A DNA stretch of 64,000 nt from Pirellulales bacterium (GTDB lineage: Bacteria > Planctomycetota > Planctomycetia > Pirellulales > JADZDJ01). Location of the stretch: the NCBI GenBank assembly GCA_035499655.1, contig DATJYL010000214.1, forward strand, positions 1 to 64,000, written 5' to 3'. The notes below the pieces were generated by a model. The model made no database searches, was not told the DNA's origin, and saw only the letters and a program-made list of their open reading frames with translations. A program made the translations under genes and the position numbers. Positions 1 to 64,000 of the stretch are shown here, in pieces; position 1 is the stretch's first letter; every line of letters starts with the position of its first letter.

Positions 1-341
1 AAATAACGGTCGTTTCCGGAAAGCTGGATGTTTCCCTCCGAGTTGGAACCGTACTGGCCAACAATGCCCAGATTGCTGCTTCCACCCACGCCGTTGGTCG
101 TCGGCAGTGTATCGGTCAGGATCGGCGATGAATTGGCCACGGTCGAAAACTCGATCAGCGTGATCGGCGACGGCGCCCCTTGCGCGAGATTCCCGGTATC
201 TCCGTAGGTGCTTACGATCAAATCACCCGGTGTGAAAGAAACAGCCGAAGCGCGGCTGGCGCCCGCCGCGATCACGGCGAACACGGACGCAGCCAACGAC
301 GTGTTTCTTTTGAGCAGAGACCCCGCCCAAAATGCATGCAT
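1..341 (-). CDS. secreted protein, N-terminal part (runs off the left edge)
   Basis: An open frame starts at an ATG ending at 341, about six bases after a GGGAG ribosome-binding site, and runs without a stop to the window edge (113 codons visible). The first 35 residues have a signal-peptide shape: a basic patch (LLKRN), an Ala/Val-rich core and an ASA-type cleavage site. The mature part begins with VSFTPGDLIVSTYGDTG, which resembles the opening of planctomycete cell-surface proteins, often of the PEP-CTERM type, that carry beta-propeller or NHL-like repeats. The C-terminal domains lie outside the window, so neither a sorting signal nor an enzymatic role can be tested. Exported location is likely; the function is unknown. 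Confidence 0.6.
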   Translation of the reverse strand, partial: MHAFWAGSLLKRNTSLAASVFAVIAAGASRASAVSFTPGDLIVSTYGDTGNLAQGAPSPITLIEFSTVANSSPILTDTLPTTNGVGGSSNLGIVGQYGSNSEGNIQLSGNDRY

Positions 342-590
342 CAATTCTCCCATCCTTAAGCACACAAAATCTAACGATTTCAATGCACTTCTTTCCATTA
401 GCAGTGAAATGGAGAATGTAAGGACTGAATGTGCGCATTCGGTTAGCCGACCATTTGGATTTAGTTAAGGCTTTTGCTAACTGATGAATTTAGGGGCACT
501 TAAGCTTATTCCTGTAAGCTCATCACAGCAATCAAAGTGCCGAGAATCCGTAGAACGCGACATGGTTGATGCTTTCTTCGACCGTTGCAA

Positions 591-2774
591 TTAGTGCGTC
601 GGCGGAGATTTCATCTTCAACACATCGATTAAGAAAGCGAACTCATCGGATTGTTCGTCGATAATTTTTGCGGTTGGCTTGCCGGCACCGTGGCCGGCTT
701 CCGTTTCGATGCGAATGAGGATCGGCGCGGGGCCCGCCTGGGCGGCTTGCAGCGCTGCGGCGAATTTGAAGCTGTGACCTGGCACCACGCGGTCATCGTG
801 ATCGGCAGTGGTGATTAGCGTCGGCGGATAATAAGTGCCGGGCTTGATGTTGTGCAGCGGCGAGTAAGCCCACAGGGCGGCGAATTCTTCGGCATTGTCG
901 GCGGAGCCATAATCGCTGACCCAGCCCCAGCCGATGGTGAATTTGTGAAACCGCAACATGTCCATGACGCCGACGCCGGGCAGGGCGGCGCCGAACAAAT
1001 CGGGCCGCTGCGTCAGACAGGCGCCGACCAGCAGGCCGCCGTTGGAGCGGCCGGAAATAGCCAGTTTGGGCGTGGACGTATATTTTTGATCGATGAGCCA
1101 CTGGGCGGCGGCAATAAAATCGTCGAACACGTTCTGCTTTTTCAATTTGATGCCGGCTTCGTGCCAGACGCGGCCGTACTCTCCGCCGCCGCGCAAATTC
1201 GGCTGGGCACACACACCTCCCATTTCCATCCACAAAATATCGGCGACGGAAAACACCGGCGTCAGCGAAATGTTGAAGCCGCCGTAGCCGTACAGCAGCG
1301 TGGGATTTCCGCCGTTCAGCTCCAGCCCTTTCTTGGCGCTAATGAACATTGGCACGTGGGTGCCGTCGCGGCTGGTGTAAAACACTTGCCGGGTTTCATA
1401 ATCGTCGGGGTTAAAATCGGCCTGCGGCCGGCGGAACAGTGATAGTTTGCCGTCATCGAGCGTATAGCGGTAAATGATTTGCGGCGTGGTAAAACTGGTA
1501 AAGCCGAAAAACGTTTCGCGGTCGGTGCGCAGGCCTTCGAAAGCGCTGACGGAGCCGAGGCCGGGCAATTCGACCGTTCCCTGCGGATGACCCGCCAGGT
1601 CGAACACTTTCATCACAGCATGGGCATCGTGAAGATATGAGATGAGAAAGGAATTACCAATGAGCGCGGCGAAATCGATGGCGTCGGACGATTCAGGAAT
1701 GAGTTGCCGCCAGTTTGTTTTTTCGGGATGATCGACATCGATGGCAATGATGCGGCCCAGCGGGGCATTTAAATCGGTGCGGAAGTAGAACACGCTGCCG
1801 TCGTTGCCCAGGAAGCGATACTCGGCATCGAAGTTAGGCAAGAGCTCAATCACTTTGGCATCGGGCTGATCCAGTCGTTTATAAAACACGGCGTTTTGCG
1901 GTCCGGTGCCATGTTCGACATCAATGATTAAATAGCGGCCGTCTTCGCTGGCAATGCCGTAGAATTCCCATTCTTTTTGGTCCTGCCGCTGGTAAATCAG
2001 GCGGTCGTCGGATTGCGGCGTACCGATGCGGTGATAGAACAGTTTTTGATAGTAATTGGTGTCAAGCAACTTGGTGGCTTCGTTCGGTTCGTCGTAACGG
2101 CTGTAGAAAAAACCCTTATTGTCGGGGGTCCAAGCCGTGGCGGAAAATTTGATCCAGCGGAGATCGTCGGGCAGGTCTTTGCCGGAGGCGACATCGCGGA
2201 CGTGCAGCGTTTGCCAATCGGAGCCGGCCGACGACAGACCGTAATCCAACAGCTTGCCGTCAAAGCTGACATTGAAGCGGGCCAGCGCAATCGTCCCATT
2301 CGCGGAGAGCGTGTTGGGATCGAGCAGAACTTGGGGTTCCGCCGTGAGCGAGCTGGCCCAATACAACACGCTTTGGTTTTGCAAGCCGTCGTTTTTGATG
2401 AAAAAGTAGCGCCCTGCATGCTGCATGGGCACGCCGTAGCGGGTGTAGTTTTGCAGCGCGGTCAGCCGCTTGCGAATGGCTTCGCGCTGGGGGATTTTTT
2501 CCAGAAAGCCGAAAGTCAGGCGGTTTTCGGCGGTGACCCAAGCGCGGGTTTCGGCACTGTCGACATCTTCCAGCCAGCGATAGGGATCGGCAATTTTGAC
2601 ACCGTGGTAATCGTCGACTTGATCGCCACGACGGGCTTGCGGATAGATCAGCGGTGCTGCGGATGATGGTGTGGGATCATCGGCGCGGGTTAGTGGATCA
2701 GACAGCATAAGAAGCAATAATGCGATGAAGAGATAAACCAATCGATGTCGAATGGAATTAACAGCAGTTGGCAT
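591..2774 (-). CDS. prolyl oligopeptidase (S9A family), exported
   Basis: A 727-residue serine peptidase that would cleave short peptides after proline. The catalytic region is at the C-terminus: the nucleophile motif GRSNGG (Ser near residue 577), the Asp-containing DHDDRV motif about 80 residues later, and the His in EAGHGAGKP near 695. The preceding part (about residues 60-420) corresponds to the family's N-terminal segment and beta-propeller. The chosen ATG at 2774 has AAGGA just upstream and gives a signal peptide (RHRLVYLFIALLLLML), so the enzyme is probably periplasmic or outward-facing. An in-frame start 14 codons earlier would spoil the signal peptide. Length is normal for the family. 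It is followed at 2832 by an acyl-CoA dehydrogenase-like gene on the same strand. Confidence 0.93.
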   Translation of the reverse strand: MPTAVNSIRHRLVYLFIALLLLMLSDPLTRADDPTPSSAAPLIYPQARRGDQVDDYHGVKIADPYRWLEDVDSAETRAWVTAENRLTFGFLEKIPQREAIRKRLTALQNYTRYGVPMQHAGRYFFIKNDGLQNQSVLYWASSLTAEPQVLLDPNTLSANGTIALARFNVSFDGKLLDYGLSSAGSDWQTLHVRDVASGKDLPDDLRWIKFSATAWTPDNKGFFYSRYDEPNEATKLLDTNYYQKLFYHRIGTPQSDDRLIYQRQDQKEWEFYGIASEDGRYLIIDVEHGTGPQNAVFYKRLDQPDAKVIELLPNFDAEYRFLGNDGSVFYFRTDLNAPLGRIIAIDVDHPEKTNWRQLIPESSDAIDFAALIGNSFLISYLHDAHAVMKVFDLAGHPQGTVELPGLGSVSAFEGLRTDRETFFGFTSFTTPQIIYRYTLDDGKLSLFRRPQADFNPDDYETRQVFYTSRDGTHVPMFISAKKGLELNGGNPTLLYGYGGFNISLTPVFSVADILWMEMGGVCAQPNLRGGGEYGRVWHEAGIKLKKQNVFDDFIAAAQWLIDQKYTSTPKLAISGRSNGGLLVGACLTQRPDLFGAALPGVGVMDMLRFHKFTIGWGWVSDYGSADNAEEFAALWAYSPLHNIKPGTYYPPTLITTADHDDRVVPGHSFKFAAALQAAQAGPAPILIRIETEAGHGAGKPTAKIIDEQSDEFAFLIDVLKMKSPPTH

Positions 2775-2831
2775 AGATGATCCTTGTTTTATCCCCTTAC
2801 TCCAACCCTCTTCCACAATGGGAGAGTGAAT

Positions 2832-3911
2832 TCAACCCAGCCCGGCTAATTCACATAAATTGGCGTTCATCACCGGTTGCGGGCAACTCCACACTAGGAA
2901 GAACAACGCCTCACGGCACCAGCGGCCGGCCGGGTGTCCGGAAACGTAACCGGCGCCTTTGGCCGCGGCCAAGGCAGCTTGGGTCGCCCGCAGTGCCAGG
3001 CTGTTGGCATGGGCGCGGAGCGATTCCGACGTACAAGCTTCTGTGCCAGAAGCCAACGACAATAGATTGTTCTCCCAGGTGGAAAGTTCGCGCTGCAGAT
3101 TTTCGGTGGGGCCCGCGAGATCGGCGCGTTGTTGAGATTCACGGGCGAGATATGCTATGGCCGCTGTCGACAAACCGATGGCCAAGGCGGAAGTTTGCAA
3201 GCCGCCGGTTTTTGCGCCGCTGTGGGCGGCCATGACGTTTTCCAGCGGACCATCGAGCAACCATTCGCGGCCGACGTGCACGTCGTGACATTCCAGCGGC
3301 CCGGTATGGCTAGCGGTTAGGCCCAACAGTTGTGCATGCGGCGGCGTGACGACTCCGGGAAGCGAAGTGGGCAAGGCGAGTAGAATTTGCCGCCCATCGT
3401 TCAAGGTAGCGCCCAAGACCACGCTGTCAGCGTGATCAGCCCCGGTGACCCAGGGACTGTAGCCGTTGAGCACGAAGCCATCGGCAGTTTCCTGAGCCTG
3501 CAAAACGGGCTTGGCCAAGTGGCGCCGGCTAGTGGTGAGATGCGAAATGCCGACGGTGGTGAACATACTTCCCTCGGCCAGCCGCGGCAATAATTGTTGC
3601 TTGGCCGCTTCGTTATCGCTTTCGATGATGCGTTTTACGGCGGCACTACGCTGCGTGAGAATAAACGTGGTGGTCAGGCAGGCCGCCGCGAGTGTGACAT
3701 ATCCCCGGGCAAGGTCTGCTTCGCTCCAGTCGACTCCTCCCCAATATTGCGGCTGGAACCAACGATATACGCCCGTTTTGCCGAGCAGATTAAGCTGTTC
3801 CTCCGGCCAATCGCCGGTTGTGTCTAGGTTGCCTGCTCGGGAAGCAAGCTCGTGACAAAGCAGTTCGATTTCCCTACCCTCAGGCCGAGTGATGTGTTTG
3901 AGCGTGGCCAT
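2832..3911 (-). CDS. acyl-CoA dehydrogenase family protein
   Basis: A 359-residue flavoprotein of the acyl-CoA dehydrogenase fold. Visible parts are the helical N-terminal domain (residues 1-110), the middle beta-domain with the flavin-contact stretch TTVGISHLTTS and the segment GYSPWVTGADHAD (residues 130-190), and a C-terminal helical domain with a run of alanines. The usual catalytic glutamate could not be placed with confidence, so the substrate is open; acyl-CoA-like desaturation or hydroxylation by a relative is possible. It is transcribed away from the transposon whose end lies 247 bp upstream. Before that insertion it and the glucan phosphorylase gene would have been divergent neighbours. 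Confidence 0.8.
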   Translation of the reverse strand: MATLKHITRPEGREIELLCHELASRAGNLDTTGDWPEEQLNLLGKTGVYRWFQPQYWGGVDWSEADLARGYVTLAAACLTTTFILTQRSAAVKRIIESDNEAAKQQLLPRLAEGSMFTTVGISHLTTSRRHLAKPVLQAQETADGFVLNGYSPWVTGADHADSVVLGATLNDGRQILLALPTSLPGVVTPPHAQLLGLTASHTGPLECHDVHVGREWLLDGPLENVMAAHSGAKTGGLQTSALAIGLSTAAIAYLARESQQRADLAGPTENLQRELSTWENNLLSLASGTEACTSESLRAHANSLALRATQAALAAAKGAGYVSGHPAGRWCREALFFLVWSCPQPVMNANLCELAGLG

Positions 3912-4158
3912 TGGACGTCGAATCGAAAAGTGAGTGGCAGAAAAATACCAAGACCCAATAAATTACAAAAGCATTTTCACGGCGGCAATTCTAGTGTAAC
4001 GGTTCGCCCAAGCCCGATGGCAGACCCCCTCCCGCTGCAATCAACATTGGTTCGCACTTGCATTCAGGATTGCCAAATTGGGCAAGCCAGTTGGGTCGTC
4101 CAGTGGGTTCGAAGGATGGTGAAAGAAGACTCCTGGAAGCTGCAATTTTATTCCCATC

Positions 4159-4167
4159 CAGCGTGCG
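4159..4167. repeat. target-site duplication, left copy
   Basis: CAGCGTGCG abuts the left terminal inverted repeat and recurs at 8780-8788 directly outside the right one. Nine bases is the characteristic IS1-family target duplication length. Confidence 0.9.
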
Positions 4168-4190
4168 GGTAATGTCCTAATTTGAAAAAG
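4168..4190 (+). repeat. left terminal inverted repeat
   Basis: Begins GGTAATGTCC and ends in TTGAAAAAG. It pairs with 8757-8779 at 22 of 23 positions, and similarity stops immediately inside this segment on both ends. Confidence 0.93.
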
Positions 4191-4207
4191 ATTTTTTTGA
4201 CTTTGGC

Positions 4208-4948
4208 ATGGGAGTTTGGCAAGATGGCCACATGTCAAACGCAGAAATTGCCCCGCCTGTTAGCACGCCCACGATTTTAGATCGCTGGGAGATCACCGCT
4301 GAACAGTTAACAAAGGCAATGGATGAAAACCCAAGCTGCCGTGGAATGCTCTTCGGGTATATTGCGGAATACAAGCTTAGGGAAATGTGGTTCACTAAAC
4401 GCAAAGGCGTCACCGGGGAAGTAGTCAAAGATGACGACCATGACCGCGAGAATAAAGGCGACCTAGTTGTTACCTATAAAGGTCGCCCATTTCGGATCGA
4501 AAGCAAATCGCTGCAAACGAATTCGGTAATCCAAACAGCCGCTGGAACTTATTTTGGCAAAGCACAATGCGATGCAAGCGATAGGCGGCGGGTAAAGTTT
4601 CCAGATGGATCAACGCTAGAAACCACCTGCCTACTTCGAGGCGAGTTCGATATTCTGGCGATCAACATTTATGCCTTTCAAAATAAATGGAAATTCGTAT
4701 TCTGCAAGAATCAAGACTTGCCTAAAAATACTTATAGGAAATACACGGCCGCCCAACAGAAATATCTATTGCCAAGTTTAATCCCTACATTCTGGCCACC
4801 TCAACCGCCATTCAGAAATGAACCGTTTAGCTTGATGGAAGAAATGCTGAAGAAGCCTAAAAACGCATCGAAGAGCGTTTCTTTCCAGCCGGTATCTTCA
4901 CGAAAACCAAAAAGTAAGAGTGATTCTTCCGGGCGTGCGCCTGCTTGA
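4208..4948 (+). CDS. candidate restriction endonuclease (PD-(D/E)XK-like)
   Basis: A 246-residue protein (238 if translation starts at the in-frame ATG at 4232) encoded just inside the left transposon end. The part [12 protein letters not shown], then KGDLVV, then RIESKSL fits the helix-Glu, Asp and E-x-K spacing of PD-(D/E)XK nucleases, and [11 protein letters not shown] resembles the strand following the active site in many Type II restriction enzymes. The C-terminal 30 residues are basic and Ser-rich and lie opposite the methyltransferase tail, with which the gene overlaps convergently by 92 bp. Pairing with a methyltransferase makes a restriction-modification role the best inference. A repair nuclease or a transposition accessory nuclease cannot be excluded. 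No ribosome-binding site clearly decides between the two starts. Confidence 0.6.
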
Positions 4949-5564
4949 CCATTCGACTGACGACAGGCCTGTTTTCTCGGACAATAACGAATAGGTCCTT
5001 GGTGTAAAAACCAAGCCGTTCGTATTCTTGGATAATTTCGACATGGGTTAAGTTTTGACGATTTGCACTGACTTCGTCCTGACATTTCACAATCAAAACG
5101 CCGTTTGGTTTCAAAACGCGGAAAGCCTCTTTTCCGGCGCGAAAATACAGATCAACCACAGCCTTGTGCCATTTTGGGCCTCCATCGTTAGTCGCTTCAC
5201 CGTTTGAATAATGAGCGCGGAACGCTGCATGCGTTCCAGCGCCAGCCATGTGCGATTTTTTTCGCCGAAACAGACCTTCCATATAGGGAGGGTCGAGCAC
5301 AACGCAATCTAAACTGTTGGCATCATAAGGCAGTTTTCGGCAATCGACACCTGTTTGAATATCCGTCGCTTTTAACGTGTATTTTGACAAGTCTACGTGC
5401 TTCCAAAAAACACCCTTGCCATAAGTAACGTCGGCAATTACACCCCCCTCTGGCACATGCAACCTGATTATTTGCGGGAACGCATAACCATTCCCCCCAA
5501 CGTGTGCGCTTAAAACTGCGCTGGTCGTAGAAGACCCGTTCACTACTTCTCGTCTTTTCCTCAT
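4857..5564 (-). CDS. site-specific DNA methyltransferase (DPPY type)
   Basis: A 235-residue amino-methyltransferase. The S-adenosylmethionine loop is [10 protein letters not shown] (residues about 43-52) and the catalytic motif IV is DPPY (about 91-94), followed by a helical insertion and the strand [15 protein letters not shown]. Motif I before motif IV with little extra sequence suggests a compact N6-adenine or N4-cytosine enzyme; the target sequence is unknown. The start ATG overlaps the transposase stop as ATGA, and a strong AAAGGAG lies seven bases upstream inside the transposase gene, so the two proteins are probably translated together. The 3' end overlaps the opposing nuclease gene by 92 bp. 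Modification of the host against the linked nuclease is the likely job; an effect on transposition is possible. Confidence 0.82.
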
Positions 5565-6445
5565 GATTGACTCCTTTCAATCAGCGTTTCGAGTGACCAT
5601 AGTGTGTCGGTCACTCCCGCTGCCATTGCCGGTGTCATCCGTAGCGTACTGTGTCGTCGGCAAAAATTGTAGTGGGCTACGTGGATGGCCACTGCGGCCT
5701 CTAGGTTTTCCAGCTTTTTGCTAAAGCCCAGGCTGAGTCGCGCGAACCGTTTCATAAAAGTGCGGATCGACAAATTTTTCCTTTCAACATGGCTCGTGCA
5801 AATCGACTGAAGATTTATTCCCTGAGTAATCCCAATCCTTTGGGTGTTGACCATTTCCGGGGCTGCATACCTCCCAGGCATGTCGGCATTGCGGTAGTTT
5901 TTTATAAGTACGCCGTGCAACACTCTTGCACCCATAAACCTATCGATTGAGTATTTGTAGTGTTTGAAGCCATCGGTTGAAATTTGCACTGGGTTCCGAA
6001 AGCCTTCTGGATGAAAGGCGTGCGAGTCGCTGTCGTGCGGCCCTGGCAGCACAATTCGTTTTGACAAATCTTCGATAAACCGATAGGTCGTATTAGCCGT
6101 CCGCTTACCAATGATGAAGCTTGGAATCAACTTCGTTTTTTGATCCAATGCGATGAAGAGGAATTGATCGCCAATAAACGGCTTTCTTTCTTTTTCGTCA
6201 ACGTGAATCCGGCCTTCTTTTTTTTGAACAAAGGTCCAAATTTCATCGGCCTGGATATGACGAAGCTTGAGGTCGCGCATCCAGTTGTCCAGCATGACTC
6301 GGCACTTTTCCCCAAAGTCCACCAATACTCGCATAATGGTGTCCCTGTGTACACCTGTCAATCGCTCGGTCGAACGGATTGAATTGCCCTCGCACAAAAG
6401 ATGGATAATTTGCAGCCTTTTGTCGGACTTTAGAACATTTGCCAT
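5561..6445 (-). CDS. IS1-family DDE transposase
   Basis: A 294-residue transposase. The N-terminal 60 residues form a helix-turn-helix ([20 protein letters not shown]). The catalytic triad is seen as QADEIW, STDGF and HVERKN, and the stretch [22 protein letters not shown] strongly resembles the IS1 InsB motif around its catalytic glutamate. It is a single frame; no frameshift as in classical IS1 insA-insB is needed. The ATG at 6445 is chosen because GGAG lies six bases upstream; an in-frame GTG four codons earlier is an alternative. It is the first gene of a two-gene unit with the methyltransferase and is read from a promoter at 6570-6598 that is covered by an operator. The family assignment agrees with the element's GGTA ends and 9-bp duplication. 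Confidence 0.9.
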
Positions 6446-6469
6446 TGCGAACTCCACTTTGGTTGCGGC

Positions 6470-6504
6470 GTTCGCTAGAATGGGCTTAGAGGACGCAGCC
6501 TAGC
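6470..6504 (-). other. hairpin in the transposase mRNA leader
   Basis: CGCTAG and CTAGCG arms, with an inner GGCT/AGCC pair, enclose the predicted 5' leader of the transposase transcript about 25 bases before the start codon. It could damp translation of transposase, as leader structures do in other insertion sequences. This is inference only. Confidence 0.35.
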
Positions 6505-6563
6505 GAAAGCCTGGTTGTGTTTGCCCCGTTGCGGCTTGCCGGCTGCACCGGGGTTTTTCATCT

Positions 6564-6650
6564 AATATAAATGTAGCCACGTTTATATTGGCTGTCAATA
6601 GTTGTAGCCACATTTATTATCAGATTGACGAAAATAAATTCGTGGCTACA
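6564..6650. promoter_or_regulatory. divergent promoter with three operator-like repeats
   Basis: Two promoters lie back to back. To the left, TTGACA (6598-6593), a 17-bp spacer and TACATT (6575-6570) would serve the transposase-methyltransferase unit. To the right, CTGTCA (6592-6597), a 17-bp spacer and TATTAT (6615-6620) would serve the ribbon-helix-helix gene; the two -35 boxes share five bases. The nonamer TGTAGCCAC occurs three times: at 6572-6580 between perfect AATATAAA/TTTATATT arms, at 6603-6611, and inverted at 6642-6650. The first covers the left -10 box and the second covers the right spacer and -10 box. This is the arrangement expected for a repressor controlling both directions. 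Confidence 0.65.
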
Positions 6651-6660
6651 CTTACGGATT

Positions 6661-6819
6661 ATGGGACGCAAGAAGCTACCCGCCGATGTTCGCCGCAGTA
6701 AGCCTCTCCGAATTCGCCTGTCGGTCGAGGAGCGAGAAGCCATCGACAAAGCAGCCGATGGCAATGCCTCTAATTGGGCCAGAAAACTGCTATTAAAGGC
6801 CGCGAAACGCCGCAGCTAG
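6661..6819 (+). CDS. ribbon-helix-helix regulator, small
   Basis: A 52-residue basic protein. Residues 14-20 (KPLRIRL) fit the DNA-contacting beta-strand and the remainder (SVEEREAIDKAADGNASNWARKLLLKAA) the two helices of the MetJ/Arc fold. Proteins of this fold bind operators as dimers in tandem, which suits the repeated TGTAGCCAC sites directly upstream. It is divergent from the transposase-methyltransferase unit and could take the role that C proteins play in restriction-modification systems or that repressors play in insertion sequences. The ATG at 6661 is preferred; an upstream TTG at 6625 would add 12 residues that do not fit the fold and lie inside the operator region. The ribosome-binding site is weak. 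Confidence 0.75.
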   Translation: MGRKKLPADVRRSKPLRIRLSVEEREAIDKAADGNASNWARKLLLKAAKRRS

Positions 6820-6846
6820 CGGCAAAGCAGAAAAGCAAAGGGGTGG

Positions 6847-6875
6847 CTGTCATAGGGTCAGTGGCGCGTTATAAT
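6847..6875 (+). promoter_or_regulatory. predicted sigma-70 promoter
   Basis: CTGTCA (6847-6852), a 17-bp spacer and a perfect TATAAT (6870-6875) lie 28 bp after the regulator gene stop. The same CTGTCA -35 box is used by the regulator promoter. No credible coding frame follows before the terminator at 7116. Confidence 0.5.
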
Positions 6876-6881
6876 TTGGGG

Positions 6882-7149
6882 TTGACGGTGGGGACTGGAA
6901 ATCAAAAAAATACCCCCACAGTTTCTTCGGCCTGTAGGGGCGCGTGACCATTGGGTGTTACCCCGCCGGCCGCATTTAGAGTATTAAGACCCTATAGGTT
7001 CGCCACATCTTACAGCTCCAATCTGCTACACCGCTGGTCGTGCCGTCAGGAACCGTTTGCCAACGCTGATCCTGCTGGGCTGCGACCTTTGGTTGGGCGG
7101 ATGAAAACGAAAAGACCCGGCAGGGACCGCCCCTGTCGGGCTTTTTGTT
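6882..7149 (+). ncRNA. possible small RNA inside the transposon
   Basis: The stretch between a good promoter (6847-6875) and a strong intrinsic terminator (7116-7149) would yield a transcript of roughly 268 nt. It holds pairing segments such as GTGGGG (6888-6893) with CCCCAC, and GGGG with ACCCC around 6937-6964, but no open frame that stands apart from the terminator hairpin. It does not fit a tRNA: no GTTCRA T-loop flanked by pairing bases was found. A 62-codon frame on the opposite strand (6976-7164) is preceded by GAGG and is the main alternative reading of this DNA. Confidence 0.35.
7116..7149 (+). terminator. intrinsic terminator
   Basis: A 10-bp stem, CCCGGCAGGG with CCCTGTCGGG (one G-T pair), a five-base loop and CTTTTTGTT. 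On the opposite strand the same stem is followed by TCTTTTCGTTTT, so it may work in both directions. Confidence 0.8.
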
Positions 7150-7197
7150 GACTTTTTCGGGCATCCAAACCTCTTCTTTCGTCCCTGAGTTTTAATT

Positions 7198-7398
7198 TTA
7201 ACGCGGCAGCGGTTTCCGCCTTCGGAATCGCGATGGGCGTTTGCCTTTTCCGAGTTCTACCAACTCAATGTCGCCGTCCGGGGCCTCAGCCATGCGGCGC
7301 AGTGCATGAGAAACAGCCGATCGGCGGACCTGCTCATCCGGCTTCAATTCTTTCACCTTGCTGTGTACGTCCCGTGTTGTGAATTCGCTTGGTGTCAA
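7198..7398 (-). pseudogene. C-terminal remnant of an unidentified gene
   Basis: The 66 residues ending at 7198 (SEFTTRDVHSKVKELKPDEQ followed by a helix-turn-helix-like stretch and a basic tail GKGKRPSRFRRRK) have protein-like composition. Upstream codons in the same frame, beyond about 7398, lie antisense to the Beta-protein remnant and look unnatural. The gene therefore seems to have lost its front end at a junction near 7385-7398. The fragment may come from a DNA-binding protein; no family was recognised. Confidence 0.45.
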
Positions 7399-8054
7399 GC
7401 GATTTTGAGGATGAAGACCAGCTCGCCGAAGCGCTTGATGCATTGCTTGATTATGTCGATTTGGAGAAGGATCAAATCGACATAATCGTAGATGCGGATA
7501 CAGTTGCCGACCATCCAGCCGCCACGATTGCGCAATTGCATCGGGCGCGCCTTGAAGTTGTTCCCGCACTTGACGATTGGCGCACTGTGACAGTGATTGC
7601 GGGCGCTTTCCCACTGAGCTTGGCCCCGTTGGAACGCGGCTGGAATGAGCGAAGCAGAAGCGATTGGCTGGGATGGCGCTCAGTTATTAGGACACCAAGA
7701 AGACTAACATGGCTGCCGACGTATGGCGATTATGCAATTGCGCATCCGCAGCTGCCCCCAACAGGCCGCGCGACAATCTTAGCGCAACTAAGATATACTT
7801 GCCCGGATAAATTCCTGATTTGGAAGGGCCACAACGTTTTTACACACGAAGATGGCTTTGACCAATTTCTTGGTATATGTCGAAGCTTGGTAGAAATGGA
7901 GGAATTTAGCGGCGCTGAATTTAGCGCGGGAGATGCTGAAATTTACGAGAAAGCAACCAATGGAGGTTCGCCTGGGAACGCTGAACGGTGGCGGCGGATC
8001 GGGACAAATCACCACATCGAAATGGTGTTGGACCAGATCGCCAATCTCCCCTAG
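7389..8054 (+). pseudogene. Beta-protein family (sce7725-like) gene, 5'-truncated
   Basis: The readable 222 codons match the C-terminal two-thirds of the phage-type Beta protein family in style: an acidic helix with DIIVDADTV, then LRYTCPDKFLIWKG, GFDQFLGICRSLV, EFSGAEFSAGDAEIYEKA, and the closing signature WRRIGTNHHIEMVLDQIANLP. Members are normally about 350 residues, so roughly the first third is missing. The frame is closed by a TGA at 7380-7382 and only a TTG at 7389 is available as a start. The cut coincides with the end of the opposing gene remnant, which points to a deletion or inversion junction. It is unlikely to be functional as it stands. Family members often lie next to sce7726-type genes, as here, though here the two converge. 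Confidence 0.6.
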
Positions 8055-8586
8055 CCTTAATTGCCGATCTGACACGCTGACATAGCTCGCCACACCCAAA
8101 GATTTTAGTGAGCGCGATCCAGGCGCTGGCGCGAGAGTGTTTTTCCATGATGCCAAACTCCGCCAAAATGGATATGGCTTCTGATTTCCAGAGGAGCTGG
8201 ACAACAGCGTGGGGATCAATTCGTTTGTTTAGCCTAGCTTTGCGCACCGGCCGGAGATGGATGAGACCACTTAAGTCGCGAGCCTCTACAATCCCCCACC
8301 ATTTTGGAATTTCTATCCTAGCACGCTGGATGTGCTTGTCGCCGACCACTATTGTCATGGTGTCGAAAAAACGGCAATACACATCCCGTTGATGCGGGAG
8401 GCGGTCAAGTCGATCTCTGTTGCTTTTGATCTCAAAGCCATTAAAAGCGCCATTGATAACCGCAACATCGACTCGCGAAATACCCTGGGCAAGCCCCAGT
8501 TCCTCAACAATGCGGGTTTCGGCCTCACCATTGTGGCGCTTGCGCAAGTCCGAGATTAGCGCTTGACGTATGTCTAAATCCCTCAT
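7921..8586 (-). CDS. sce7726 family protein
   Basis: A 221-residue protein of unknown function. The opening (RDLDIRQALISDL, then TRIVEELGL, RVDVAVINGAFNGFEIKSNRDRLDRLP) is the recognisable signature of sce7726-like proteins, and the D...E-x-K pattern in VDVAVINGAFNGFEIKS resembles a PD-(D/E)XK nuclease core. Relatives usually end near the residues GDWR (about 175 here). The last 45 residues run antisense through the Beta-protein remnant and are probably read-through after loss of the normal stop. Relatives are commonly found beside Beta-family genes in accessory regions. A nuclease or defence-related role is an inference only. Confidence 0.65.
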   Translation of the reverse strand: MRDLDIRQALISDLRKRHNGEAETRIVEELGLAQGISRVDVAVINGAFNGFEIKSNRDRLDRLPHQRDVYCRFFDTMTIVVGDKHIQRARIEIPKWWGIVEARDLSGLIHLRPVRKARLNKRIDPHAVVQLLWKSEAISILAEFGIMEKHSRASAWIALTKIFGCGELCQRVRSAIKARGDWRSGPTPFRCGDLSRSAATVQRSQANLHWLLSRKFQHLPR

Positions 8587-8756
8587 ATTGGCATTATCTC
8601 ACATATCGTATTTGCGACTAGATGAATGATTTCTGATCGGAAATAACAGCGATAATCGGTACAAATTAAAGGCTGTTTATAAGCCGCCATCGCACGGCAG
8701 GAGCGCGTCCAGTTCTGCGGCCTTGAGGTGAGCATAATCCGGCTCGCTCATTGCAA
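8587..8756. other. right inner end of the transposon, no gene recognised
   Basis: Between the sce7726-like gene and the right terminal repeat there is only a 24-codon minus-strand frame (8677-8751) without support. GATAAT just upstream of the sce7726 start may be its -10 box. Confidence 0.4.
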
Positions 8757-8779
8757 CTTTTTCAAATTAGGACACTACC
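8757..8779 (-). repeat. right terminal inverted repeat
   Basis: Reverse complement of the left end with one mismatch: GGTAGTGTCC here against GGTAATGTCC on the left. Confidence 0.93.
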
Positions 8780-8788
8780 CAGCGTGCG
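8780..8788. repeat. target-site duplication, right copy
   Basis: CAGCGTGCG, identical to 4159-4167 and in the same orientation. Confidence 0.9.
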
Positions 8789-8896
8789 AGCAGGGGTCGC
8801 AATACGGGCTGAAGAGCGATATAATTGCCGGTTCTGCCCAAATGTGAAAAATCAACATCGTGGCCTAGCTTTCGTGGCGGAAGCAAAAGGAATCGC

Positions 8897-11104
8897 ATGA
8901 GTCAAACTGAGGTAGAATCGGTCTCCGCTTCGGTGCCTGCCAAAAAGCCCAGCCTGGCGGAATTCTCTCCGCAATCAATTTACGATAAGTGCCTGGCGAT
9001 TGCGCGCAATTTGTGGTGGACCTGGCACCCGGATGTCATCAATCTGTTTCGCGATTTAGATCCGATTCGTTGGCGGCAGCTAGATCACAACCCCATTGCA
9101 CTGCTGGCAGAGTTCACGCCCGAACGCTTGGAAATGCGCGCGGCCGAGTTGGTATTGTATAGCCGCATCAATCAATCTTATCGCCGGTTGAAGGAATATA
9201 TTGGCCCGCGCACCATGTGGGGAACAACACACGCCGGCGTGTTGGGATCCAAACCGGTGGCGTATTTCTCCGCCGAGTTCGGCATTCACGAATCGGTGCC
9301 GATTTACTCCGGCGGCTTGGGGGTGCTCTCGGGCGACCATATCAAAAGTGCCAGCGGGCTGGGTGTGCCGCTGATTGCGATCGGATTGTTCTACGACCAG
9401 GGATATTTCAAACAGCATTTGGATATCGAGGGGTATCAGCAGGAAGAATACCTCGACACCAAGGTGGAAAACGTGCCCATGGAGCCCGCGCTGGGTGTCG
9501 ATGGCCGGCCGATTACCGTGCGGGTCGATACGCGGACCGGACCGTTATTTGCCAAGCTGTGGTTGATGCGCGTGGGCCGGGTCGATTTGTATTTGCTCGA
9601 TTGCGACGTAGATGGCAACAAACCGGAAGATCAGCAATTGACCAGCCGGCTGTATGGCGGCGATCATCGCACGCGCATTCGCCAAGAACTGATTTTGGGC
9701 GTCGGCGGTGTGAAAGCGTTGCGGGCCCTGGGCATTTATCCCGGCGTGTATCATTTGAACGAAGGCCATAGCGTGTTCGCCACGTTGGAAGCCATTCGGG
9801 AGCGGATGCACGACGATGGCCAAAGCTTTGACGATGCGTTGCGTGAAGTCGCCCAGCACACTGTATTCACGACGCACACGCCGGTGCCGGCCGGGCACGA
9901 CCGCTTCGATGGGGGTTTGATGGAAGAACACTTGGGTCCCACGCGCGATATGTTGGGAATTTCTTTGCAGCAATTGATGGGCCTGGGACGCGTGGAACCG
10001 CACAACGAAGGGGAAAGTTTTTGCATGACGGTGCTGGGGCTGAAAATGTCGCGCCGGGCCAACGCCGTTAGCGCCTTGCACGGGCACGTATCGCGCCGCA
10101 TGTGGGCGCACCTGTGGCCGTGGCGAGTGGAGGAAGAAATTCCTATCGGTCACATTACCAACGGCGTGCATATTCCCAGTTGGCTGGCCTGGCAAATGCA
10201 ACAGCTTTACGACCGGATGTTCGTGGCCGATTGGATGAGGCACATGGGCAAGCCGGAAATCTGGCAAGAAATTTACCGTTGTGATCCCGGCGAACTGTGG
10301 GAAACCCATTACGCCCTGAAAAACTTGTTGCTGCAATTTGTCCGCCGCCGCGTGAGCCGACAGTGCCGTCGCCGGGGCGAAAGTGACGAGGCCGTGGAGC
10401 AGGCTCGGAATTTGTTGGACCCCAACATTCTCACCATTGGGTTTGCCCGCCGCTTCGCCACGTATAAGCGGGCCGATTTGATCATGCAAGATGTGGATCG
10501 ACTGGCAGCGCTGATCAACGATCCGCACCGGCCGATCCAATTGATTTTCGCCGGCAAGGCTCATCCGGCCGATGAGCCCGGCAAGCGGCTGATTCGCAGC
10601 ATCGCCAACATTCGGCACGATCCGCGCTTCGCCGGCCGGATAGTGTATGTGGAAGATTACGATATCAACGTGGCTCGGCACCTGGTGCAAGGGGTCGACG
10701 TGTGGCTAAACAATCCGCGCCGCCCGTTGGAAGCGTCCGGCACCAGCGGCCAAAAGGCGGTGTTGAACGGGGCGCTCAACTTGTCGATTCTCGACGGTTG
10801 GTGGGCGGAAGCTTACGACGGCAAAAACGGCTTTGCCATTGGGCATGGCACGACGCACGTCTCCGATGAAATTGGCGACCGCCGCGATGGTCAAGACCTG
10901 ATGCGGGTGCTAGAGCAGGAAGTGATTCCGCTGTTTTACGACCGCGATGCCGACGGTTTGCCACATCATTGGATTCAACGGATGATGAACAGTATTAGCT
11001 CGCTGGCGTGGCGATTCAGCTCGCACCGCATGGTGGCTGATTACGTGACCCACTGCTACCTGCCCGCCGCCGGCGGCTTAAGCTCCGACATGACCGTGCG
11101 GTAA
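8897..11104 (+). CDS. glgP: alpha-glucan phosphorylase (GT35)
   Basis: A 735-residue phosphorylase that would release glucose-1-phosphate from glycogen or maltodextrins in the cytoplasm. Residues 90-140 contain AYFSAEFGIHESVPIYSGGL and GDHIKSASGLG, typical of the shorter bacterial and archaeal branch of the family. The pyridoxal-phosphate lysine is in EASGTSGQKA (near residue 620; Met is more usual than Gln before the Lys). The start ATG at 8897 is preceded by AAAAGGA; an in-frame start 24 codons earlier lacks this. The last 13 residues (AAGGLSSDMTVR) are encoded by a segment repeated 990 bp downstream, so the gene end may have been rewritten by an insertion. The transposon's right end lies 108 bp upstream. 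Confidence 0.92.
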   Translation: MSQTEVESVSASVPAKKPSLAEFSPQSIYDKCLAIARNLWWTWHPDVINLFRDLDPIRWRQLDHNPIALLAEFTPERLEMRAAELVLYSRINQSYRRLKEYIGPRTMWGTTHAGVLGSKPVAYFSAEFGIHESVPIYSGGLGVLSGDHIKSASGLGVPLIAIGLFYDQGYFKQHLDIEGYQQEEYLDTKVENVPMEPALGVDGRPITVRVDTRTGPLFAKLWLMRVGRVDLYLLDCDVDGNKPEDQQLTSRLYGGDHRTRIRQELILGVGGVKALRALGIYPGVYHLNEGHSVFATLEAIRERMHDDGQSFDDALREVAQHTVFTTHTPVPAGHDRFDGGLMEEHLGPTRDMLGISLQQLMGLGRVEPHNEGESFCMTVLGLKMSRRANAVSALHGHVSRRMWAHLWPWRVEEEIPIGHITNGVHIPSWLAWQMQQLYDRMFVADWMRHMGKPEIWQEIYRCDPGELWETHYALKNLLLQFVRRRVSRQCRRRGESDEAVEQARNLLDPNILTIGFARRFATYKRADLIMQDVDRLAALINDPHRPIQLIFAGKAHPADEPGKRLIRSIANIRHDPRFAGRIVYVEDYDINVARHLVQGVDVWLNNPRRPLEASGTSGQKAVLNGALNLSILDGWWAEAYDGKNGFAIGHGTTHVSDEIGDRRDGQDLMRVLEQEVIPLFYDRDADGLPHHWIQRMMNSISSLAWRFSSHRMVADYVTHCYLPAAGGLSSDMTVR

Positions 11105-11105
11105 G
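11065..11105 (+). repeat. direct repeat, copy 1 (3' end of glgP)
   Basis: A 41-bp segment with core TCCGACATGACCGTGCGGTA that encodes the phosphorylase C-terminus. It recurs at 12055-12095 with five mismatches. Confidence 0.85.
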
Positions 11106-11222
11106 TTTTCGCCGCCGCCACATCGACTTTTCGGCCCTGTTGAGTTTGACCGGCACGATCGATTTTGCATCGAATATTATCGTTGTTGGCGACATGCGCC
11201 GGTGGCGTGGTAGAATTTCAGT

Positions 11223-11489
11223 ATGAAAAACCAACTCATTCCCCCGCCGGAACTCGCCCCGCCTAGCATTCGTCATTTGTCGGCAGCGCAAAAAATTGCG
11301 CTGTGGGCGCAAATGGTCGACGAGGGAGATCAATTGGTTTTGGCCGGCATCCGCCGGCGCCTAGGACCCGACGGAGATTATGAGGTCGCCTTTCTGAAAT
11401 GGTTGGATCGCCGCACCGAAGAACACGATCGCGCTGTTTTCCAAATGATCAGCAATTTGCGCCGCCGGGAGCGCGAATATGGCCAGTGA
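11223..11489 (+). CDS. small hypothetical protein, possible antitoxin
   Basis: An 88-residue protein with a charged, helical composition (AQKIALWAQMVDEGDQLVLAG, then FLKWLDRRTEEHDRAVFQMI). No known domain was recognised. It overlaps the next gene, a nucleotidyltransferase-fold protein, by 11 bp in a different frame. A small helical protein followed at once by a nucleotidyltransferase-fold protein is the layout of several toxin-antitoxin families. The pair lies between two copies of the glgP end, so it was probably acquired together. The antitoxin role is inference from position and size. Confidence 0.5.
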   Translation: MKNQLIPPPELAPPSIRHLSAAQKIALWAQMVDEGDQLVLAGIRRRLGPDGDYEVAFLKWLDRRTEEHDRAVFQMISNLRRREREYGQ

Positions 11490-12072
11490 AGGCGTGTTGA
11501 CAACCTTGCGGCAGGCGTGGTTGGCATTGGAACCTTTAGAATTGCCAATGGCTGTGATCGGCGGTTTGGCACTTTCGGCTTGGAATCATGCTCGGTTCAC
11601 GCGCGATGCCGACATTCTAATCGGCATGGATGAATCAAAGGTGAATGAGGTATTACAAGCAATTTGTGGTGCGGGTTTCTATCCCCGGCATTCGCCGCCG
11701 ATTTTGCAAATCGACGACCAACAGCTGATTCAATTAAAGTACAAACCGCCCGACGGAATTTATCCGTTTCAATTGGATTTATTGTTCGCCGGTTCAGAAT
11801 ATCAAAAAACGGCGCTGACTCGTCGAACCAAACAATCAATTCCAGGATTGGGCCATCCCGCCGATGTGCTCCGGGCGGAAGATTTGATTCTGCTGAAGCT
11901 GATCGCCGGCCGCGTGATCGACCGGGCCGATGCCGCCATGCTGCTGCGGGAAAATCGCCCCGAAATCGATCTGAATTATTTGACCCACTGGATCCGCCGC
12001 CTGGCTTTGCACGGCGAATTCGCCGAGATTTGGCGGGAAGCCTTTCCCAGCGAAGCGCCGCCGGCGATCTAA
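11479..12072 (+). CDS. nucleotidyltransferase-fold protein (AbiEii/MNT-like)
   Basis: A 197-residue protein. The segment MAVIGGLALSAWNHARFTRDADILI carries the GG, Arg-x-Thr and D-x-D features of the DNA polymerase-beta-like nucleotidyltransferase fold. FQLDLLFAG may supply the third acidic residue, and the conserved helix DVLRAEDLILLKLIAGR follows as in AbiEii-like and related toxins. It would transfer a nucleotide to RNA or protein, or act as a tRNA-modifying toxin. Its start overlaps the upstream 88-residue gene by 11 bp. The stop codon lies inside copy 2 of the repeated glgP tail, consistent with an insertion that ended there. Confidence 0.65.
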   Translation: MASEGVLTTLRQAWLALEPLELPMAVIGGLALSAWNHARFTRDADILIGMDESKVNEVLQAICGAGFYPRHSPPILQIDDQQLIQLKYKPPDGIYPFQLDLLFAGSEYQKTALTRRTKQSIPGLGHPADVLRAEDLILLKLIAGRVIDRADAAMLLRENRPEIDLNYLTHWIRRLALHGEFAEIWREAFPSEAPPAI

Positions 12073-12095
12073 GTTCCGACATGACCGTGCGGTAG
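12055..12095 (+). repeat. direct repeat, copy 2 (relic of the glgP 3' end)
   Basis: In one frame this copy reads AAGDLSSDMTVR followed by a stop, against AAGGLSSDMTVR at the end of glgP. Two codon differences are synonymous (TTA/CTA, AGC/AGT), as expected if it was once the real end of the phosphorylase gene. Confidence 0.8.
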
Positions 12096-12203
12096 GTGGT
12101 TGATCTCATCGACTTCTAACCGTGCAAAGCGGCTGTGTCGCCGTCGTGTTTTTGGTACAATTTGGAGCTTCGTCATTTTTTGTTTCCGTTTAGGAGCGTC
12201 AGC

Positions 12204-13259
12204 ATGCCCAGCAAAAAGCAATTGCTTTCCCAAACCATTGAGCACGTCGATATCACCAAGCACAACGTCGTCAGCCTGGTCGAGGCCATGCAGCACATGG
12301 CGTTTACAGCCCGCGATTTGGCTCGGGCGGCCGATATTTACGACCGCATGCTCCGCGACAAAGAGTGTGGCATTATTTTGTGCCTGGCCGGTTCGCTCAT
12401 CAGCGCCGGGCTGAAGGGCGTGTTCGTGGAAATGATCCGCAGCCGAATGATCGATTGCATTGTCAGCACCGGCGCCAACATTGTCGATCAAGATTTTTTC
12501 GAAGCCCTGGGCTATCGCCACTACCTGGCGGAAGATCGGCTGAAGGCGGGCCTGGATGATGACAAGCTCCGCGACGCTCACATCGACCGCATTTACGACA
12601 CGCTGATCGACGAAGACGAATTGCGGGTGTGCGATGACACCACGCGCATCATTGCCGATCAACTGCCGCCGCGGCCGCACAGTTCGCGGGAATTCATTCA
12701 GGCCATGGGGGCGTGGCTGGTGGAAGAAGGCAAGGGGGAAGGCTCGATTGTCCGCACGGCCTACGAAAACGATCTGCCGATTTTCTGCCCGGCCTTTTCC
12801 GATTGCTCGGCAGGCTTTGGCTTGGTGGCCCATCAGCATGCGCGGGGCGATCAGCCGAAAGTTTCCATCGACAGCGTGAAAGATTTTTACGAGTTGACGC
12901 AGCTTAAAATCAAAAATCCGACGACCGGCATTTTCATGCTCGGCGGTGGCGTGCCTAAGAACTTTACGCAAGACATTGTGGTGGCGGCCGACATTTTGGG
13001 CGAGGAGCCGCCGATGCACAAATACGCCGTGCAAATTACTGTGGCCGATGTCCGCGACGGCGCCCTGTCCAGCAGCACGCTGAAAGAAGCCAGCAGTTGG
13101 GGGAAAGTCGACACGGCCTACGAGCAAATGGTGTTCAGCGAAGCCACGCTGGCCCTGCCGCTCATCGCCGGCTACGCCTGGCACAAAGGCGGCTGGAAAA
13201 ACCGGCCTGCCAAGCATTTTAGCCGGGTGCTGGAACCAGCGGGCGCGGCGGCCGGATAA
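12204..13259 (+). CDS. deoxyhypusine synthase-like protein
   Basis: A 351-residue NAD-dependent enzyme of the deoxyhypusine/homospermidine synthase fold. Visible landmarks are LAGSLISAGLKG and DCIVSTGANIVDQD in the N-terminal half, SIVRTAYENDLPIFCPAFSDCS, and the active-site lysine motif GGGVPKNF (about residue 250). In eukaryotes and archaea this family modifies eIF5A with spermidine. Bacteria lack eIF5A, and bacterial relatives are thought to act in polyamine metabolism, so the substrate here is uncertain. The ATG at 12204 has TAGGAG nine bases upstream; an in-frame start 23 codons earlier has no such support. It is a single gene unit on the plus strand. Confidence 0.85.
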   Translation: MPSKKQLLSQTIEHVDITKHNVVSLVEAMQHMAFTARDLARAADIYDRMLRDKECGIILCLAGSLISAGLKGVFVEMIRSRMIDCIVSTGANIVDQDFFEALGYRHYLAEDRLKAGLDDDKLRDAHIDRIYDTLIDEDELRVCDDTTRIIADQLPPRPHSSREFIQAMGAWLVEEGKGEGSIVRTAYENDLPIFCPAFSDCSAGFGLVAHQHARGDQPKVSIDSVKDFYELTQLKIKNPTTGIFMLGGGVPKNFTQDIVVAADILGEEPPMHKYAVQITVADVRDGALSSSTLKEASSWGKVDTAYEQMVFSEATLALPLIAGYAWHKGGWKNRPAKHFSRVLEPAGAAAG

Positions 13260-13295
13260 TTTACGGCCGATTTGTCTCCCGACAGGGGGCGTGCA

Positions 13296-13838
13296 ATGAC
13301 TGAAGTTGAAGATTTGGCGGATGAGAAGCGCAGATTTTATATTGCGCTGGTCCCGTTCGTCATCGCTATTCCATGTTTAATATTGGCGGTCGTGTTTTGT
13401 TTTTGGCCACACGAACCTCGAAGTTTTTCCAATGCGATTCCATTCGGAATTGCAGGTGCAATTTTGGTGTTCGATTTGCCTGCCTGTATTTACGTTTTGA
13501 TACCGTGGTTGCGAACTGGTAAACCGCCAGAATTGTCATTTGCGCCGCTGGCTCCCAGTCCAGAACAACGTCGCTTTCATCGGAATCTTCGAGAGCGGCC
13601 AAAATTAAGCGACGCAGAGTTCTATCAAACTTTCTTCGCTGATACGGGTATTCCCGAGCAATTGCCAATCCGGCTCCGAATGATCCTGGAGGACTTGCTC
13701 GGGATTAATCTCGGTGCACTTCGCCCGGAGGATAACATTGCGTGTGCCAATGACGACCTTGACTTTGTCGATGTGATTAGGCGTGTGGAAGACAATTTTG
13801 AGGATCGTTATTCCGTGCGAATCGTGGAAAACAATTGA
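13296..13838 (+). CDS. membrane protein with a carrier-protein-like C-terminal domain
   Basis: A 180-residue protein. Residues about 15-38 and 48-70 are two hydrophobic spans (LVPFVIAIPCLILAVVFCF and a second around GIAGAILVFDLPACIYVLI). After a Pro-rich linker the last 75 residues, LRMILEDLLGINLGALRPED then NDDLDFVDVIRRVEDNF, look like the helical layout of acyl-carrier-like domains of the DUF1493 type; the residue at the usual attachment position is Asp, not Ser, so it would not carry a phosphopantetheine. AGGGGG precedes the ATG at 13296; an in-frame start eight codons upstream is less likely. Function unknown. Confidence 0.6.
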   Translation: MTEVEDLADEKRRFYIALVPFVIAIPCLILAVVFCFWPHEPRSFSNAIPFGIAGAILVFDLPACIYVLIPWLRTGKPPELSFAPLAPSPEQRRFHRNLRERPKLSDAEFYQTFFADTGIPEQLPIRLRMILEDLLGINLGALRPEDNIACANDDLDFVDVIRRVEDNFEDRYSVRIVENN

Positions 13839-13960
13839 TGGGACATTTAATTCGCTGCTAAAATGCGTCCTGCAGGCCAGGCACGTAGAATCAGTGTGAC
13901 CGGAATTTACCAAGGCGGGCATTTGAACGCCCGGTTCCAAGCAAACAGGAAAACAAGACC

Positions 13961-14431
13961 ATGAATATTCAACGGCGTTTTGTTTTGGGAAGCAGCGCAA
14001 TTTTAGCTGTTTTTGCCGCCGTCACGTGTGCGCAAACTCCAGGGAAGCCGGCCGCTGTGAAGCCGGCGATGGAATCGACGGTGTTCGATTGGAATCAGGT
14101 CAAAGTGGATCCTCAGAGCTATGGGGAAAGACGGCAGATTTTTGATGGGCGGACGGGGGCGCTGGATCATTTGGAATGTCACGCCAGCACGATCAATCCG
14201 GGCCAAAGCACGCATCCGCCGCGCCGTCAGCCGGATGAGGAACTGGTGATTGTGAAAGAAGGGACGATCGAAGCAATCATCAACGATCAGCCGCGAAAGG
14301 TGGAAGCCGGTTCCGCGATTTTTGTGGCTGCCAACGATCTGTACGGCGTGCGCAACACCAGCGATGCCCCGGCTACTTACTACGTGATCAAGTGGTCGAC
14401 GGGCGCTCCGCCGAAAGAGCAGGCGAAATAA
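13961..14431 (+). CDS. exported cupin-domain protein
   Basis: A 156-residue protein with an Arg-containing signal peptide (QRRFVLGSSAILAVFAAVTCA) and one cupin-2 barrel. Candidate metal ligands are the His in GQSTHPPRR and the Glu residues in PDEELVIVKEG, with the second cupin motif around AANDLYGVRNTSDAP. Proteins of this type bind a metal and sense or act on small molecules; the ligand cannot be told. The Cys at the end of the hydrophobic stretch (FAAVTC) could make it a lipoprotein. The gene stands alone, and a short terminator-like hairpin follows at 14528. Confidence 0.75.
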   Translation: MNIQRRFVLGSSAILAVFAAVTCAQTPGKPAAVKPAMESTVFDWNQVKVDPQSYGERRQIFDGRTGALDHLECHASTINPGQSTHPPRRQPDEELVIVKEGTIEAIINDQPRKVEAGSAIFVAANDLYGVRNTSDAPATYYVIKWSTGAPPKEQAK

Positions 14432-14504
14432 TCTGTCGGTGATGTCGCCGTGCCTGTCTGTGCGCGAGTTATGTTAACAGCGATAAAAAGAAGATTACCC
14501 TCAC

Positions 14505-14546
14505 CTCGCCACGGCGAGTTTAACACCGCCCCGTTGGGGCTTTTTG
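14505..14546 (+). terminator. terminator-like hairpins after the cupin gene
   Basis: CTCGCCACGGCGAG (14505-14518) is followed by GCCCCGTTGGGGC and TTTTTG (14528-14546). The second stem is only five base pairs, so termination strength is uncertain. Confidence 0.5.
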
Positions 14547-14564
14547 TTTATCCAGTAACGGTAT

Positions 14565-14629
14565 CCCAGGGCGACGTCCCGGCGCGCCGGGACTTGCCCT
14601 GGGCTATATTAGGTTGCCCCTTCGGGGCA
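14565..14629. repeat. REP-like double palindrome
   Basis: CCCAGGGC (14565-14572) pairs with GCCCTGGG (14596-14603) around the inner palindrome GTCCCGGCGCGCCGGGAC (14576-14593); a second hairpin TGCCCCTTCGGGGCA lies at 14615-14629. The inner core recurs at 35033-35048, so it is a dispersed element. It lies just ahead of the cytochrome P450 gene. Confidence 0.7.
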
Positions 14630-14709
14630 CAGCGCTAAGAAAGTCTGCCAGCATTGCCTAACGTTGGGAGTATTTTAATAGACGCGGTTGAGCAATCACG
14701 AAGGAAGTT

Positions 14710-15969
14710 ATGGTTCAGTCTGTTTTGTCGGCGCCCGACACGCCGTTGACCGCACAGCGGCCGGTCAACATCACTACGCCCGAGTTCAAAGCGCAGGCGT
14801 TTGAGTTTTACGCCCGGCTGCGGCGGGAAGCGCCGGTGTATCGGACGGTGCTGCCGGACAAAATGCCGGCGTGGATTGTTTCGCGCTATGACGACGTGGC
14901 CATGGTGCTGAAGGACGAGCGGTTTTCGAAAGAATTTCGCACGCTGTTCGAAAACAATCCGAATGTAAAACCGCCGTGGATTCCAAAAAGTTTGCTGCCG
15001 CTGGTGCGGCACTTGTTGCATACCGACCCGCCCGACCACACCCGGTTGCGGGCGTTGGTGCAGCAAGCGTTCAAACCGAGCTTCGTGGAAGGGCTGCGGC
15101 CGCGAATTGCGGAATTGGCCGGCGAATTGCTGACGGCGGCGAGCAAACAGCGTTCGTTCGATTTAGTCAGCCAATTTGCGCTGCCGATTCCCGCCATTGT
15201 GATTGCGGAAATGCTGGGAGTGCCACCGCGCGACCGCCATAAATTTCATCGCTGGACGGAATCGATGATCGCCAGCGGCGGTAAGCGCTTCCGCATGTTG
15301 CGTAGCCTGCCGGTCATTTGGCGGTTTAGCAATTATTTGCGTCGGCTGGTGACCATGAAGCGCGCCGCGCCGCAAGATGATTTGCTGAGCGCGCTGATCG
15401 CGGCCCAAGAGAATGGCCAAAAACTGACCGAAGACGAACTGGTATCCATGGGATTTGTGCTGCTGGTTGCCGGGCATGAGACGACCGTGAATTTGATCGG
15501 CAACGGCGTGGCGGCGCTGTTGGAACATCCGGATCAACTTTTCCGGCTGCGGCGGGAACCCGAGTTGATGAAGTCAGCCGTGGAAGAACTGCTGCGTTTC
15601 ACCAGTCCGGTGGAAACGGCAACTGAACGGTATACGAAGGAAAATGTGACGATTGCCGGCGTGACGATTCCGCGTGGGAATTTAGTGCTGGCGGCGATTG
15701 CGTCGGCGAATCGGGACGAACAGCATTTTGCCAATCCCGACGAGTTGGATTTGGGCCGCGAGCCGAACAAGCATTTGGCGTTTGGCCTGGGGCCGCATTA
15801 TTGCCTGGGAGCGCCGTTGGCGCGATTGGAAGCGCAAATTGCGATTGGGGCGCTCTTGCAGCGCACCGCCGACATTCGCTTGGCTGTGCCGCGAGAAAAA
15901 TTACGCTGGAATCGCGGGCTGATTTTGCGAGGGCTGAAATCGCTGCCGCTGGAAGTGAAATGGCGATGA
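14710..15969 (+). CDS. cytochrome P450
   Basis: A 419-residue heme monooxygenase of the soluble bacterial type. The oxygen-binding I-helix motif is AGHETT (near residue 255), the E-x-x-R motif follows in REPELMKSAVEELLR, and the heme-thiolate loop is FGLGPHYCLGAPLARLE with the cysteine near residue 361. There is no membrane anchor. The substrate is unknown, and no ferredoxin or reductase gene is adjacent, so electrons must come from partners encoded elsewhere. The start ATG follows AAGGAAG at a normal distance. Length is typical for the family. Confidence 0.93.
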   Translation: MVQSVLSAPDTPLTAQRPVNITTPEFKAQAFEFYARLRREAPVYRTVLPDKMPAWIVSRYDDVAMVLKDERFSKEFRTLFENNPNVKPPWIPKSLLPLVRHLLHTDPPDHTRLRALVQQAFKPSFVEGLRPRIAELAGELLTAASKQRSFDLVSQFALPIPAIVIAEMLGVPPRDRHKFHRWTESMIASGGKRFRMLRSLPVIWRFSNYLRRLVTMKRAAPQDDLLSALIAAQENGQKLTEDELVSMGFVLLVAGHETTVNLIGNGVAALLEHPDQLFRLRREPELMKSAVEELLRFTSPVETATERYTKENVTIAGVTIPRGNLVLAAIASANRDEQHFANPDELDLGREPNKHLAFGLGPHYCLGAPLARLEAQIAIGALLQRTADIRLAVPREKLRWNRGLILRGLKSLPLEVKWR

Positions 15970-15970
15970 A

Positions 15971-16008
15971 TAGAAAGGCAGAACGCAGAAGGCAGAATGC
16001 AGAAGGAT
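15971..16008. repeat. word repeat (GCAGAA type)
   Basis: The spacer after the P450 gene holds repeated words AGGCAGAA, CGCAGAA, GGCAGAAT and GCAGAAGG. It resembles the word arrays found between ribosomal genes later in the window. Confidence 0.5.
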
Positions 16009-16066
16009 GAAAACGGAGCAATGGCAGAAAGCGATTTGAGAGTCCGCGCCGATGCCATCGGCCGCT

Positions 16067-16810
16067 TTACATGTCGCATTCGTGCAACAATTCGCGGGTG
16101 ACGGGATTTTGCGGGGCCTCGAAAATTTGCTGTGGTGGACCACTTTCGGCCACACGTCCTTCGTGGAATACATGCACGGTTTTGGCAGCCCGGCGGGCGA
16201 AGCTCATGGCGTGCGTGACGACGATCATGGTTTGACCGCTGGCGGCTAAATCGGCCATGACGGCCAGCACTTCGGCGGTCATGCGCGGGTCGAGTGCACT
16301 GGTCGGCTCGTCGAACAGCATTGCCTTGGGCTGCATCGCCAAAGCACGGGCAATGGCCACGCGCTGCTGCTGGCCGCCGGAAAGCTTGTCGGGCCGCACG
16401 TCGATTTTTTCGACCAAGCCGACGCGCGCGAGCAATTTTTTGGCGCGATCGACAGCCTCGTCACGAGGCATGTTCAGCACTCGCAGCGGCGCTTCGATCA
16501 CGTTTCCCAACACCGTCAAATGCGGAAACAGATTGAACTGCTGAAACACCATGCCTAACTGCCGGCGGACAGCTCGGATGTTTTCTCGATCGCAGCGTTG
16601 TTGCGGACCACAGGATAAATTGCGATCGCCGACGAGCACCTGGCCGGCTTCAAACGAATCGAGACCGTTCAGGCAGCGCAAAAACGTGCTTTTTCCGCCG
16701 CCGGAGGGGCCGATAATGGCGGCCACTTCTCCCTCGGCCACGGCCAGGGATATACCGCGCAGCACCTGGAGCGACCCGTGCGATTTGTGCAAATCAATGG
16801 TTTCGATCAT
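16067..16810 (-). CDS. polar amino-acid ABC transporter, ATP-binding protein
   Basis: A 247-residue ATPase. Walker A is GPSGGGKST (residues 34-42), the signature is [15 protein letters not shown], Walker B is [12 protein letters not shown], and the switch His lies in VVTHAMSFA. These are the GlnQ/ArtP-type sequences that power uptake of polar amino acids. Its start codon overlaps the stop of the upstream permease gene as TAATG, so translation is coupled. Which amino acid is carried cannot be read. Confidence 0.92.
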
Positions 16811-18342
16811 TACTTCACCTCCCCAGCCAGGCGGCGTTCGCTCCAGCGGGCGAAGACGGAAAGGGGGAAGCTCATCAGCATGTACAGCACGGCGGTAATT
16901 GCGGCCAGCTGGACAATGGAGCCGGTGCTTTGGGCTAGAATTGAGTAACGCTTGGTCAATTCGACAATGGTGATGACTGAGCAGACCGAAGTGTCTTTGA
17001 ACAGGGCGATAAAATCGTTCGTCACCGGCGGAATGACAATTCGAAACGCCTGCGGCAAGATGATGCGGTTGATGGCTTGTGCTTGCGTCAACCCTAGCGC
17101 CAAGGCGGCTTCCATTTGTCCGCGCGGAATGGCTTGCAGTCCCGCTCGGTAGATTTCCGATTCGTAGGCCGAATAATTGATGGCCAGGCCCGCGATGCCC
17201 GCCACCAGCGCCGGCAATGCCAGGCCGATTTTAGGGAGCAAAAAGAAAATCACGAAGAGCTGCAACATCAGCGGCGTGCCGCGCAGCACTTCGACGTACA
17301 GACCCAGCGGCTTGGCAATGATTTTTGGCCCGTACAGCCGGCCGATGGCGACGCCAATGCCAATGGCAATCGCCAGTGGAAACGACACGACCGACAGGAA
17401 CACGGTCATGCCGGCGGCTTCCAGCAGCATCGGCAAGTTGCGGCCGAGCACCTGCCAGAAGGAAATGGGTTCGGCGGGCACGCCTTCGCCTGCTCCACGG
17501 AGCATGAGCATTTGGTAGCGGCCGTCCAAATCCCAGCGGTCGTACAGGGCTTTTAGGCGGCCATCGGCGATGATTTTCTTCAAGGCTTCGTCCAGGGCGG
17601 CCAGCAATTGGGGATCGTCACGGCCCACCAAGCCCACGTAGTATCCGCCTTGGGCCGGCCATTCGATCAAGTTCAATTCGGGAAAACGGTCGATGTAAAA
17701 ATTGGCCACGCAGTCGTCAGCCACCGTCGCATCCAGCACGCCGGTTTGCACGTGCTCCATGGGATCCGTATTGCCGGAATAGGAAATCACATCGATTTGA
17801 TAGCCCTCGTGATCGCGCAGCTCGGTCAGGTATTCCTCCGCTTCTGATCCGCCCAGGATGCCAATTTTCCAGGGGCCGCCGTCGGGTTTGGCGGTCTTCA
17901 GTTGCTTCCACGATTTGAGCGGGCCCTCGCCTTTGGCCATGAGTTGCAGGCCGAAAGCATAGTAGGGGCGCGTACATAAATAATTGGCCAAACGAGCAGG
18001 CGTGCGCTCAAAGCCGTTGAGCGCCAGGTCGATTTGGTTGTCGAGCATTTGGGGCAAATCTTCCCATTGCCCTTGATAGAACTTGGCTTTCACACCCAAT
18101 TCGGCGGCCAGCATGTCGGCCAGCTCGACTTCGAAGCCGATCAAATGCTCCGGATTTTTCGGATCAGGAAAGACGTACGGTCCGCCCCCTTCCTGATCGG
18201 CGCCCCAAATCAGCGTGCCGCGCTGGTGAATTTTTTCCAGCGCATCGGCGGCGGAGGCGCGGGTATTGAGAATCAAAACGATGCCGATCAAAACGAGCCA
18301 CACCGGGCGGCCAACGAATGCGAACGGTCGCAAATGTTTCAT
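16810..18342 (-). CDS. amino-acid ABC transporter, fused binding protein and permease
   Basis: A 510-residue fusion. After a signal peptide (PVWLVLIGIVLILNTRASA) residues about 35-265 form a family-3 solute-binding domain (RGTLIWGADQEGGGPYVF, then GFEVELADMLAAELGV). Residues about 290-505 form a HisM/GlnP-type permease with several membrane spans and the coupling loop ARALGLTQAQAI-like segment (EAALALGLTQAQAINRIILPQA). Tethering the binding domain to the permease removes the need for a free periplasmic protein. The ATG at 18342 follows GGGAGAG; an in-frame start 20 codons upstream is unlikely. The ATPase gene is coupled downstream. Confidence 0.9.
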   Translation of the reverse strand: MKHLRPFAFVGRPVWLVLIGIVLILNTRASAADALEKIHQRGTLIWGADQEGGGPYVFPDPKNPEHLIGFEVELADMLAAELGVKAKFYQGQWEDLPQMLDNQIDLALNGFERTPARLANYLCTRPYYAFGLQLMAKGEGPLKSWKQLKTAKPDGGPWKIGILGGSEAEEYLTELRDHEGYQIDVISYSGNTDPMEHVQTGVLDATVADDCVANFYIDRFPELNLIEWPAQGGYYVGLVGRDDPQLLAALDEALKKIIADGRLKALYDRWDLDGRYQMLMLRGAGEGVPAEPISFWQVLGRNLPMLLEAAGMTVFLSVVSFPLAIAIGIGVAIGRLYGPKIIAKPLGLYVEVLRGTPLMLQLFVIFFLLPKIGLALPALVAGIAGLAINYSAYESEIYRAGLQAIPRGQMEAALALGLTQAQAINRIILPQAFRIVIPPVTNDFIALFKDTSVCSVITIVELTKRYSILAQSTGSIVQLAAITAVLYMLMSFPLSVFARWSERRLAGEVK

Positions 18343-18537
18343 CAAACTCTCCCGCTGGCCGCGCAAGTTAGAAGTAAGTTGGAAGGTATCTCCGAATTGC
18401 AATTCGCGTCTATTTGCGTTTATTTGCGGCGAATGTCAAGCGGAGTCGGCAGATCGGTTAACTTGCCGAGCTGAAAAAGAGCGCGACAAACAACCGGCAA
18501 TAAGGATGGTTGATCGTTCCGTGACCGGCATCATCCC

Positions 18538-19188
18538 TCAACCGGCATCAATGTCTGTAATCAATGCTGAAGGCACGTTACAGGGTGGCGAGGTCGAAGA
18601 AAATCTCGGTACAGACAGCCGCTTGTCGAAGCGGTCGGATTCCGAAGATGCCTGCCACCAGGCGCTTAACCAGGTTTTCGCGAGGCAGCCAAACAGAAAT
18701 CCCACGAATGCCCCCAGCACTCCTGAGGAAGCCGATCCTAACAGCAGCCCTCGCAGCGAAACCTCGGCAGAATTCACGAGCACCCACTGACCGGCAACGC
18801 TGCCCATTACCCCGCCAATGACAGTCGTGGCTAGAATCATCCAGCCCAGCGGTGTTCGTTGGGAAAGGCGTGAAACCGAGTGTGGCTGGTCGAAACGCGC
18901 CGGAACGATGGCTGGATATTGCCCGGGCCCGGGCGAAGCCTCGCCGTTTCTGCCGTTGGCTGGCGTCCTGTAAGCCTCGTTTCGTAAACGGGTGCCTAAC
19001 ACGTTTCCGATCACATGCAGTCCGACGAGGGCTAATCCCACCATCAATCCGCATGATGCCAGCGGGCCAATTGCCTGGCACACAGCAAAGACCATAGCCA
19101 AGCAGCCCGTCGCCAAAAACATGGACCGCAACGTAAATTGCGGCAGCTTTGGCCGTGATTGCGGGTCGATGGAAGTGGGAAGAGCCAT
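18538..19188 (-). CDS. hypothetical membrane protein
   Basis: A 216-residue protein of unknown function. Hydrophobic spans lie at about residues 20-65 (LRSMFLATGCLAMVFAV and GLMVGLALVGLHVIGNVLG) and 115-185 (two Gly/Ala-rich spans ending GAFVGFLFGCLA). The motif QFTLRSMFLAT near the start is frequent at the N-terminus of small planctomycete membrane proteins. The ATG at 19188 is preferred over one 12 codons upstream because it matches that layout. A tiny open frame and an intrinsic terminator lie 105 bp upstream on the same strand, which may form an attenuator for this gene. Confidence 0.6.
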   Translation of the reverse strand: MALPTSIDPQSRPKLPQFTLRSMFLATGCLAMVFAVCQAIGPLASCGLMVGLALVGLHVIGNVLGTRLRNEAYRTPANGRNGEASPGPGQYPAIVPARFDQPHSVSRLSQRTPLGWMILATTVIGGVMGSVAGQWVLVNSAEVSLRGLLLGSASSGVLGAFVGFLFGCLAKTWLSAWWQASSESDRFDKRLSVPRFSSTSPPCNVPSALITDIDAG

Positions 19189-19292
19189 ATCCGCATTATA
19201 TGACCTGAACAAATGAACGACCAATATGGCTAGTCCTGACCAATGGGATTAAGCAAATGCCTCTTGTAGGCTGGCTTCCATTGGGCGGGCGC

Positions 19293-19326
19293 AAAAAAAC
19301 CCGCCAAGATCAAAGCGCTTGGCGGG
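19293..19326 (-). terminator. intrinsic terminator
   Basis: A 9-bp perfect stem, CCCGCCAAG with CTTGGCGGG, a nine-base loop and seven consecutive T on the minus strand. It lies between the 9-codon frame at 19407-19436 and the membrane protein gene, so it may end a short leader transcript. Confidence 0.85.
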
Positions 19327-19406
19327 CCGCCGTATTTGTCACGGCCAAGTACGAGGAGTAGGAAATTAGAGGAATTTTGCTGAGGAGTTGCCCACACAGC
19401 AACCTC

Positions 19407-19436
19407 TCAGGCTAGTCGACCCGGTGGATCTGTCAT
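19407..19436 (-). CDS. possible leader peptide (9 residues)
   Basis: ATG ACA GAT ... TGA encodes MTDPPGRLA. A perfect AGGAGG lies six bases upstream, the strongest ribosome-binding site seen in this part of the window. After the stop comes an imperfect hairpin (19383-19406, GAGGTTGC against GCAACTCCTC) and then the terminator. The two Pro codons followed by Gly and Arg could stall ribosomes. A leader-peptide attenuator for the membrane protein downstream is the natural reading; a chance site is possible. Confidence 0.4.
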   Translation of the reverse strand: MTDPPGRLA

Positions 19437-20132
19437 GATTGCCCTCCTGTGCAAGTGATAATCAACGATTGAACCATGGGCGATTTTGGAAACGGCGTGC
19501 ACGCCACGGTTCTTGGTATCAAAAATGAGTCCAAAGTGTCAATAATTTTTCGTGCCTCCGATGGGGCATCCCGCAGATTTCCACCGTTTTAAGTTCATGT
19601 GGAAACAATTGTCGTGAGTTTGCGGCCAGTGTTTTGCTTTCAGAAGATTTTGGAGTTTTCGCGTCTCAAAAGCGAATCAGCAATCTCTCATTTCGAGACG
19701 ACGGCTTCAATTTGGGTAACATTTCACCGCTTGTGATTCGGAAGCGCAAGCATGAAGAAATACAGCATCTGCAATCATGGCCAAAGGTTACATCACCTCT
19801 CGAGTTTTGGGCTGTTGATTTGGTATAGCGCTTGCGTTCATAGAGATACAACTCAGCAATTTCTAAATATCCATGGGAGGTGTTCTCGCGAGCATTGGAT
19901 TAGGACTACCAACCGTGCAAGTCGCCGAAATACAAATCGATTAACCGCCGGATTTGCGAACGGTTGCAGAGCCGAAACGGCCACTGTTTTAACGGAATGA
20001 TGACTGCGAAAAAACGTGGTAACCGGGAACAGAATGAGGCGAACACGAGAAGAGGCTTGACCCGGGCGTGGAAGGTTTTCGCAGCTCAGTGACGTACAGC
20101 TCCTGATACAGCCTTCGCGTCCTGGCTTTCCA
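19437..20132. other. gene-free region
   Basis: About 700 bp without a convincing gene. The few short frames lack ribosome-binding sites and protein-like composition. The stretch contains AT-rich parts around 19520-19560 and 19650-19760 and no recognised RNA family. Confidence 0.4.
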
Positions 20133-20175
20133 GGGGGCGGCCTCGGTGCCAGCCGGGACCGCCCCCGATATTTTT
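20133..20175 (+). terminator. terminator-like hairpin upstream of the sigma gene
   Basis: GGGGGCGG (20133-20140) pairs with CCGCCCCC (20159-20166), with further pairing inside the loop, and is followed by GATATTTTT. It may end an unrecognised short transcript or insulate the sigma factor gene. Confidence 0.55.
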
Positions 20176-20197
20176 ACGCCGCATTCTTCTCGTCGTT

Positions 20198-20276
20198 CTG
20201 TCTACGACTGTCTACGAATATACATTCTTTGCGCACCCGTTCTTTTTGGTCATGAAGGCCAAGTTTTGGTCATGAA
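20198..20276. repeat. two sets of tandem direct repeats before the sigma gene
   Basis: CTGTCTACGA occurs twice with no gap (20198-20217). TTTTGGTCATGAA occurs twice 20 bp apart (20244-20256 and 20264-20276). A 20-bp spacing is close to two helical turns, which suits binding of a dimeric regulator 60-90 bp upstream of the start codon. Confidence 0.55.
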
Positions 20277-20335
20277 AGTCGATGTCAGGTGTCGTATTCA
20301 CAGCGAACAAATGATCGCACAGGGGAGTCAAACCG

Positions 20336-22612
20336 ATGATCAATCAAATTCCGGGCACCCCAACAAACGCTCCAACCGATCGTCAACACAGCAAGAGCAA
20401 TGATGTCTCCAGATCGAAACCAGAAATACGGGAGCCAAAGTTTCCCATCGATTCGCCGGATCGGCCCGAACTCCGGCAAGAAATGGAACCAGCAGTCGCC
20501 CATGTGATGGAAGATATTAGGCGGTCGCCCGACTTTGGCGGCAACATCTCGTCGTCCAGCGATGCTCGCCGCACAAAGCATTTTCCAACAAAATTCCCTC
20601 GAAAAAACTTACAAGCGGGTCGAACCAAGGCAGATGTACATACCGTAACGAATTTAGAGGTTACAGGGGTGGCCAGACCCCCACTCACGTTGCCGCAAGA
20701 CAGCACGGGGGACAAAACTTGCGGCGAAAACACAACATTCAACATGCCTGTAAATCGAATTGTGGGAGGCGGCTTTTCGCCGCAAGCCATTCCTTTGTCG
20801 AAGGTTAAGCCGCCGTTGACGGGGACCAAAACTGTTGCGGCATTAGGCGTGCTTCAGGTGGAAGGCAAAGCGGGCGTTCAGTTTACCGCGGACCCAACCG
20901 CTGGCTCACCACCTCCCGATCAGGAGCAGCTTTTGGCAAAAACACACAAAACCGCCGGTCGTAAGCCTGCTTTGCGAGCCCCTACTCCGACACGTGGCCG
21001 AGGGCGCTTTTCGCGCTCTGGCCAAGCGCTGGCCTCCAACAAAAATGGTTCCCCGCGCACTGCGCACAGCAATGAGAGCGTCGATCGTCCCGGTTCCGGC
21101 TACGAAGATGGCCCCATGTTCGATGCCGACTTTGTCGAACTCGAAGATCAAGAAGTGGAGACTTCGGCTGAACCGGGCGAAGAGAGCGGCTCCGACAGCC
21201 AAATCGACGATCCGGTGCGAATTTATCTGATGCAAATGGGCGAAATTCCGCTGCTTTCGCGCGATCAGGAAATCGAATCGGCCAAGCGGATCGAAGGCAC
21301 CCGTCGCCGTTTTCGTCACTGCATGTTGGCCAGCGATTATCTGCTGCAAGGCGCCGTGGCACTGCTGGAAAAAGTGCGCGACGGACAATTACGGCTGGAT
21401 CGCACCATCGAAGTTTCCGTGACCAATACCGCCGGGAAAAAAAGGATTATGGCTCGCCTGGGCCCCAATCTGAACACGTTGATGAATTTGCTTCGCCGCA
21501 ACCGCGCCGATTTTCGCGTGGCCATCAGTCGCAGCACCCCGCTTTCCAAACGTCGCACCGCCTGGCATCGACTGGTAATCCGCCGCCACAAGGCCGTGCG
21601 GCTAATCGAAGAACTCAATTTACGCACCGGCCGTTTGCAACCGCTGCTCGATAAATTGGGGGAAATCTCCCGCCGAATGGTCATCATCCGCGATCAATTG
21701 GCCTCCGACGGAGGCGGGCAGCTTGGCTCGCAGGAAGAACTGCGTAGGGAATTGCATTACCTGATGCGAATTACCTTGGAAAGCCCCAGCTCGCTCAGCC
21801 GCCGCCGAATTCGCACCATCAACTTGCAGCATCAATACGACGAAGCCAAGCGAGTGCTTTCCGCCGGCAATTTGCGGCTGGTCGTGTCCATTGCCAAAAA
21901 ATATCGCAATCGCGGTTTGAGCTTTCTCGATTTAATTCAAGAGGGCAATACCGGACTGATGCGGGCCGTCGATAAATTCGAGCATGCTCGCGGGTATAAA
22001 TTTTCCACCTACGCTACGTGGTGGATCCGTCAGGCCATCACGCGGGCGATTGCCGATCAAAGCCGGACCATTCGTTTGCCCGTGCACATGATCGACACGA
22101 TGGGCAAAATTCGCACGGCCACCCGGGACCTGGTGCAGCAAACCGGCCGGGAACCCAGTGTGGAAGAAGCGGCCGATGCCGCCGGCCTTTCCATCGAAGA
22201 CACGCGCTGCATCATGAAAATCACGCGGCAGCCATTGTCGCTCGATCAGCCGATGGGAGACCACGACGACAGTTTCTTTGGCGAGTTTATCGAAGACCAT
22301 CGGGAAGACGATCCCTTGTATGATGTCAACCAGCAGTCGCTCAAAGATCGCATCAAGCAAGTGCTTGAAGAATTGAGCCATCGGGAGCGCGAAATTTTGA
22401 GGCTCCGCTACGGACTGGTCGATGGTTACGCTTACACGTTGGAGGAAGTCGGCCAAATTTTCTCCGTCACCCGGGAGCGCGTCCGGCAGATCGAAGCCAA
22501 AGCGGTTCGCAAACTGCAGCAGCCCTCCAAAAGCCGGGCCCTGGCGAGCTTTGTCGATCACCTGCCCGACGGATTGCCGCAAAACCCATCGGCCGAGGCT
22601 GAATCGGCGTAA
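20336..22612 (+). CDS. RNA polymerase sigma factor, RpoD/SigA type
   Basis: A 758-residue sigma-70. The conserved part starts near residue 293 with [21 protein letters not shown] (region 1.2) and continues through a non-conserved insert. Region 2 holds [24 protein letters not shown] and [18 protein letters not shown] (about 515-590), then come region 3 and the region 4 helix-turn-helix [21 protein letters not shown] (about 700-722). The first 290 residues are low-complexity and disordered, far longer than usual. The start follows AGGGGAG; a shorter product from the in-frame ATG at 21117 is conceivable. It may be the housekeeping sigma or a paralogue; the window cannot decide. Direct repeats upstream suggest regulated transcription. 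Confidence 0.9.
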
Positions 22613-22617
22613 TCTTC

Positions 22618-23679
22618 TTACGATAGCCATCCGTGCTCTCGGTACCATTGCGTCGTCTGTTCAATTCGAGCAGTGAGCGAAGCGCCGGGCACAAAGCCCA
22701 AATCGCGGCGCGCTTTTTCGGGCGAACAAATCCAATGTCCCGCCGATAATTCTCGGCCCCGGTCCAGATTCAAGTAACGGGGTCGGCGAGTGATACGACC
22801 AAGCAACTCTCCGCCGCCGGCGACCAGCCAAATGCTGGGCATCGGTAAGTGAATGGCCCAGGCGTAGGGACGATTCACGGTTCGGGCAATCATGCGGCCC
22901 AATTCCGCAAATAGGGGATGCTCGTCGGCCGCCAGGAAATAATATCCTCGGCCGCTGTTGGATAATGCCGTGCCGCTGGGATGCGCAATCTCCTCGACAT
23001 CGTTCGTTGGGCTGGGCGCCCGCAATCGTTCTCCACGTTCAGCCGCCGCAATCAAACCGTTGACAAGATCGGTCACATGAACAACCGACACGCGCCGTCC
23101 CACTCCGAGAACAAGAAACGAGCGGAATCGCCGAATGCTGCGAAACAGCGCCAGGCCTGTCCGGTCGCCGGGACCAAGCACAATGGGTGGGCGGACCACG
23201 GTGATGGGCGCCCTATTGGCTAATTTCTCCGCTGCCAATTCGCCGGCTCGTTTGCTCAACCCATAATGCGAAACCGGTCGCGGCAGATCGTCTTCCGTGC
23301 GCAACCGCTCCCGATCGGTCATCGGCCCCGCGGCCGCCAACGACGATACCTGCACGATCACCGGCGGCGTAGTACGGCGGGCACAGGCTTCGACCACGTG
23401 ACGAACGCCCGACTCATTGACGCGACAATATGCCGCTAAGCCGATGGCCTTGGTCAGTCCGGCCAAGTGGTAAACCACGTCGAGGCCGTTCATGGCCGCC
23501 GATAGCGTGTCGGGTTGGGTGACGTCGCCTGGAATCAATTCCGCGCCCAACTGCTGCAAGGGTCCGGCTGGAGAGGTGCTGCGCACCAGGCATCGCACGC
23601 CATCGCCGCGGGCTAACAGCGCGCCGACCAATTGCTGCCCAATGAATCCGCTTGCTCCGGTAACCAAAACACGCGCCAT
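22618..23679 (-). CDS. NAD-dependent epimerase/dehydratase (extended SDR)
   Basis: A 353-residue Rossmann-fold enzyme. The nucleotide-binding motif is TGASGFIG at residues 7-14, the acidic residue and GDVT follow near 52, the catalytic Ser is in VSSLAAAG, and the Tyr/Lys pair is YGLSK (near 139-143). Substrate preference cannot be read; sugar-nucleotide, steroid or flavonoid-type substrates are all known in the family. It converges on the sigma factor gene with a gap of only five bases, so the two transcripts probably overlap. Confidence 0.85.
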   Translation of the reverse strand: MARVLVTGASGFIGQQLVGALLARGDGVRCLVRSTSPAGPLQQLGAELIPGDVTQPDTLSAAMNGLDVVYHLAGLTKAIGLAAYCRVNESGVRHVVEACARRTTPPVIVQVSSLAAAGPMTDRERLRTEDDLPRPVSHYGLSKRAGELAAEKLANRAPITVVRPPIVLGPGDRTGLALFRSIRRFRSFLVLGVGRRVSVVHVTDLVNGLIAAAERGERLRAPSPTNDVEEIAHPSGTALSNSGRGYYFLAADEHPLFAELGRMIARTVNRPYAWAIHLPMPSIWLVAGGGELLGRITRRPRYLNLDRGRELSAGHWICSPEKARRDLGFVPGASLTARIEQTTQWYREHGWLS

Positions 23680-23746
23680 CGTTCATACCGATCGATACCA
23701 AAGACAGAAGAAATAATGTCGACCGCCGATTTCGGGGGGGCAGTCA

Positions 23747-24115
23747 TTACATACTCTTCTTCAACCTCACCGGCAAGCGGTCAATCTTGGCGGCCAGAAT
23801 AAAATCGTTCTCGGACAGGCCGCCGATGGCGTGGGTCCAAATCTCGATCCACACGTTACGATAGCCTTCCAGGTGCAAATCGGGATGGTGATTTTCCGCT
23901 TCGGCCAGTTGGGCCACCGCCTGGAAGAAATCGATTCCGGCCAAAAAATCTTTGACAATCCAGCTTTTGCGAATTCGTTGGGCGTCGTGGGTCAATCGCC
24001 AACCAGAGAGGTTTTTCAGTTGCGTTTCGGCGTCTGCACGATTGTACTTGGGCTTGCCTTCTTCGCAGGAAGCGCATTTCTTGGTGACGAGTTGATCGGC
24101 GGTTTGTGCTGGCAT
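23747..24115 (-). CDS. phhB: 4a-hydroxytetrahydrobiopterin dehydratase
   Basis: A 122-residue pterin-4a-carbinolamine dehydratase that would recycle the pterin cofactor of aromatic amino-acid hydroxylases. The active-site motif is ENHHPDLHLEGYRNVWIEIWTHAIGGLSENDF (residues about 73-104), with the diagnostic His-His-Pro-Asp. An N-terminal extension holds a C-x-x-C pair (KKCASCEEG) whose role is unknown. No hydroxylase gene is nearby. Confidence 0.88.
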   Translation of the reverse strand: MPAQTADQLVTKKCASCEEGKPKYNRADAETQLKNLSGWRLTHDAQRIRKSWIVKDFLAGIDFFQAVAQLAEAENHHPDLHLEGYRNVWIEIWTHAIGGLSENDFILAAKIDRLPVRLKKSM

Positions 24116-24259
24116 AGATCACCTCATAATAAAAAAATGATTGTCGACTCAGTCGGCGATTCTTTGGAAAAGCACACAAAAGTCGTGCCCTGAATCATAC
24201 CGTGCCCGCGCTCGGCTCTACGGGCACTATTCTCGCAAAGAAAGCCGCTGAAGCAAGAA

Positions 24260-27200
24260 TTATCGCCGTGGCGACGAGACGGGCTGTTGCGCTGCCGATG
24301 GCGTCATTGGATGCGCGGTGTGCGGCTGCGGATCGGTGCTGAATTGAGTGGAATCGAGATATTGCAGACCTCCCATTTTCACTTGGCGTGTTGAGGGCCA
24401 GTAGTAGATCGAGGCCGCGGCTGTTTTGGTTTGTGGTGCGCCGGGCTTCATCTGGCGGAGCAATTGAGCATCGCTGCGCCCATCGCCAAGCAGCACGAGC
24501 ATATCTTTCGCCTCGGAATAAGTTAGCTGTTGCGCCAGGGCAGTGAAAGTATCGCCTTCCAATTGCTGCCCCTCGACTCGTGTGTTGCCGGTGGCTTGCA
24601 TTTCCATCATGCTCCGCCCTTGAACTGGAGGACTTTGATTGGTCGCCAATTGATCGCAGGTCAACACCAAGCTGCGCGGCGGTAGACCAGCAGGACTGTC
24701 GGCATCCAGCTTAGCATCCCACGCAGGCACTGGCCCATACACGGTTCGCACGTGGTCCTGGAATACAAGTTCCCTGCGTAGCACATTCCCGGAAATGCCG
24801 CGCTCGAATTGCACGTCAAGAAAATTGATTTGCTGGCTGTTGCCATCGCTTGGATTTCCTGTTGTGCTGGAGCCCATGCCTGAAAGCGGGTTGCTCGCGG
24901 CATTGGAATTCGCGCTTGTATTTGGACTGCTCGCGGGGTTGGAGCCTGCATCGGGATTTACATTTGCAGACGGCCCCAACAATCCACCCAATCCGCCCCC
25001 CAACGATCCAGCCGAACCCAACCGCCAACTGAACAATCGTCCGGGCTGATCGTCCGTTGCTTGCCCGGTTAAATCGCCGGTAATTTGGTTGACCGTCAAC
25101 GTCGACAGATGTTGCAACTGATCCAACACGGCCATCTTTCCCTGCAGCGTTTGACGATTTTCCAACCACACGTTACCTCGGCAGGTAACCCATTCCACTT
25201 GCGAACGTTGCTGTTGCTGCGGGCTGACTGCGTTGAAATCGACCCGTTCGTGCAAGATGGCTTCCAGTTGCGGAGCGCGAATGGTTTGTGTCGTTTCGTG
25301 ATCGATTCGCTGTCCCACCACGTCCCGATCGAATTTCACCGTGCGTCCATCGAAGACCATGCCTCTCTGCCAATCGATGGTGGTCGTGCCATGATTGGCA
25401 GCAAGAAGACCCTGCTGATCGGTTGCCGCGAGCGTCTGATTGTTTAGCGGCGGCGGATCATTCGTCACGATCATGCGGCCTGGCCCATCAATCCACAAGC
25501 GATTTTGCCCGCGATGCAAATGCACCGTTTGGCCAAACATGGTTAATCCCTGGGCGCTAATTTCGGCCGGCCGGCCGGTGACGGCGACTTCCGCCTGGGT
25601 GGTGTTGGCCCGCAAGACTTCCAAATAATCGCCGCGTGTTTCCAGCGGCTTTTCGTCTGTTTGAGTCGAAGATTGTGCGAATTGCACATTCCCCTCCACG
25701 CTGACGCGTTCCACCTCGTTTTGCGAGGCGTGATTGACCGACCAGACTTTCAAAATGCCGCCGTAAATTTCGTAGTGTGGCCGTGGCAAATTGGGATTTT
25801 GGTTGCCCGACGAATTGGTTGACCCGTTCCGCGGGGTGGAACCGCGGTTGGCGAGGCTGCTTTGGACTGTCGACGAAGATAGATTGTCACCTGGCACCTC
25901 GTCGCGCATCCATGCTTCCAGCCGCGACACCTCGCCGCTGAGTTGGGGCGAATCAATCCGCACGATATTTCCGGACGCTTCCATCAACAAGTGACGATCG
26001 ACAATGTCGTAATCCAAGCGTTCCCCGCGGACTTCGCCCCCCATCGATTCCGCCCGGACCACCACGGGGTTGCCGCGCGCCACCAATCGCTTTGGTTCCA
26101 ATTGCGGCATTGCGTGACCGGCGGGGGCTTGCTGTTGCTCGCCGGCGCTTTGCGCGGATATCGGCGTGGCCGTCTGCGAAGAAGAAGTACCGGCAGCCGC
26201 CGCTATGGAAGTAGCCTGCCCCGGTTGTGGTTGTCGCGGCGCGAAGTATAAATTCAATAGCTCGCAGTTCATTTGATCGCTGGGACCGTTGGGATGCGGG
26301 CGCACCACGTCCACACGATCGTGAAAGGTGGCGACATTCTCCACCAAATCGAATTCAAATGGGCCTTGGCACTGAATATCGACTGGCGAATTGTTGGCTT
26401 GACCGTCGGTGGAACGACCGGGTGTGATTGGGCCCGTCGCAGCGTGGCCTGCGGGGGCAGACAGATCGACCGTAGACTGGCTCATGGGTGCAGACAAATC
26501 CACCGTGCGACTAGTCGCCGCGTTGCGGTCGCCGGGCAGAAAACCGCCCGAGCTTGGCTGCAAGTGCATGCGCACGTCGGTCAGCAATTGAAACGATTGC
26601 ACACCGCTGAAATTGGTGCCGTGGTTGCCGTTTCCACCCGGACCCGGGAGCAATTCGATCCGCATATCTCGGCCATGCCCAAAGCTGGCGCCGAAGCGAA
26701 AATTGACCTCATTCGGCGTGAAAATCAAATTGTCTTTCATTTGCACGTCGTGGGTGGTGACCAGAAAATCGTCGCCTCCTTCCGGTCGCGTGGGCCCGCT
26801 TTGAATGGTGACCGGTCCGTGCATGACGCCGCTCAACAATTGTCCCATCTTGCCGCTGTCTAAATCTTCCTGGTCGTCGAATTGCAGCTCGGCCCCATGT
26901 GGTGCTTGCAAAATGATGACGCGCCGGTGGCTGTCGACGGCTTCCGCGTCGCCGTCGAGAAAATAAATTACCGTGCATGGGTTCAGCAGCACGCGGTGAT
27001 CCGGCGTCGATTGGTATTCTTTGACCAAGTATTTGGCCGTGGCGCTATCGAGCACAATGGGATTATCAAGCTCCCAGGAGCCTTCTGGAAAAAACCGGGC
27101 ATAGCCTCCCAGGCGGTTTTGCGATTCTCGGGCCGCCTGGCGTTTTTCTAAGGATACCGCGGCCACCCGCTTGGACACTCGCTGCGGTTCCATCCAGGGC

Positions 27201-27280
27201 ACGGCTGCCACCCGATACACGCAATACGCCCCCACCACAACCAAAAAGCTGACGGTGGTGCGTTTTAGTCGGGCAAACAT
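24260..27280 (-). CDS. giant LptC/LptA-like envelope protein
   Basis: A 1006-residue protein with one N-terminal membrane anchor (TTVSFLVVVGAYCVYRVAAV) like LptC. Repeated beta-rich segments of the OstA/LptA type follow, for example GPFEFDLVENVATFHDRVDV, GEVRGERLDYDIVDRHLLMEA and TRGDYLEVLRANTTQAEVAV. Linkers rich in Pro, Gln, Ser and Asn (about residues 365-400, 480-515 and 800-850) separate the segments. It lies directly downstream of kdsD and kdsC, the order of the E. coli kdsD-kdsC-lptC-lptA block, so a role in carrying lipopolysaccharide or a similar glycolipid across the periplasm is likely. LptA is normally about 180 residues and LptC about 190; this looks like an expanded fusion. Confidence 0.65.
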   Translation of the reverse strand: MFARLKRTTVSFLVVVGAYCVYRVAAVPWMEPQRVSKRVAAVSLEKRQAARESQNRLGGYARFFPEGSWELDNPIVLDSATAKYLVKEYQSTPDHRVLLNPCTVIYFLDGDAEAVDSHRRVIILQAPHGAELQFDDQEDLDSGKMGQLLSGVMHGPVTIQSGPTRPEGGDDFLVTTHDVQMKDNLIFTPNEVNFRFGASFGHGRDMRIELLPGPGGNGNHGTNFSGVQSFQLLTDVRMHLQPSSGGFLPGDRNAATSRTVDLSAPMSQSTVDLSAPAGHAATGPITPGRSTDGQANNSPVDIQCQGPFEFDLVENVATFHDRVDVVRPHPNGPSDQMNCELLNLYFAPRQPQPGQATSIAAAAGTSSSQTATPISAQSAGEQQQAPAGHAMPQLEPKRLVARGNPVVVRAESMGGEVRGERLDYDIVDRHLLMEASGNIVRIDSPQLSGEVSRLEAWMRDEVPGDNLSSSTVQSSLANRGSTPRNGSTNSSGNQNPNLPRPHYEIYGGILKVWSVNHASQNEVERVSVEGNVQFAQSSTQTDEKPLETRGDYLEVLRANTTQAEVAVTGRPAEISAQGLTMFGQTVHLHRGQNRLWIDGPGRMIVTNDPPPLNNQTLAATDQQGLLAANHGTTTIDWQRGMVFDGRTVKFDRDVVGQRIDHETTQTIRAPQLEAILHERVDFNAVSPQQQQRSQVEWVTCRGNVWLENRQTLQGKMAVLDQLQHLSTLTVNQITGDLTGQATDDQPGRLFSWRLGSAGSLGGGLGGLLGPSANVNPDAGSNPASSPNTSANSNAASNPLSGMGSSTTGNPSDGNSQQINFLDVQFERGISGNVLRRELVFQDHVRTVYGPVPAWDAKLDADSPAGLPPRSLVLTCDQLATNQSPPVQGRSMMEMQATGNTRVEGQQLEGDTFTALAQQLTYSEAKDMLVLLGDGRSDAQLLRQMKPGAPQTKTAAASIYYWPSTRQVKMGGLQYLDSTQFSTDPQPHTAHPMTPSAAQQPVSSPRR

Positions 27281-27411
27281 AGGGCAACAAATTTTTCAAT
27301 GCAAATGAGGCTCTGATCTGGATTTATCAAATGGAATCAATCGAAGCTCGAGCGAAATTTGGCCTCAATGGGCGAATTTTTCCGCGAACACCTAGCCGCG
27401 GCATTTTTCGC

Positions 27412-27936
27412 TTAACCTGTGCCGTATTTCTGTAGTACGTCGTCCCAGCGGCCTTGGGCTTTCAAAATCAACTCAATGACTTCGCGGACAGCGCCACGGC
27501 CTCCCTGGGCCTGTGTTACGTAATGGGCTGCGGCTTGCAATTCTTGGCAGCCATCTCCCACGACCACGGCAAAGCCTACGTGGCGCAGTACGGGAAGATC
27601 GGGCAAATCGTCCCCGACGTAGCACACCTTTTCGGCCTGCAATTGCCGTTGTGAAAGTATTTGTTTTACAGCGGGTAACTTATCGTCAATGCCTTGCCGC
27701 ACAATGTCGACGCCCAATTCGACGGCCCGCAATTGCACAATGTGCGAAGCGCGGCCGGTCACCAAGCCAAAATGATGCCCCGCGCGTTGCCACAGTTTAA
27801 TGCCCAGCCCGTCGCGGATGTGGAAGCGTTTGATTTCGATCCCCTGGTTATCGAAAATCACGCCGCCATCGGTCAGCACGCCGTCGACATCGGACAAAAT
27901 CAATTCGATCGAGCGGCAGCGGCTGACAAGATCCAT
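27412..27936 (-). CDS. kdsC: 3-deoxy-D-manno-octulosonate 8-phosphate phosphatase
   Basis: A 174-residue HAD-family phosphatase of the compact C0 type, which forms Kdo by removing phosphate from Kdo-8-phosphate. Motif I is DVDGVLTDG (residues 16-24), motif II lies in LVTGRAS, and motif III is the conserved GDDLPDLPVL. Position between kdsD and the LptC/LptA-like gene supports a Kdo role over related phosphatases. Confidence 0.92.
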   Translation of the reverse strand: MDLVSRCRSIELILSDVDGVLTDGGVIFDNQGIEIKRFHIRDGLGIKLWQRAGHHFGLVTGRASHIVQLRAVELGVDIVRQGIDDKLPAVKQILSQRQLQAEKVCYVGDDLPDLPVLRHVGFAVVVGDGCQELQAAAHYVTQAQGGRGAVREVIELILKAQGRWDDVLQKYGTG

Positions 27937-27940
27937 GGAA

Positions 27941-27962
27941 GGGTTCAGGGGTCAGGGTTCAG
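27941..27962. repeat. word repeat (GGGTTCAG type) between kdsC and kdsD
   Basis: GGGTTCAG, GGGTCAG and GGTTCAG follow each other. No complementary arm was seen in the spacer. Confidence 0.5.
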
Positions 27963-28044
27963 AACAAAGGCTCGAGAAGTGAAGGGTTGCGTGTCCGCTA
28001 GCGGTTTAGCACGACATTTCACCCATTTCGCCATTTTTTGCAAA

Positions 28045-29241
28045 TCATGGGCCAACTTTGCCGCCGCTTGACGGCGGTTTTAACAACGCAGCATTCTTGG
28101 GTCGCGGCACGCCGCTGGAGTTTTCCGATTGGGCAGCCAGCACCACCGCCAAGCCTTCGGGATACAGCGCCACGATGTCGGTGATATCGAGCAAACCCAC
28201 GGGCTTGCCTTCAGTGTCGACGACCGGTAATTCGCTGATTCGCCGCTCGGCCATGATGGCCACCGCATCGTTCATCATGGAACCTTGTGGCACGCTGGTG
28301 GGGTGCGAAGTCATCACGTTGCGAATGGGTCCGTCCAGCAGTGCGTCGCGGCGGCTTTCAAACAGGCGCGCCAAGTCGCTGTCGGTGAAAATGCCGCGCA
28401 GCTTGCCGGCATGGTCGACAATCATAATCGCTCCGGTGCGGCGCGCCGGCAGACGTGCTTCGATCAGTACTTCGCGCACAGTTCGGGTGCATACCGCTAA
28501 GCGGCAATCCGACAAACGCCGCATGCAATCGTCGACGCGCGCCAATTGTCGGCCCAGGCTGCCGCCGGGATGAAAGCGGGCAAAATCGTCACGGCTGAAG
28601 CCGCGCATGCGGCTGGTCACCAGCGCCAGCGCATCTCCCACCGCCAGCATGGCCGTCGTGCTGGTGCTGGGCGCCAGACCCAGCGAGCACGCTTCTTGCA
28701 GCGGGCCGATGTCAATGACGATCAGCGCCGATTGCCCTAATTTGCTTCCAACACGTCCGGTGATCGCCACCAGTGGCGTGCCGATTTGCCGAATCGACGG
28801 CAACAGCCGCACCACTTCTTCCGTGTCGCCGCTTTGCGATAGCATGAGCACCACGTCGTCGTGGTGGATCCGACCCAAATCGCCATGAATGGCCTCGGTC
28901 GGATGCAAAAAATGGCTCCTCGAACCCGTCGATGCCAGCGTGGCGGCGATTTTTTGGCCGATCAACCCCGCCTTGCCGATGCCGCTGACAATTACGCTGC
29001 CGGTGCATCGATAAATCAAATCGACCGCGCGGGTAAACGAATCATCCAGCCGCCGCGAAACCGCCTCCAACGCCCGGGCTTCCATTTCGATAATTTGCCG
29101 GGCGTACTGTAACTGATCGTTCGCGTTGTTTGTATTTTTTGCCGGCCGGGCAGTTTGAGCCGCACTCGAAAGCGACGCTTTGTCGGATAGTGCGGGCGGG
29201 AAAGAATGCGGCACAAAACCCGCAGGTGAATTGGTGCTCAT
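28045..29241 (-). CDS. kdsD: arabinose-5-phosphate isomerase
   Basis: A KpsF/GutQ-type sugar-phosphate isomerase, about 398 residues, that makes arabinose-5-phosphate for Kdo synthesis. It has an SIS domain (SGIGKAGLIGQKIAATLASTG and LMLSQSGDTEEV, residues about 85-220) and two CBS domains at the C-terminus (about 270-380). A disordered N-terminal stretch of about 40 residues precedes the core, so the start is uncertain; in-frame ATG or TTG codons at 29253 and 29262 are alternatives. It is the first gene of the kdsD-kdsC-lpt block. Confidence 0.9.
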   Translation of the reverse strand: MSTNSPAGFVPHSFPPALSDKASLSSAAQTARPAKNTNNANDQLQYARQIIEMEARALEAVSRRLDDSFTRAVDLIYRCTGSVIVSGIGKAGLIGQKIAATLASTGSRSHFLHPTEAIHGDLGRIHHDDVVLMLSQSGDTEEVVRLLPSIRQIGTPLVAITGRVGSKLGQSALIVIDIGPLQEACSLGLAPSTSTTAMLAVGDALALVTSRMRGFSRDDFARFHPGGSLGRQLARVDDCMRRLSDCRLAVCTRTVREVLIEARLPARRTGAIMIVDHAGKLRGIFTDSDLARLFESRRDALLDGPIRNVMTSHPTSVPQGSMMNDAVAIMAERRISELPVVDTEGKPVGLLDITDIVALYPEGLAVVLAAQSENSSGVPRPKNAALLKPPSSGGKVGP

Positions 29242-29430
29242 GGCGAGCGTCATCCATGACAAAGTGCGGAGTCAATCAGAGGGCCTTTAACGCCCCCTCA
29301 GCAGGCGCAATCCGTTGGCTTGCCTCGGGCCGGAAATTGTACCGCCCTCAGCAGTTTGTCACAACGCAAAACAGGCTGCTAGCACGGCGGGTGTCATATC
29401 AGCTGGTAAGACGATTGCTCCTGCAAGCCG

Positions 29431-29961
29431 CTATTTTTTGAGCTGTTCGGCCATCATAGTTTCGTCGCCATCTTTGACGACGTGGCCGTGGGGATCAATC
29501 AGCACACTACAGGGCACGCTGAGAATGTTGTAAGCCTCGAATGTTTTACCTTCGCCGTCCAAGACGACGGGAAATGGCAGCGGTTTGCCCGCCCAGGTTT
29601 TTTCGACAATCGGCGCCATTACGCTGTCCAACTGTTCCATGGTTTTGGGACCATCTTCTTCGGTCACCACGCACACGGCCAAAATCTCATATTGATCGCG
29701 CTGGTTGGCGTGTTCTTCGTAAAACTTGGTGAGTGCAGGCAAACTTCGCTGGAGGCACGGCAAGCAATTCGGCCCCCAAAACTCTAGCAGCACCCATTTG
29801 CCTCGAAAGTCCGCCAGTTTCATGTCCTTGGACACGCCGCGGGCGTCGGAAATTTGCAGCGGCGGCGGTTCCTTGCTGTAGTATTTTTTGATAAAGCCAA
29901 AGCGGTCGACAGCGCTATCTGCTGGCACTTCCAACCCGTAAGCTGCCAGAGTGAATTCACG
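29431..29961 (-). CDS. thioredoxin-like (TlpA-type) domain, downstream half of a frameshifted gene
   Basis: The frame beginning around REFTLAAYGLEVP encodes a redoxin domain: LADFRGKWVLLEFWGPNCLPCLQ contains the active-site C-L-P-C, and IDPHGHVVKDGDE closes the fold. It has no start codon of its own in a sensible place. It continues the lipoprotein frame of 29820-30848 after a one-base shift near 29950-29975. As an intact gene the product would be a membrane-anchored thiol-disulfide protein of about 470 residues. Either the gene is recently broken, the base count here is wrong, or frameshifting joins the halves. Confidence 0.65.
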   Translation of the reverse strand, partial: REFTLAAYGLEVPADSAVDRFGFIKKYYSKEPPPLQISDARGVSKDMKLADFRGKWVLLEFWGPNCLPCLQRSLPALTKFYEEHANQRDQYEILAVCVVTEEDGPKTMEQLDSVMAPIVEKTWAGKPLPFPVVLDGEGKTFEAYNILSVPCSVLIDPHGHVVKDGDETMMAEQLKK

Positions 29962-30848
29962 ACAGGAACCACGCGACGTTCGTACTTTGTAAATTCGATG
30001 GTCGATTTTACGCCCCTGTTTTTTCCTTCGTGTTGCAGTGTGGAGGTTTCCCGTACAGGGATGGTATCGTCGGCGCCACGATATTCGATCACATCTTCCG
30101 CGGTGGCGGCCTCGCCGCTGGGGCTTTCCAGATGCAATTGCGAACGACGTATGGCCCAACGTCGCTTGGGGTCAAGCAACATCCAACCATGCCGTACGGC
30201 AATGAATTCGTCTCCTTTTTGCGGGCTGAACGTAAATGACACTTTCACTAATTTTGTATCTCCCTCATCGGCCGCTTCGACGCTATCCAAATGAAAGCCT
30301 AGCCTGGGATACAAAGTGGCCAGCGAATGCCAGGGAGAAAAAATATTGGCTCGCCCTTGCATTTCCAGGGCGCGGCGCGTACTCACGTCATTGGCCGACC
30401 GTACAAAAATGATTTTCCACGGTGCGTCTTCCTGGCGGCGCAAGCTAAAGGAGCATTGATCATTGAGGGCGTCAATTCCGATTTCAACGGCTTTGGGACG
30501 CACAAATGACGGGGGTAAATTACCTTCGGGCGGCCAGCGAGTAATTTGCTGCATCAGCATGTCGCCACGGGATTTGACAATCATTTGTTGCTTCTCAGTC
30601 CAGCGGCTGCCGTCTTCGGTGTAGTTTTCATGCGTGGAATTCACTTCGACATCGACGTCCCGATTGATTTTTTCCGCTTCGCCATAGGCTTTGGGCCACT
30701 CGGCGAGAAATTGCTCGCGCGCGGTCGGCGTTTCGTCACCGGGTGCCGCATTGTAACAGCCAAGAACGAGCAGTGTCGGAATCAACGCCGCCCGCATGAA
30801 TAACCCAATCATTGGCGCACTGACCTGGAGCAAATGCGGCAACCGCAT
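29820..30848 (-). CDS. lipoprotein, upstream half of a frameshifted lipoprotein-redoxin gene
   Basis: A lipoprotein signal peptide ends in the lipobox LVLGC, followed by a roughly 290-residue domain of unknown function (for example SFTFSPQKGDEFIAVRHGWM and RWAIRRSQLHLESPSGE). The frame is natural to about YERRVVPVV and then turns into the unlikely tail RNRRRCKFPTPAACPRT. At that point the other frame starts to encode a thioredoxin domain. Lipoprotein sensor domains fused to TlpA-like domains are frequent in planctomycetes. Starts at 30893 and 30812 are also possible. Confidence 0.6.
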   Translation of the reverse strand: MRLPHLLQVSAPMIGLFMRAALIPTLLVLGCYNAAPGDETPTAREQFLAEWPKAYGEAEKINRDVDVEVNSTHENYTEDGSRWTEKQQMIVKSRGDMLMQQITRWPPEGNLPPSFVRPKAVEIGIDALNDQCSFSLRRQEDAPWKIIFVRSANDVSTRRALEMQGRANIFSPWHSLATLYPRLGFHLDSVEAADEGDTKLVKVSFTFSPQKGDEFIAVRHGWMLLDPKRRWAIRRSQLHLESPSGEAATAEDVIEYRGADDTIPVRETSTLQHEGKNRGVKSTIEFTKYERRVVPVVNSLWQLTGWKCQQIALSTALALSKNTTARNRRRCKFPTPAACPRT

Positions 30849-30970
30849 GCACCTTACCACCACCGTGGCCCGTTTTCTGGATTTTACAGTCATTGCTGCA
30901 ATATATCACAGATTGCCCATAGAGAGCCTGGGGCCTGTCGCCGATAAAAGAACGTTCTCTCAAACAAGCG

Positions 30971-31885
30971 TCATTTTGCCTGGCTGACTTGTTCTTCGGG
31001 CGTGCCGATTTTCACGCTGGCCCCTGTTGCCGGCGGGAATAAATCGTCGTAGCGGCTTTGCGCCAGACGGATGATCAGCATTTTTTGCTGCAATTCGTCG
31101 GCGTCGGCTTGCGGTTCGGTAAAAAAGTAATGACCCAGCGTGCCCGGACGGTCGGGCAGGGTGGTCAGCAGCAACATTTGATTGGCTTCCAAGGTCGCCT
31201 CAAATGCCAGCCGCTGGAATACACGCTTGGGCTTGCCCGATTGCGGCAGAATGCGGCCATCTTCGGACACCCACTGCTGCTTGGGCTCGCCGTAGTGTAA
31301 TTCCGGCGTCAAATGCAGCCTGATTCGTCGATCGCCGAGCGCCTGGGTTTTGGCGGCCAAAATGCCTTGAGCCTGTTCGTACGTGTGACCGCTAACGCAA
31401 CCGTCCTCGCTCATCAACAGGGGCACTTCAGGATAAATGTTAGAGGCGATGATCTCTCCTCGCCAACCGGAATGCAATTGCATTTGTTGACGACTAACCG
31501 GCGAGGCTTTTTCCAACCGCGCCGCCGCTTCGGTAACGCTCGCGGGCTTTTTGTCCGCTGTCGCCAAAATGTGGGCCAGCGGAGCCGGCAATTCTCCGCT
31601 GACAATGCCGGCGCGGAAGCCGTTTTCGCCCAGCGCCCGCCGGACGGCCAGCGGGATTTGCTGTTCGTCGATTTGATCCCACATGGAGCCATTCAACTCG
31701 TCGTCGTGCAGGGGAAACCGAACCGAAACAATTTCCAACTGCACGCCGTCGTCGGCCATTTCCACGGGTTTCAAGAGCGTTTCTCCGTGCGGCGCGGCAG
31801 GGGGCGCCCAACTGCAGCCGGAAATGCCGGCCGCGGCTGTCAGCGTCAGGCACCAACACACAAAACGGGAAATCGCGCGCAGCAT
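30971..31885 (-). CDS. hypothetical lipoprotein
   Basis: A 304-residue protein. The signal peptide ends in ISGC, so it is probably lipid-anchored. The remainder is a soluble domain without recognised motifs; conserved-looking stretches are VSVRFPLHDDELNGSMWDQIDE and ALGENGFRAGIVSGELP. A start 35 codons upstream is open but would bury the signal peptide. It lies 134 bp after rplQ on the same strand and could be read through from the alpha operon. Confidence 0.55.
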   Translation of the reverse strand: MLRAISRFVCWCLTLTAAAGISGCSWAPPAAPHGETLLKPVEMADDGVQLEIVSVRFPLHDDELNGSMWDQIDEQQIPLAVRRALGENGFRAGIVSGELPAPLAHILATADKKPASVTEAAARLEKASPVSRQQMQLHSGWRGEIIASNIYPEVPLLMSEDGCVSGHTYEQAQGILAAKTQALGDRRIRLHLTPELHYGEPKQQWVSEDGRILPQSGKPKRVFQRLAFEATLEANQMLLLTTLPDRPGTLGHYFFTEPQADADELQQKMLIIRLAQSRYDDLFPPATGASVKIGTPEEQVSQAK

Positions 31886-32018
31886 CGCTAGAAAAAGGCT
31901 ACATCGGTGGAAGGGAATCAACGAAAAGAACGGTCGGAAAAGAGCCCATGCAGGGCCGCGTAGATTAGACCGACCCGCCAGCGGCGTCAATGCGAATCGC
32001 CCGTGCTAGCACTTTCAA

Positions 32019-32612
32019 TTACGACTTCGCTCCGGTCGGCTCGCTTTCGAACTTTGGCGCCACCGCCGGTTTGGAGCCTCGATCGCGCACGCCGACAAAT
32101 TCCAAAATGGCCCGCGTGCCGGCATCGCCCAAGCGTGGCTTGGCCAGCCGCATAATTCGCGTGTATCCGCCGGAGCGATCAACAAACCGCGGGGCTACCA
32201 CTTCAAAGCAGACGGCGGCTGCGCGCTTCCGTCCCAGCAGCGTGACCAAACGTCGCCGAGCCGAAACGACCGGAGCCATGGCGGCGGCCCATTTTTGCCA
32301 CTGCTTGCTTTTCCGCCATTTGCGCCATTCGTCGCTGTTGCGGTCGGCGGTAGTGCCCAATTTGTCGGCTTCTTCCAAGGCTGCTTGGGCACGGCAGGCA
32401 ATGCTAATGCAACGCTCTACCAGCGGACGCACTTCCTTGGCTTTTTGCACGGTGGTAATGATGCGGCCTTTAACTTTGGGGGCTTGCTTCTCGTCTAGGA
32501 ATTCGTCCTTATCCAGCTCGGTCAAAAACAGCGCGCTGGCCAAATTCCGCATGAGCGCTTTGCGATGCGTTGGCGAACGGCCCAAAACACGGCCTAATTT
32601 ACGGTGTCGCAT
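32019..32612 (-). CDS. rplQ: 50S ribosomal protein bL17
   Basis: A 197-residue bL17, longer than the E. coli protein (127). The core is RHRKLGRVLGRSPTHRKALMRNLASAL and KAKEVRPLVERCISIA. An insertion of about 60 residues (EWRKWRKSKQWQKWAAAMAPV) interrupts the usual spacing, and a C-terminal extension follows. It is the last gene of the alpha operon, downstream of rpoA. Confidence 0.92.
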   Translation of the reverse strand: MRHRKLGRVLGRSPTHRKALMRNLASALFLTELDKDEFLDEKQAPKVKGRIITTVQKAKEVRPLVERCISIACRAQAALEEADKLGTTADRNSDEWRKWRKSKQWQKWAAAMAPVVSARRRLVTLLGRKRAAAVCFEVVAPRFVDRSGGYTRIMRLAKPRLGDAGTRAILEFVGVRDRGSKPAVAPKFESEPTGAKS

Positions 32613-32647
32613 GACGGTGGCATCTTTCTTGTTTTGTCGATTCCTGA

Positions 32648-32715
32648 GAGGCTATTTCAAAACTGAGGTTTTGGCTCGGCAGAAGCCTCGCCCTCCCAGG
32701 ATTTGAAACAGGCTC
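32648..32715. repeat. inverted repeat in the rplQ-rpoA spacer
   Basis: GAGGCTATTTCAAA (32648-32661) pairs with TTTGAAACAGGCTC (32702-32715), 12 of 14 matching, around the GC-rich word GCTCGGCAGAAGCCTCGCC. Confidence 0.6.
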
Positions 32716-32722
32716 TAATGCA

Positions 32723-33715
32723 TTAACTAACGGCGGCCGGCACACGCATACCCAAGCGCAGGCCCAACTCCGCGAGTTTTTCCTTGACTTCGCGCAGCGT
32801 GGTTTCGCCGAAGTTACGGACCTCCAGCAATTGATCTTCGGAGCGTTGCACCAAATCGCGCACGGTTTGAATGTTTTCGCTTTCCAGACAGTTAGAGGCC
32901 CGCACCGAAAGCTTCAAATCGGCCAGCGGCATACCCAACTTTTGTTCTGCGGCGCCATCCAGGGGTCCGCTGATGCCGGCGCTTCGGCCTGAGCCGCCGA
33001 CCCGTGCACCCAACTCGGTGTATTGCACAAACGGGTTAAGGTGCTTGCGCAAAATCTTCGCCGCTTCCACCAGCGCCATTTCCGGGCCGATGGAGCCGTT
33101 CGTCCAAATTTCAGTCGTCAGTTTGTCGTAGTTGGTTTTCTGGCCCACGCGAGTTTCTTCAATTTCGTAGCGAACCCGCAAAATCGGGCTGAATACCGCG
33201 TCGACGGGAATGATGCCAATTTCCTGCACGTTGGGGCTGTGCTCGCTGGCAGGGACGTATCCGCGGCCGTTTTCGATGACCATTTCCATCACAAACGGCA
33301 CATCGTCGGTGAGGGTGGCCAAAATATGGTGCTTGTTGATCACTTCTACCGTGTCATCAGTTTGGACATCGGCGCCGGTCACCACGCCGCGCGAGTTCTT
33401 TTCGATCCGCAGCACTTTGGTTTGGTCGGTATAGTTTTTCACGACCAACGATTTGACATTCAACACCACGTCGGTCATGTCTTCCACGACGCCGGGCAAA
33501 GTCGTGAACTCGTGCTGGGCCCCGTGAATTTTGATCTGGGTGACGGCGCTGCCTTCCAGGCTGGAAAGCAAAATGCGACGCAATGAATTGCCGATGGTGA
33601 CGCCAAAGCCGCGTTCAAACGGCTCGGCCACAAATTTCCCGTACGTGGCGGACAACGTTTTTACGTCGCAAACCACTTGGCTAGGCAGCTCTAATCCACG
33701 CCAGCGAATGTGCAT
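32723..33715 (-). CDS. rpoA: RNA polymerase alpha subunit
   Basis: A 330-residue alpha subunit. The N-terminal assembly domain contains [14 protein letters not shown]-like sequence ([25 protein letters not shown]). The C-terminal domain with [10 protein letters not shown]-type sequence ([23 protein letters not shown]) binds promoter upstream elements and activators. The ATG at 33715 follows GGAGGTAACT; an open frame upstream of it covers only the spacer repeats. Confidence 0.97.
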
Positions 33716-33727
33716 AGTTACCTCCGG

Positions 33728-33819
33728 ATGTGCCTGGTGTCTGGGTGTCCGCGGTCGAGGTGGCAACGGGCAGAGTAATTCGCCCGCTTGGCATCCGACG
33801 CTCAGACATTCAGGCACAT
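33728..33819. repeat. inverted word repeat in the rpoA-rpsD spacer
   Basis: ATGTGCCTGGTGTCTG (33728-33743) faces CAGACATTCAGGCACAT (33803-33819). The arms pair except for one mismatch and a one-base bulge, built from GTGTCTGG-type words. Confidence 0.7.
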
Positions 33820-33827
33820 AGACACTG

Positions 33828-34454
33828 TTACTTCGAACACAACTCCACAATCAAATTCGCTTGAATTCCGCCCAGCGAGCAATCTTCCGCCGTCGGCAAA
33901 CGGTTGACGCGGCCCTCGGGAACGCCGCCTTCCATGCGCGACAGGAAATCGGGAATATCGCGATGGTACTCCGCAACGCAGGATTGGATGGCTTGCAAAC
34001 TTTTGCCGCGATTCTTGGCGCGAATTACGTCTCCCACGTGCACTAAATAGCTGGGAATATCGCAACGATGGCCATTTACAGTAATATGTCCGTGACGGAT
34101 GAGTTGCCGTGCCTGGGCCCGCGACAAGCCAAACCCCAGCCGGCATACAATGTTGTCCAGGCGCCGCTCCAGCAAACTCATCAGCGCTTCGCCAGTGTTT
34201 CCCTTGCCTTTGACGGCCCGTTTGTAATATCCGCGGAATTGCCGTTCCAGGACGCCGTAATAATGCTTCACTTTTTGCTTTTCGCGCAGATGGATTCCGT
34301 AATCAGTAAGTTTGCCGCGGCGAACGGCCATCCCCGGCGGAGTTTCGCGCCGTTCAATGGCACACTTGGGCGTGTCGCAGCGGGTGCCCTTCAAAAAGAG
34401 CTTTAATCCATCGCGGCGGCATAAACGACAAACGGGTCCTGTGGTGCGAGCCAT
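33828..34454 (-). CDS. rpsD: 30S ribosomal protein uS4
   Basis: A 208-residue uS4 with an N-terminal zinc-type patch (CRLCRRDG, then [11 protein letters not shown]) and the S4 RNA-binding domain [31 protein letters not shown] primary 16S rRNA binder and, in other bacteria, the repressor of this operon. Confidence 0.96.
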
Positions 34455-34524
34455 AATTTCGAAAAAATAAAGCTAAGGCGATTGAAAATGGTCTGTGGAG
34501 GATGGTCCGGAAAAAAATGCGTTC

Positions 34525-34908
34525 TTACACTCGACGACGCTTCGGCGGGCGACAGCCATTGTGCGGCAATGGCGTGATATCTTCGATCGATTTAATGGTC
34601 AGTCCCGCGGCCTGCAGGGCGGTAATGGCGCTTTCTCGTCCGCTACCTGGCCCCTTTACTTTCACCTCCACTTCTTTCACGCCAAACTTGGAGGCTTTTT
34701 CAGCGGCCTGCTGTGCAGCCATTTGCCCGGCAAACGGCGTGCTTTTGCGAGAACCTTTGAAACCCGTAGTGCCGGCGCTGGCCCAACACAACGCGTCGCC
34801 TTTGGAATCAGTAATGGTAACGGTGGTGTTATTAAACGTGGCCTTAATGTAGGCGATGCCCACGGTCACGTTCCGCCGCGCTTTGCGTTTGGTTTTGGCT
34901 ACAGCCAC
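34525..34908 (-). CDS. rpsK: 30S ribosomal protein uS11
   Basis: A 127-residue uS11. [23 protein letters not shown] and the basic C-terminus [18 protein letters not shown] are diagnostic. It follows rpsM in the alpha operon. Confidence 0.97.
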
Positions 34909-35032
34909 GTGCTTTCCGCTCCGGAATTAAATTGACCGAATTGAACTGTCACGAATTCTGTCCCCATCGGCGCTTGAGCCGCATGACAAAAGTCAAATGA
35001 CTAATGCAATTTGAAAATTCATTCGTCATTCG

Positions 35033-35048
35033 TCCCGGCGCGCCGGGA
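35033..35048. repeat. palindrome TCCCGGCGCGCCGGGA in the rpsK-rpsM spacer
   Basis: A perfect 16-bp palindrome flanked on both sides by GTCATTCGTCAT-type words. Its core is identical to that of the REP-like element at 14576-14593. Confidence 0.7.
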
Positions 35049-35065
35049 TCGTCATTCGTCATGAT

Positions 35066-35449
35066 CTACTTCATGTCCTTCACGCCTTTTTTGCCGGCCA
35101 CCGTTTTCTTGGGGCCTTTGCGAGTTCGGGCGTTGGTGCGTGTCCTTTGTCCGCGAACCGGCAGACCGCGCCGATGCCGCACGCCGCGATAGCACCCAAT
35201 ATCTTTTAGCCGGGCTACATTCTGCGTCAGTTGCCGGCGCAACTGACCTTCCACCGTGTAATCTTTATCCAACAGTGCCGCCATGCGGGCCACTTCGTCT
35301 TCGTGCAAATCACGGGCTCGCGCCTGCGAATCGACGCCCGCTTTGTGGCACAACTCCAGCGCAATGCGCGGGCCCACGCCGTACAAATACTGCAACGAGA
35401 TAAACGTTGGCTTGTCTGGCGGAATATCAACGCCCAATAAACGTGGCAT
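35066..35449 (-). CDS. rpsM: 30S ribosomal protein uS13
   Basis: A 127-residue uS13 (LLGVDIPPDKPTFISLQYLYGVG at the start; CYRGVRHRRGLPVRGQRTRTNARTRKG at the end). The C-terminal tail reaches the decoding centre. It is followed by rpsK. Confidence 0.97.
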   Translation of the reverse strand: MPRLLGVDIPPDKPTFISLQYLYGVGPRIALELCHKAGVDSQARARDLHEDEVARMAALLDKDYTVEGQLRRQLTQNVARLKDIGCYRGVRHRRGLPVRGQRTRTNARTRKGPKKTVAGKKGVKDMK

Positions 35450-35458
35450 GTTGTTTTT

Positions 35459-35551
35459 GAGTGTCTAAATGTCTGGTTTCTATCTGTCTGGTCTACGTCA
35501 GCTGCCACGACATATAGGTTTCAGACACAAAGAAACCTAGGCACGCAGACG
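35459..35551. repeat. word repeat in the rpsM-rpmJ spacer
   Basis: AGTGTCTAAATGTCTGGTTTCT on one side, GTTTCAGACAC and AGAAACC on the other; only short parts pair, so the hairpin is weaker than in neighbouring spacers. Confidence 0.45.
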
Positions 35552-35559
35552 CCTTATTC

Positions 35560-35673
35560 TTAACCTTGCCGCTGTTTGTGGCGCGGATTACTGCACACCA
35601 CATACACCACGCCTCGGCGGCGCACAATTTTGCAATGATCGCACAAGCGCTTGACACTAGCTCGGATTTTCAT
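35560..35673 (-). CDS. rpmJ: 50S ribosomal protein bL36
   Basis: A 37-residue bL36, [10 protein letters not shown] then [27 protein letters not shown], with the complete C-x-x-C ... C ... H zinc site. The usual neighbour infA is not seen between it and map. Confidence 0.95.
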
Positions 35674-35780
35674 AATCCAAAAATCCCTCGGCGAGACTGC
35701 ACTTTGATGGCAATTCGGCCCGGACTGAAAGCCTTTCAATATACGGTTTGGCACGCGATTTGTTCAAGGCCTCAAAATGC

Positions 35781-36668
35781 CTATTTTTCGCTGCCTACGG
35801 CGGAAAAAGCCGAGCCTCTTGCTGGCGACACCCGGCTTAAAAGATCGCGCAATACCGCATCGTCGAATTCTTCCCCAGGTTGGGGCGGAGCCGTTAGAAC
35901 CCACGGACCTTCGGTGGTCATCGCCACAGTATGTTCAAAATGGGCGCTATAGCGACCATCGCTGGTTACCTGCGTCCAATGATCGGCCAGTGTTTTGGTT
36001 TTTTTCGTCCCCATGTTCACCATCGGCTCTACGGCAATGACCAAGCCCGGTTCCAGCTTGAAATCGTGGCTCCGCCGCAGTTGCGGGCTGACGAAATTGG
36101 GCACCTGCGGCTCTTCGTGCATCTCGCGGCCAATGCCGTGCCCCACAAAGTTCTCCACCACGGAAAAACCATGGTCGCGCACGAAAGAACCCATTTCCCG
36201 GGCCACGTCGCTCCAGCGGGTTTTCACGGCCATCAGTTCAATCGCCAGATCAAGCACGCCCCGGGTCACATCCAATAGCCGCTGCACCTCTGGCAAAATA
36301 ATTCCCACCGGATGTGTATAAGCCGAATCGCCGCACCAGCCATTGAGCTTGCAGCCTGTATCCAGGCTGACAACATCACCTTCTTTCAATCTGCGCGCTC
36401 CCGGAATGCCATGCACCACTTCATCGTTCACGCTGATACACGTAGCGGCAGGGAAGGGGACCTTGCCCGGCACGCCCTTAAACAGCGGCACCGCATGCAG
36501 ACGAGTGAAATACTCGTCAATGACAGCGTCTATTTCGGCCGTCGTAATTCCTGGCCGGACCGCTGCTTTCGCCGCCTGATGTGCCGCCCACACCGCCAGT
36601 CCCGCTTTTCGCATCAGCGCCAATTCGCGGGGCGAACGCAAATTGATGCATTTGGGAGAATTTACCAC
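35781..36668 (-). CDS. map: methionine aminopeptidase, type I
   Basis: A 295-residue enzyme that removes the initiator methionine. The two-metal ligands can be placed in SLDTG, WCGDSA, FVGHGIG, VIAVEPM and EHTVAM. The C-terminal tail of about 25 residues is extra. It starts at GTG (36668) and lies between adk and rpmJ, a common position in the spc operon. Confidence 0.95.
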   Translation of the reverse strand: MVNSPKCINLRSPRELALMRKAGLAVWAAHQAAKAAVRPGITTAEIDAVIDEYFTRLHAVPLFKGVPGKVPFPAATCISVNDEVVHGIPGARRLKEGDVVSLDTGCKLNGWCGDSAYTHPVGIILPEVQRLLDVTRGVLDLAIELMAVKTRWSDVAREMGSFVRDHGFSVVENFVGHGIGREMHEEPQVPNFVSPQLRRSHDFKLEPGLVIAVEPMVNMGTKKTKTLADHWTQVTSDGRYSAHFEHTVAMTTEGPWVLTAPPQPGEEFDDAVLRDLLSRVSPARGSAFSAVGSEK

Positions 36669-36803
36669 GGCTGAAACTGCTTTCGGCGGACGGAGTCAAA
36701 TTCGAGGGCCATCCAGCGACGGCCCGACACGGGTCCGCACGGCTGAAAAAAACATGGTTGTCTTTCAAATTATCCTACATCGAAGCGGCTGCGGCGGCTA
36801 CCG

Positions 36804-37367
36804 CTAGCGCGATTTCATTTGTTCCACCGCTTGGCGCAAGCGTGAAAACACTTCATCCACCGTGCCCATTGCATCGATCGCGTGCAGCAGCTTTCGTCCG
36901 GCGTAATACTCCGACAACGGCTTCGTCTGCTCCTCGTAGGTGGCCATCCGTTGCCGAATGACCTCCGGTTTGTCGTCACCCCGGCCGCGGGCAATCATTC
37001 GCTGGATGACTGCATCCTTGTCCACTTCCAATTCAAACACGCCGTCCAGCGGTTGGCTGCGGCCAGTCAGAAATTTGTCTAGAGCCGTGGCCTGCGGCAA
37101 ACTGCGCGGAAAGCCGTCCAGCAAATATCCGCTTGCGCAATCTGGCTGGACAATCCGCTGTTGCACAAGTTCCAGCACGGTTTCGTCGGGGACCAGCTTT
37201 CCGGCATCGATGAATTGTTTGGCCTGCGTGCCGACCGGCGTGCCCTTGTCGATGGCTTCACGGAGCATTTCGCCCGTGGATAAATGCGGCACGCACAGAA
37301 ATTCAACCAATCGCTGTGCCTGGGTCCCTTTGCCGGCGCCGGGTGGCCCGATAAGAACGAGTCGCAT
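36804..37367 (-). CDS. adk: adenylate kinase
   Basis: A 187-residue kinase that interconverts ATP, AMP and ADP. The P-loop GPPGAGKGTQ is at residues 7-16, the AMP-site stretches HLSTGEMLREAI and GFPRSLPQA follow, and RMIARGRGDDKPEVIRQR is the short lid, without zinc ligands. The ATG at 37367 gives the usual N-terminus; one five codons upstream is also open. It lies downstream of secY. Confidence 0.95.
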   Translation of the reverse strand: MRLVLIGPPGAGKGTQAQRLVEFLCVPHLSTGEMLREAIDKGTPVGTQAKQFIDAGKLVPDETVLELVQQRIVQPDCASGYLLDGFPRSLPQATALDKFLTGRSQPLDGVFELEVDKDAVIQRMIARGRGDDKPEVIRQRMATYEEQTKPLSEYYAGRKLLHAIDAMGTVDEVFSRLRQAVEQMKSR

Positions 37368-37406
37368 GAAAACACCGGTCACTTAACAAGTTCGAAATCG
37401 GATTGT

Positions 37407-37463
37407 GAAGTTCGAGCTTTAGGCCTCGCACTTTGCTTTGTCACGGTGTGCCATTCGAACTTC
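37407..37463. repeat. inverted repeat in the adk-secY spacer
   Basis: GAAGTTCGA (37407-37415) pairs with TCGAACTTC (37455-37463). Confidence 0.45.
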
Positions 37464-37482
37464 CTTGTTCGTGTTTCGCGTT

Positions 37483-38823
37483 TCATGTCAGCAAGCCCTT
37501 GTAATTTCGCATCACCAGGTGACTGTCGATCTTTTGCACTAAATCGAAGGCCACGCTGACGGCAATCAACAGCGTCGTGCCGCCGTAAAACTGGGCAATG
37601 GCATAGTTAATATCCAACGATCCCGATACGAGCGTGGGCACGATCGCCACCACCGATAGGAACGCCGCGCCCACATACGTAATTCGTACCATTACCTTTT
37701 CCAGATAATCTTCTGTTCGCTTGCCCGGCCGATAGCCTGGAATGAACGTGCCGAAGTTCTTCAAATTATCCGAAACGTCTTTCGGATTGAACATGATGGC
37801 CGTCCAAAAGTAGCAGAAAAAGTAAATTAAAATGACGTACGAGATGTTGTAAATGTACGAGGTGCCGCGGGTGAAAGCGTCGTTCAAATTGTCCCAAATT
37901 CCGCCATAACTGGCAGCCATTTGCCGGAACAACAAATTCGGGAACAGCAATAGGCTGCTGGCGAAAATAATCGGCATTACGCCCGAGTGATTCACCTTCA
38001 GCGGCAGGTATTGGCGGGTTCCGCCAAATACGCGCCGGCCACGTACGTGCTTGGCGCTTTGCGTCGGAATGCGCCGCTGCCCCTGATCCATGTACACCAC
38101 GCCGGCCACAACGCTGACAAATAAAATGCCCATCACCAACCATTTTTCCGGGCCGAACTTGCCGACGCTGCCGCCCAATTCCAGCGAACTGTTTTGAATC
38201 ATATCCATGAAGGCGTTGGGCATCCGCGCCAAAATCCCCGCCATAATTAACAAGCTGATGCCATTGCCGATGCCAAACTCATCAATTTGTTCTCCCAGCC
38301 ACATCAAAAACACGGTTCCCGTGGTCATCGTCATGACGGCCACAAATTGCCAATAAAACGGCAAGTGGCCGTTCACCAAAAACTCCGCGGAAATGAAGTG
38401 CTGGCTGGTCACCCAAGCCAAATAAGCCCAGCTTTGGCCAATGCAAATCACCACCGTGGCGTAACGGGTGTATTCGTTGATTTTTTTGCGGCCGCTTTCC
38501 CCTTCCTTCTGCAATTGTTCCAGCGGTGACCATACGCTGCCCAATAGTTGGAAAATGATCGAGGCCGAAATGTAGGGCATAATGCCAAGGCCGAAGATCG
38601 TGGCCTGCGTCAGTTGGCTGGCGCTAAAAATGGCTGCTTGCGAGAAGAACGTGCCCAAACCGGAGCTTTGTTGCGATTGAAAGGCATGTTTCATTGCCGC
38701 CACGTCGGCAATGGGCAGCGGTATTTGAAACCCGACTCGGTAGATTGCCAAAAACAGCATGGTCAGCAGAATTTTCTGCCGTAGCTCCGGAATGGTGAAG
38801 ATGACCCGAATTTTTTCCCACAT
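37483..38823 (-). CDS. secY: protein translocase subunit SecY
   Basis: A 446-residue channel protein with ten membrane spans. Landmarks are QIPLPIADVAAM (first periplasmic part), GIMPYISASIIFQLL (plug and second span), TQSAKHVRGRRVFGG and the conserved cytoplasmic loop GYRPGKRTEDYLEKVM. It exports unfolded proteins together with SecA, SecE and SecG. It follows rplO after a 208-bp spacer. Confidence 0.97.
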   Translation of the reverse strand: MWEKIRVIFTIPELRQKILLTMLFLAIYRVGFQIPLPIADVAAMKHAFQSQQSSGLGTFFSQAAIFSASQLTQATIFGLGIMPYISASIIFQLLGSVWSPLEQLQKEGESGRKKINEYTRYATVVICIGQSWAYLAWVTSQHFISAEFLVNGHLPFYWQFVAVMTMTTGTVFLMWLGEQIDEFGIGNGISLLIMAGILARMPNAFMDMIQNSSLELGGSVGKFGPEKWLVMGILFVSVVAGVVYMDQGQRRIPTQSAKHVRGRRVFGGTRQYLPLKVNHSGVMPIIFASSLLLFPNLLFRQMAASYGGIWDNLNDAFTRGTSYIYNISYVILIYFFCYFWTAIMFNPKDVSDNLKNFGTFIPGYRPGKRTEDYLEKVMVRITYVGAAFLSVVAIVPTLVSGSLDINYAIAQFYGGTTLLIAVSVAFDLVQKIDSHLVMRNYKGLLT

Positions 38824-38869
38824 GGCTTGCTCCGTCGGCAGAAATGATTTGCGACTAGATTATTTTAAC

Positions 38870-39021
38870 CGCTGATACGCTGGGGCGCGGAGAGGAGATT
38901 TTATTGGCAAAGCAGGAAAGTTGATCAAGGCAAGCCCAAATCTTTCCTGTTTTCCCCGATTCCTGATGATTTCGACCTAAGTTCGCTTCGGTTCTGCGTC
39001 TCCATGTCTCAGCGGAAGTCA
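38870..39021. repeat. inverted word repeats in the secY-rplO spacer
   Basis: CAGGAAAG and CTTTCCTG pair across the middle, and an outer pair CCGCTGATACGCTG / TCTCAGCGG belongs to the CCGCAGAGACAC-type family. Confidence 0.5.
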
Positions 39022-39031
39022 AACGGTGCTT

Positions 39032-39529
39032 TTACTGCGTCGAAGCGGACTTCTTCGTCTTTTTGCGAATCACTGGCTTAGGCCTCGTCAGCACAATCGC
39101 TTCGCCGCCGGCCGCTTTAATTTTTTCCTGGGCCGATGCGCTGAACTTGTGGGCCGTGACTTTCAATTTTTTCTTAATTTCGCCCTGGCCGAGTACTTTC
39201 AATTCGTCACAGGGACGCTTACACAAACCGGCTGCCCGGAGAGTTTCTAAATTGACTTCATCGCCCGATTTGAACGCTGCTTGCAATTCGTCCAGGTTTA
39301 CAATGCCCACGCGTGGTCCCCACTGGTTGTGAAAACCGCGCTTGGGAATGCGACGAATCAGCGGCATGCGCGCCCCTTCGAAAATAACCGGCGCCGCCCA
39401 GCCGGCAAGCTGGCCTTGTCCCTTGTGGCCGCGGCCGGCGGTTTTGCCCCGGCCGGAGCCGATGCCGCGCCCCACGCGCAATCGCTTGGTGTGTTTGTGA
39501 ATGCTGCGGTGTACGTCGCTAATGTTCAT
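39032..39529 (-). CDS. rplO: 50S ribosomal protein uL15
   Basis: A 165-residue uL15. RVGRGIGSGRGKTAGRGHKGQ is the family signature and PKRGFHNQW follows. Its start overlaps the stop of rpsE as ATGA; no rpmD (uL30) gene lies between them as it does in E. coli. Confidence 0.96.
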   Translation of the reverse strand: MNISDVHRSIHKHTKRLRVGRGIGSGRGKTAGRGHKGQGQLAGWAAPVIFEGARMPLIRRIPKRGFHNQWGPRVGIVNLDELQAAFKSGDEVNLETLRAAGLCKRPCDELKVLGQGEIKKKLKVTAHKFSASAQEKIKAAGGEAIVLTRPKPVIRKKTKKSASTQ

Positions 39530-40014
39530 GGCAGGGTGACTCCGCGCAAGCGTTGCACTTCCACGGGAGTGCGTAATTTACTTAACGCATCCAGCGTGGC
39601 TTTGACCACGTTGATGGGATTGGTCGAGCCGTAGGTTTTCGTCAATACGTCGTGAATACCGGCCGCTTCGCAAACCGCACGCACCGCCGCGCCGGCGATG
39701 ACGCCGGTACCGGGGCTGGCCGGCAGCAAAATGACATCCGAAGCGCCGAAGTGCCCCAGCACCGGATGTGCAATCGTGCTGCCTTCCAAGGGCACTTCCA
39801 TCATGGCGCGCGAGCCGTCTTTAATGGCTTTTTCAACGGCGGGAGGAACTTCGTTGGCTTTGCCGTAGCCGCAGCCAACTTTGCCCCGGCCGTTGCCCAC
39901 CACAACCATGCCGTTGAAGCTAAAGCGGCGACCGCCTTTGACCACGGCCGCACAACGCCGAATCCGAATCACTTTTTCGACCAATTCGCCGGAACGGGAA
40001 GTATCGTTGGACAT
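39526..40014 (-). CDS. rpsE: 30S ribosomal protein uS5
   Basis: A 162-residue uS5 (VIRIRRCAAVVKGGRRFSF, GCGYGKANEVPPAVEKA, ASPGTGVIAGAAVRAVCEAAG). The ATG at 40014 begins MSNDTSRSGELVEKV; upstream codons in the same frame fall in the spacer repeat. Its stop overlaps the rplO start. Confidence 0.96.
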   Translation of the reverse strand: MSNDTSRSGELVEKVIRIRRCAAVVKGGRRFSFNGMVVVGNGRGKVGCGYGKANEVPPAVEKAIKDGSRAMMEVPLEGSTIAHPVLGHFGASDVILLPASPGTGVIAGAAVRAVCEAAGIHDVLTKTYGSTNPINVVKATLDALSKLRTPVEVQRLRGVTLP

Positions 40015-40022
40015 GTGTTCTC

Positions 40023-40091
40023 GGTGTCTGAGGGTCTGGTGTCTGGTTTGGTCCCCGTAATCCCTAGGCACCCGGACACCCAGGCACCTAG
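40023..40091. repeat. inverted word repeat in the rpsE-rplR spacer
   Basis: GGTGTCTGAGGGTCTGGTGT (40023-40042) faces GGCACCCGGACACCCAGGCA (40067-40086), built from GTGTCTGG and GGTGCCTGG words and their complements. Confidence 0.65.
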
Positions 40092-40101
40092 AAACTTGCA
40101 T

Positions 40102-40470
40102 TCAAAAACTCAATCCTGCTTTGCGTGCCGATTCGGCCAAGGCGGCGACGCGGCCATGATACTTGGCGCCGCCCCGGTCGAAGCACACTTGCTTAATTCC
40201 CGCCGCAATGGCCCGTTCCGCAATCACGCGGCCAATAGCTTCGGCGGCCGCCTTGTTGCCGCCGTATTTGACTTGCCCTTGCAGGGCTTTTTCTGTCGTG
40301 GCCGCCGAGGCTAACGTGCTGCCCTTGGTATCGTCGATGACTTGCGCGTAGGTGTGCTTCAAACTTCGAACGACGCACAGGCGAGGTCGATCTTTCGTGC
40401 CGCGAATGTGTTTCCGCACGCGCCACAAGCGCCGCTTCCGCTGCAGGCCAATTTGTTTTTCGTGATTCAT
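40102..40470 (-). CDS. rplR: 50S ribosomal protein uL18
   Basis: A 122-residue uL18 ([46 protein letters not shown]). It binds 5S rRNA with uL5. Confidence 0.96.
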
Positions 40471-40518
40471 AACATCACCGGATTGATTGCTTTGTCACCG
40501 CAAACCGCTTACTGTTTA

Positions 40519-41064
40519 CTATTTCGTAACCGCCTTGCCCGCCTTGCGCCGCACTTGTTCGCCGTCATAACGAATGCCCTTGCCCTTGTACGGTTCCGGC
40601 TTGCGCACCGCCCGCACTTCGGCGGCAAATTGCCCCAAGGCCTGCTTGTCGACCCCTTTAATGACGATGTGCGTTTGGTCCGGGCAAGTGACGGTTAAGC
40701 CGGTGGGAATTGGCAAATTCACTTCGTTGGCAAATCCCACGCGAAGTTGCAACTGATTTTTTTGCACCGTAGCCAAGTAACCCACCCCGACAATTTCCAG
40801 CTTTTTTTCGTAGCCTTTGGTGACACCCTCGACCATGTTCCGCAGCAAAGCCCGAGTGAGGCCATGCACGGCTTTGGCCTGATGGCCGTCGTTTTTGCGG
40901 CTCACCACCAGCCGCTTGGCCGCATCGTCAAATTTGACGTCGACCAGCGGCAAAAACGACTGCTTGAGTTTGCCCAATGGCCCTTCCACGGCGACTTCGC
41001 CTGCGCTGACGGCGACTTTCACCTTATCGGGCACGGGCACGGGAATTTTTCCAATACGGGACAT
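40519..41064 (-). CDS. rplF: 50S ribosomal protein uL6
   Basis: A 181-residue uL6 (MSRIGKIPVPVPDKVKV; GVTKGYEKKLEIVGVGYLA; PEPYKGKGIRYDGEQVRRKAGK). Confidence 0.97.
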   Translation of the reverse strand: MSRIGKIPVPVPDKVKVAVSAGEVAVEGPLGKLKQSFLPLVDVKFDDAAKRLVVSRKNDGHQAKAVHGLTRALLRNMVEGVTKGYEKKLEIVGVGYLATVQKNQLQLRVGFANEVNLPIPTGLTVTCPDQTHIVIKGVDKQALGQFAAEVRAVRKPEPYKGKGIRYDGEQVRRKAGKAVTK

Positions 41065-41073
41065 GATTTAGGG

Positions 41074-41213
41074 AGCGACTAGCAATTAGCAATTAGCGAT
41101 TAGCCGGAGAGGCGCCCGCTCGATTGTTTATCACTACATCGCAATTCTTATTCGGTTTTTTTAATAGTTTGTCGTTCGTTTTGCTAATTGCTAATCGCTA
41201 GCTGCTAGTCGCT
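41074..41213. repeat. long inverted word repeat in the rplF-rpsH spacer
   Basis: Two 31-nt arms, 41074-41104 and 41183-41213, pair at 27 of 31 positions. Both are made of the words AGCAATTAGC and AGCGATTAGC in different order, and both end in AGCGACTAGC outward. Confidence 0.85.
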
Positions 41214-41217
41214 TGAT

Positions 41218-41613
41218 TTACCACAATTCGCATAACACTTCACCGCCGAGTTTCCGTTGCCGGGCTTCTCGATCGCTGACCACGCCGCGGCTGGTGCTAA
41301 TGATCGAAATGCCCAGTCCGCTGAGCACCGGTTTCAGCTTGGCGGCGCCGGAATAAATTCGCCGGCCGGGTTTGCTGACGCGCTTCATGTGCCGGATCAC
41401 GCGCTCTCCGTTGGGTCCATATTTCAATTCAATGCGCAACTGATTGGCCGGCTGCGTCTCGACTTCCTTCCAGTCCCAAATGTAACCTTCGCGCTTCAGC
41501 ACCTCGGCCACGCCCCGCTTCACTTTGGAAGTGGGCATATCGACCGTGAGGCGCTCCACGCGGATGGCGTTACGGATGCGGGTAAGCATATCGGCAATGG
41601 GGTCGGTCATCAT
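41218..41613 (-). CDS. rpsH: 30S ribosomal protein uS8
   Basis: A 131-residue uS8 (DPIADMLTRIRNAIR; STSRGVVSDREARQRKLGGEVLCELW). Two adjacent ATG codons are available as the start. In E. coli this protein represses the spc operon. Confidence 0.97.
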   Translation of the reverse strand: MMTDPIADMLTRIRNAIRVERLTVDMPTSKVKRGVAEVLKREGYIWDWKEVETQPANQLRIELKYGPNGERVIRHMKRVSKPGRRIYSGAAKLKPVLSGLGISIISTSRGVVSDREARQRKLGGEVLCELW

Positions 41614-41628
41614 ACGTGGGGGGTCCTG

Positions 41629-41814
41629 TTACCAGCTTGCCTTTCTCACGCCGGGAATCATGCCTTGATCGGCCAGCTTCCGGAAACAAATCCGGCACAG
41701 GCCGAACTTCCGATACACCGCCCGGGGACGGCCGCACAACTGGCAGCGCCGCCGTAGCTTGGTGGAAAACTTGGGCTTCTGTTTCGCTTTTGCGATTTTG
41801 GAAGTGCTTGCCAT
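41629..41814 (-). CDS. rpsN: 30S ribosomal protein uS14, zinc type
   Basis: A 61-residue uS14 of the short zinc-binding form, with [21 protein letters not shown] supplying both C-x-x-C pairs. Confidence 0.96.
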
Positions 41815-41885
41815 GTGCGTAGCCGTTGGTCAGTGGTCCGTGGTGAGTTATTTTTAGTGACGCTTGTTTGCAATCCGCGAGTACT

Positions 41886-42521
41886 TCACGCCGCGCCTTT
41901 TTTGTCCTTGGTGGCCTTTTCTTCAACTTTGAACGGGAAGCCCAACGCCCGCAACAACTCGCGAGATTCGTCATTGCGGTGGCCGGAAATCACGATGGTT
42001 ACGTTCATGCCCTGCACGCGCGTAAATTTGTCGGGATTGAGCTCGGGGAACACCAACTGTTCCGACAAGCCCAAACTGTAATTGCCTTGGCCGTCGAACG
42101 AGTTCGGATCCAGGCCGCGAAAGTCGCGCACCCGGGGCAAGGCCAGCGACACGAGCCGGTCCAAAAATTCGTACATCCGCGCGCCCCGCAGCGTTACTTT
42201 GCAGCCAATTTGCAGTCCTTCACGCAGTTTGAAACCCGAAATTGCCTTGCGGGCCTTGGTGACCAACGGCTTTTGACCGGTGATTTGCGTCATGGCGGCC
42301 ACAGCGTCTTCCAAGTTCTTTTTTTCCGCGACAGCGCTTCCCACGCCCATGTTCACCACAATTTTTTTCAACCGTGGCAGCGACATGGGATTTTTGCGGC
42401 CCAATTTGCCACCCAGCCCCGGCAGCACTTCCTTTTCGTACTTTTCCAATAGGCGCGGCGTGGGAGGCGGCCCACTGGGAGCGGTTTCCTCGGCGGCCGC
42501 TTTTTTATCTTTCTTGGCCAT
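41886..42521 (-). CDS. rplE: 50S ribosomal protein uL5
   Basis: A 211-residue uL5 (IVVNMGVGSAV; AISGFKLREGLQIGCKVTLRG; RDFRGLDPNSFDGQGNYSLG). An Ala/Pro-rich extension of about 30 residues precedes the core. The ATG at 42521 is chosen because the frame upstream has no protein-like composition. Confidence 0.96.
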   Translation of the reverse strand: MAKKDKKAAAEETAPSGPPPTPRLLEKYEKEVLPGLGGKLGRKNPMSLPRLKKIVVNMGVGSAVAEKKNLEDAVAAMTQITGQKPLVTKARKAISGFKLREGLQIGCKVTLRGARMYEFLDRLVSLALPRVRDFRGLDPNSFDGQGNYSLGLSEQLVFPELNPDKFTRVQGMNVTIVISGHRNDESRELLRALGFPFKVEEKATKDKKGAA

Positions 42522-42621
42522 GGCAGTGGTCGACAAAACTCGTGAATGAACCTGTAAATTTCCGATATGAATTGATCGCGATCGTCGGGCAATCAGCGAT
42601 GAAATTGTTTTTGTTTTTTGG

Positions 42622-42975
42622 TTATTTCCGTTTCTTTCCGCTTTCTTTCCGAATGGCGCTAATGGCTCCCAGCGAGGCCCCGCTCCGCTTGGAATAACGT
42701 TCGCGGCTACCGTCTTTCGCCACACGCACGCCCACGCGGGTGGGTTTGTCGGTATTCGGGTCGACGAGCATCACGTTGGAAATATCGACCGGCATTTCCT
42801 TCGACAGCCGGCCTCCTTGCGGATTCTTTTGGCTGCGCTTCATGTGCTTGTAAACCCGATTCACCCCTTCGATCGTTATTTTGCCCAGTTTGGGCGAGAC
42901 CAGCAGCACTTTGCCGCGCACGCCCCGTTCTTCGCCGGCGATGACTTGTACGATATCGTCTTGTCGGATGTGCAT
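42622..42975 (-). CDS. rplX: 50S ribosomal protein uL24
   Basis: A 117-residue uL24 (KOW motif [35 protein letters not shown]). It starts assembly of the large subunit. Confidence 0.96.
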
Positions 42976-42987
42976 GGCAGTTCAACT

Positions 42988-43071
42988 GGGTCTAAAAGTC
43001 CAAGAGTCTAAAAATCCAAGAGTCGATAGGTCACCCTTTTTTGCTTTTTTGACTCTTCGACTTTTAGACCC
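42988..43071. repeat. near-perfect inverted word repeat in the rplX-rplN spacer
   Basis: Arms 42988-43008 and 43051-43071 pair at 20 of 21 positions; the outer word is GGGTCTAAAAGTC. The left arm continues with a further partial copy (AGTCTAAAAATCCAAGAGTC). Confidence 0.85.
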
Positions 43072-43080
43072 TTTCAGTCC

Positions 43081-43449
43081 TTACACCACTTCGCTGGCTA
43101 AGCTTACAATCTTCATGAAATTCCGATCGCGCAACTCTCGGGCCACGGCGCCGAAAATGCGCGTGCCCCGGGGATTTTTTTCCGCATCGATCAGCACCAC
43201 GGCGTTGCTGTCGAACTTCACGTAACTGCCGTCGGTGCGACGAGTCGGCCTTTTGCAACGCACCACCACGCCTTGCACCACCGCTTTTTTCTTGATTTCG
43301 CTGCCGGCGATCACGCTTTTCACGCTGCAGACCACTACATCGCCCAGCCCGGCATAGCGCCGTCGACTGCCGCCAAGCACCTTGAAGCACATGACTTCGC
43401 GGGCGCCGGTGTTATCGGCGACGTTCAGCCTGGTTTGCATTTGGATCAT
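43081..43449 (-). CDS. rplN: 50S ribosomal protein uL14
   Basis: A 122-residue uL14 ([21 protein letters not shown] at the start; [31 protein letters not shown] at the end). The open frame extends upstream, but this ATG gives the universal N-terminus. Confidence 0.97.
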
Positions 43450-43501
43450 GGTTACTATCGCATCTTCCATAAGCCCCAGAGTGGCAAACCCTGGGCATGT
43501 T

Positions 43502-43807
43502 TCACTTGATTCCTGCTTCTTCATCCATTTTGGCCGCTGCTCGCATGGCCGCCAAATCAACCGCCTGGCTCTTGGCCACCACCCGCACCAGTTCCCAACG
43601 CTTCAGTCGCGATTTTGGCGGGCACTCGCGAATTTCCACCGTGTCGCCCTCGTGCGATTCGTTGTTTTCGTCATGCACGTGGCACACGGTTTTGCGATGC
43701 AAAATTTTGCCGTACTTGGCGTGACGCACCAGACGAGGAATTTCCACGCGCCGCGTCTTCGCCGCTTTATCTTTTACTACGACGCCAATTTCTAATCGCT
43801 TGGGCAT
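43502..43807 (-). CDS. rpsQ: 30S ribosomal protein uS17
   Basis: A 101-residue uS17 ([47 protein letters not shown]). A C-terminal extension of about 20 residues is present. Confidence 0.95.
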
Positions 43808-43886
43808 AAACCTTGTTTCGCCAGCTTGAATTGTTATGGATCTCATTTTCAGGCCGAAGCCGGCCCGCGTGTTCGGTGTCGTTGAA

Positions 43887-44096
43887 CTACGATTTTTGCT
43901 TGGTGGCCCGAGTCCGCTCGTTGAGGATGGTTTGGCACCGGGCGATCAGCCGCCGGTGTTTTTTCAATTCGGTGGGCGCATCCAACTTTTCAGTCTGGGC
44001 CTGAATGCGCAGCCGGAACAAATTCTCGGAAGCTTCCTTCCAAGTCAGGTGAATCTGTTCGTCGCTCATGTCGCGAAGTTCTTTGGCTTTGGCCAT
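43887..44096 (-). CDS. rpmC: 50S ribosomal protein uL29
   Basis: A 69-residue uL29 (LRDMSDEQIHLTWKEASENLFRLR; HRRLIARCQTILNERTRA). Confidence 0.94.
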   Translation of the reverse strand: MAKAKELRDMSDEQIHLTWKEASENLFRLRIQAQTEKLDAPTELKKHRRLIARCQTILNERTRATKQKS

Positions 44097-44100
44097 GGGT

Positions 44101-44203
44101 AGTGTCTGGTAGTCTGGTTTCTAAGTGTCTGGCGCCTTGGGTGTTTACTTTGGTCGTTATCTTTCAGATACCCAGGGTACAAAACACCCAGACACCTGAC
44201 AAC
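44101..44203. repeat. inverted word repeat in the rpmC-rplP spacer
   Basis: GTGTCTGG (44125-44132) pairs with CCAGACAC (44188-44195), and GGGTGTTT with AAACACCC inside it. Another AGTGTCTGG lies at 44101. Confidence 0.6.
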
Positions 44204-44210
44204 TAATTCC

Positions 44211-44627
44211 TCACATTGCCCGACGCTTCAAAAATCGAACCTTAACCGGCATTTTGTGGGCCAGCCGGGCAAAGCACATCCGGGCTGCTTCCTCCGACAA
44301 TCCGCCCACTTCGTACAAAATGGTGCCCGGCTTCACCACCGCTGCCCAAAATTCCGGTTCGCCCTTGCCTTTGCCCATGCGGGTTTCCAAGGGAATGCTG
44401 GTGACCGATTTGTGCGGAAACACGCGTACGTACAACCGTCCTTCGTTGCGCATGTACTGCTGCGCAGCGACACGACCGGCCTCGATGGTTTGCGCACTGA
44501 GCCAACCCCCTTGGGCCGCTTGCAAAGCGTATTCGCCGAAACTCACGCGGTTGCCCCGCGTGGCTTCACCTTTTATACGCCCTCTTTGGCTTTTTCGGAA
44601 CTTGACCCTCTTGGGCATCATCGCCAT
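44211..44627 (-). CDS. rplP: 50S ribosomal protein uL16
   Basis: A 138-residue uL16 (MPKRVKFRKSQRGRIKG; GGWLSAQTIEAGRVAAQQYMRNEG; VRVFPHKSVTSIPLETRMGKGKG). The start MAMMPKR at 44627 makes it overlap the end of rpsC by 62 bp in another frame; using the third Met instead still leaves an overlap of 53 bp. Confidence 0.95.
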   Translation of the reverse strand: MAMMPKRVKFRKSQRGRIKGEATRGNRVSFGEYALQAAQGGWLSAQTIEAGRVAAQQYMRNEGRLYVRVFPHKSVTSIPLETRMGKGKGEPEFWAAVVKPGTILYEVGGLSEEAARMCFARLAHKMPVKVRFLKRRAM

Positions 44628-45261
44628 GAACTTGGTCCTCGTACATTCCTTGGTTAATCCACACTTGCACACCGATGTGGCCTTGCGGCGTTTTAGCTTC
44701 GGTGAAGCCGTAATCAATTTTCGCACGCAACGTCGACAGCGGCATGCTGCCGGCAATGGCCTTTTCGCGGCGGGCCATTTCAGCGCCGCCCAACCGACCG
44801 GCCAACTGCACTTTGATTCCCTTGGCGCCGGCTTCCATCGAAGTGTCAATCGCCCGTTTCATCGTGCGACGGAAGCTGGCCCGCTTGGCTAATTGCTCGG
44901 AAATATCTTCGGCCACCAACTGTGCGAAAATTTCCGGACGGGTAATTTCCTCGATTTTGATGTTCACGCGGCGGCCGATCAGGTTTTGTAATTCTTCCTG
45001 CAGCTTTTCCACTTCCTGCCCTTTGCGGCCGATAATCACACCCGGCCGCGCCGTGTGCAACACAATTTTGACTTCGTCCCGGGTCCGTTCAATTTCCACC
45101 TTCGGTATGGCGGCGAAATTGTATTTTTCCTTGACAAACTTACGAACTTTGAAATCTTCCAACAGCAGGTCGCGAAATTCCTGCTTGGAGGCGTACCAGC
45201 GGCTTTTCCAGCCTTCCATAATGCCGGTGCGAAACGCAACAGGATTAACTTTTTGACCCAT
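44566..45261 (-). CDS. rpsC: 30S ribosomal protein uS3
   Basis: A 231-residue uS3 (MGQKVNPVAFRTGIMEGWKS; KH domain with VIIGRKGQEVEKL; SMPLSTLRAKIDYG). The last 20 residues (QEGQVPKKPKRAYKR and before) are encoded within the start of rplP. Confidence 0.96.
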   Translation of the reverse strand: MGQKVNPVAFRTGIMEGWKSRWYASKQEFRDLLLEDFKVRKFVKEKYNFAAIPKVEIERTRDEVKIVLHTARPGVIIGRKGQEVEKLQEELQNLIGRRVNIKIEEITRPEIFAQLVAEDISEQLAKRASFRRTMKRAIDTSMEAGAKGIKVQLAGRLGGAEMARREKAIAGSMPLSTLRAKIDYGFTEAKTPQGHIGVQVWINQGMYEDQVHGDDAQEGQVPKKPKRAYKR

Positions 45262-45323
45262 GATGTTTTAGCAGCGGGCCGCAGGCAGCGGGCCGAAGAC
45301 GGTACGAAGTTATTGGTTGCTGG

Positions 45324-45650
45324 TTATTCCAATTCCACCGAAATGTGCGCCATTCGCTTGCGAATCATAAACGCCATGCCGCGCGCCCGGGGACGAATGC
45401 GCTTGAACATCGGCCCCCCATCGATGCGGCAATCTTTCACGACCAAACTGCCGACATTGCTGGCCCGCTGATCTTCCGCATTACCCAGTGCGCTTTTAAT
45501 CACCTTCTCCAACATTCGGGCTCCGCGATGCGGCATGTACTTCAAAATGTCCAAAGCATCGTCGGCAAACTTGCCCCGCACCAAATTCGCCAAAGGGCGC
45601 ACCTTGCGGGCACTGATGCGGGCAAATCGGTAGGTGGCTTTGTATCCCAT
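45324..45650 (-). CDS. rplV: 50S ribosomal protein uL22
   Basis: A 108-residue uL22 (ARISARKVRPLANLVRGK; the tunnel hairpin FKRIRPRARGMAFMIRKRMAHI). It begins six bases after rpsS. Confidence 0.96.
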   Translation of the reverse strand: MGYKATYRFARISARKVRPLANLVRGKFADDALDILKYMPHRGARMLEKVIKSALGNAEDQRASNVGSLVVKDCRIDGGPMFKRIRPRARGMAFMIRKRMAHISVELE

Positions 45651-45656
45651 GCTGCT

Positions 45657-45986
45657 TTAGCCTTTCCCCACCGGCGCGACGGCAGGCGCTCCGCCGGCTG
45701 CTGCTGCGGCCTCGGCTTCCTTCTTGATCCGGCCGCCGTGGCCGCGGAACGTCCGCGTGGGAGAAAATTCTCCGAGTCGATGCCCGACCATGTCTTCGGT
45801 AATAAACACCTTCACGTGCAACTTGCCGTTGTGAACCATGAACGTGTGGCCCACGAACTCTGGCACAATGGTGCAAGCCCGGGCCCAGGTTTTGATGGGC
45901 TCCTTTTTGTTCACCGAGTCCATCATCTCCACCTTGCGGAAGACGTTGGGATCGACAAACGGCCCTTTCTTTTTGGAGCGTCCCAT
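45657..45986 (-). CDS. rpsS: 30S ribosomal protein uS19
   Basis: A 109-residue uS19 ([39 protein letters not shown]) with an Ala-rich C-terminal tail of about 18 residues beyond the usual end. Confidence 0.96.
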
Positions 45987-46027
45987 AATTTATTTTGTTG
46001 CTAAACCGCCAGCGGATAGATTGCTTC

Positions 46028-46053
46028 CATAAACCGCATACCGCATACCGCGT
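46028..46053. repeat. tandem word repeat in the rpsS-rplB spacer
   Basis: ACCGCAT, ACCGCAT and ACCGCGTACTGC follow in tandem. No complementary arm was seen. Confidence 0.5.
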
Positions 46054-46071
46054 ACTGCCTACGAATACTTC

Positions 46072-46932
46072 TTACAATGGAATTTTGATTTGACCGTATC
46101 GCCGCGAACGCCGCCGGCGAATGAGCGCGGAATTGGAAGGCTTACGCCGCTTGCGAGTGCCGCCCCCCTTGGCGCTTTTGCCCGTGGGACTAACCGGATG
46201 CCGGCCTCCCTTGGTGCGGCCTTCGCCACCGCCGTGGGGATGATCGATGGGGTTCATGGCCGTGCCGCGCACAAACGGCCGCCAGCCTTTCCAGCGGTTA
46301 CGTCCAGCCTTGCCAATTTGAATGTTCATGTGGTCGGCGTTGCCAATGGCGCCAATCGTCGCCCGACCCGCAGACGGCACCCGGCGAATTTCGCCGCTGG
46401 GCAGCGTAATTTGCGCCCAATCCGCCTCGCGGGCCATCAGCACGGCGCTGGACCCGGCCGAGCGGCACAAACGCGCCCCGCGGCCCGGCTGCAGCTCAAT
46501 GTTGTGAATCGACAACCCCAGCGGAATGTTTCGCATCGGCAGGCAATTGCCGACTTTGGGCGGAGCGTCGGGCCCGTTCATAATATCCTGGCCCACTTGC
46601 AAACCATCGGGCGCCAGGATGAATCGTTTTTCGCCATCGACAAAATGCAGCAGGGCAATGCGGGCGCTGCGATTGGGGTCGTATTGAATGGAATGCACCT
46701 TGGCGGGCACGCCGTCTTTTTCGCGCCGGAAATCAATCAGTCGGTAGCGCCGTTTGTGGCCGCCGCCACGATGCCGGGCGGTAATCAAACCCTGATTGTT
46801 GCGTCCGCCATGCTGCTTTTTCGGGATGCTGAGCGCGCGGGGCAGCATAGCGCCCGGCGTGAGTTCAGCAAAATCGCTGACGGTGGCGCCGCGGCGGCCA
46901 GGCGAAGTCGGTTTGTAACGGCGAATGCCCAT
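46072..46932 (-). CDS. rplB: 50S ribosomal protein uL2
   Basis: A 286-residue uL2 ([19 protein letters not shown]; the peptidyl-transferase-proximal [21 protein letters not shown]). Confidence 0.97.
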
Positions 46933-46972
46933 GTGCTAGTGGTCGGTGATCGTTGTCAGTGGTCAGTTAGTC

Positions 46973-46989
46973 CCCGGCCTCTGGCCGGG
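46973..46989. repeat. palindrome CCCGGCC-TCT-GGCCGGG in the rplB-rplW spacer
   Basis: A 7-bp perfect stem with a three-base loop. The same architecture recurs at 63982-63998 (CCCGGTC-ATT-GACCGGG). Beside it stands one GTGGTCAGTT-type word. Confidence 0.6.
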
Positions 46990-47019
46990 AGTCGTTATCA
47001 AACTAGCGCGGTTATTTTA

Positions 47020-47352
47020 CTAAAAGAAATTAATTCGGTGTTCGGGGTCCAACTTCACAATCGCCTTTTTCCAATCTTGGGTGCGGCCGCTGCGAAAACG
47101 CGCCCGCCGTGGCTTTCCCTTACGGTTTTGAATGTGCACGCGCAACACTTTCACGTTGAATAATTCTTCCACCGCCTTCCGCACCTCGGCTTTGGTGGCC
47201 AGCTTGTTCACTTCAAAAGCGTAGGCGTTATAACGGCTGGAGCGGTGCATCCCTTTTTCCGTCACCAGCGGGCGCACAATAATTTGGTGCGACGCCAGTA
47301 GCCCGCGATTTTGCAGCCAAGCTGCTTCCGGTGATGTGGCTTCAGCGGTCAT
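47020..47352 (-). CDS. rplW: 50S ribosomal protein uL23
   Basis: A 110-residue uL23 (IIVRPLVTEKGMHRSSRYNAYAFEV; VRKAVEELFNVKVLRVHIQNRKGK). Its start overlaps the end of rplD by four bases. Confidence 0.95.
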   Translation of the reverse strand: MTAEATSPEAAWLQNRGLLASHQIIVRPLVTEKGMHRSSRYNAYAFEVNKLATKAEVRKAVEELFNVKVLRVHIQNRKGKPRRARFRSGRTQDWKKAIVKLDPEHRINFF

Positions 47353-48068
47353 GGCGATTTCTTCCTGGGTCGCTTGGCCGCGCCCGGCTTATCCGAGGAC
47401 GGCTTCCCCTTGGCTTCGGCCGATTTTTCGGCGGACGATTTTCCGGCCTGCTCTTTAATCCATTCCAGCGCTGCTTTGGTGAACAGCAATCGCTGGGGCC
47501 GCAACACCGTCAGGGCGTTTAATTCCGCCACCGGCGACAAACTGACGCCGGCGATATTACGAACCGATTTGTACAAGTTGGCGTCATATGCGGTGGTGGC
47601 CACCAGCAGGCTTTTATGTTCGTGGCACTTCAACGCTTTCAAAATGGCCGCCATGTCGCGGGTTTTGGGAGCGCTGAATTTCAAATCGTCGATCAGGGTG
47701 ATTTGATCGTCCCGAATTTTCGCCGCCACGGCCATCCGCGTGGCCAATTGCAACGCCTTGCGTGGCATGCGGTAGCCGAAATCGCGCGGCTTTTTGGCAA
47801 AAATGTGGCCGCCGCCACGACGAATACCGCTCCGCCGCGAACCGGCCCGGGCGTTGCCGGTCCCTTTTTGGCGATACATTTTCTTCGTCGAGCCCGCCAC
47901 CAAAGCCCGACTTTTCGTGGCGAATGTGCCTTGCCGCAGGTTGGCTTCGTACATCACAACGGCATCGTGCAACAATTGCTTGTTGATGCGCGGAGCCAGA
48001 TCGGTCGGCTCGATTTCCACCGAGCCCACGCTGGCCCCCTTCGCATCGTAGATGGTTAGCTTTGGCAT
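47349..48068 (-). CDS. rplD: 50S ribosomal protein uL4
   Basis: A 239-residue uL4 (ALVAGSTKKMYRQKGTGNARAGSRRSGIRRGGGHIF; LDDLKFSAPKT). The C-terminal 35 residues are a Lys/Ser/Pro-rich extension. Confidence 0.95.
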   Translation of the reverse strand: MPKLTIYDAKGASVGSVEIEPTDLAPRINKQLLHDAVVMYEANLRQGTFATKSRALVAGSTKKMYRQKGTGNARAGSRRSGIRRGGGHIFAKKPRDFGYRMPRKALQLATRMAVAAKIRDDQITLIDDLKFSAPKTRDMAAILKALKCHEHKSLLVATTAYDANLYKSVRNIAGVSLSPVAELNALTVLRPQRLLFTKAALEWIKEQAGKSSAEKSAEAKGKPSSDKPGAAKRPRKKSP

Positions 48069-48086
48069 AATGTCGCCGTTAAAATT

Positions 48087-48773
48087 TCACAGCTTGTTCG
48101 TTTGGCGTACCATGACAAAACCGCCATTCGGGCCCGGCACGGCGCCGCGCACCAGCAGCAAATTGTTTTCTTTGTCGACGCGCACCACTTTCAAATTGCG
48201 GCTGGTTTGGCGGACGTTTCCCATCTGGCCGGCCATCTTTTTGCCTTTGAACGTGCGGCCTGGAAAAGTGTTGCCGCTGGTGCCCCCAATATGGCGATGC
48301 ACTTTTTTCACGCCGTGGGTGGCACGTTGCCCTTTGAAGTTGTGCCGCTTCATCGCGCCTTGAAAGCCCTTGCCTTTGCTTGTGGCGGTGACGTCGACGG
48401 CAGCCACCTTCTCAAAAATCTCCACCGTCAGCTTTTGACCTACGGCCAACTCGTCCGACGTCCCGCGAAATTCCCGCACAAAACGTTGCGGTTCGCAATC
48501 GGCCTTGGGCGGCAGTTCCACGCCAGCTTTCGCTCTGGCCTTGGAACGAGCGCTGTCTAACTTGGCCACGTGGCCGCGTCGGCTGCGAATGGCCAAACGC
48601 CGCGGCATATCAGAGAAGCCGATTTGCACCGCCTCATAACCATCGCGGTCGGCAGTGCGTAATTGGAGCACGGGGCAAGGGCCGGCCTCGATGACCGTTA
48701 CCGGGATTGCCGTCCCAGCTTCGTCAAACACTTGTGTCATCCCGACCTTGCGGCCGAGTAATCCGATGGCCAT
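48087..48773 (-). CDS. rplC: 50S ribosomal protein uL3
   Basis: A 228-residue uL3 (GLLGRKVGMTQVFDEAG; KGFQGAMKRHNFKGQRATHGVKKVHRHIGG with the conserved Gln; FPGRTFKGKKMAGQMG). Confidence 0.97.
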   Translation of the reverse strand: MAIGLLGRKVGMTQVFDEAGTAIPVTVIEAGPCPVLQLRTADRDGYEAVQIGFSDMPRRLAIRSRRGHVAKLDSARSKARAKAGVELPPKADCEPQRFVREFRGTSDELAVGQKLTVEIFEKVAAVDVTATSKGKGFQGAMKRHNFKGQRATHGVKKVHRHIGGTSGNTFPGRTFKGKKMAGQMGNVRQTSRNLKVVRVDKENNLLLVRGAVPGPNGGFVMVRQTNKL

Positions 48774-49003
48774 CGTAATATCCCCGTGCGTTGTTCATTG
48801 GGTTTGCCGTAGACAAGCGGTCCGCTAAGTGTGGACTCACCGGTCAGGCGTACGACCCGCACCCGGCATTTCGCCGAGTTGCAGCCAGATCGCCGCCGAC
48901 CTCGCTGCGCATTACCCACTGAACTTCCGTAGCATGCAGGTTTTTCTCAAGTACCTAAGTGATGTTTCGCAACGACAATTCTGCCGCTGCCAATCTTTAA
49001 CCG

Positions 49004-49333
49004 TTATCTGCTGCTGCTGGCTTTGATTTTAATATCCACGCCAGCGGGCAAACTTAACTTGTTCAAGGCTTCAATCGTTTTTGCCGTCGCCTGCACAATG
49101 TCGATCACCCGCTTGTGCGTGCGAATTTCGTATTGCTGCCGGGCCTTCTTGTCGATATGCGGACTAGACAGCACCGTATAGCGTTCAATTCGCGTGGGCA
49201 ACGGAATGGGGCCATGCACCTCGGAATTGGTACGCTTGGCGGTATCGACAATTTCCGCCGCGCTTTGATCCAACACCGTATGGTCGTATGCCTCCATCCG
49301 GATGCGAATAATTTCGTGCGAATGACCGGCCAC
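49004..49333 (-). CDS. rpsJ: 30S ribosomal protein uS10
   Basis: A 109-residue uS10 ([62 protein letters not shown]). It opens the S10 block; a 230-bp spacer without recognised content separates it from rplC. Confidence 0.96.
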
Positions 49334-49494
49334 GCTGCTGCTCCCGCCGGATTTTTCATCCGGTGTATCAAGCTAACTTCTGCTTCCAACACTTCCCGTC
49401 ATACCCCTGTCCATGGGGCAAGCCCTCCAACATAGAACATCAGCAAAAACGGGTCAATGGGGTGTTAGGCGAGATTTTGGTGTTGGTGCCTTGT

Positions 49495-49560
49495 GTCTGG
49501 TGATCTGGGTGTCTTTGGGTTGGTGCCTGGTTTTTGGGAATAGACCCCAGATGACCAGAC
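49495..49560. repeat. inverted word repeat in the rpsJ-fusA spacer
   Basis: GTCTGGTGATCTGGG (49495-49509) pairs with CCCAGATGACCAGAC (49546-49560) at 14 of 15 positions. Further GGTGCC and GGCACC-type words lie outside. Confidence 0.75.
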
Positions 49561-49601
49561 CACCAGTCCACCATGCACAAGACTACCAGACCCCTGGGTG
49601 C

Positions 49602-51692
49602 CTAAATAAACCCTTCCTGCACTTCCGGCGGGGCAGGGCCGTATTTTAACGGTTCCATCGAAAAACTCGCCCGGCCTTGGCTTAAGCTGCGAACTGCCGC
49701 TGAATAACCGAACATGGCCGACAGCGGCGCTTCGGCTTCCAGTACCGTCGCCCCGCCGCGGTTTTCCGTGCTGCTAATAATTGCCCGCCGCTGCTGCAAA
49801 TCGTTGATGACGTCCCCCAAGTGTTCTTCTGGAGTGGTCACTTCCACCCGCATGATCGGTTCCAGCACGGTTACGCCCGCGGCTTGCAGCACTTTGGTAA
49901 AGGCGTCGGCAGCCGCAATCCGCAGCGCCACTTCACCGGGCAACGGCTCGGGCAACGGCGTTTGTAGCAACTCCAGCGAACAACTCCACAGCGGACAGCC
50001 TTTCAGTCCGCCCCCCTCGGCCGCCTCTTTCAGCGCCGCCAGCACTAACTGGATAAGATTTTGCTTGGCGCTGTCTTCGGTGAACCAATTTGTAAAAACG
50101 CGCGCCGGCTCATCCTTATGCAGCGGCGTCACGCGGACCTTCACTTCGGCGAACAACGTTTGTCCGCCAATTTGCCGATTGCACTTGCCCAATGCTTCCG
50201 CCGTCGCGTTCACGGTTTCTTTGTAACTGACCCGCGGCTTGTGTACGCGCACATTCAAATTGAAATCGCGCTGCAGCCGATGTTGAATTACTTCCAGGTG
50301 CAATTCGCCCATGCCGCTGATCAGTGTTTGGCCGGTTTCCTCGTTTTCGTGGGCGCGGAAGGTGGGATCTTGCCGCTTGAGCATTTCCAGCACTTCGCCC
50401 AGTTTTTTGCGATCAGCCGTGCTTTCCGGTTCCACGGCGGCTGAAATCACGGTCTCGGGAAATTGAATCGTTTCCAGGAGCAGCGGTGCTTTCGGATCGC
50501 ACAGCGTATCGCCGGTGATTGACTGCCGCGGCCCGATCGCTCCCACGATGTCGCCGGCCTGCACGCTGTCAATTTGCTCTTCGCGTTTCGTAGCATGAAT
50601 GATCCACAACTGCGACACGTTTTCCTTGAAGTTTTTTCCCGAATTCAGTACCCGGCTGTTTTGTTTGAGCGACCCGGAATAAACGCGAATCCAGTACATG
50701 TCGCCCGTTTTGGCCGGCAACACTTTGAACACCAGGCCGCAAAATGGCTCATCCGGCGAAGGTTTCCGCCGCTCGATTTTTTCGCCCCCATCTTTACCCG
50801 ATTCCACAGCCCGGCCTTCCACCGGCGGCACATCCAGCGGACTGGGCAAATAATATTGCACCGCATCAAGTACCGGCTGCACGCCGATGCCGTGCAAAGC
50901 CGAGCCACACAACACCGGCTGCACTTGCAAACTTACCGTAGCTTTGCGCAACACTTGGCGGATGAGCTCCGGCGGAATCGGCTCTTCTTGCAGGGCCAAT
51001 TCCATCAACTCGTTGCTGTAGTCGTACAGCTTTTCCAACATGGCGGTGCGCCACTCTTCAGCCCGAGGGCGTAGATCGTCGGGAATTTCTGCCGCGGTTT
51101 GCTCTCGGCTTTGCCGGTCGCCGCCGAAGGTGAGCAACTTCATTTCGATAAGGTCGATAATGCCGCGAAACGGGTGTTTCACATGCGGCGGGCCTTGGCC
51201 AACGGGAATTTGAATCGCCACCGGATGGGCCGCCAACCGCTTGGAAATCTCGGTGTAAACCGCCTCAAAATCAGCCCCTTCGCGATCCAATTTATTGATG
51301 AACGCCACCCGCGGCACTTTGTACTTGTCGGCCTGCCGCCACACTGTTTCGCTCTGGGCCTCGACCCCTTCCCGGGCGCTGAACACCACCACTGCGCCGT
51401 CCAGCACCCGCAAGCAGCGCTCCACCTCGGCGGTGAAATCGACGTGCCCTGGCGTGTCCAGCAAATTGACCGTCACATCCTTCCACGGAAACGTGACGCA
51501 GGCGGCGTAAATGGTGATGCCCCGTTCTTGCTCCTCGGGGTCGCTGTCGGTGTCGGTCGTGCCTTTGTCGACTTCCCCCACCCGGTGCTTGGCGCCGGAC
51601 AGAAACAGCATCCGCTCGGTGACGGTGGTCTTGCCGGCATCGATGTGGGCAATAATGCCGATATTGCGAAGTTTATGCAGATCACGTTGCAT
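49602..51692 (-). CDS. fusA: elongation factor G
   Basis: A 696-residue translocase. GTP-binding motifs are AHIDAGKTT (G1), DTPGHVDF (G3) and NKLD (G4). The switch I segment reads TDSDPEEQERGITI where the common bacterial form has MDWMEQEQERGITI, a difference also found in some lineages with divergent EF-G types. Domains II-V follow in normal order (GMGELHLEVIQHRL in domain III; PEEHLGDVINDLQQRR in domain V). It lies between rpsG and rpsJ, with no tuf gene after it. Confidence 0.96.
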   Translation of the reverse strand: MQRDLHKLRNIGIIAHIDAGKTTVTERMLFLSGAKHRVGEVDKGTTDTDSDPEEQERGITIYAACVTFPWKDVTVNLLDTPGHVDFTAEVERCLRVLDGAVVVFSAREGVEAQSETVWRQADKYKVPRVAFINKLDREGADFEAVYTEISKRLAAHPVAIQIPVGQGPPHVKHPFRGIIDLIEMKLLTFGGDRQSREQTAAEIPDDLRPRAEEWRTAMLEKLYDYSNELMELALQEEPIPPELIRQVLRKATVSLQVQPVLCGSALHGIGVQPVLDAVQYYLPSPLDVPPVEGRAVESGKDGGEKIERRKPSPDEPFCGLVFKVLPAKTGDMYWIRVYSGSLKQNSRVLNSGKNFKENVSQLWIIHATKREEQIDSVQAGDIVGAIGPRQSITGDTLCDPKAPLLLETIQFPETVISAAVEPESTADRKKLGEVLEMLKRQDPTFRAHENEETGQTLISGMGELHLEVIQHRLQRDFNLNVRVHKPRVSYKETVNATAEALGKCNRQIGGQTLFAEVKVRVTPLHKDEPARVFTNWFTEDSAKQNLIQLVLAALKEAAEGGGLKGCPLWSCSLELLQTPLPEPLPGEVALRIAAADAFTKVLQAAGVTVLEPIMRVEVTTPEEHLGDVINDLQQRRAIISSTENRGGATVLEAEAPLSAMFGYSAAVRSLSQGRASFSMEPLKYGPAPPEVQEGFI

Positions 51693-51710
51693 GGAAATTC
51701 AAACTCAAAA

Positions 51711-51849
51711 AACCGCAGAGACACAGAGGCACAGAGAAGAAACAATGCAGTAACGGAACTTAGGATTTGGGAGGTAACCACTTGTGCCAGACAAACTCAT
51801 CATGCGTTCTAAATCCTGAATGGATTCTCCTCTCCGCGTCTCTGCGGTT
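51711..51849. repeat. inverted word repeat in the fusA-rpsG spacer
   Basis: AACCGCAGAGACACAGAG (51711-51728) pairs with CTCCGCGTCTCTGCGGTT (51832-51849) at 16 of 18 positions. An inner pair TTAGGATTT / AAATCCTGA extends the fold. The same word family recurs at 63351-63384. Confidence 0.75.
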
Positions 51850-51918
51850 GATGTTTGTGCGCATAAAAAAGGCCGCACTGCCGGGGGAGGCAGTGGCGGC
51901 CATTGTACGATTGGACAT

Positions 51919-52389
51919 TTACCAGGCGAAGTGGGCGAAGGCCTTGTTGGCATCGGCCATACGGTGGACGTTTTCGCGCTTGGTCATGGCGGCCCCTTCC
52001 CGGTTGAAGGCGGCCAGCAGCTCATCGGCCAATTTTTCGTGCGTGGCCCGGCCTTTTTTCTCGCGGACCGATTCCAAAATCCAGCGGATGCCCAGCGATT
52101 CCTGCCGCTTGCGGCTCACTTGCATCGGCACTTGATAGGCCGCCCCGCCGACGCGCTTGGAGCGCACTTCGATGCTGGGCTTCACGTTTTCCAACGCCTG
52201 CTTGAACACTTCGATGGGCTCTTTGTCGGGCATTTTTTCCTTGACGATATCGAGCGCCCGATAGAACACCCCTTGGGCCGTGCTTTTTTTGCCGTCGTGC
52301 ATCAGGCAATTGATGAACTTGCTGGCCATCACGTCGCCGAAGCGCGGATCGGGCTTGAGTGTCGTGCCGCTGGCAGTAATTCTTCCCAT
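51919..52389 (-). CDS. rpsG: 30S ribosomal protein uS7
   Basis: A 156-residue uS7 ([73 protein letters not shown]). In E. coli it represses the str operon. Confidence 0.97.
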
Positions 52390-52393
52390 GTTT

Positions 52394-52466
52394 CAGTGGT
52401 CAGTGGTCAGTGGTCAGTTACGGCCAATGAATTTGCGGCGTGATCTGTTCTGACCACTGACCACTG
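52394..52466. repeat. inverted word repeat in the rpsG-rpsL spacer
   Basis: Three tandem CAGTGGT words (52394-52417) face CTGACCACTGACCACTG (52450-52466); 17 consecutive bases pair perfectly. Confidence 0.85.
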
Positions 52467-52482
52467 ATCACCGGCCACTCGC

Positions 52483-52851
52483 TTAGCCCTTTTTCGCTCC
52501 GTACAAACTGCGGCTTCCCTTGCGGCCTTCCACGCCCAAGCAATCCAACGTGCCTCGGATGATGTGATAGCGCACGCCAGGCAGATCGCGCACACGGCCG
52601 CCGCGAATCAGCACAATCGAGTGCTCCTGCAGCGTGTGGCCTTCGCCCGGAATGTACACGGTCACTTCTTTGCCGTTGCTCAATCGCACGCGGGCAATTT
52701 TCCGCAGTGCCGAGTTCGGCTTTTTGGGCGTCATCGTTTTCACAATGAGGCACACGCCCCGCTTTTGCGGACATTTATCCAACACGGGCGACTTGCTGAA
52801 CTTCCGCTTCGGCCGGCGGCGGCTTTTTACAAGTTGACTGATCGTCGGCAT
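52483..52851 (-). CDS. rpsL: 30S ribosomal protein uS12
   Basis: A 122-residue uS12 of the decoding centre ([61 protein letters not shown]). The Lys in TPKKPNSA, associated with streptomycin response, is present. Confidence 0.97.
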
Positions 52852-52858
52852 ACAAGTT

Positions 52859-52880
52859 CCCTTTCCCGCGAGGGAGAGGG
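52859..52880. other. GNRA-capped hairpin just upstream of rpsL
   Basis: CCCTTTCCC and GGGAGAGGG form a 9-bp stem (one G-T pair) with a GCGA loop on the plus strand, about eight bases before the rpsL start. On the mRNA strand the stem would sit over the ribosome-binding region and could affect initiation. Confidence 0.5.
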
Positions 52881-53332
52881 CTACGGTGTGGATGAACGGC
52901 GTGTGAATTGGAATCCATCAGGATACCCGATTCAGGCCGGGTGTCAATTGCAGGCGGGAAATACAGTTATGAATCAGTCTAATCCTGTGAATTTCCGGTT
53001 TTTCTGCTTTTGGGCGGCAATTACAGGAAGGCTATCATCGCAAAGAACGCAAAGCCAAATCCATCCCCAGGGAAGGGTTGTCGCCTCAAGGCCAACGATC
53101 CATAAGTCAGAGATTTTACTCGATTTATCGGTCCATCTTGGATTGCAAAACAACAACGCGCCGAAATGCGATCCGTAGTTAAGCACTAGAGACTGCGCGG
53201 CATCGACTGCCTCGAAGCACGTCATAATTACAATACCCTTAACATATCCCATTAAGAAAAGGTACGGCCGAAGCGCGGCACCTTATTTTCGGGAGATCGG
53301 TACCGTCTCCCTTTGTCGCTGCACAACATGGG
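52881..53332. other. gene-free spacer upstream of rpsL
   Basis: About 450 bp. Word repeats of the TTTGCGTTCTTTGCGATGA and CACAGGATTAGACTGATTC kind lie at 52975-53060 (as read on the minus strand). A 92-codon minus-strand frame (52974-53252) covers them but has no ribosome-binding site and is probably not a gene. A promoter for the str genes might lie here; none stands out. Confidence 0.4.
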
Positions 53333-53728
53333 TTACTGTGTGGACTTAGAAGACTGGACAAGGCCTGCCAAGAACGGGCGGGCACTGCATGCTAACCGTT
53401 CTTCCAGCCGCCGCGTGCAATCGCAGTTTTCGCAAGCCCAGGGCTCCGTGCCGTTTTCGTCGCGACAGTTAGCCCGCAAATGGGCGTCCTGCACTTTCAC
53501 CAGATCGAAATACTGCTCCCAGTACGGCCGTTCTTCTTGCAGCGGGGTAGGGCAGTAGCATACTTCGACCCAACGCGCAGTGCCGTCGGGAAATTGCCGC
53601 GCCTCGTGCATGTTGCGCAGATATTCCGTTTCCGCAACGGAACCTTTTCCCAAAGTTCCGTTTTCGACGGCGTCCAACAACGCCTGCTGGCAGCCCGGTT
53701 TGAGCCGAGCGCGGACAAGATAACGCAT
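53333..53728 (-). CDS. conserved hypothetical protein with a Cys-rich C-terminus
   Basis: A 131-residue protein. The N-terminal RYLVRARLKPGCQQALLDAVENGTLGKGSV looks like a small alpha-beta domain. VEVCYCPTPLQEERPYWEQYFDL follows, and the end carries CENCDCTRRLEERLAC plus an earlier Cys (RANCRDENGTEPWACENCDC), a pattern suited to binding a metal. Similar proteins of unknown function occur in several phyla. It lies between hicA and the str genes on the same strand. Confidence 0.7.
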   Translation of the reverse strand: MRYLVRARLKPGCQQALLDAVENGTLGKGSVAETEYLRNMHEARQFPDGTARWVEVCYCPTPLQEERPYWEQYFDLVKVQDAHLRANCRDENGTEPWACENCDCTRRLEERLACSARPFLAGLVQSSKSTQ

Positions 53729-53783
53729 GATCAGGTTTCTCCGTTTCTCCTGATCATACTATACCGTTTGACTCAGAAGAGGC

Positions 53784-54005
53784 TTACAGGAGTGCTTGAA
53801 ATTCATCGACCGACATTCCGATTTGACGAATGATTGCTCTTAGGGTGCCTGAATCCAATTCCCGATGGTCTGGCACGACGGTCTGCGCAAACGGCTGATC
53901 GCGACGCATGACGATGTGACTGCCTTTTTGCCGCTTCACGTAGAAGCCGGCTTTCTTCAATGCTGCCATTGCCTCGGAGCCGGAAATCCGTGGCAGCTTG
54001 GTCAT
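53784..54005 (-). CDS. hicA: HicA-type toxin, mRNA interferase
   Basis: A 73-residue HicA with the double-stranded RNA-binding-like fold. KKAGFYVKRQKGSHIVMRR contains the catalytic His in GSH, and VVPDHRELDSGTLRAIIRQIGMS is the typical C-terminal part. It overlaps hicB by four bases (ATGA) and is translated after it. HicA cleaves mRNA when not bound by HicB. Confidence 0.92.
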   Translation of the reverse strand: MTKLPRISGSEAMAALKKAGFYVKRQKGSHIVMRRDQPFAQTVVPDHRELDSGTLRAIIRQIGMSVDEFQALL

Positions 54006-54208
54006 ACCGCCACCAGCAAAGCCTCGAATTTGTCTTCAGGAACCGCAAGACTATCATCTTTGAGAGCTTCGATGTAGACATCGATTGCTTCGCGGATATT
54101 AGCGATGGTTTCCTCACGAGTTTTGCCTTGCGAAACGCAACCGGGCAAACTCGGACACTCCGCCACCCAATATCCATCTTCGCCGGGATAAATAACGACC
54201 TGTCGCAT
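54002..54208 (-). CDS. hicB: HicB-type antitoxin
   Basis: A 68-residue short HicB. The partial RNase-H-like fold is seen in YPGEDGYWVAECPSLPGCVSQGKTREETIANIREAIDVYIEAL. It lacks the C-terminal DNA-binding domain of longer HicB proteins, so the pair may not repress itself. It lies 96 bp after rpoC on the same strand; the antitoxin is encoded first. Confidence 0.92.
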   Translation of the reverse strand: MRQVVIYPGEDGYWVAECPSLPGCVSQGKTREETIANIREAIDVYIEALKDDSLAVPEDKFEALLVAV

Positions 54209-54304
54209 GGCCGCACCCTTTGCATAACAGACTGACTGAAATCATCCGCTAGTGCTATTCTACCACGGATAACAGAGCCGGTGAGGCGCTATTTCGGACC
54301 AGGT

Positions 54305-57300
54305 TTATTCCGACGATTCGGCGTTGTCGCCATTGCCGCCGTCGCCCAGCAAAGCATCGAGCCCACTGGGAACAGATTCGGAGGGTGCTTCGGCGGTGGC
54401 GGTTGCCGTGGCGCCGCCGCTGGTTTGGGCGGCCGAACCATTGGTATCTTCGGCGGTTTCCAGCAGCGGGAAGGCGCGCGTGAGCACTTGCTCCTTTTGC
54501 GCGGCCAACGCTTCCAACGCCTCGCGCCGGATGCGAACGTCCGATTCCTGGAACGTTTTGAATCCCGTGCCCGCCGGAATTAAGTGACCAAGAATCACAT
54601 TCTCCTTCAGTCCGACCAGTCGATCGATCTTGCCGGCCAAGGCCGCTTCGGTCAGCACCTTGGTGGTTTCCTGGAAGCTGGCCGCCGAAATAAAGCTGCT
54701 CGATTGCACCGCCGCTTTGGTAATGCCCAACAGTTGCGTGCTGGCGGTGGCACTTTTGGGCTTGGTGCCCTTGGCGGGCGCGCCGCCCAAGCCTTCGGTC
54801 TGACTATTGGCCGCTTCCAGCGCGTCCTTGGGCACAATCGTGCCGGCTTCAAACTCGCTGTCTCCCTTTTCGGTAATCTTCAAGCAGCCCGACAAATTCT
54901 GGTTCACTTTGCGGAACTCGAATTTGTCCATTACGCTGCCCGGCAGCAGCCCGGTATCGCCCACGCTTTCAATGCGCACCTTGCGGAGCATTTGTGAGAC
55001 GATAATTTCGATGTGCTTGTCGTCAATATCGACGCGCTGGCTGCGATACACGTTCTGAATTTCGCGCGTCAAGTATTGCTGTACGGCTTCTTCACCGGAG
55101 ATGCGCAAAATGTCGTGCGGCACCAGCGGACCGTCCACCAGCGCCTCGCCGGCCCGCACAAAGTCGCTGGAGTGGACTCGCAAGTGCTTTCCGTGGCTGA
55201 CCAAATGCTCCCGTTCGATGCCGCTTTCGCTGCGGACAATAATCGTCCTCTTGCCGCGGCGCTTTTCCCCTAAAATTTCCACGGTGCCGTCGATCTCGGC
55301 AATCACCGCCGGATCTTTCGGTTTCCGGGCTTCAAAAATTTCCGTCACGCGGGGCAAACCGCCGGTGATGTCTTGCGTGCCCGATACTTCTCGCGGCGTT
55401 TTTGCCAGCAGCGTGCCGGCCGATGCCGCTTGGCCTTCGTTCACTTCGATGTACGCCTTTTCGGGCAAGTAGTAGAAGTCCAAGATCTTCCCTGCCTCGT
55501 CTTCCAGCACCACCTGCGGGTGCAAATCGCCCTTGTGCTCCATCACCATGCGGCGAACGTGGCCGCTGGGGTCTTTTTCGATCCGCATGGTTTCGCCTTC
55601 GATGACATCTTCGTAGCGCACCTTGCCGGTCACTTCCGCCAAAATGGGAATGCTGTGCGGGTCCCATTCGCACAGTACTTGGCCGGGCTTCACTTCCGCA
55701 TTTTCCTCGACGCGCAAATTGGCGCCGGCGGGAATTTCGTACTTTTCTAATTCCCGGCCTTTAGGATCCAAAATGACCAATTCGCCGTTGCGGGTCAGCA
55801 CCACCTGTTCGCCGGATTCGGTGCGCACCACTTTCAGCCGCACGAATTGCACCGTGCCCGCCTTCTTGGCTTTATAATCTTTCTCTTCGATGGCCCGTTG
55901 ACCCACGCCGCCAATGTGGAACGTACGCATGGTTAACTGCGTGCCAGGTTCTCCGATCGACTGAGCGGCAATAATGCCCACGGCCATGCCTTCTTCCACC
56001 ATCGAACCGGTGGATAAATCCATGCCGTAGCACAACCGGCACACGCCCAGCGAGGCATCGCAGGTGAGCGGGCTGCGCACCTGAATGCGCTCCAGTCCTA
56101 ACTGCTCGATCCGCCGCGCTACGGTCGGCGTAATCAATTCGTTTTCCTTCACGACAATTTCGTCGGTGATCGGATTGACGATGTTCTGGCGGCTTACGCG
56201 GCCTCGAATGGAATCAGCCAGGCTCACTTCCACTTTCTCGCCGCGGTAAATTACCCCCTTGGTAATGCCTTGCGTGGTGCCGCAATCTTGCGTCGTAATG
56301 ACCACGTTTTGCGCCACGTCGGCCAGTTTTCGGGTCAGATAGCCGGAATCCGCCGTCTTCAACGCCGTATCGGCCAAGCCTTTGCGGGCCCCGTGCGTGG
56401 AGCTGAAGTATTCCAACACGGTTAGCCCTTCGCGGAAGTTGGCTTTGATGGGCGTTTCGATGATCTTGCCCGAAGGCTTGGCCATCAAACCGCGCATGCC
56501 GGCCAACTGGCGAATTTGCTCCACGCCGCCGCGGGCGCCGGAGTGCGCCATCAAGTAAATGGGATTCACGTAACCCGGCCGGCGGAAGTCGCTTTCCAGG
56601 GCCTCCATCATTTCCGTGGTGATGCGTTCCCGGGCATGAGTCCACACGTCCAGCACCTGGTTGTAGCGTTCCCCTTCAGTAATGATGCCGCGTTGATACA
56701 GTTTGTTGCGCTTCTGCACTTCACGTTCCGCCTCGCCGATAATCCGCGATTTCATCGCCGGCGTAATCAAATCGTCGGTGCCGAATGACAAACCGCTGCG
56801 GGTGCTTTCGCGGAAGCCCAGCATATTCAGGTCGTCCAGCAAATCAATCGTGGCACGCCGGCCCAACATTTGGTAGCAATCGGAAATCACCTTCGCCAAA
56901 TCGCTGGAACGCAGCGGATGGTTGTAAAACGGCATCCCGGTCGGCAAAATAGTGTTGAAGCGCACCCGGCCCACGGTGGTATCGATAATCGCGCCGGCCT
57001 TGGCTTGCGTATCCGCGTCGGTCTTCAAACGTCGGTGCGGCGGCAGTTTCACCTTGATCCGCGCATGGGTGTCGATTTTTCCCAGCGACCACGCCAACTG
57101 CACTTCTTCTATCGACGAAAACACCATCCCCTGCCCCTTGCGGTCGGGCAGCGACACGCTCAGGTAATAGCAACCCATCACCACGTCCTGCGACGGGCTG
57201 ATAATCGGATTGCCGTTGGCCGGGCTGAAAATGTTGTGCACCGACATCATCAGCGTGTGCGCTTCCACCTGCGCTTCAATCGAAAGCGGCAAGTGCACCG

Positions 57301-58693
57301 CCATTTGGTCGCCGTCGAAGTCGGCGTTAAAGCCCTTGCACACCAGCGGATGTAACTTAATGGCGTTGCCTTCCACCAGCACCGGCTCAAAGGCTTGAAT
57401 GCCCATGCGGTGCAGTGTCGGCGCGCGATTCAACAACACCGGATGATTGCGGATCACTTCTTCCAAAATGTCCCAGACTTCCGCGTCCTTGCGCTCCAGC
57501 ATCTTTTTGGCCGACTTGATCGTATCGGCGTGGCCCAACTCTTTAAGCCGTCGAATGATGAACGGCTGGAACAGTTCGAGGGCAATCTTCTTCGGCAGAC
57601 CGCATTGATGCAGCCGCAAGTTCGGACCCACCACGATCACGCTGCGGGCCGAATAATCCACGCGCTTGCCCAGCAGGTTTTCGCGGAACCGGCCTTGCTT
57701 GCCCTTGATCATGTCGGTCAGCGATTTCAGCGGCCGATTGCTGCTGCCCAACACGGGGCGCTTGCAGCGGTTGTTATCGAACAGCGCGTCCACCGATTGT
57801 TGCAGCATCCGCTTTTCATTACGGATAATCACTTCCGGCGCGTTCAAATCGACCAACTTTTTCAACCGGTTGTTGCGGTTGATAATGCGGCGATACAGGT
57901 CGTTCAAATCGCTCGTGGCGAAGTTGCCGCTGTCCAAGAGCACCAGCGGCCGCAAATCGGGCGGAATGACCGGAATCACGTCCAGCACCATCCACTCCGG
58001 CTTGTTGTCCGAATCGCGGATGCTTTCCACAATTTTCAGCCGGTTGATCAGATCCTTTTTCTTTTGCTTGGAGTTCGTGGTGTTCAGCTCTTCGCGCAAT
58101 TGCTTGGAGAGCGCCACCAAATCCATGTTGAGCAGCAGCTTGCGGGCCGCTTCGGCCCCCATTTCCGCATCGAAGGTTCCTTCGCCATATTGCTCGCGGG
58201 CCTGGCGATATTCTTCCTCGGTGAGCAATTGCTGTTTTTTTAGCGGCGTATCTTTCGGATCGGTGACCACGTAATCCTGAAAGTAAATCACCTTTTCCAG
58301 GCTCGTAGTTTTCATGTCCAGCAAGTTGCCCAAGCGGCTGGGCATGGCCTTGAAGAACCAAATGTGCACGACGGGCGCGGCCAGCTCAATATGTCCCATC
58401 CGCTTGCGTCGCACGCGGCTGTGAGTGACTTTGACGCCGCAGCGATCGCAGATCATGCCTTTGTATTTCATGCCGCGGTATTTGCCGCAGGCGCATTCCC
58501 AATCTTTTTCCGGTCCGAAAATGCGCTCGCAGAACAACCCGTCGCGTTCCGGCCGATAAGTGCGGTAATTAATGGTTTCCGGCTTTTTCACTTCGCCGAA
58601 CGACCAACTGCGAATGTCGTGCGGCCGGGCCAGAGAAATTTTCACCGCCGAGTAATCGTTAATCCGGTCGTAAGAGGTTTCGCCAATGCTCAC
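54305..58693 (-). CDS. rpoC: RNA polymerase beta' subunit
   Basis: A 1462-residue beta' subunit. The N-terminal zinc site is [20 protein letters not shown], the catalytic metal site is [12 protein letters not shown], and the second zinc site spans [13 protein letters not shown]. The trigger-loop region around MAHSGARGG and [10 protein letters not shown] is intact. An Ala/Gly/Ser-rich tail of about 45 residues ends the protein. It follows rpoB after 97 bp. Confidence 0.98.
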
Positions 58694-58790
58694 AGAAATC
58701 CTCCTTATAAAAAACTAGGCGCTTTCGCGTTTATCATTAAGTTCGTGATCTGTCGAAATGTGACTGCCGGTTTCAATTATGCCGATTCGG

Positions 58791-61700
58791 TCAAATCCGG
58801 CGTTTTTCCAATTGCATGTTCAGAGCCAGGCCGCGGATTTCGTTCGTCAGCACGTCGAAGCTGGCCGGGGTGCCGGCTTCCAACGTGTTTTCGCCCTTGA
58901 CCATGGCCTCGTAAATTTTGGTGCGGCCTTCCACGTCGTCGCTCTTTACGGTGAGCAACTCCTGCAAAATGTAAGCGGCGCCGTACGCTTCCAAGGCCCA
59001 CACTTCCATTTCGCCGAATCGCTGTCCGCCGAACCGCGCCTTGCCCCCCAACGGCTGCTGCGTAATGAGCGAATACGGGCCCGTGCTGCGGGCATGCACC
59101 TTGTCGTCCACCAAATGATGCAGCTTGAGCATGTAGATGTAGCCCACGGTGGTTTCCTGCTCCATGGGCTCGCCGGTGCGGCCATCGAACAGTTGTGCTT
59201 TGCCGTGCCTGGGCAGACCGGCTTTATCCAAGGCGGCGTTAATTTCTTCCTCGCTGGCGCCGTCGAACACCGGCGTGACAGCTCGAAAGCCCAGCGCCGC
59301 CGCCGCCCAGCCCAAGTGGGTTTCCAAAATTTGGCCCACGTTCATACGGCTGGGAACGCCCAGTGGATTGAGCAGAATTTGCACCGGCGTGCCGTCGGCC
59401 AAAAAGGGCATGTCTTCCTTGGGCAAAATTTTGGAGACCACGCCCTTGTTGCCATGTCGGCCGGCCATTTTATCGCCCACCGAAATCACGCGCTTGGCGG
59501 CAATGTACACTTTGACCATTTGCAGCACGCCGCTGCGCAGTTCGTCGCCGCGCTTCATGCTGTTCAGCTTGCGATCACGGTCATCGATGGCCGCTTCCAC
59601 TGCCGGCCACAGCGTTTTGTAAGCCTTTTCCACATCGGCCCGACGTTCCGGACTGCGAATGTCGATTGCATCCAGTTTGAAATTCGCCGCCTGCTCGGCC
59701 ACGAATTTATGCTCCTGGTCGCGCACCAAAGGCGCGCCTTCCGCGTCGGTCAACGTTTTGTGGAGAATCGATTCAATTTCGCCGATCATCGCGCCAAACG
59801 CTTCGGCAATTTTGGCGTTGCCTTCGGTTTCGGCCGTTTTTAAATCTTTCTCGAATTTCTTGCGGTCGTCCTCGGACAAACTCATCCGGCGTGAGAATTT
59901 TTCCGTGTGGATGACAATGCCTTCTACGCCCGATGGCACTTCCAGCGAATCGTTCTTCACGTCTTCGCCCGCCCGGCCAAAAATCGCGTGCAGCAGTTTT
60001 TCCTCAGGCGTCAGCTCGGTTTTACTCTTCGGCGAAACCTTGCCCACTAAAATGTCGCCCGGCTGCACGTAAGTACCCACCCGCACGATGCCCGTCTCGT
60101 CTAAATTACGCAGTGCCTTTTCGCTGACGTTGGGAATGTCGCGCGTGAATTCCTCGCGGCCCAGCTTGGTTTCGCGAATTTCAATGTCGAACTCTTCGAT
60201 GTGAATCGACGTGTACACGTCGTTCTGCACCAGCTCTTCGCTGATGATAATGGCATCCTCAAAGTTGAATCCGTCCCACGCCATGAAGCCGACCAGCACG
60301 TTGCGACCCAGCGACAGCTCGCCGTGGTAGGTCGCGGCCCCGTCGGCAATAACAGTTCCTTTTTCCACCTTATCACCCACGCCGACGACCGGCCGCTGGT
60401 TCTGGCAGGTCCGCTCGTTCAATCCTTTGAACTTGGTCAGTGGAATTTCCTCGTTGTTGATCACCACTTTGTCGGCGTCGACATACGTGACGGTTCCCTT
60501 CTTGGGCGACCGCAGCAGCATGCTGGAGTTGATCGCCACGTCGACTTCCATGCCCGTGCCCACCAGCGGCGGTTCCGTAACCAACAGCGGCACCGCCTGC
60601 CGTTGCATGTTGGAACCCATCAGCGCGCGGTTGGCGTCGTCGTGTTCCAAGAAAGGAATCAGGCCCGCCGAAACACCCACCATTTGGCTCGGCGCCACGT
60701 CGATGTAGTCAACCTTGTCGACCGGCACCAATTCAAAGTCGGACCGGTAACGCGCAATAATGTTTTCGCCCGACAAATGGCCGTTCACCACCGGCGCATC
60801 GGCCGGAGCCAAGTACGCGTCCATTTCCTGATCTGCCCGTAACCACTCCACCTGATCGGTCAACTTGCCTTTATTGATTTTGCGGTAGGGCGTAACCAAA
60901 AAGCCGTATTCATCCACAGCCGCGTAAATTCCCAGGCTGGAAATCAAGCCGATGTTTGTGCCTTCAGGCGTTTCAATGGGACAAATGCGCCCATAGTGCG
61001 AAATGTGCACGTCGCGCACTTCAAACCCGGCCCGTTTACGGTTCAAGCCGCCGGGACCCAATGCCGAAAGCCGCCGCTCGTGCGTGAGCATCGACAGCGG
61101 ATTGGTTTGATCCACCACTTGCGACAACTCGCCGCGGCCAAAAAAGTATTCAATCGCCGCCGAAATGCTCTTGGGATTGATCAGCGTGCGCGGGGTCATG
61201 TCTTCCACTTCTTTCAAGCTCATCCGCTCCTGCACGGTGCGACGCAGCTTGAGAAAGCCCTTGCGCAATTCGTCAGAAGCCAACTCGTCGATGGTCCGCA
61301 AACGGCGATTGCCCAAGTGGTCAATGTCGTCCACCTCGTAACCTTCGCCGCCCCCTTCATTCAGCTTGATGACGTATTTAATGGCGCTGATTAAATCCTC
61401 CGGTCGCAGCGTCATTTCGCTTTCCGGTACATTCAACCGCAGCTTGCGGTTAATGCGGAATCGCCCGACACGCCCCAAACGGTAACGGTTGGTGTCGTAA
61501 AACTTCTCGTGAAACAGCGCTTTGGCCTTTTCCAACTGCGCCGGATTGCCAGGCCGCAGCCGCTGGTAAATCCGCAATAGCGCTTCCTCGTGGCTGCCGG
61601 TCGTGTCTTCTTCCAGGCTGTTAAGAATGAGCGGGATTTTCACGTCCGCCATCACTTCCACGCTCGACAAGCCCGAAGTGCAAATGGTTTCGGCCAAATT

Positions 61701-62504
61701 CTTCGTGATTTTGTGCCCCGCTTCCACGATGATTTCGCCGGCGCGTTCGCTGCTGGCCGGGTACACAATGTCGGTGACGGCAATTTTGCCCTCGATTTTT
61801 CCCACGCTCCGGCCGTCGACCACTTTTTCCATGTGCGATTCGTAAAACGTCCGCAACAAGTCGGCGTCTTGGCCATATTTGGGATCCATCGCCCGCAACA
61901 GCATCATCGCCGAGAACTTGCCGCTTTGGTCGATGCGCACTTGCAGCGTGTCCTTTTTCGACACGTTCAGCTCAATCCAACTGCCGCGCTCCGGAATGAT
62001 GCGGGCGCTGAATATTTTCCGTTCGCCGGTGTCAGTTTCGGTGACAAAATCCACGCCGGGACTGCGGTGCAATTGGCTGACCACCACGCGCTCGGCGCCG
62101 TTGATAATGAACTCGCCGCCGCCCAGCATGATGGGAATATCGCCCAGGTACACTTCTTCTTCGATCGGCTCGGCCTTCGTCAGTCGCAGCCACACGCGGA
62201 ACGGCCGCCCGTAAGTCAGCCGCAACTGCCGGCACTCGTGCGGTTCATACCGCGGCTTGCCCAACTCGTAGCGAATGTATTCCAGCTTCAGATTTTTATC
62301 GTAGCTTTCGATCGGGAAAATCTCGCGCAGCACCGATTCAATGCCCTGGTCCTTGCGTTTGTTGCTGGGCACGTCGTACTGCAGAAAATTTTCGTAGCTG
62401 CGGGTTTGGATTTGCGTCAAATCGGGAATCGCAAACAGCTCGCGGCCGCTGCCAAACTTGCGAATTTCTTGCGGGGTAATACGTCGTTGAGCCGAAGTCG
62501 CCAT
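58791..62504 (-). CDS. rpoB: RNA polymerase beta subunit
   Basis: A 1237-residue beta subunit. Landmarks are the rifampicin-region stretch [47 protein letters not shown], the basic [19 protein letters not shown] region, and the C-terminal [24 protein letters not shown]. In the rifampicin cluster the normally conserved Ser/His positions read [21 protein letters not shown], the sensitive-type sequence. Confidence 0.98.
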
Positions 62505-62818
62505 AGGACAAATCGCTCCTGAAAAAATCGTGGCCGCCGCAATGTGAATTCGTTGCCGCGGTCGAATGAGGCAAAATTACCAGCGCGCGAGCCGCAACCA
62601 GCGCCGCGCCACAGCGTCAATGCAAGGGATTGCCAATGCAATTGCCTGAATCAATCCATTAAGAGATGGCCCGCCAGCTTGACCGCCTATCGCGTGTCAT
62701 ACCAGCCAAGACCAACTGAGCGAGCTAAAGTTGACCCGATCCACCGTCGATGCCGACTGTCTGACACTGGCCGCCAAAAAATTGACGCCCATCGCAGGCT
62801 GCCGGTTCCGGGCATCCG
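62505..62818. other. gene-free spacer between rplL and rpoB
   Basis: A 314-bp spacer with no gene and no clear terminator or repeat. In other bacteria partial termination or RNase III processing happens here; no matching structure was recognised. Confidence 0.4.
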
Positions 62819-63232
62819 TTACTTGACCGACACTTTCGCGCCGGCTTCCTCCAATTCCTTCTTTGCCTTCTCCGCATCTTCTTTGGAAACGCCTTCCTTC
62901 ACCTTGCTGGGGGCGCCCTCCACCAAATCTTTGGCTTCTTTCAAGCCCAGGTTAGTCAGTGCCCGGATGACCTTAATGACGCCGATTTTCTTGGCGGCGT
63001 CAAAGCCTTCCAGGACCACGTCGAATTCGGTTTTGGCTTCCGCCGCCGGAGCGGCTGCGGCGCCGCCTGGGGCGGCCATCATCACGGCTCCGCCGGCAGC
63101 CGCTTTGATGCCGTGCACGTCTTCTAAGTAATCGCTCAGTTCCTTAGCTTGTTTCAAGGTCAGGGCGACAATCTTGTCCCCCAGTTCTTTCGTTTTTCCG
63201 GTAAACTCACGCGTTGCTTCAGCAGTGGCCAT
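62819..63232 (-). CDS. rplL: 50S ribosomal protein bL12
   Basis: A 137-residue bL12. The N-terminal dimerisation helices are followed by an Ala/Gly-rich hinge ([15 protein letters not shown]) and the factor-binding domain [41 protein letters not shown]. The ATG at 63232 follows GGAAG; upstream codons in the same frame are spacer. Confidence 0.96.
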
Positions 63233-63350
63233 GGCTACAAACTTCCTTTCTAGTCGTGTAAAAAACTGTTTATCGATTCGCGGCTCGCCGGAACCGCTGG
63301 ATTTCAAAATTTCCGATCGAGTATCTAAATTTGATCTTCGCTACATTTGA

Positions 63351-63384
63351 TCTTCTCTGTGTCTCCGCGTCTGTGCGGTGAAAT
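63351..63384. repeat. word repeat (CCGCACAGACGC type) in the rplL-rplJ spacer
   Basis: TTCTCTGTGTCTCCGCGTCT and TGTGCGGTG, the complement of the word family at 51711-51738. ATTTGATCTTC also occurs twice just upstream. Confidence 0.55.
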
Positions 63385-63956
63385 TAACCTGCCGCAGGTG
63401 TTTCCGCTGCCGGAGCCGCTTCGCCGCCGCCGGCCTTCTCCAAATTCTCCGCATGGGTTTTCACTTGATTGACCAGTGTCCCGCCGGCCCCCTTGAGTTG
63501 TCCGGCAAGCCGCGCGCCCGGCCCCAGAATCTGTCCCACCAGCATCGATAATTGCTCAGTGCGCGAGGGCCACTTGCTGACTTCTTTGATTTGTGCCGGC
63601 GTTAGCTTGCCGCCGTCCATGGTCCCGCCGCGAGTGGCGAACCCTTCGAACTCTTTCGCTTCGGAAAGTTTGACGATTTCTTTGGTCAGAGACACGAAAT
63701 CATCCGCGCCCCACACAATGGCCAGCGTCCCTTCCACGCCTTCAAACGCCGGCGCCAGCGGAGTGCCCTCGGTCGCCCGCCGGGCCATGCTGTTTTTGAT
63801 GACTTCCAGTTTGATGTTTTTTTTGCGCAACTCGCCACGCAGCTTCGTCGTGCGAATGGCATCCAGCCCCACGACATTGACCAACAGCGCGTCATTCACG
63901 CCGGTTAGTTGATTTCGCAAATCGCGAGTCAGCAAGTCTTTGACAAATTTACTCAT
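63384..63956 (-). CDS. rplJ: 50S ribosomal protein uL10
   Basis: A 190-residue uL10 (NALLVNVVGLDAIRTTKLRGELRKKNI; the rRNA-binding part KNSMARRATEGTPLAPAFEG) with an Ala-rich C-terminus that carries the bL12 dimers. It is the most upstream gene of the cluster inside the window; rplA and rplK would be expected beyond the right edge. Confidence 0.95.
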   Translation of the reverse strand: MSKFVKDLLTRDLRNQLTGVNDALLVNVVGLDAIRTTKLRGELRKKNIKLEVIKNSMARRATEGTPLAPAFEGVEGTLAIVWGADDFVSLTKEIVKLSEAKEFEGFATRGGTMDGGKLTPAQIKEVSKWPSRTEQLSMLVGQILGPGARLAGQLKGAGGTLVNQVKTHAENLEKAGGGEAAPAAETPAAG

Positions 63957-63981
63957 GGCTTCAAGTTTCGTGTATTTAGCT

Positions 63982-63998
63982 CCCGGTCATTGACCGGG
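63982..63998. repeat. palindrome CCCGGTC-ATT-GACCGGG upstream of rplJ
   Basis: Same stem-loop layout as at 46973-46989. It lies 26 bp before the rplJ start, in the leader where ribosomal protein L10 would bind its own mRNA in other bacteria. Confidence 0.55.
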
Positions 63999-64000
63999 GG

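Follow-up and report, generated by a model that had tools for sequence, protein, structure and literature searches.

IS1 is normally thought of as a tiny insertion sequence without cargo, canonical elements measuring about 0.7–1.2 kb, and ISMhu11-type members of the family reach up to about 4.6 kb in the ISfinder tables. Insertion sequences with passenger genes are a known kind, described as transporter IS (tIS), for example among members of the IS1595 family and as ISDsp3 in the IS6 family (PMC7986276, PMC3129680, PMC9330008). The 64,000-nucleotide stretch of Pirellulales DNA analysed here, referred to as the window, contains an element of 4,612 bp (4168–8779, with GGTA set as its end) that likewise combines an IS-type transposase and simple ends with unrelated genes. 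It differs from the tIS in belonging to an IS1 lineage, represented here by 58 elements, whose members mostly bear cargo, with a bias to restriction-modification (R-M), toxin-antitoxin and defence genes. No description or survey of an IS1 lineage of mostly cargo-bearing members was found in the literature searched, which was covered incompletely. Our preferred explanation, to which as a whole we assign a probability of about 0.8, is that the element is a complete and recently inserted unit transposon of this lineage with passenger genes that are routine for it. Its features are collected in Table 1.

Table 1. Features of the element and its flanks in the window.
Feature	Position	Strand	Basis or remark
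Flanking host gene, acyl-CoA dehydrogenase-like	2832–3911	minus	name from reading of the protein
Target-site duplication, left copy CAGCGTGCG	4159–4167		exact match to 8780–8788
Left terminal inverted repeat GGTAATGTCCTAATTTGAAAAAG	4168–4190	plus	one mismatch to right end; fits family consensus GGTAGTG...TTTGAAA
Putative restriction endonuclease (R), 246 aa, D85-x12-E98-x-K100	4208–4948	plus	homologues beside M; invariant motif
DNA methyltransferase (M), N6/N4 type, DPPY motif	4857–5564	minus	PF01555, E 6.5e-9
IS1-family DDE transposase, single ORF of 298 aa, D71/D162/E225	5561–6457	minus	PF03400, NF033558
Terminator-like hairpin GCCCCG...CGGGGTTTTT in transposase 5′ leader, antisense to transposase	6530–6565	plus	read from sequence
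Putative operators, three copies of TGTAGCCAC (6573+, 6604+, 6642−), divergent promoter region	6573–6649		sequence repeats
Small ribbon-helix-helix (RHH)-like regulator	6664–6819	plus	weak NikA-like match; divergent from transposase
Winged-helix-like gene remnant, apparently truncated	7198–7390	minus	by-eye similarity to L043/L047/L050 cargo ORFs, no profile confirmation
Beta_protein / PD-lambda-2 C homologue, 5′-truncated	7389–8054	plus	PF14350, PD-Lambda-2_C
sce7726-family protein, apparently intact, convergent with Beta	7921–8586	minus	NF033832, E 3e-44
Right terminal inverted repeat, 23 bp	8757–8779	minus	pairs with left end
Target-site duplication, right copy CAGCGTGCG	8780–8788		exact match to left copy
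Flanking host gene, alpha-glucan phosphorylase-like	coding to 11104	plus	name from reading of the protein

The best inverted repeat between 3900 and 9000 has arms at 4167–4190 and 8757–8780 that are 96% complementary, which bears out the 23-bp inverted ends with one mismatch noted in a preliminary description of this DNA. The perfect 9-bp target duplication noted there is likewise present, with CAGCGTGCG on both sides. A GGT start and a duplication within 8–10 bp are those of IS1 ends, whereas a size of 4,612 bp with passengers departs from the IS1 format of about 0.7–1.2 kb without any, and compares with a lineage median of 3.1 kb. No RNA family was detected inside the element at E values up to 1. 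Within its own genome, good matches to the element's end number only two, with two further sites at three mismatches, and a search of that genome found no second copy of the element. In a genome of the same genus (G392), orthologues of the two flanking genes (79% and 87% identical in DNA) are divergently oriented with 141 bp between them, and the element is absent. An empty site, which the preliminary description had held would be decisive, was therefore recovered in so far as the block is missing between the same two genes. The sequence to the right of the junction is alignable, but the left intergenic part is too diverged for a single copy of CAGCGTGCG to be read base by base.

The IS1-like DDE transposase reported earlier proves to be an intact single ORF. 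It matches the IS1 transposase family PF03400 above the gathering score (E 3e-8), its best NCBIfam match is to IS1 (NF033558, 63.5 bits, below the equivalog cutoff of 100), and D71, D162 and E225 are invariant in 12 relatives. Membership of the IS1595 family was rejected, as the IS1595-type model NF033547 scores 17.9 bits, far weaker than IS1 and far below its cutoff of 75, and there is no Pfam IS1595 match. The element is like the IS1 family of ISfinder in its transposase family, its GGT-starting ends and a target duplication of 8–9 bp. It differs in having a single ORF in place of the overlapping insA/insB′ pair with its programmed frameshift, a feature of IS1 proper and not of single-ORF subgroups, and in that its lineage spans 1.4–6.3 kb, with cargo as the rule. 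By analogy with the chemistry of the IS1 family, the transposase would recognise both GGTA ends and insert the whole 4.6-kb unit with a 9-bp duplication.

The regulator of the preliminary description is present as the small RHH-like ORF, which opens at TTG 6625 with an ATG at 6664 and has relatives in four other elements (L041, L043, L107 and L141). The octamer GTAGCCAC occurs only three times in the 64-kb window, each time between the transposase and this ORF, in two direct copies and one inverted copy. We infer that the divergent promoter between the two genes is autoregulated, and the RHH protein probably represses the transposase–methyltransferase operon through the three GTAGCCAC sites. 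Hairpins similar to that in the transposase leader occur in four elements (L041, L043, L055 and L179).

The left half appears to be a two-gene R-M module in which the methyltransferase gene is convergent to the R gene and overlaps it. Of the components of a type II system, the methyltransferase is identified by PF01555 and by its DPPY motif, which is invariant in M homologues, and R is a candidate for the cognate endonuclease, having D-x12-E-x-K and a conserved pairing with M but no profile or fold match. Homologues of R and M lie side by side at five other sites, on Shigella boydii pSB13 (NC_019357), E. coli pYLPK5b and Leptospira pLiSL22 and in two Planctomycetota genomes, and are convergent wherever the genes are complete; pLiSL22 has a second M copy with a damaged R. 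M is 62–66% identical to the M homologues adjoining R. D-x12-E-x-K is found in all six R proteins, with G84-D85, E98-x-K100 and Q103 invariant. At the level of motif this is the D-x(n)-E-x-K pattern of PD-(D/E)xK nucleases; together with the gene pairing it predicts nuclease activity for R, and the 246-aa protein is very probably a restriction enzyme. On the ColE1-type plasmids pSB13 and pYLPK5b, R is 53% and M 64–66% identical to the window proteins, the genes are convergent with overlapping 3′ ends, and a 75-aa HTH gene stands upstream of R, the arrangement of type II systems regulated by a controller protein. The window pair differs in lying on a transposon, in the coupling of M to the transposase and in the absence of the HTH controller from the window.

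The start ATG of M overlaps the transposase stop (ATGA), with AGGAGT upstream. M would be translationally coupled to the transposase through this overlap, and so would probably be made whenever the transposase is, while expression of the nuclease would start independently, at the left end. The arrangement may therefore ensure that protection precedes restriction. Most likely, the pair would favour retention of the element by acting in addiction and phage defence. It is unlikely that, within the same IS1 transposon, M is instead a methylase for regulation or self-protection and the 246-aa protein serves another function, so that the pair would not be a restriction system. No library recognised the protein (Pfam, NCBIfam and PADLOC gave no match), which speaks for such a reading; an AlphaFold model of R with three relatives was poor (pLDDT 49) and gave no usable Foldseek match, and PDB sequence searches with R, an R profile and M returned nothing. 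Consistent with the same reading, 18 of the 22 M relatives in viral contigs stand without the 246-aa protein; R was found near the other four by way of M, its own sequence retrieving nothing from viral contigs. Against the restriction reading, the motif's Glu is absent from one homologue on a viral contig (L200). However, at all five plasmid and genome sites M adjoins the 246-aa protein in convergent orientation, the nuclease-type motif of that protein is invariant, and on two of the plasmids R is preceded by the small HTH gene, all of which argue against this alternative.

The preliminary description took the cargo to be a methyltransferase and a nuclease. An R-M-like pair is supported, but the cargo comprises more, since the right half carries further genes, one of them truncated. 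Beta aligns to positions 134–341 of the 342 in PF14350 (E 4e-44), its N-terminal ~150 residues being nowhere in the window, and sce7726 aligns full-length to a Rhizobium homologue. On Rhizobium p4 a small gene is followed by Xre-peptidase, Beta and convergent sce7726, and in the window the Beta/C homologue likewise adjoins a convergent sce7726. Compared with PD-lambda-2, which comprises A, the Xre-peptidase B, and C, the window holds a truncated C only, with A absent and B not found. A–B-like pairs, consisting of a PD-lambda-2 B-like Xre-peptidase and a homologous 160–181-aa partner, are cargo of five IS1 elements (L051, L162, L164, L168 and L186). In PD-lambda-2, C is needed for defence and A and B form a toxin-antitoxin pair (Vassallo et al. 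2022, PMC9519451); because C is truncated here, the remnant is probably inactive, and the right half is probably a partly deleted and inactive PD-lambda-2/Beta-sce7726 defence module. The 5′ truncation of Beta and the single copy of the element in its genome would also suit a unit that was once mobile and, after internal deletion, is now an inert fossil with its cargo kept or decaying. We regard this as unlikely, given that the duplication is perfect, that the ends differ by one mismatch in 23 bp and that the transposase is intact with all conserved residues present.

The interpretation as a recently inserted unit transposon is strengthened by its relatives. Six more divergent relatives of the transposase occur in the element's own genome, and, at the thresholds used, sampling of the phylum gave matches in 21 of 294 genomes and in 28 of 392. 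Ends and duplications were searched for at about two dozen genome loci, four plasmid loci and 78 viral-contig loci, and after removal of duplicates 58 distinct complete elements were found in Planctomycetota genomes, alphaproteobacterial plasmids and IMG/VR viral contigs. Their ends have the consensus GGTAGTG....A.TTTGAAA, and their target duplications are exact and of 8 bp in 53 elements, of 9 bp in three, of 7 bp in one and with a mismatch in one. A GGT start, at least 13/20 in the terminal inverted repeat and an exact 8-bp duplication coincide at 54 of 58 real loci and at 2 of 580 dinucleotide-shuffled loci, and for this reason the end and duplication pair of the window element is far beyond chance. 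That a plain IS1 sits beside pre-existing host genes, with the far repeat and duplication coincidental or derived from another copy (composite or one-ended), would accord with the canonical size of the family but is highly improbable, as ends and exact duplications bracket transposase and cargo across the 58 elements at a rate that the shuffled controls do not approach, the flanking host genes are adjacent in the relative and the genome holds only two matching ends.

Relatives thus have ends of the same kind with different flanks and duplications, as was anticipated, but neither the window element's own genome nor the roughly 390 genomes sampled from the phylum yielded a further copy bearing its cargo, and this cargo turned up in no other IS1 element. 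The elements are 1,365 to 6,263 bp long, with 3,074 bp as the median. A median of 1.76 kb lies on the 5′ side of the transposase gene, and its stop codon is in many elements 9 bp away from the right end; cargo is therefore usually upstream of the transposase. Portal, terminase and other phage genes are among those flanking the viral loci, which places at least some of the elements within phage genomes. The divergent transposases of L180–L183 and of a Methylocapsa plasmid (L185) were left out, with no such ends within the searched range. A RES/MbcA toxin-antitoxin pair next to an element of Acidiphilium (L187) is located beyond that element's right end (6897) and was not counted among the cargo.

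Nearly all elements of the lineage carry cargo, and its content differs between elements. The claim of a mobile element with cargo thus stands as regards a self-contained IS1-family unit, but the cargo is not exceptional and is the rule in this lineage. A comparison of 114 cargo ORFs of at least 130 aa with 114 flanking ORFs shows the cargo to be rich in restriction-modification, toxin-antitoxin and phage-defence genes. Pfam families in the cargo include HTH_3 (8), Peptidase_M78 (6), N6_N4_Mtase (4), SDH protease (4), SocA_Panacea (3), Gp49 (2), DUF3800 (2), PIN (1) and AAA types, against N6_N4_Mtase (2) and M78 (1) in the flanks among the best 25 families listed. PADLOC model matches at E ≤ 1e-5 number 255 in the cargo and 72 in the equal-sized flanking control, a ratio that counts model matches and not genes, many models being redundant. 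The ORFs were called mechanically and some are spurious, which therefore lowers the cargo signal and does not raise it. NCBIfam models further recognise HigA-type antitoxins, SocA antitoxins and MAD2. RmrA-like proteins occur in L184, L147 and L136, with RmrT in L184, and in L106, a second IS1 element, a type II restriction enzyme (PDLC03455, E 2e-150) adjoins a methyltransferase.

IS1 is the textbook minimal insertion sequence, and its relatives here are small unit transposons with interchangeable, defence-biased cargo. Tentatively, and at somewhat less than even odds, a widespread IS1 unit-transposon lineage in Planctomycetota, alphaproteobacteria and phages may acquire and spread addiction and defence modules, with a preference for the side of tRNA genes, such that phages and bacteria exchange immunity genes. 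The modules named in this reading are R-M, PD-lambda-2-like, RmrTA, SocA-like and PIN, and the elements measure at most a few kb. The lineage has been overlooked by annotation pipelines, which label the transposase only. It could serve as a simple means of bringing defence and addiction modules into chromosomes, plasmids and phages, and it lets one ask whether addiction cargo raises the persistence of a transposon.

At 7380-7400 in the window element, a truncated minus-strand wHTH-like ORF is joined to the truncated plus-strand gene for Beta, the PD-lambda-2 C homologue. This is an apparent deletion junction, and it resembles what the loss of a divergent promoter region would leave behind. Among the related loci, the IS1-family element at L106:2869-6840, on a viral contig, holds a second type II restriction-modification pair that is unrelated to that of the window. 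The homologue of the putative restriction endonuclease R at L200:3662-4291 has S-V-K in place of E-x-K, with the motif glutamate replaced, and is possibly inactive. A double structure is present at L178 (G335:C3, 8122-14441), where two transposases are spaced about 2 kb apart and two alternative right ends both carry the 8-bp duplication TGTAATGG, perhaps reflecting a tandem or nested element pair.

At three loci the transposase is followed by an ORF of about 100-120 aa that is homologous among them and possibly encodes an accessory protein; L108, L131, L141 and L167 have ORFs comparable in size and location.

Post-transposase ORFs and tRNA genes or tRNA-like sequences at IS1-lineage loci
Feature	Locus	Position	Remark
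Homologous ORF	L048	10248-10610	
Homologous ORF	L049	10000-10311	
Homologous ORF	L050	9773-10081	4-nt overlap with the transposase
tRNA/tRNA-like, inside	L041	9011-9114	
tRNA/tRNA-like, inside	L049	8163-8239	
tRNA/tRNA-like, inside	L051	10247-10320	
tRNA/tRNA-like, inside	L127	5661-5737	63.6 bits
tRNA/tRNA-like, inside	L130, L135, L144, L160		
tRNA/tRNA-like, flanks	L057, L135, L163, L048		

The IS1 lineage is also linked with tRNA genes or tRNA-like sequences. Eight or nine lie within elements (188 kb of element sequence), some degenerate and others strong, as in L127, and 4 of the 11 that lie outside elements are at most about 110 bp from an element end. The link may represent either an insertion preference or cargo.
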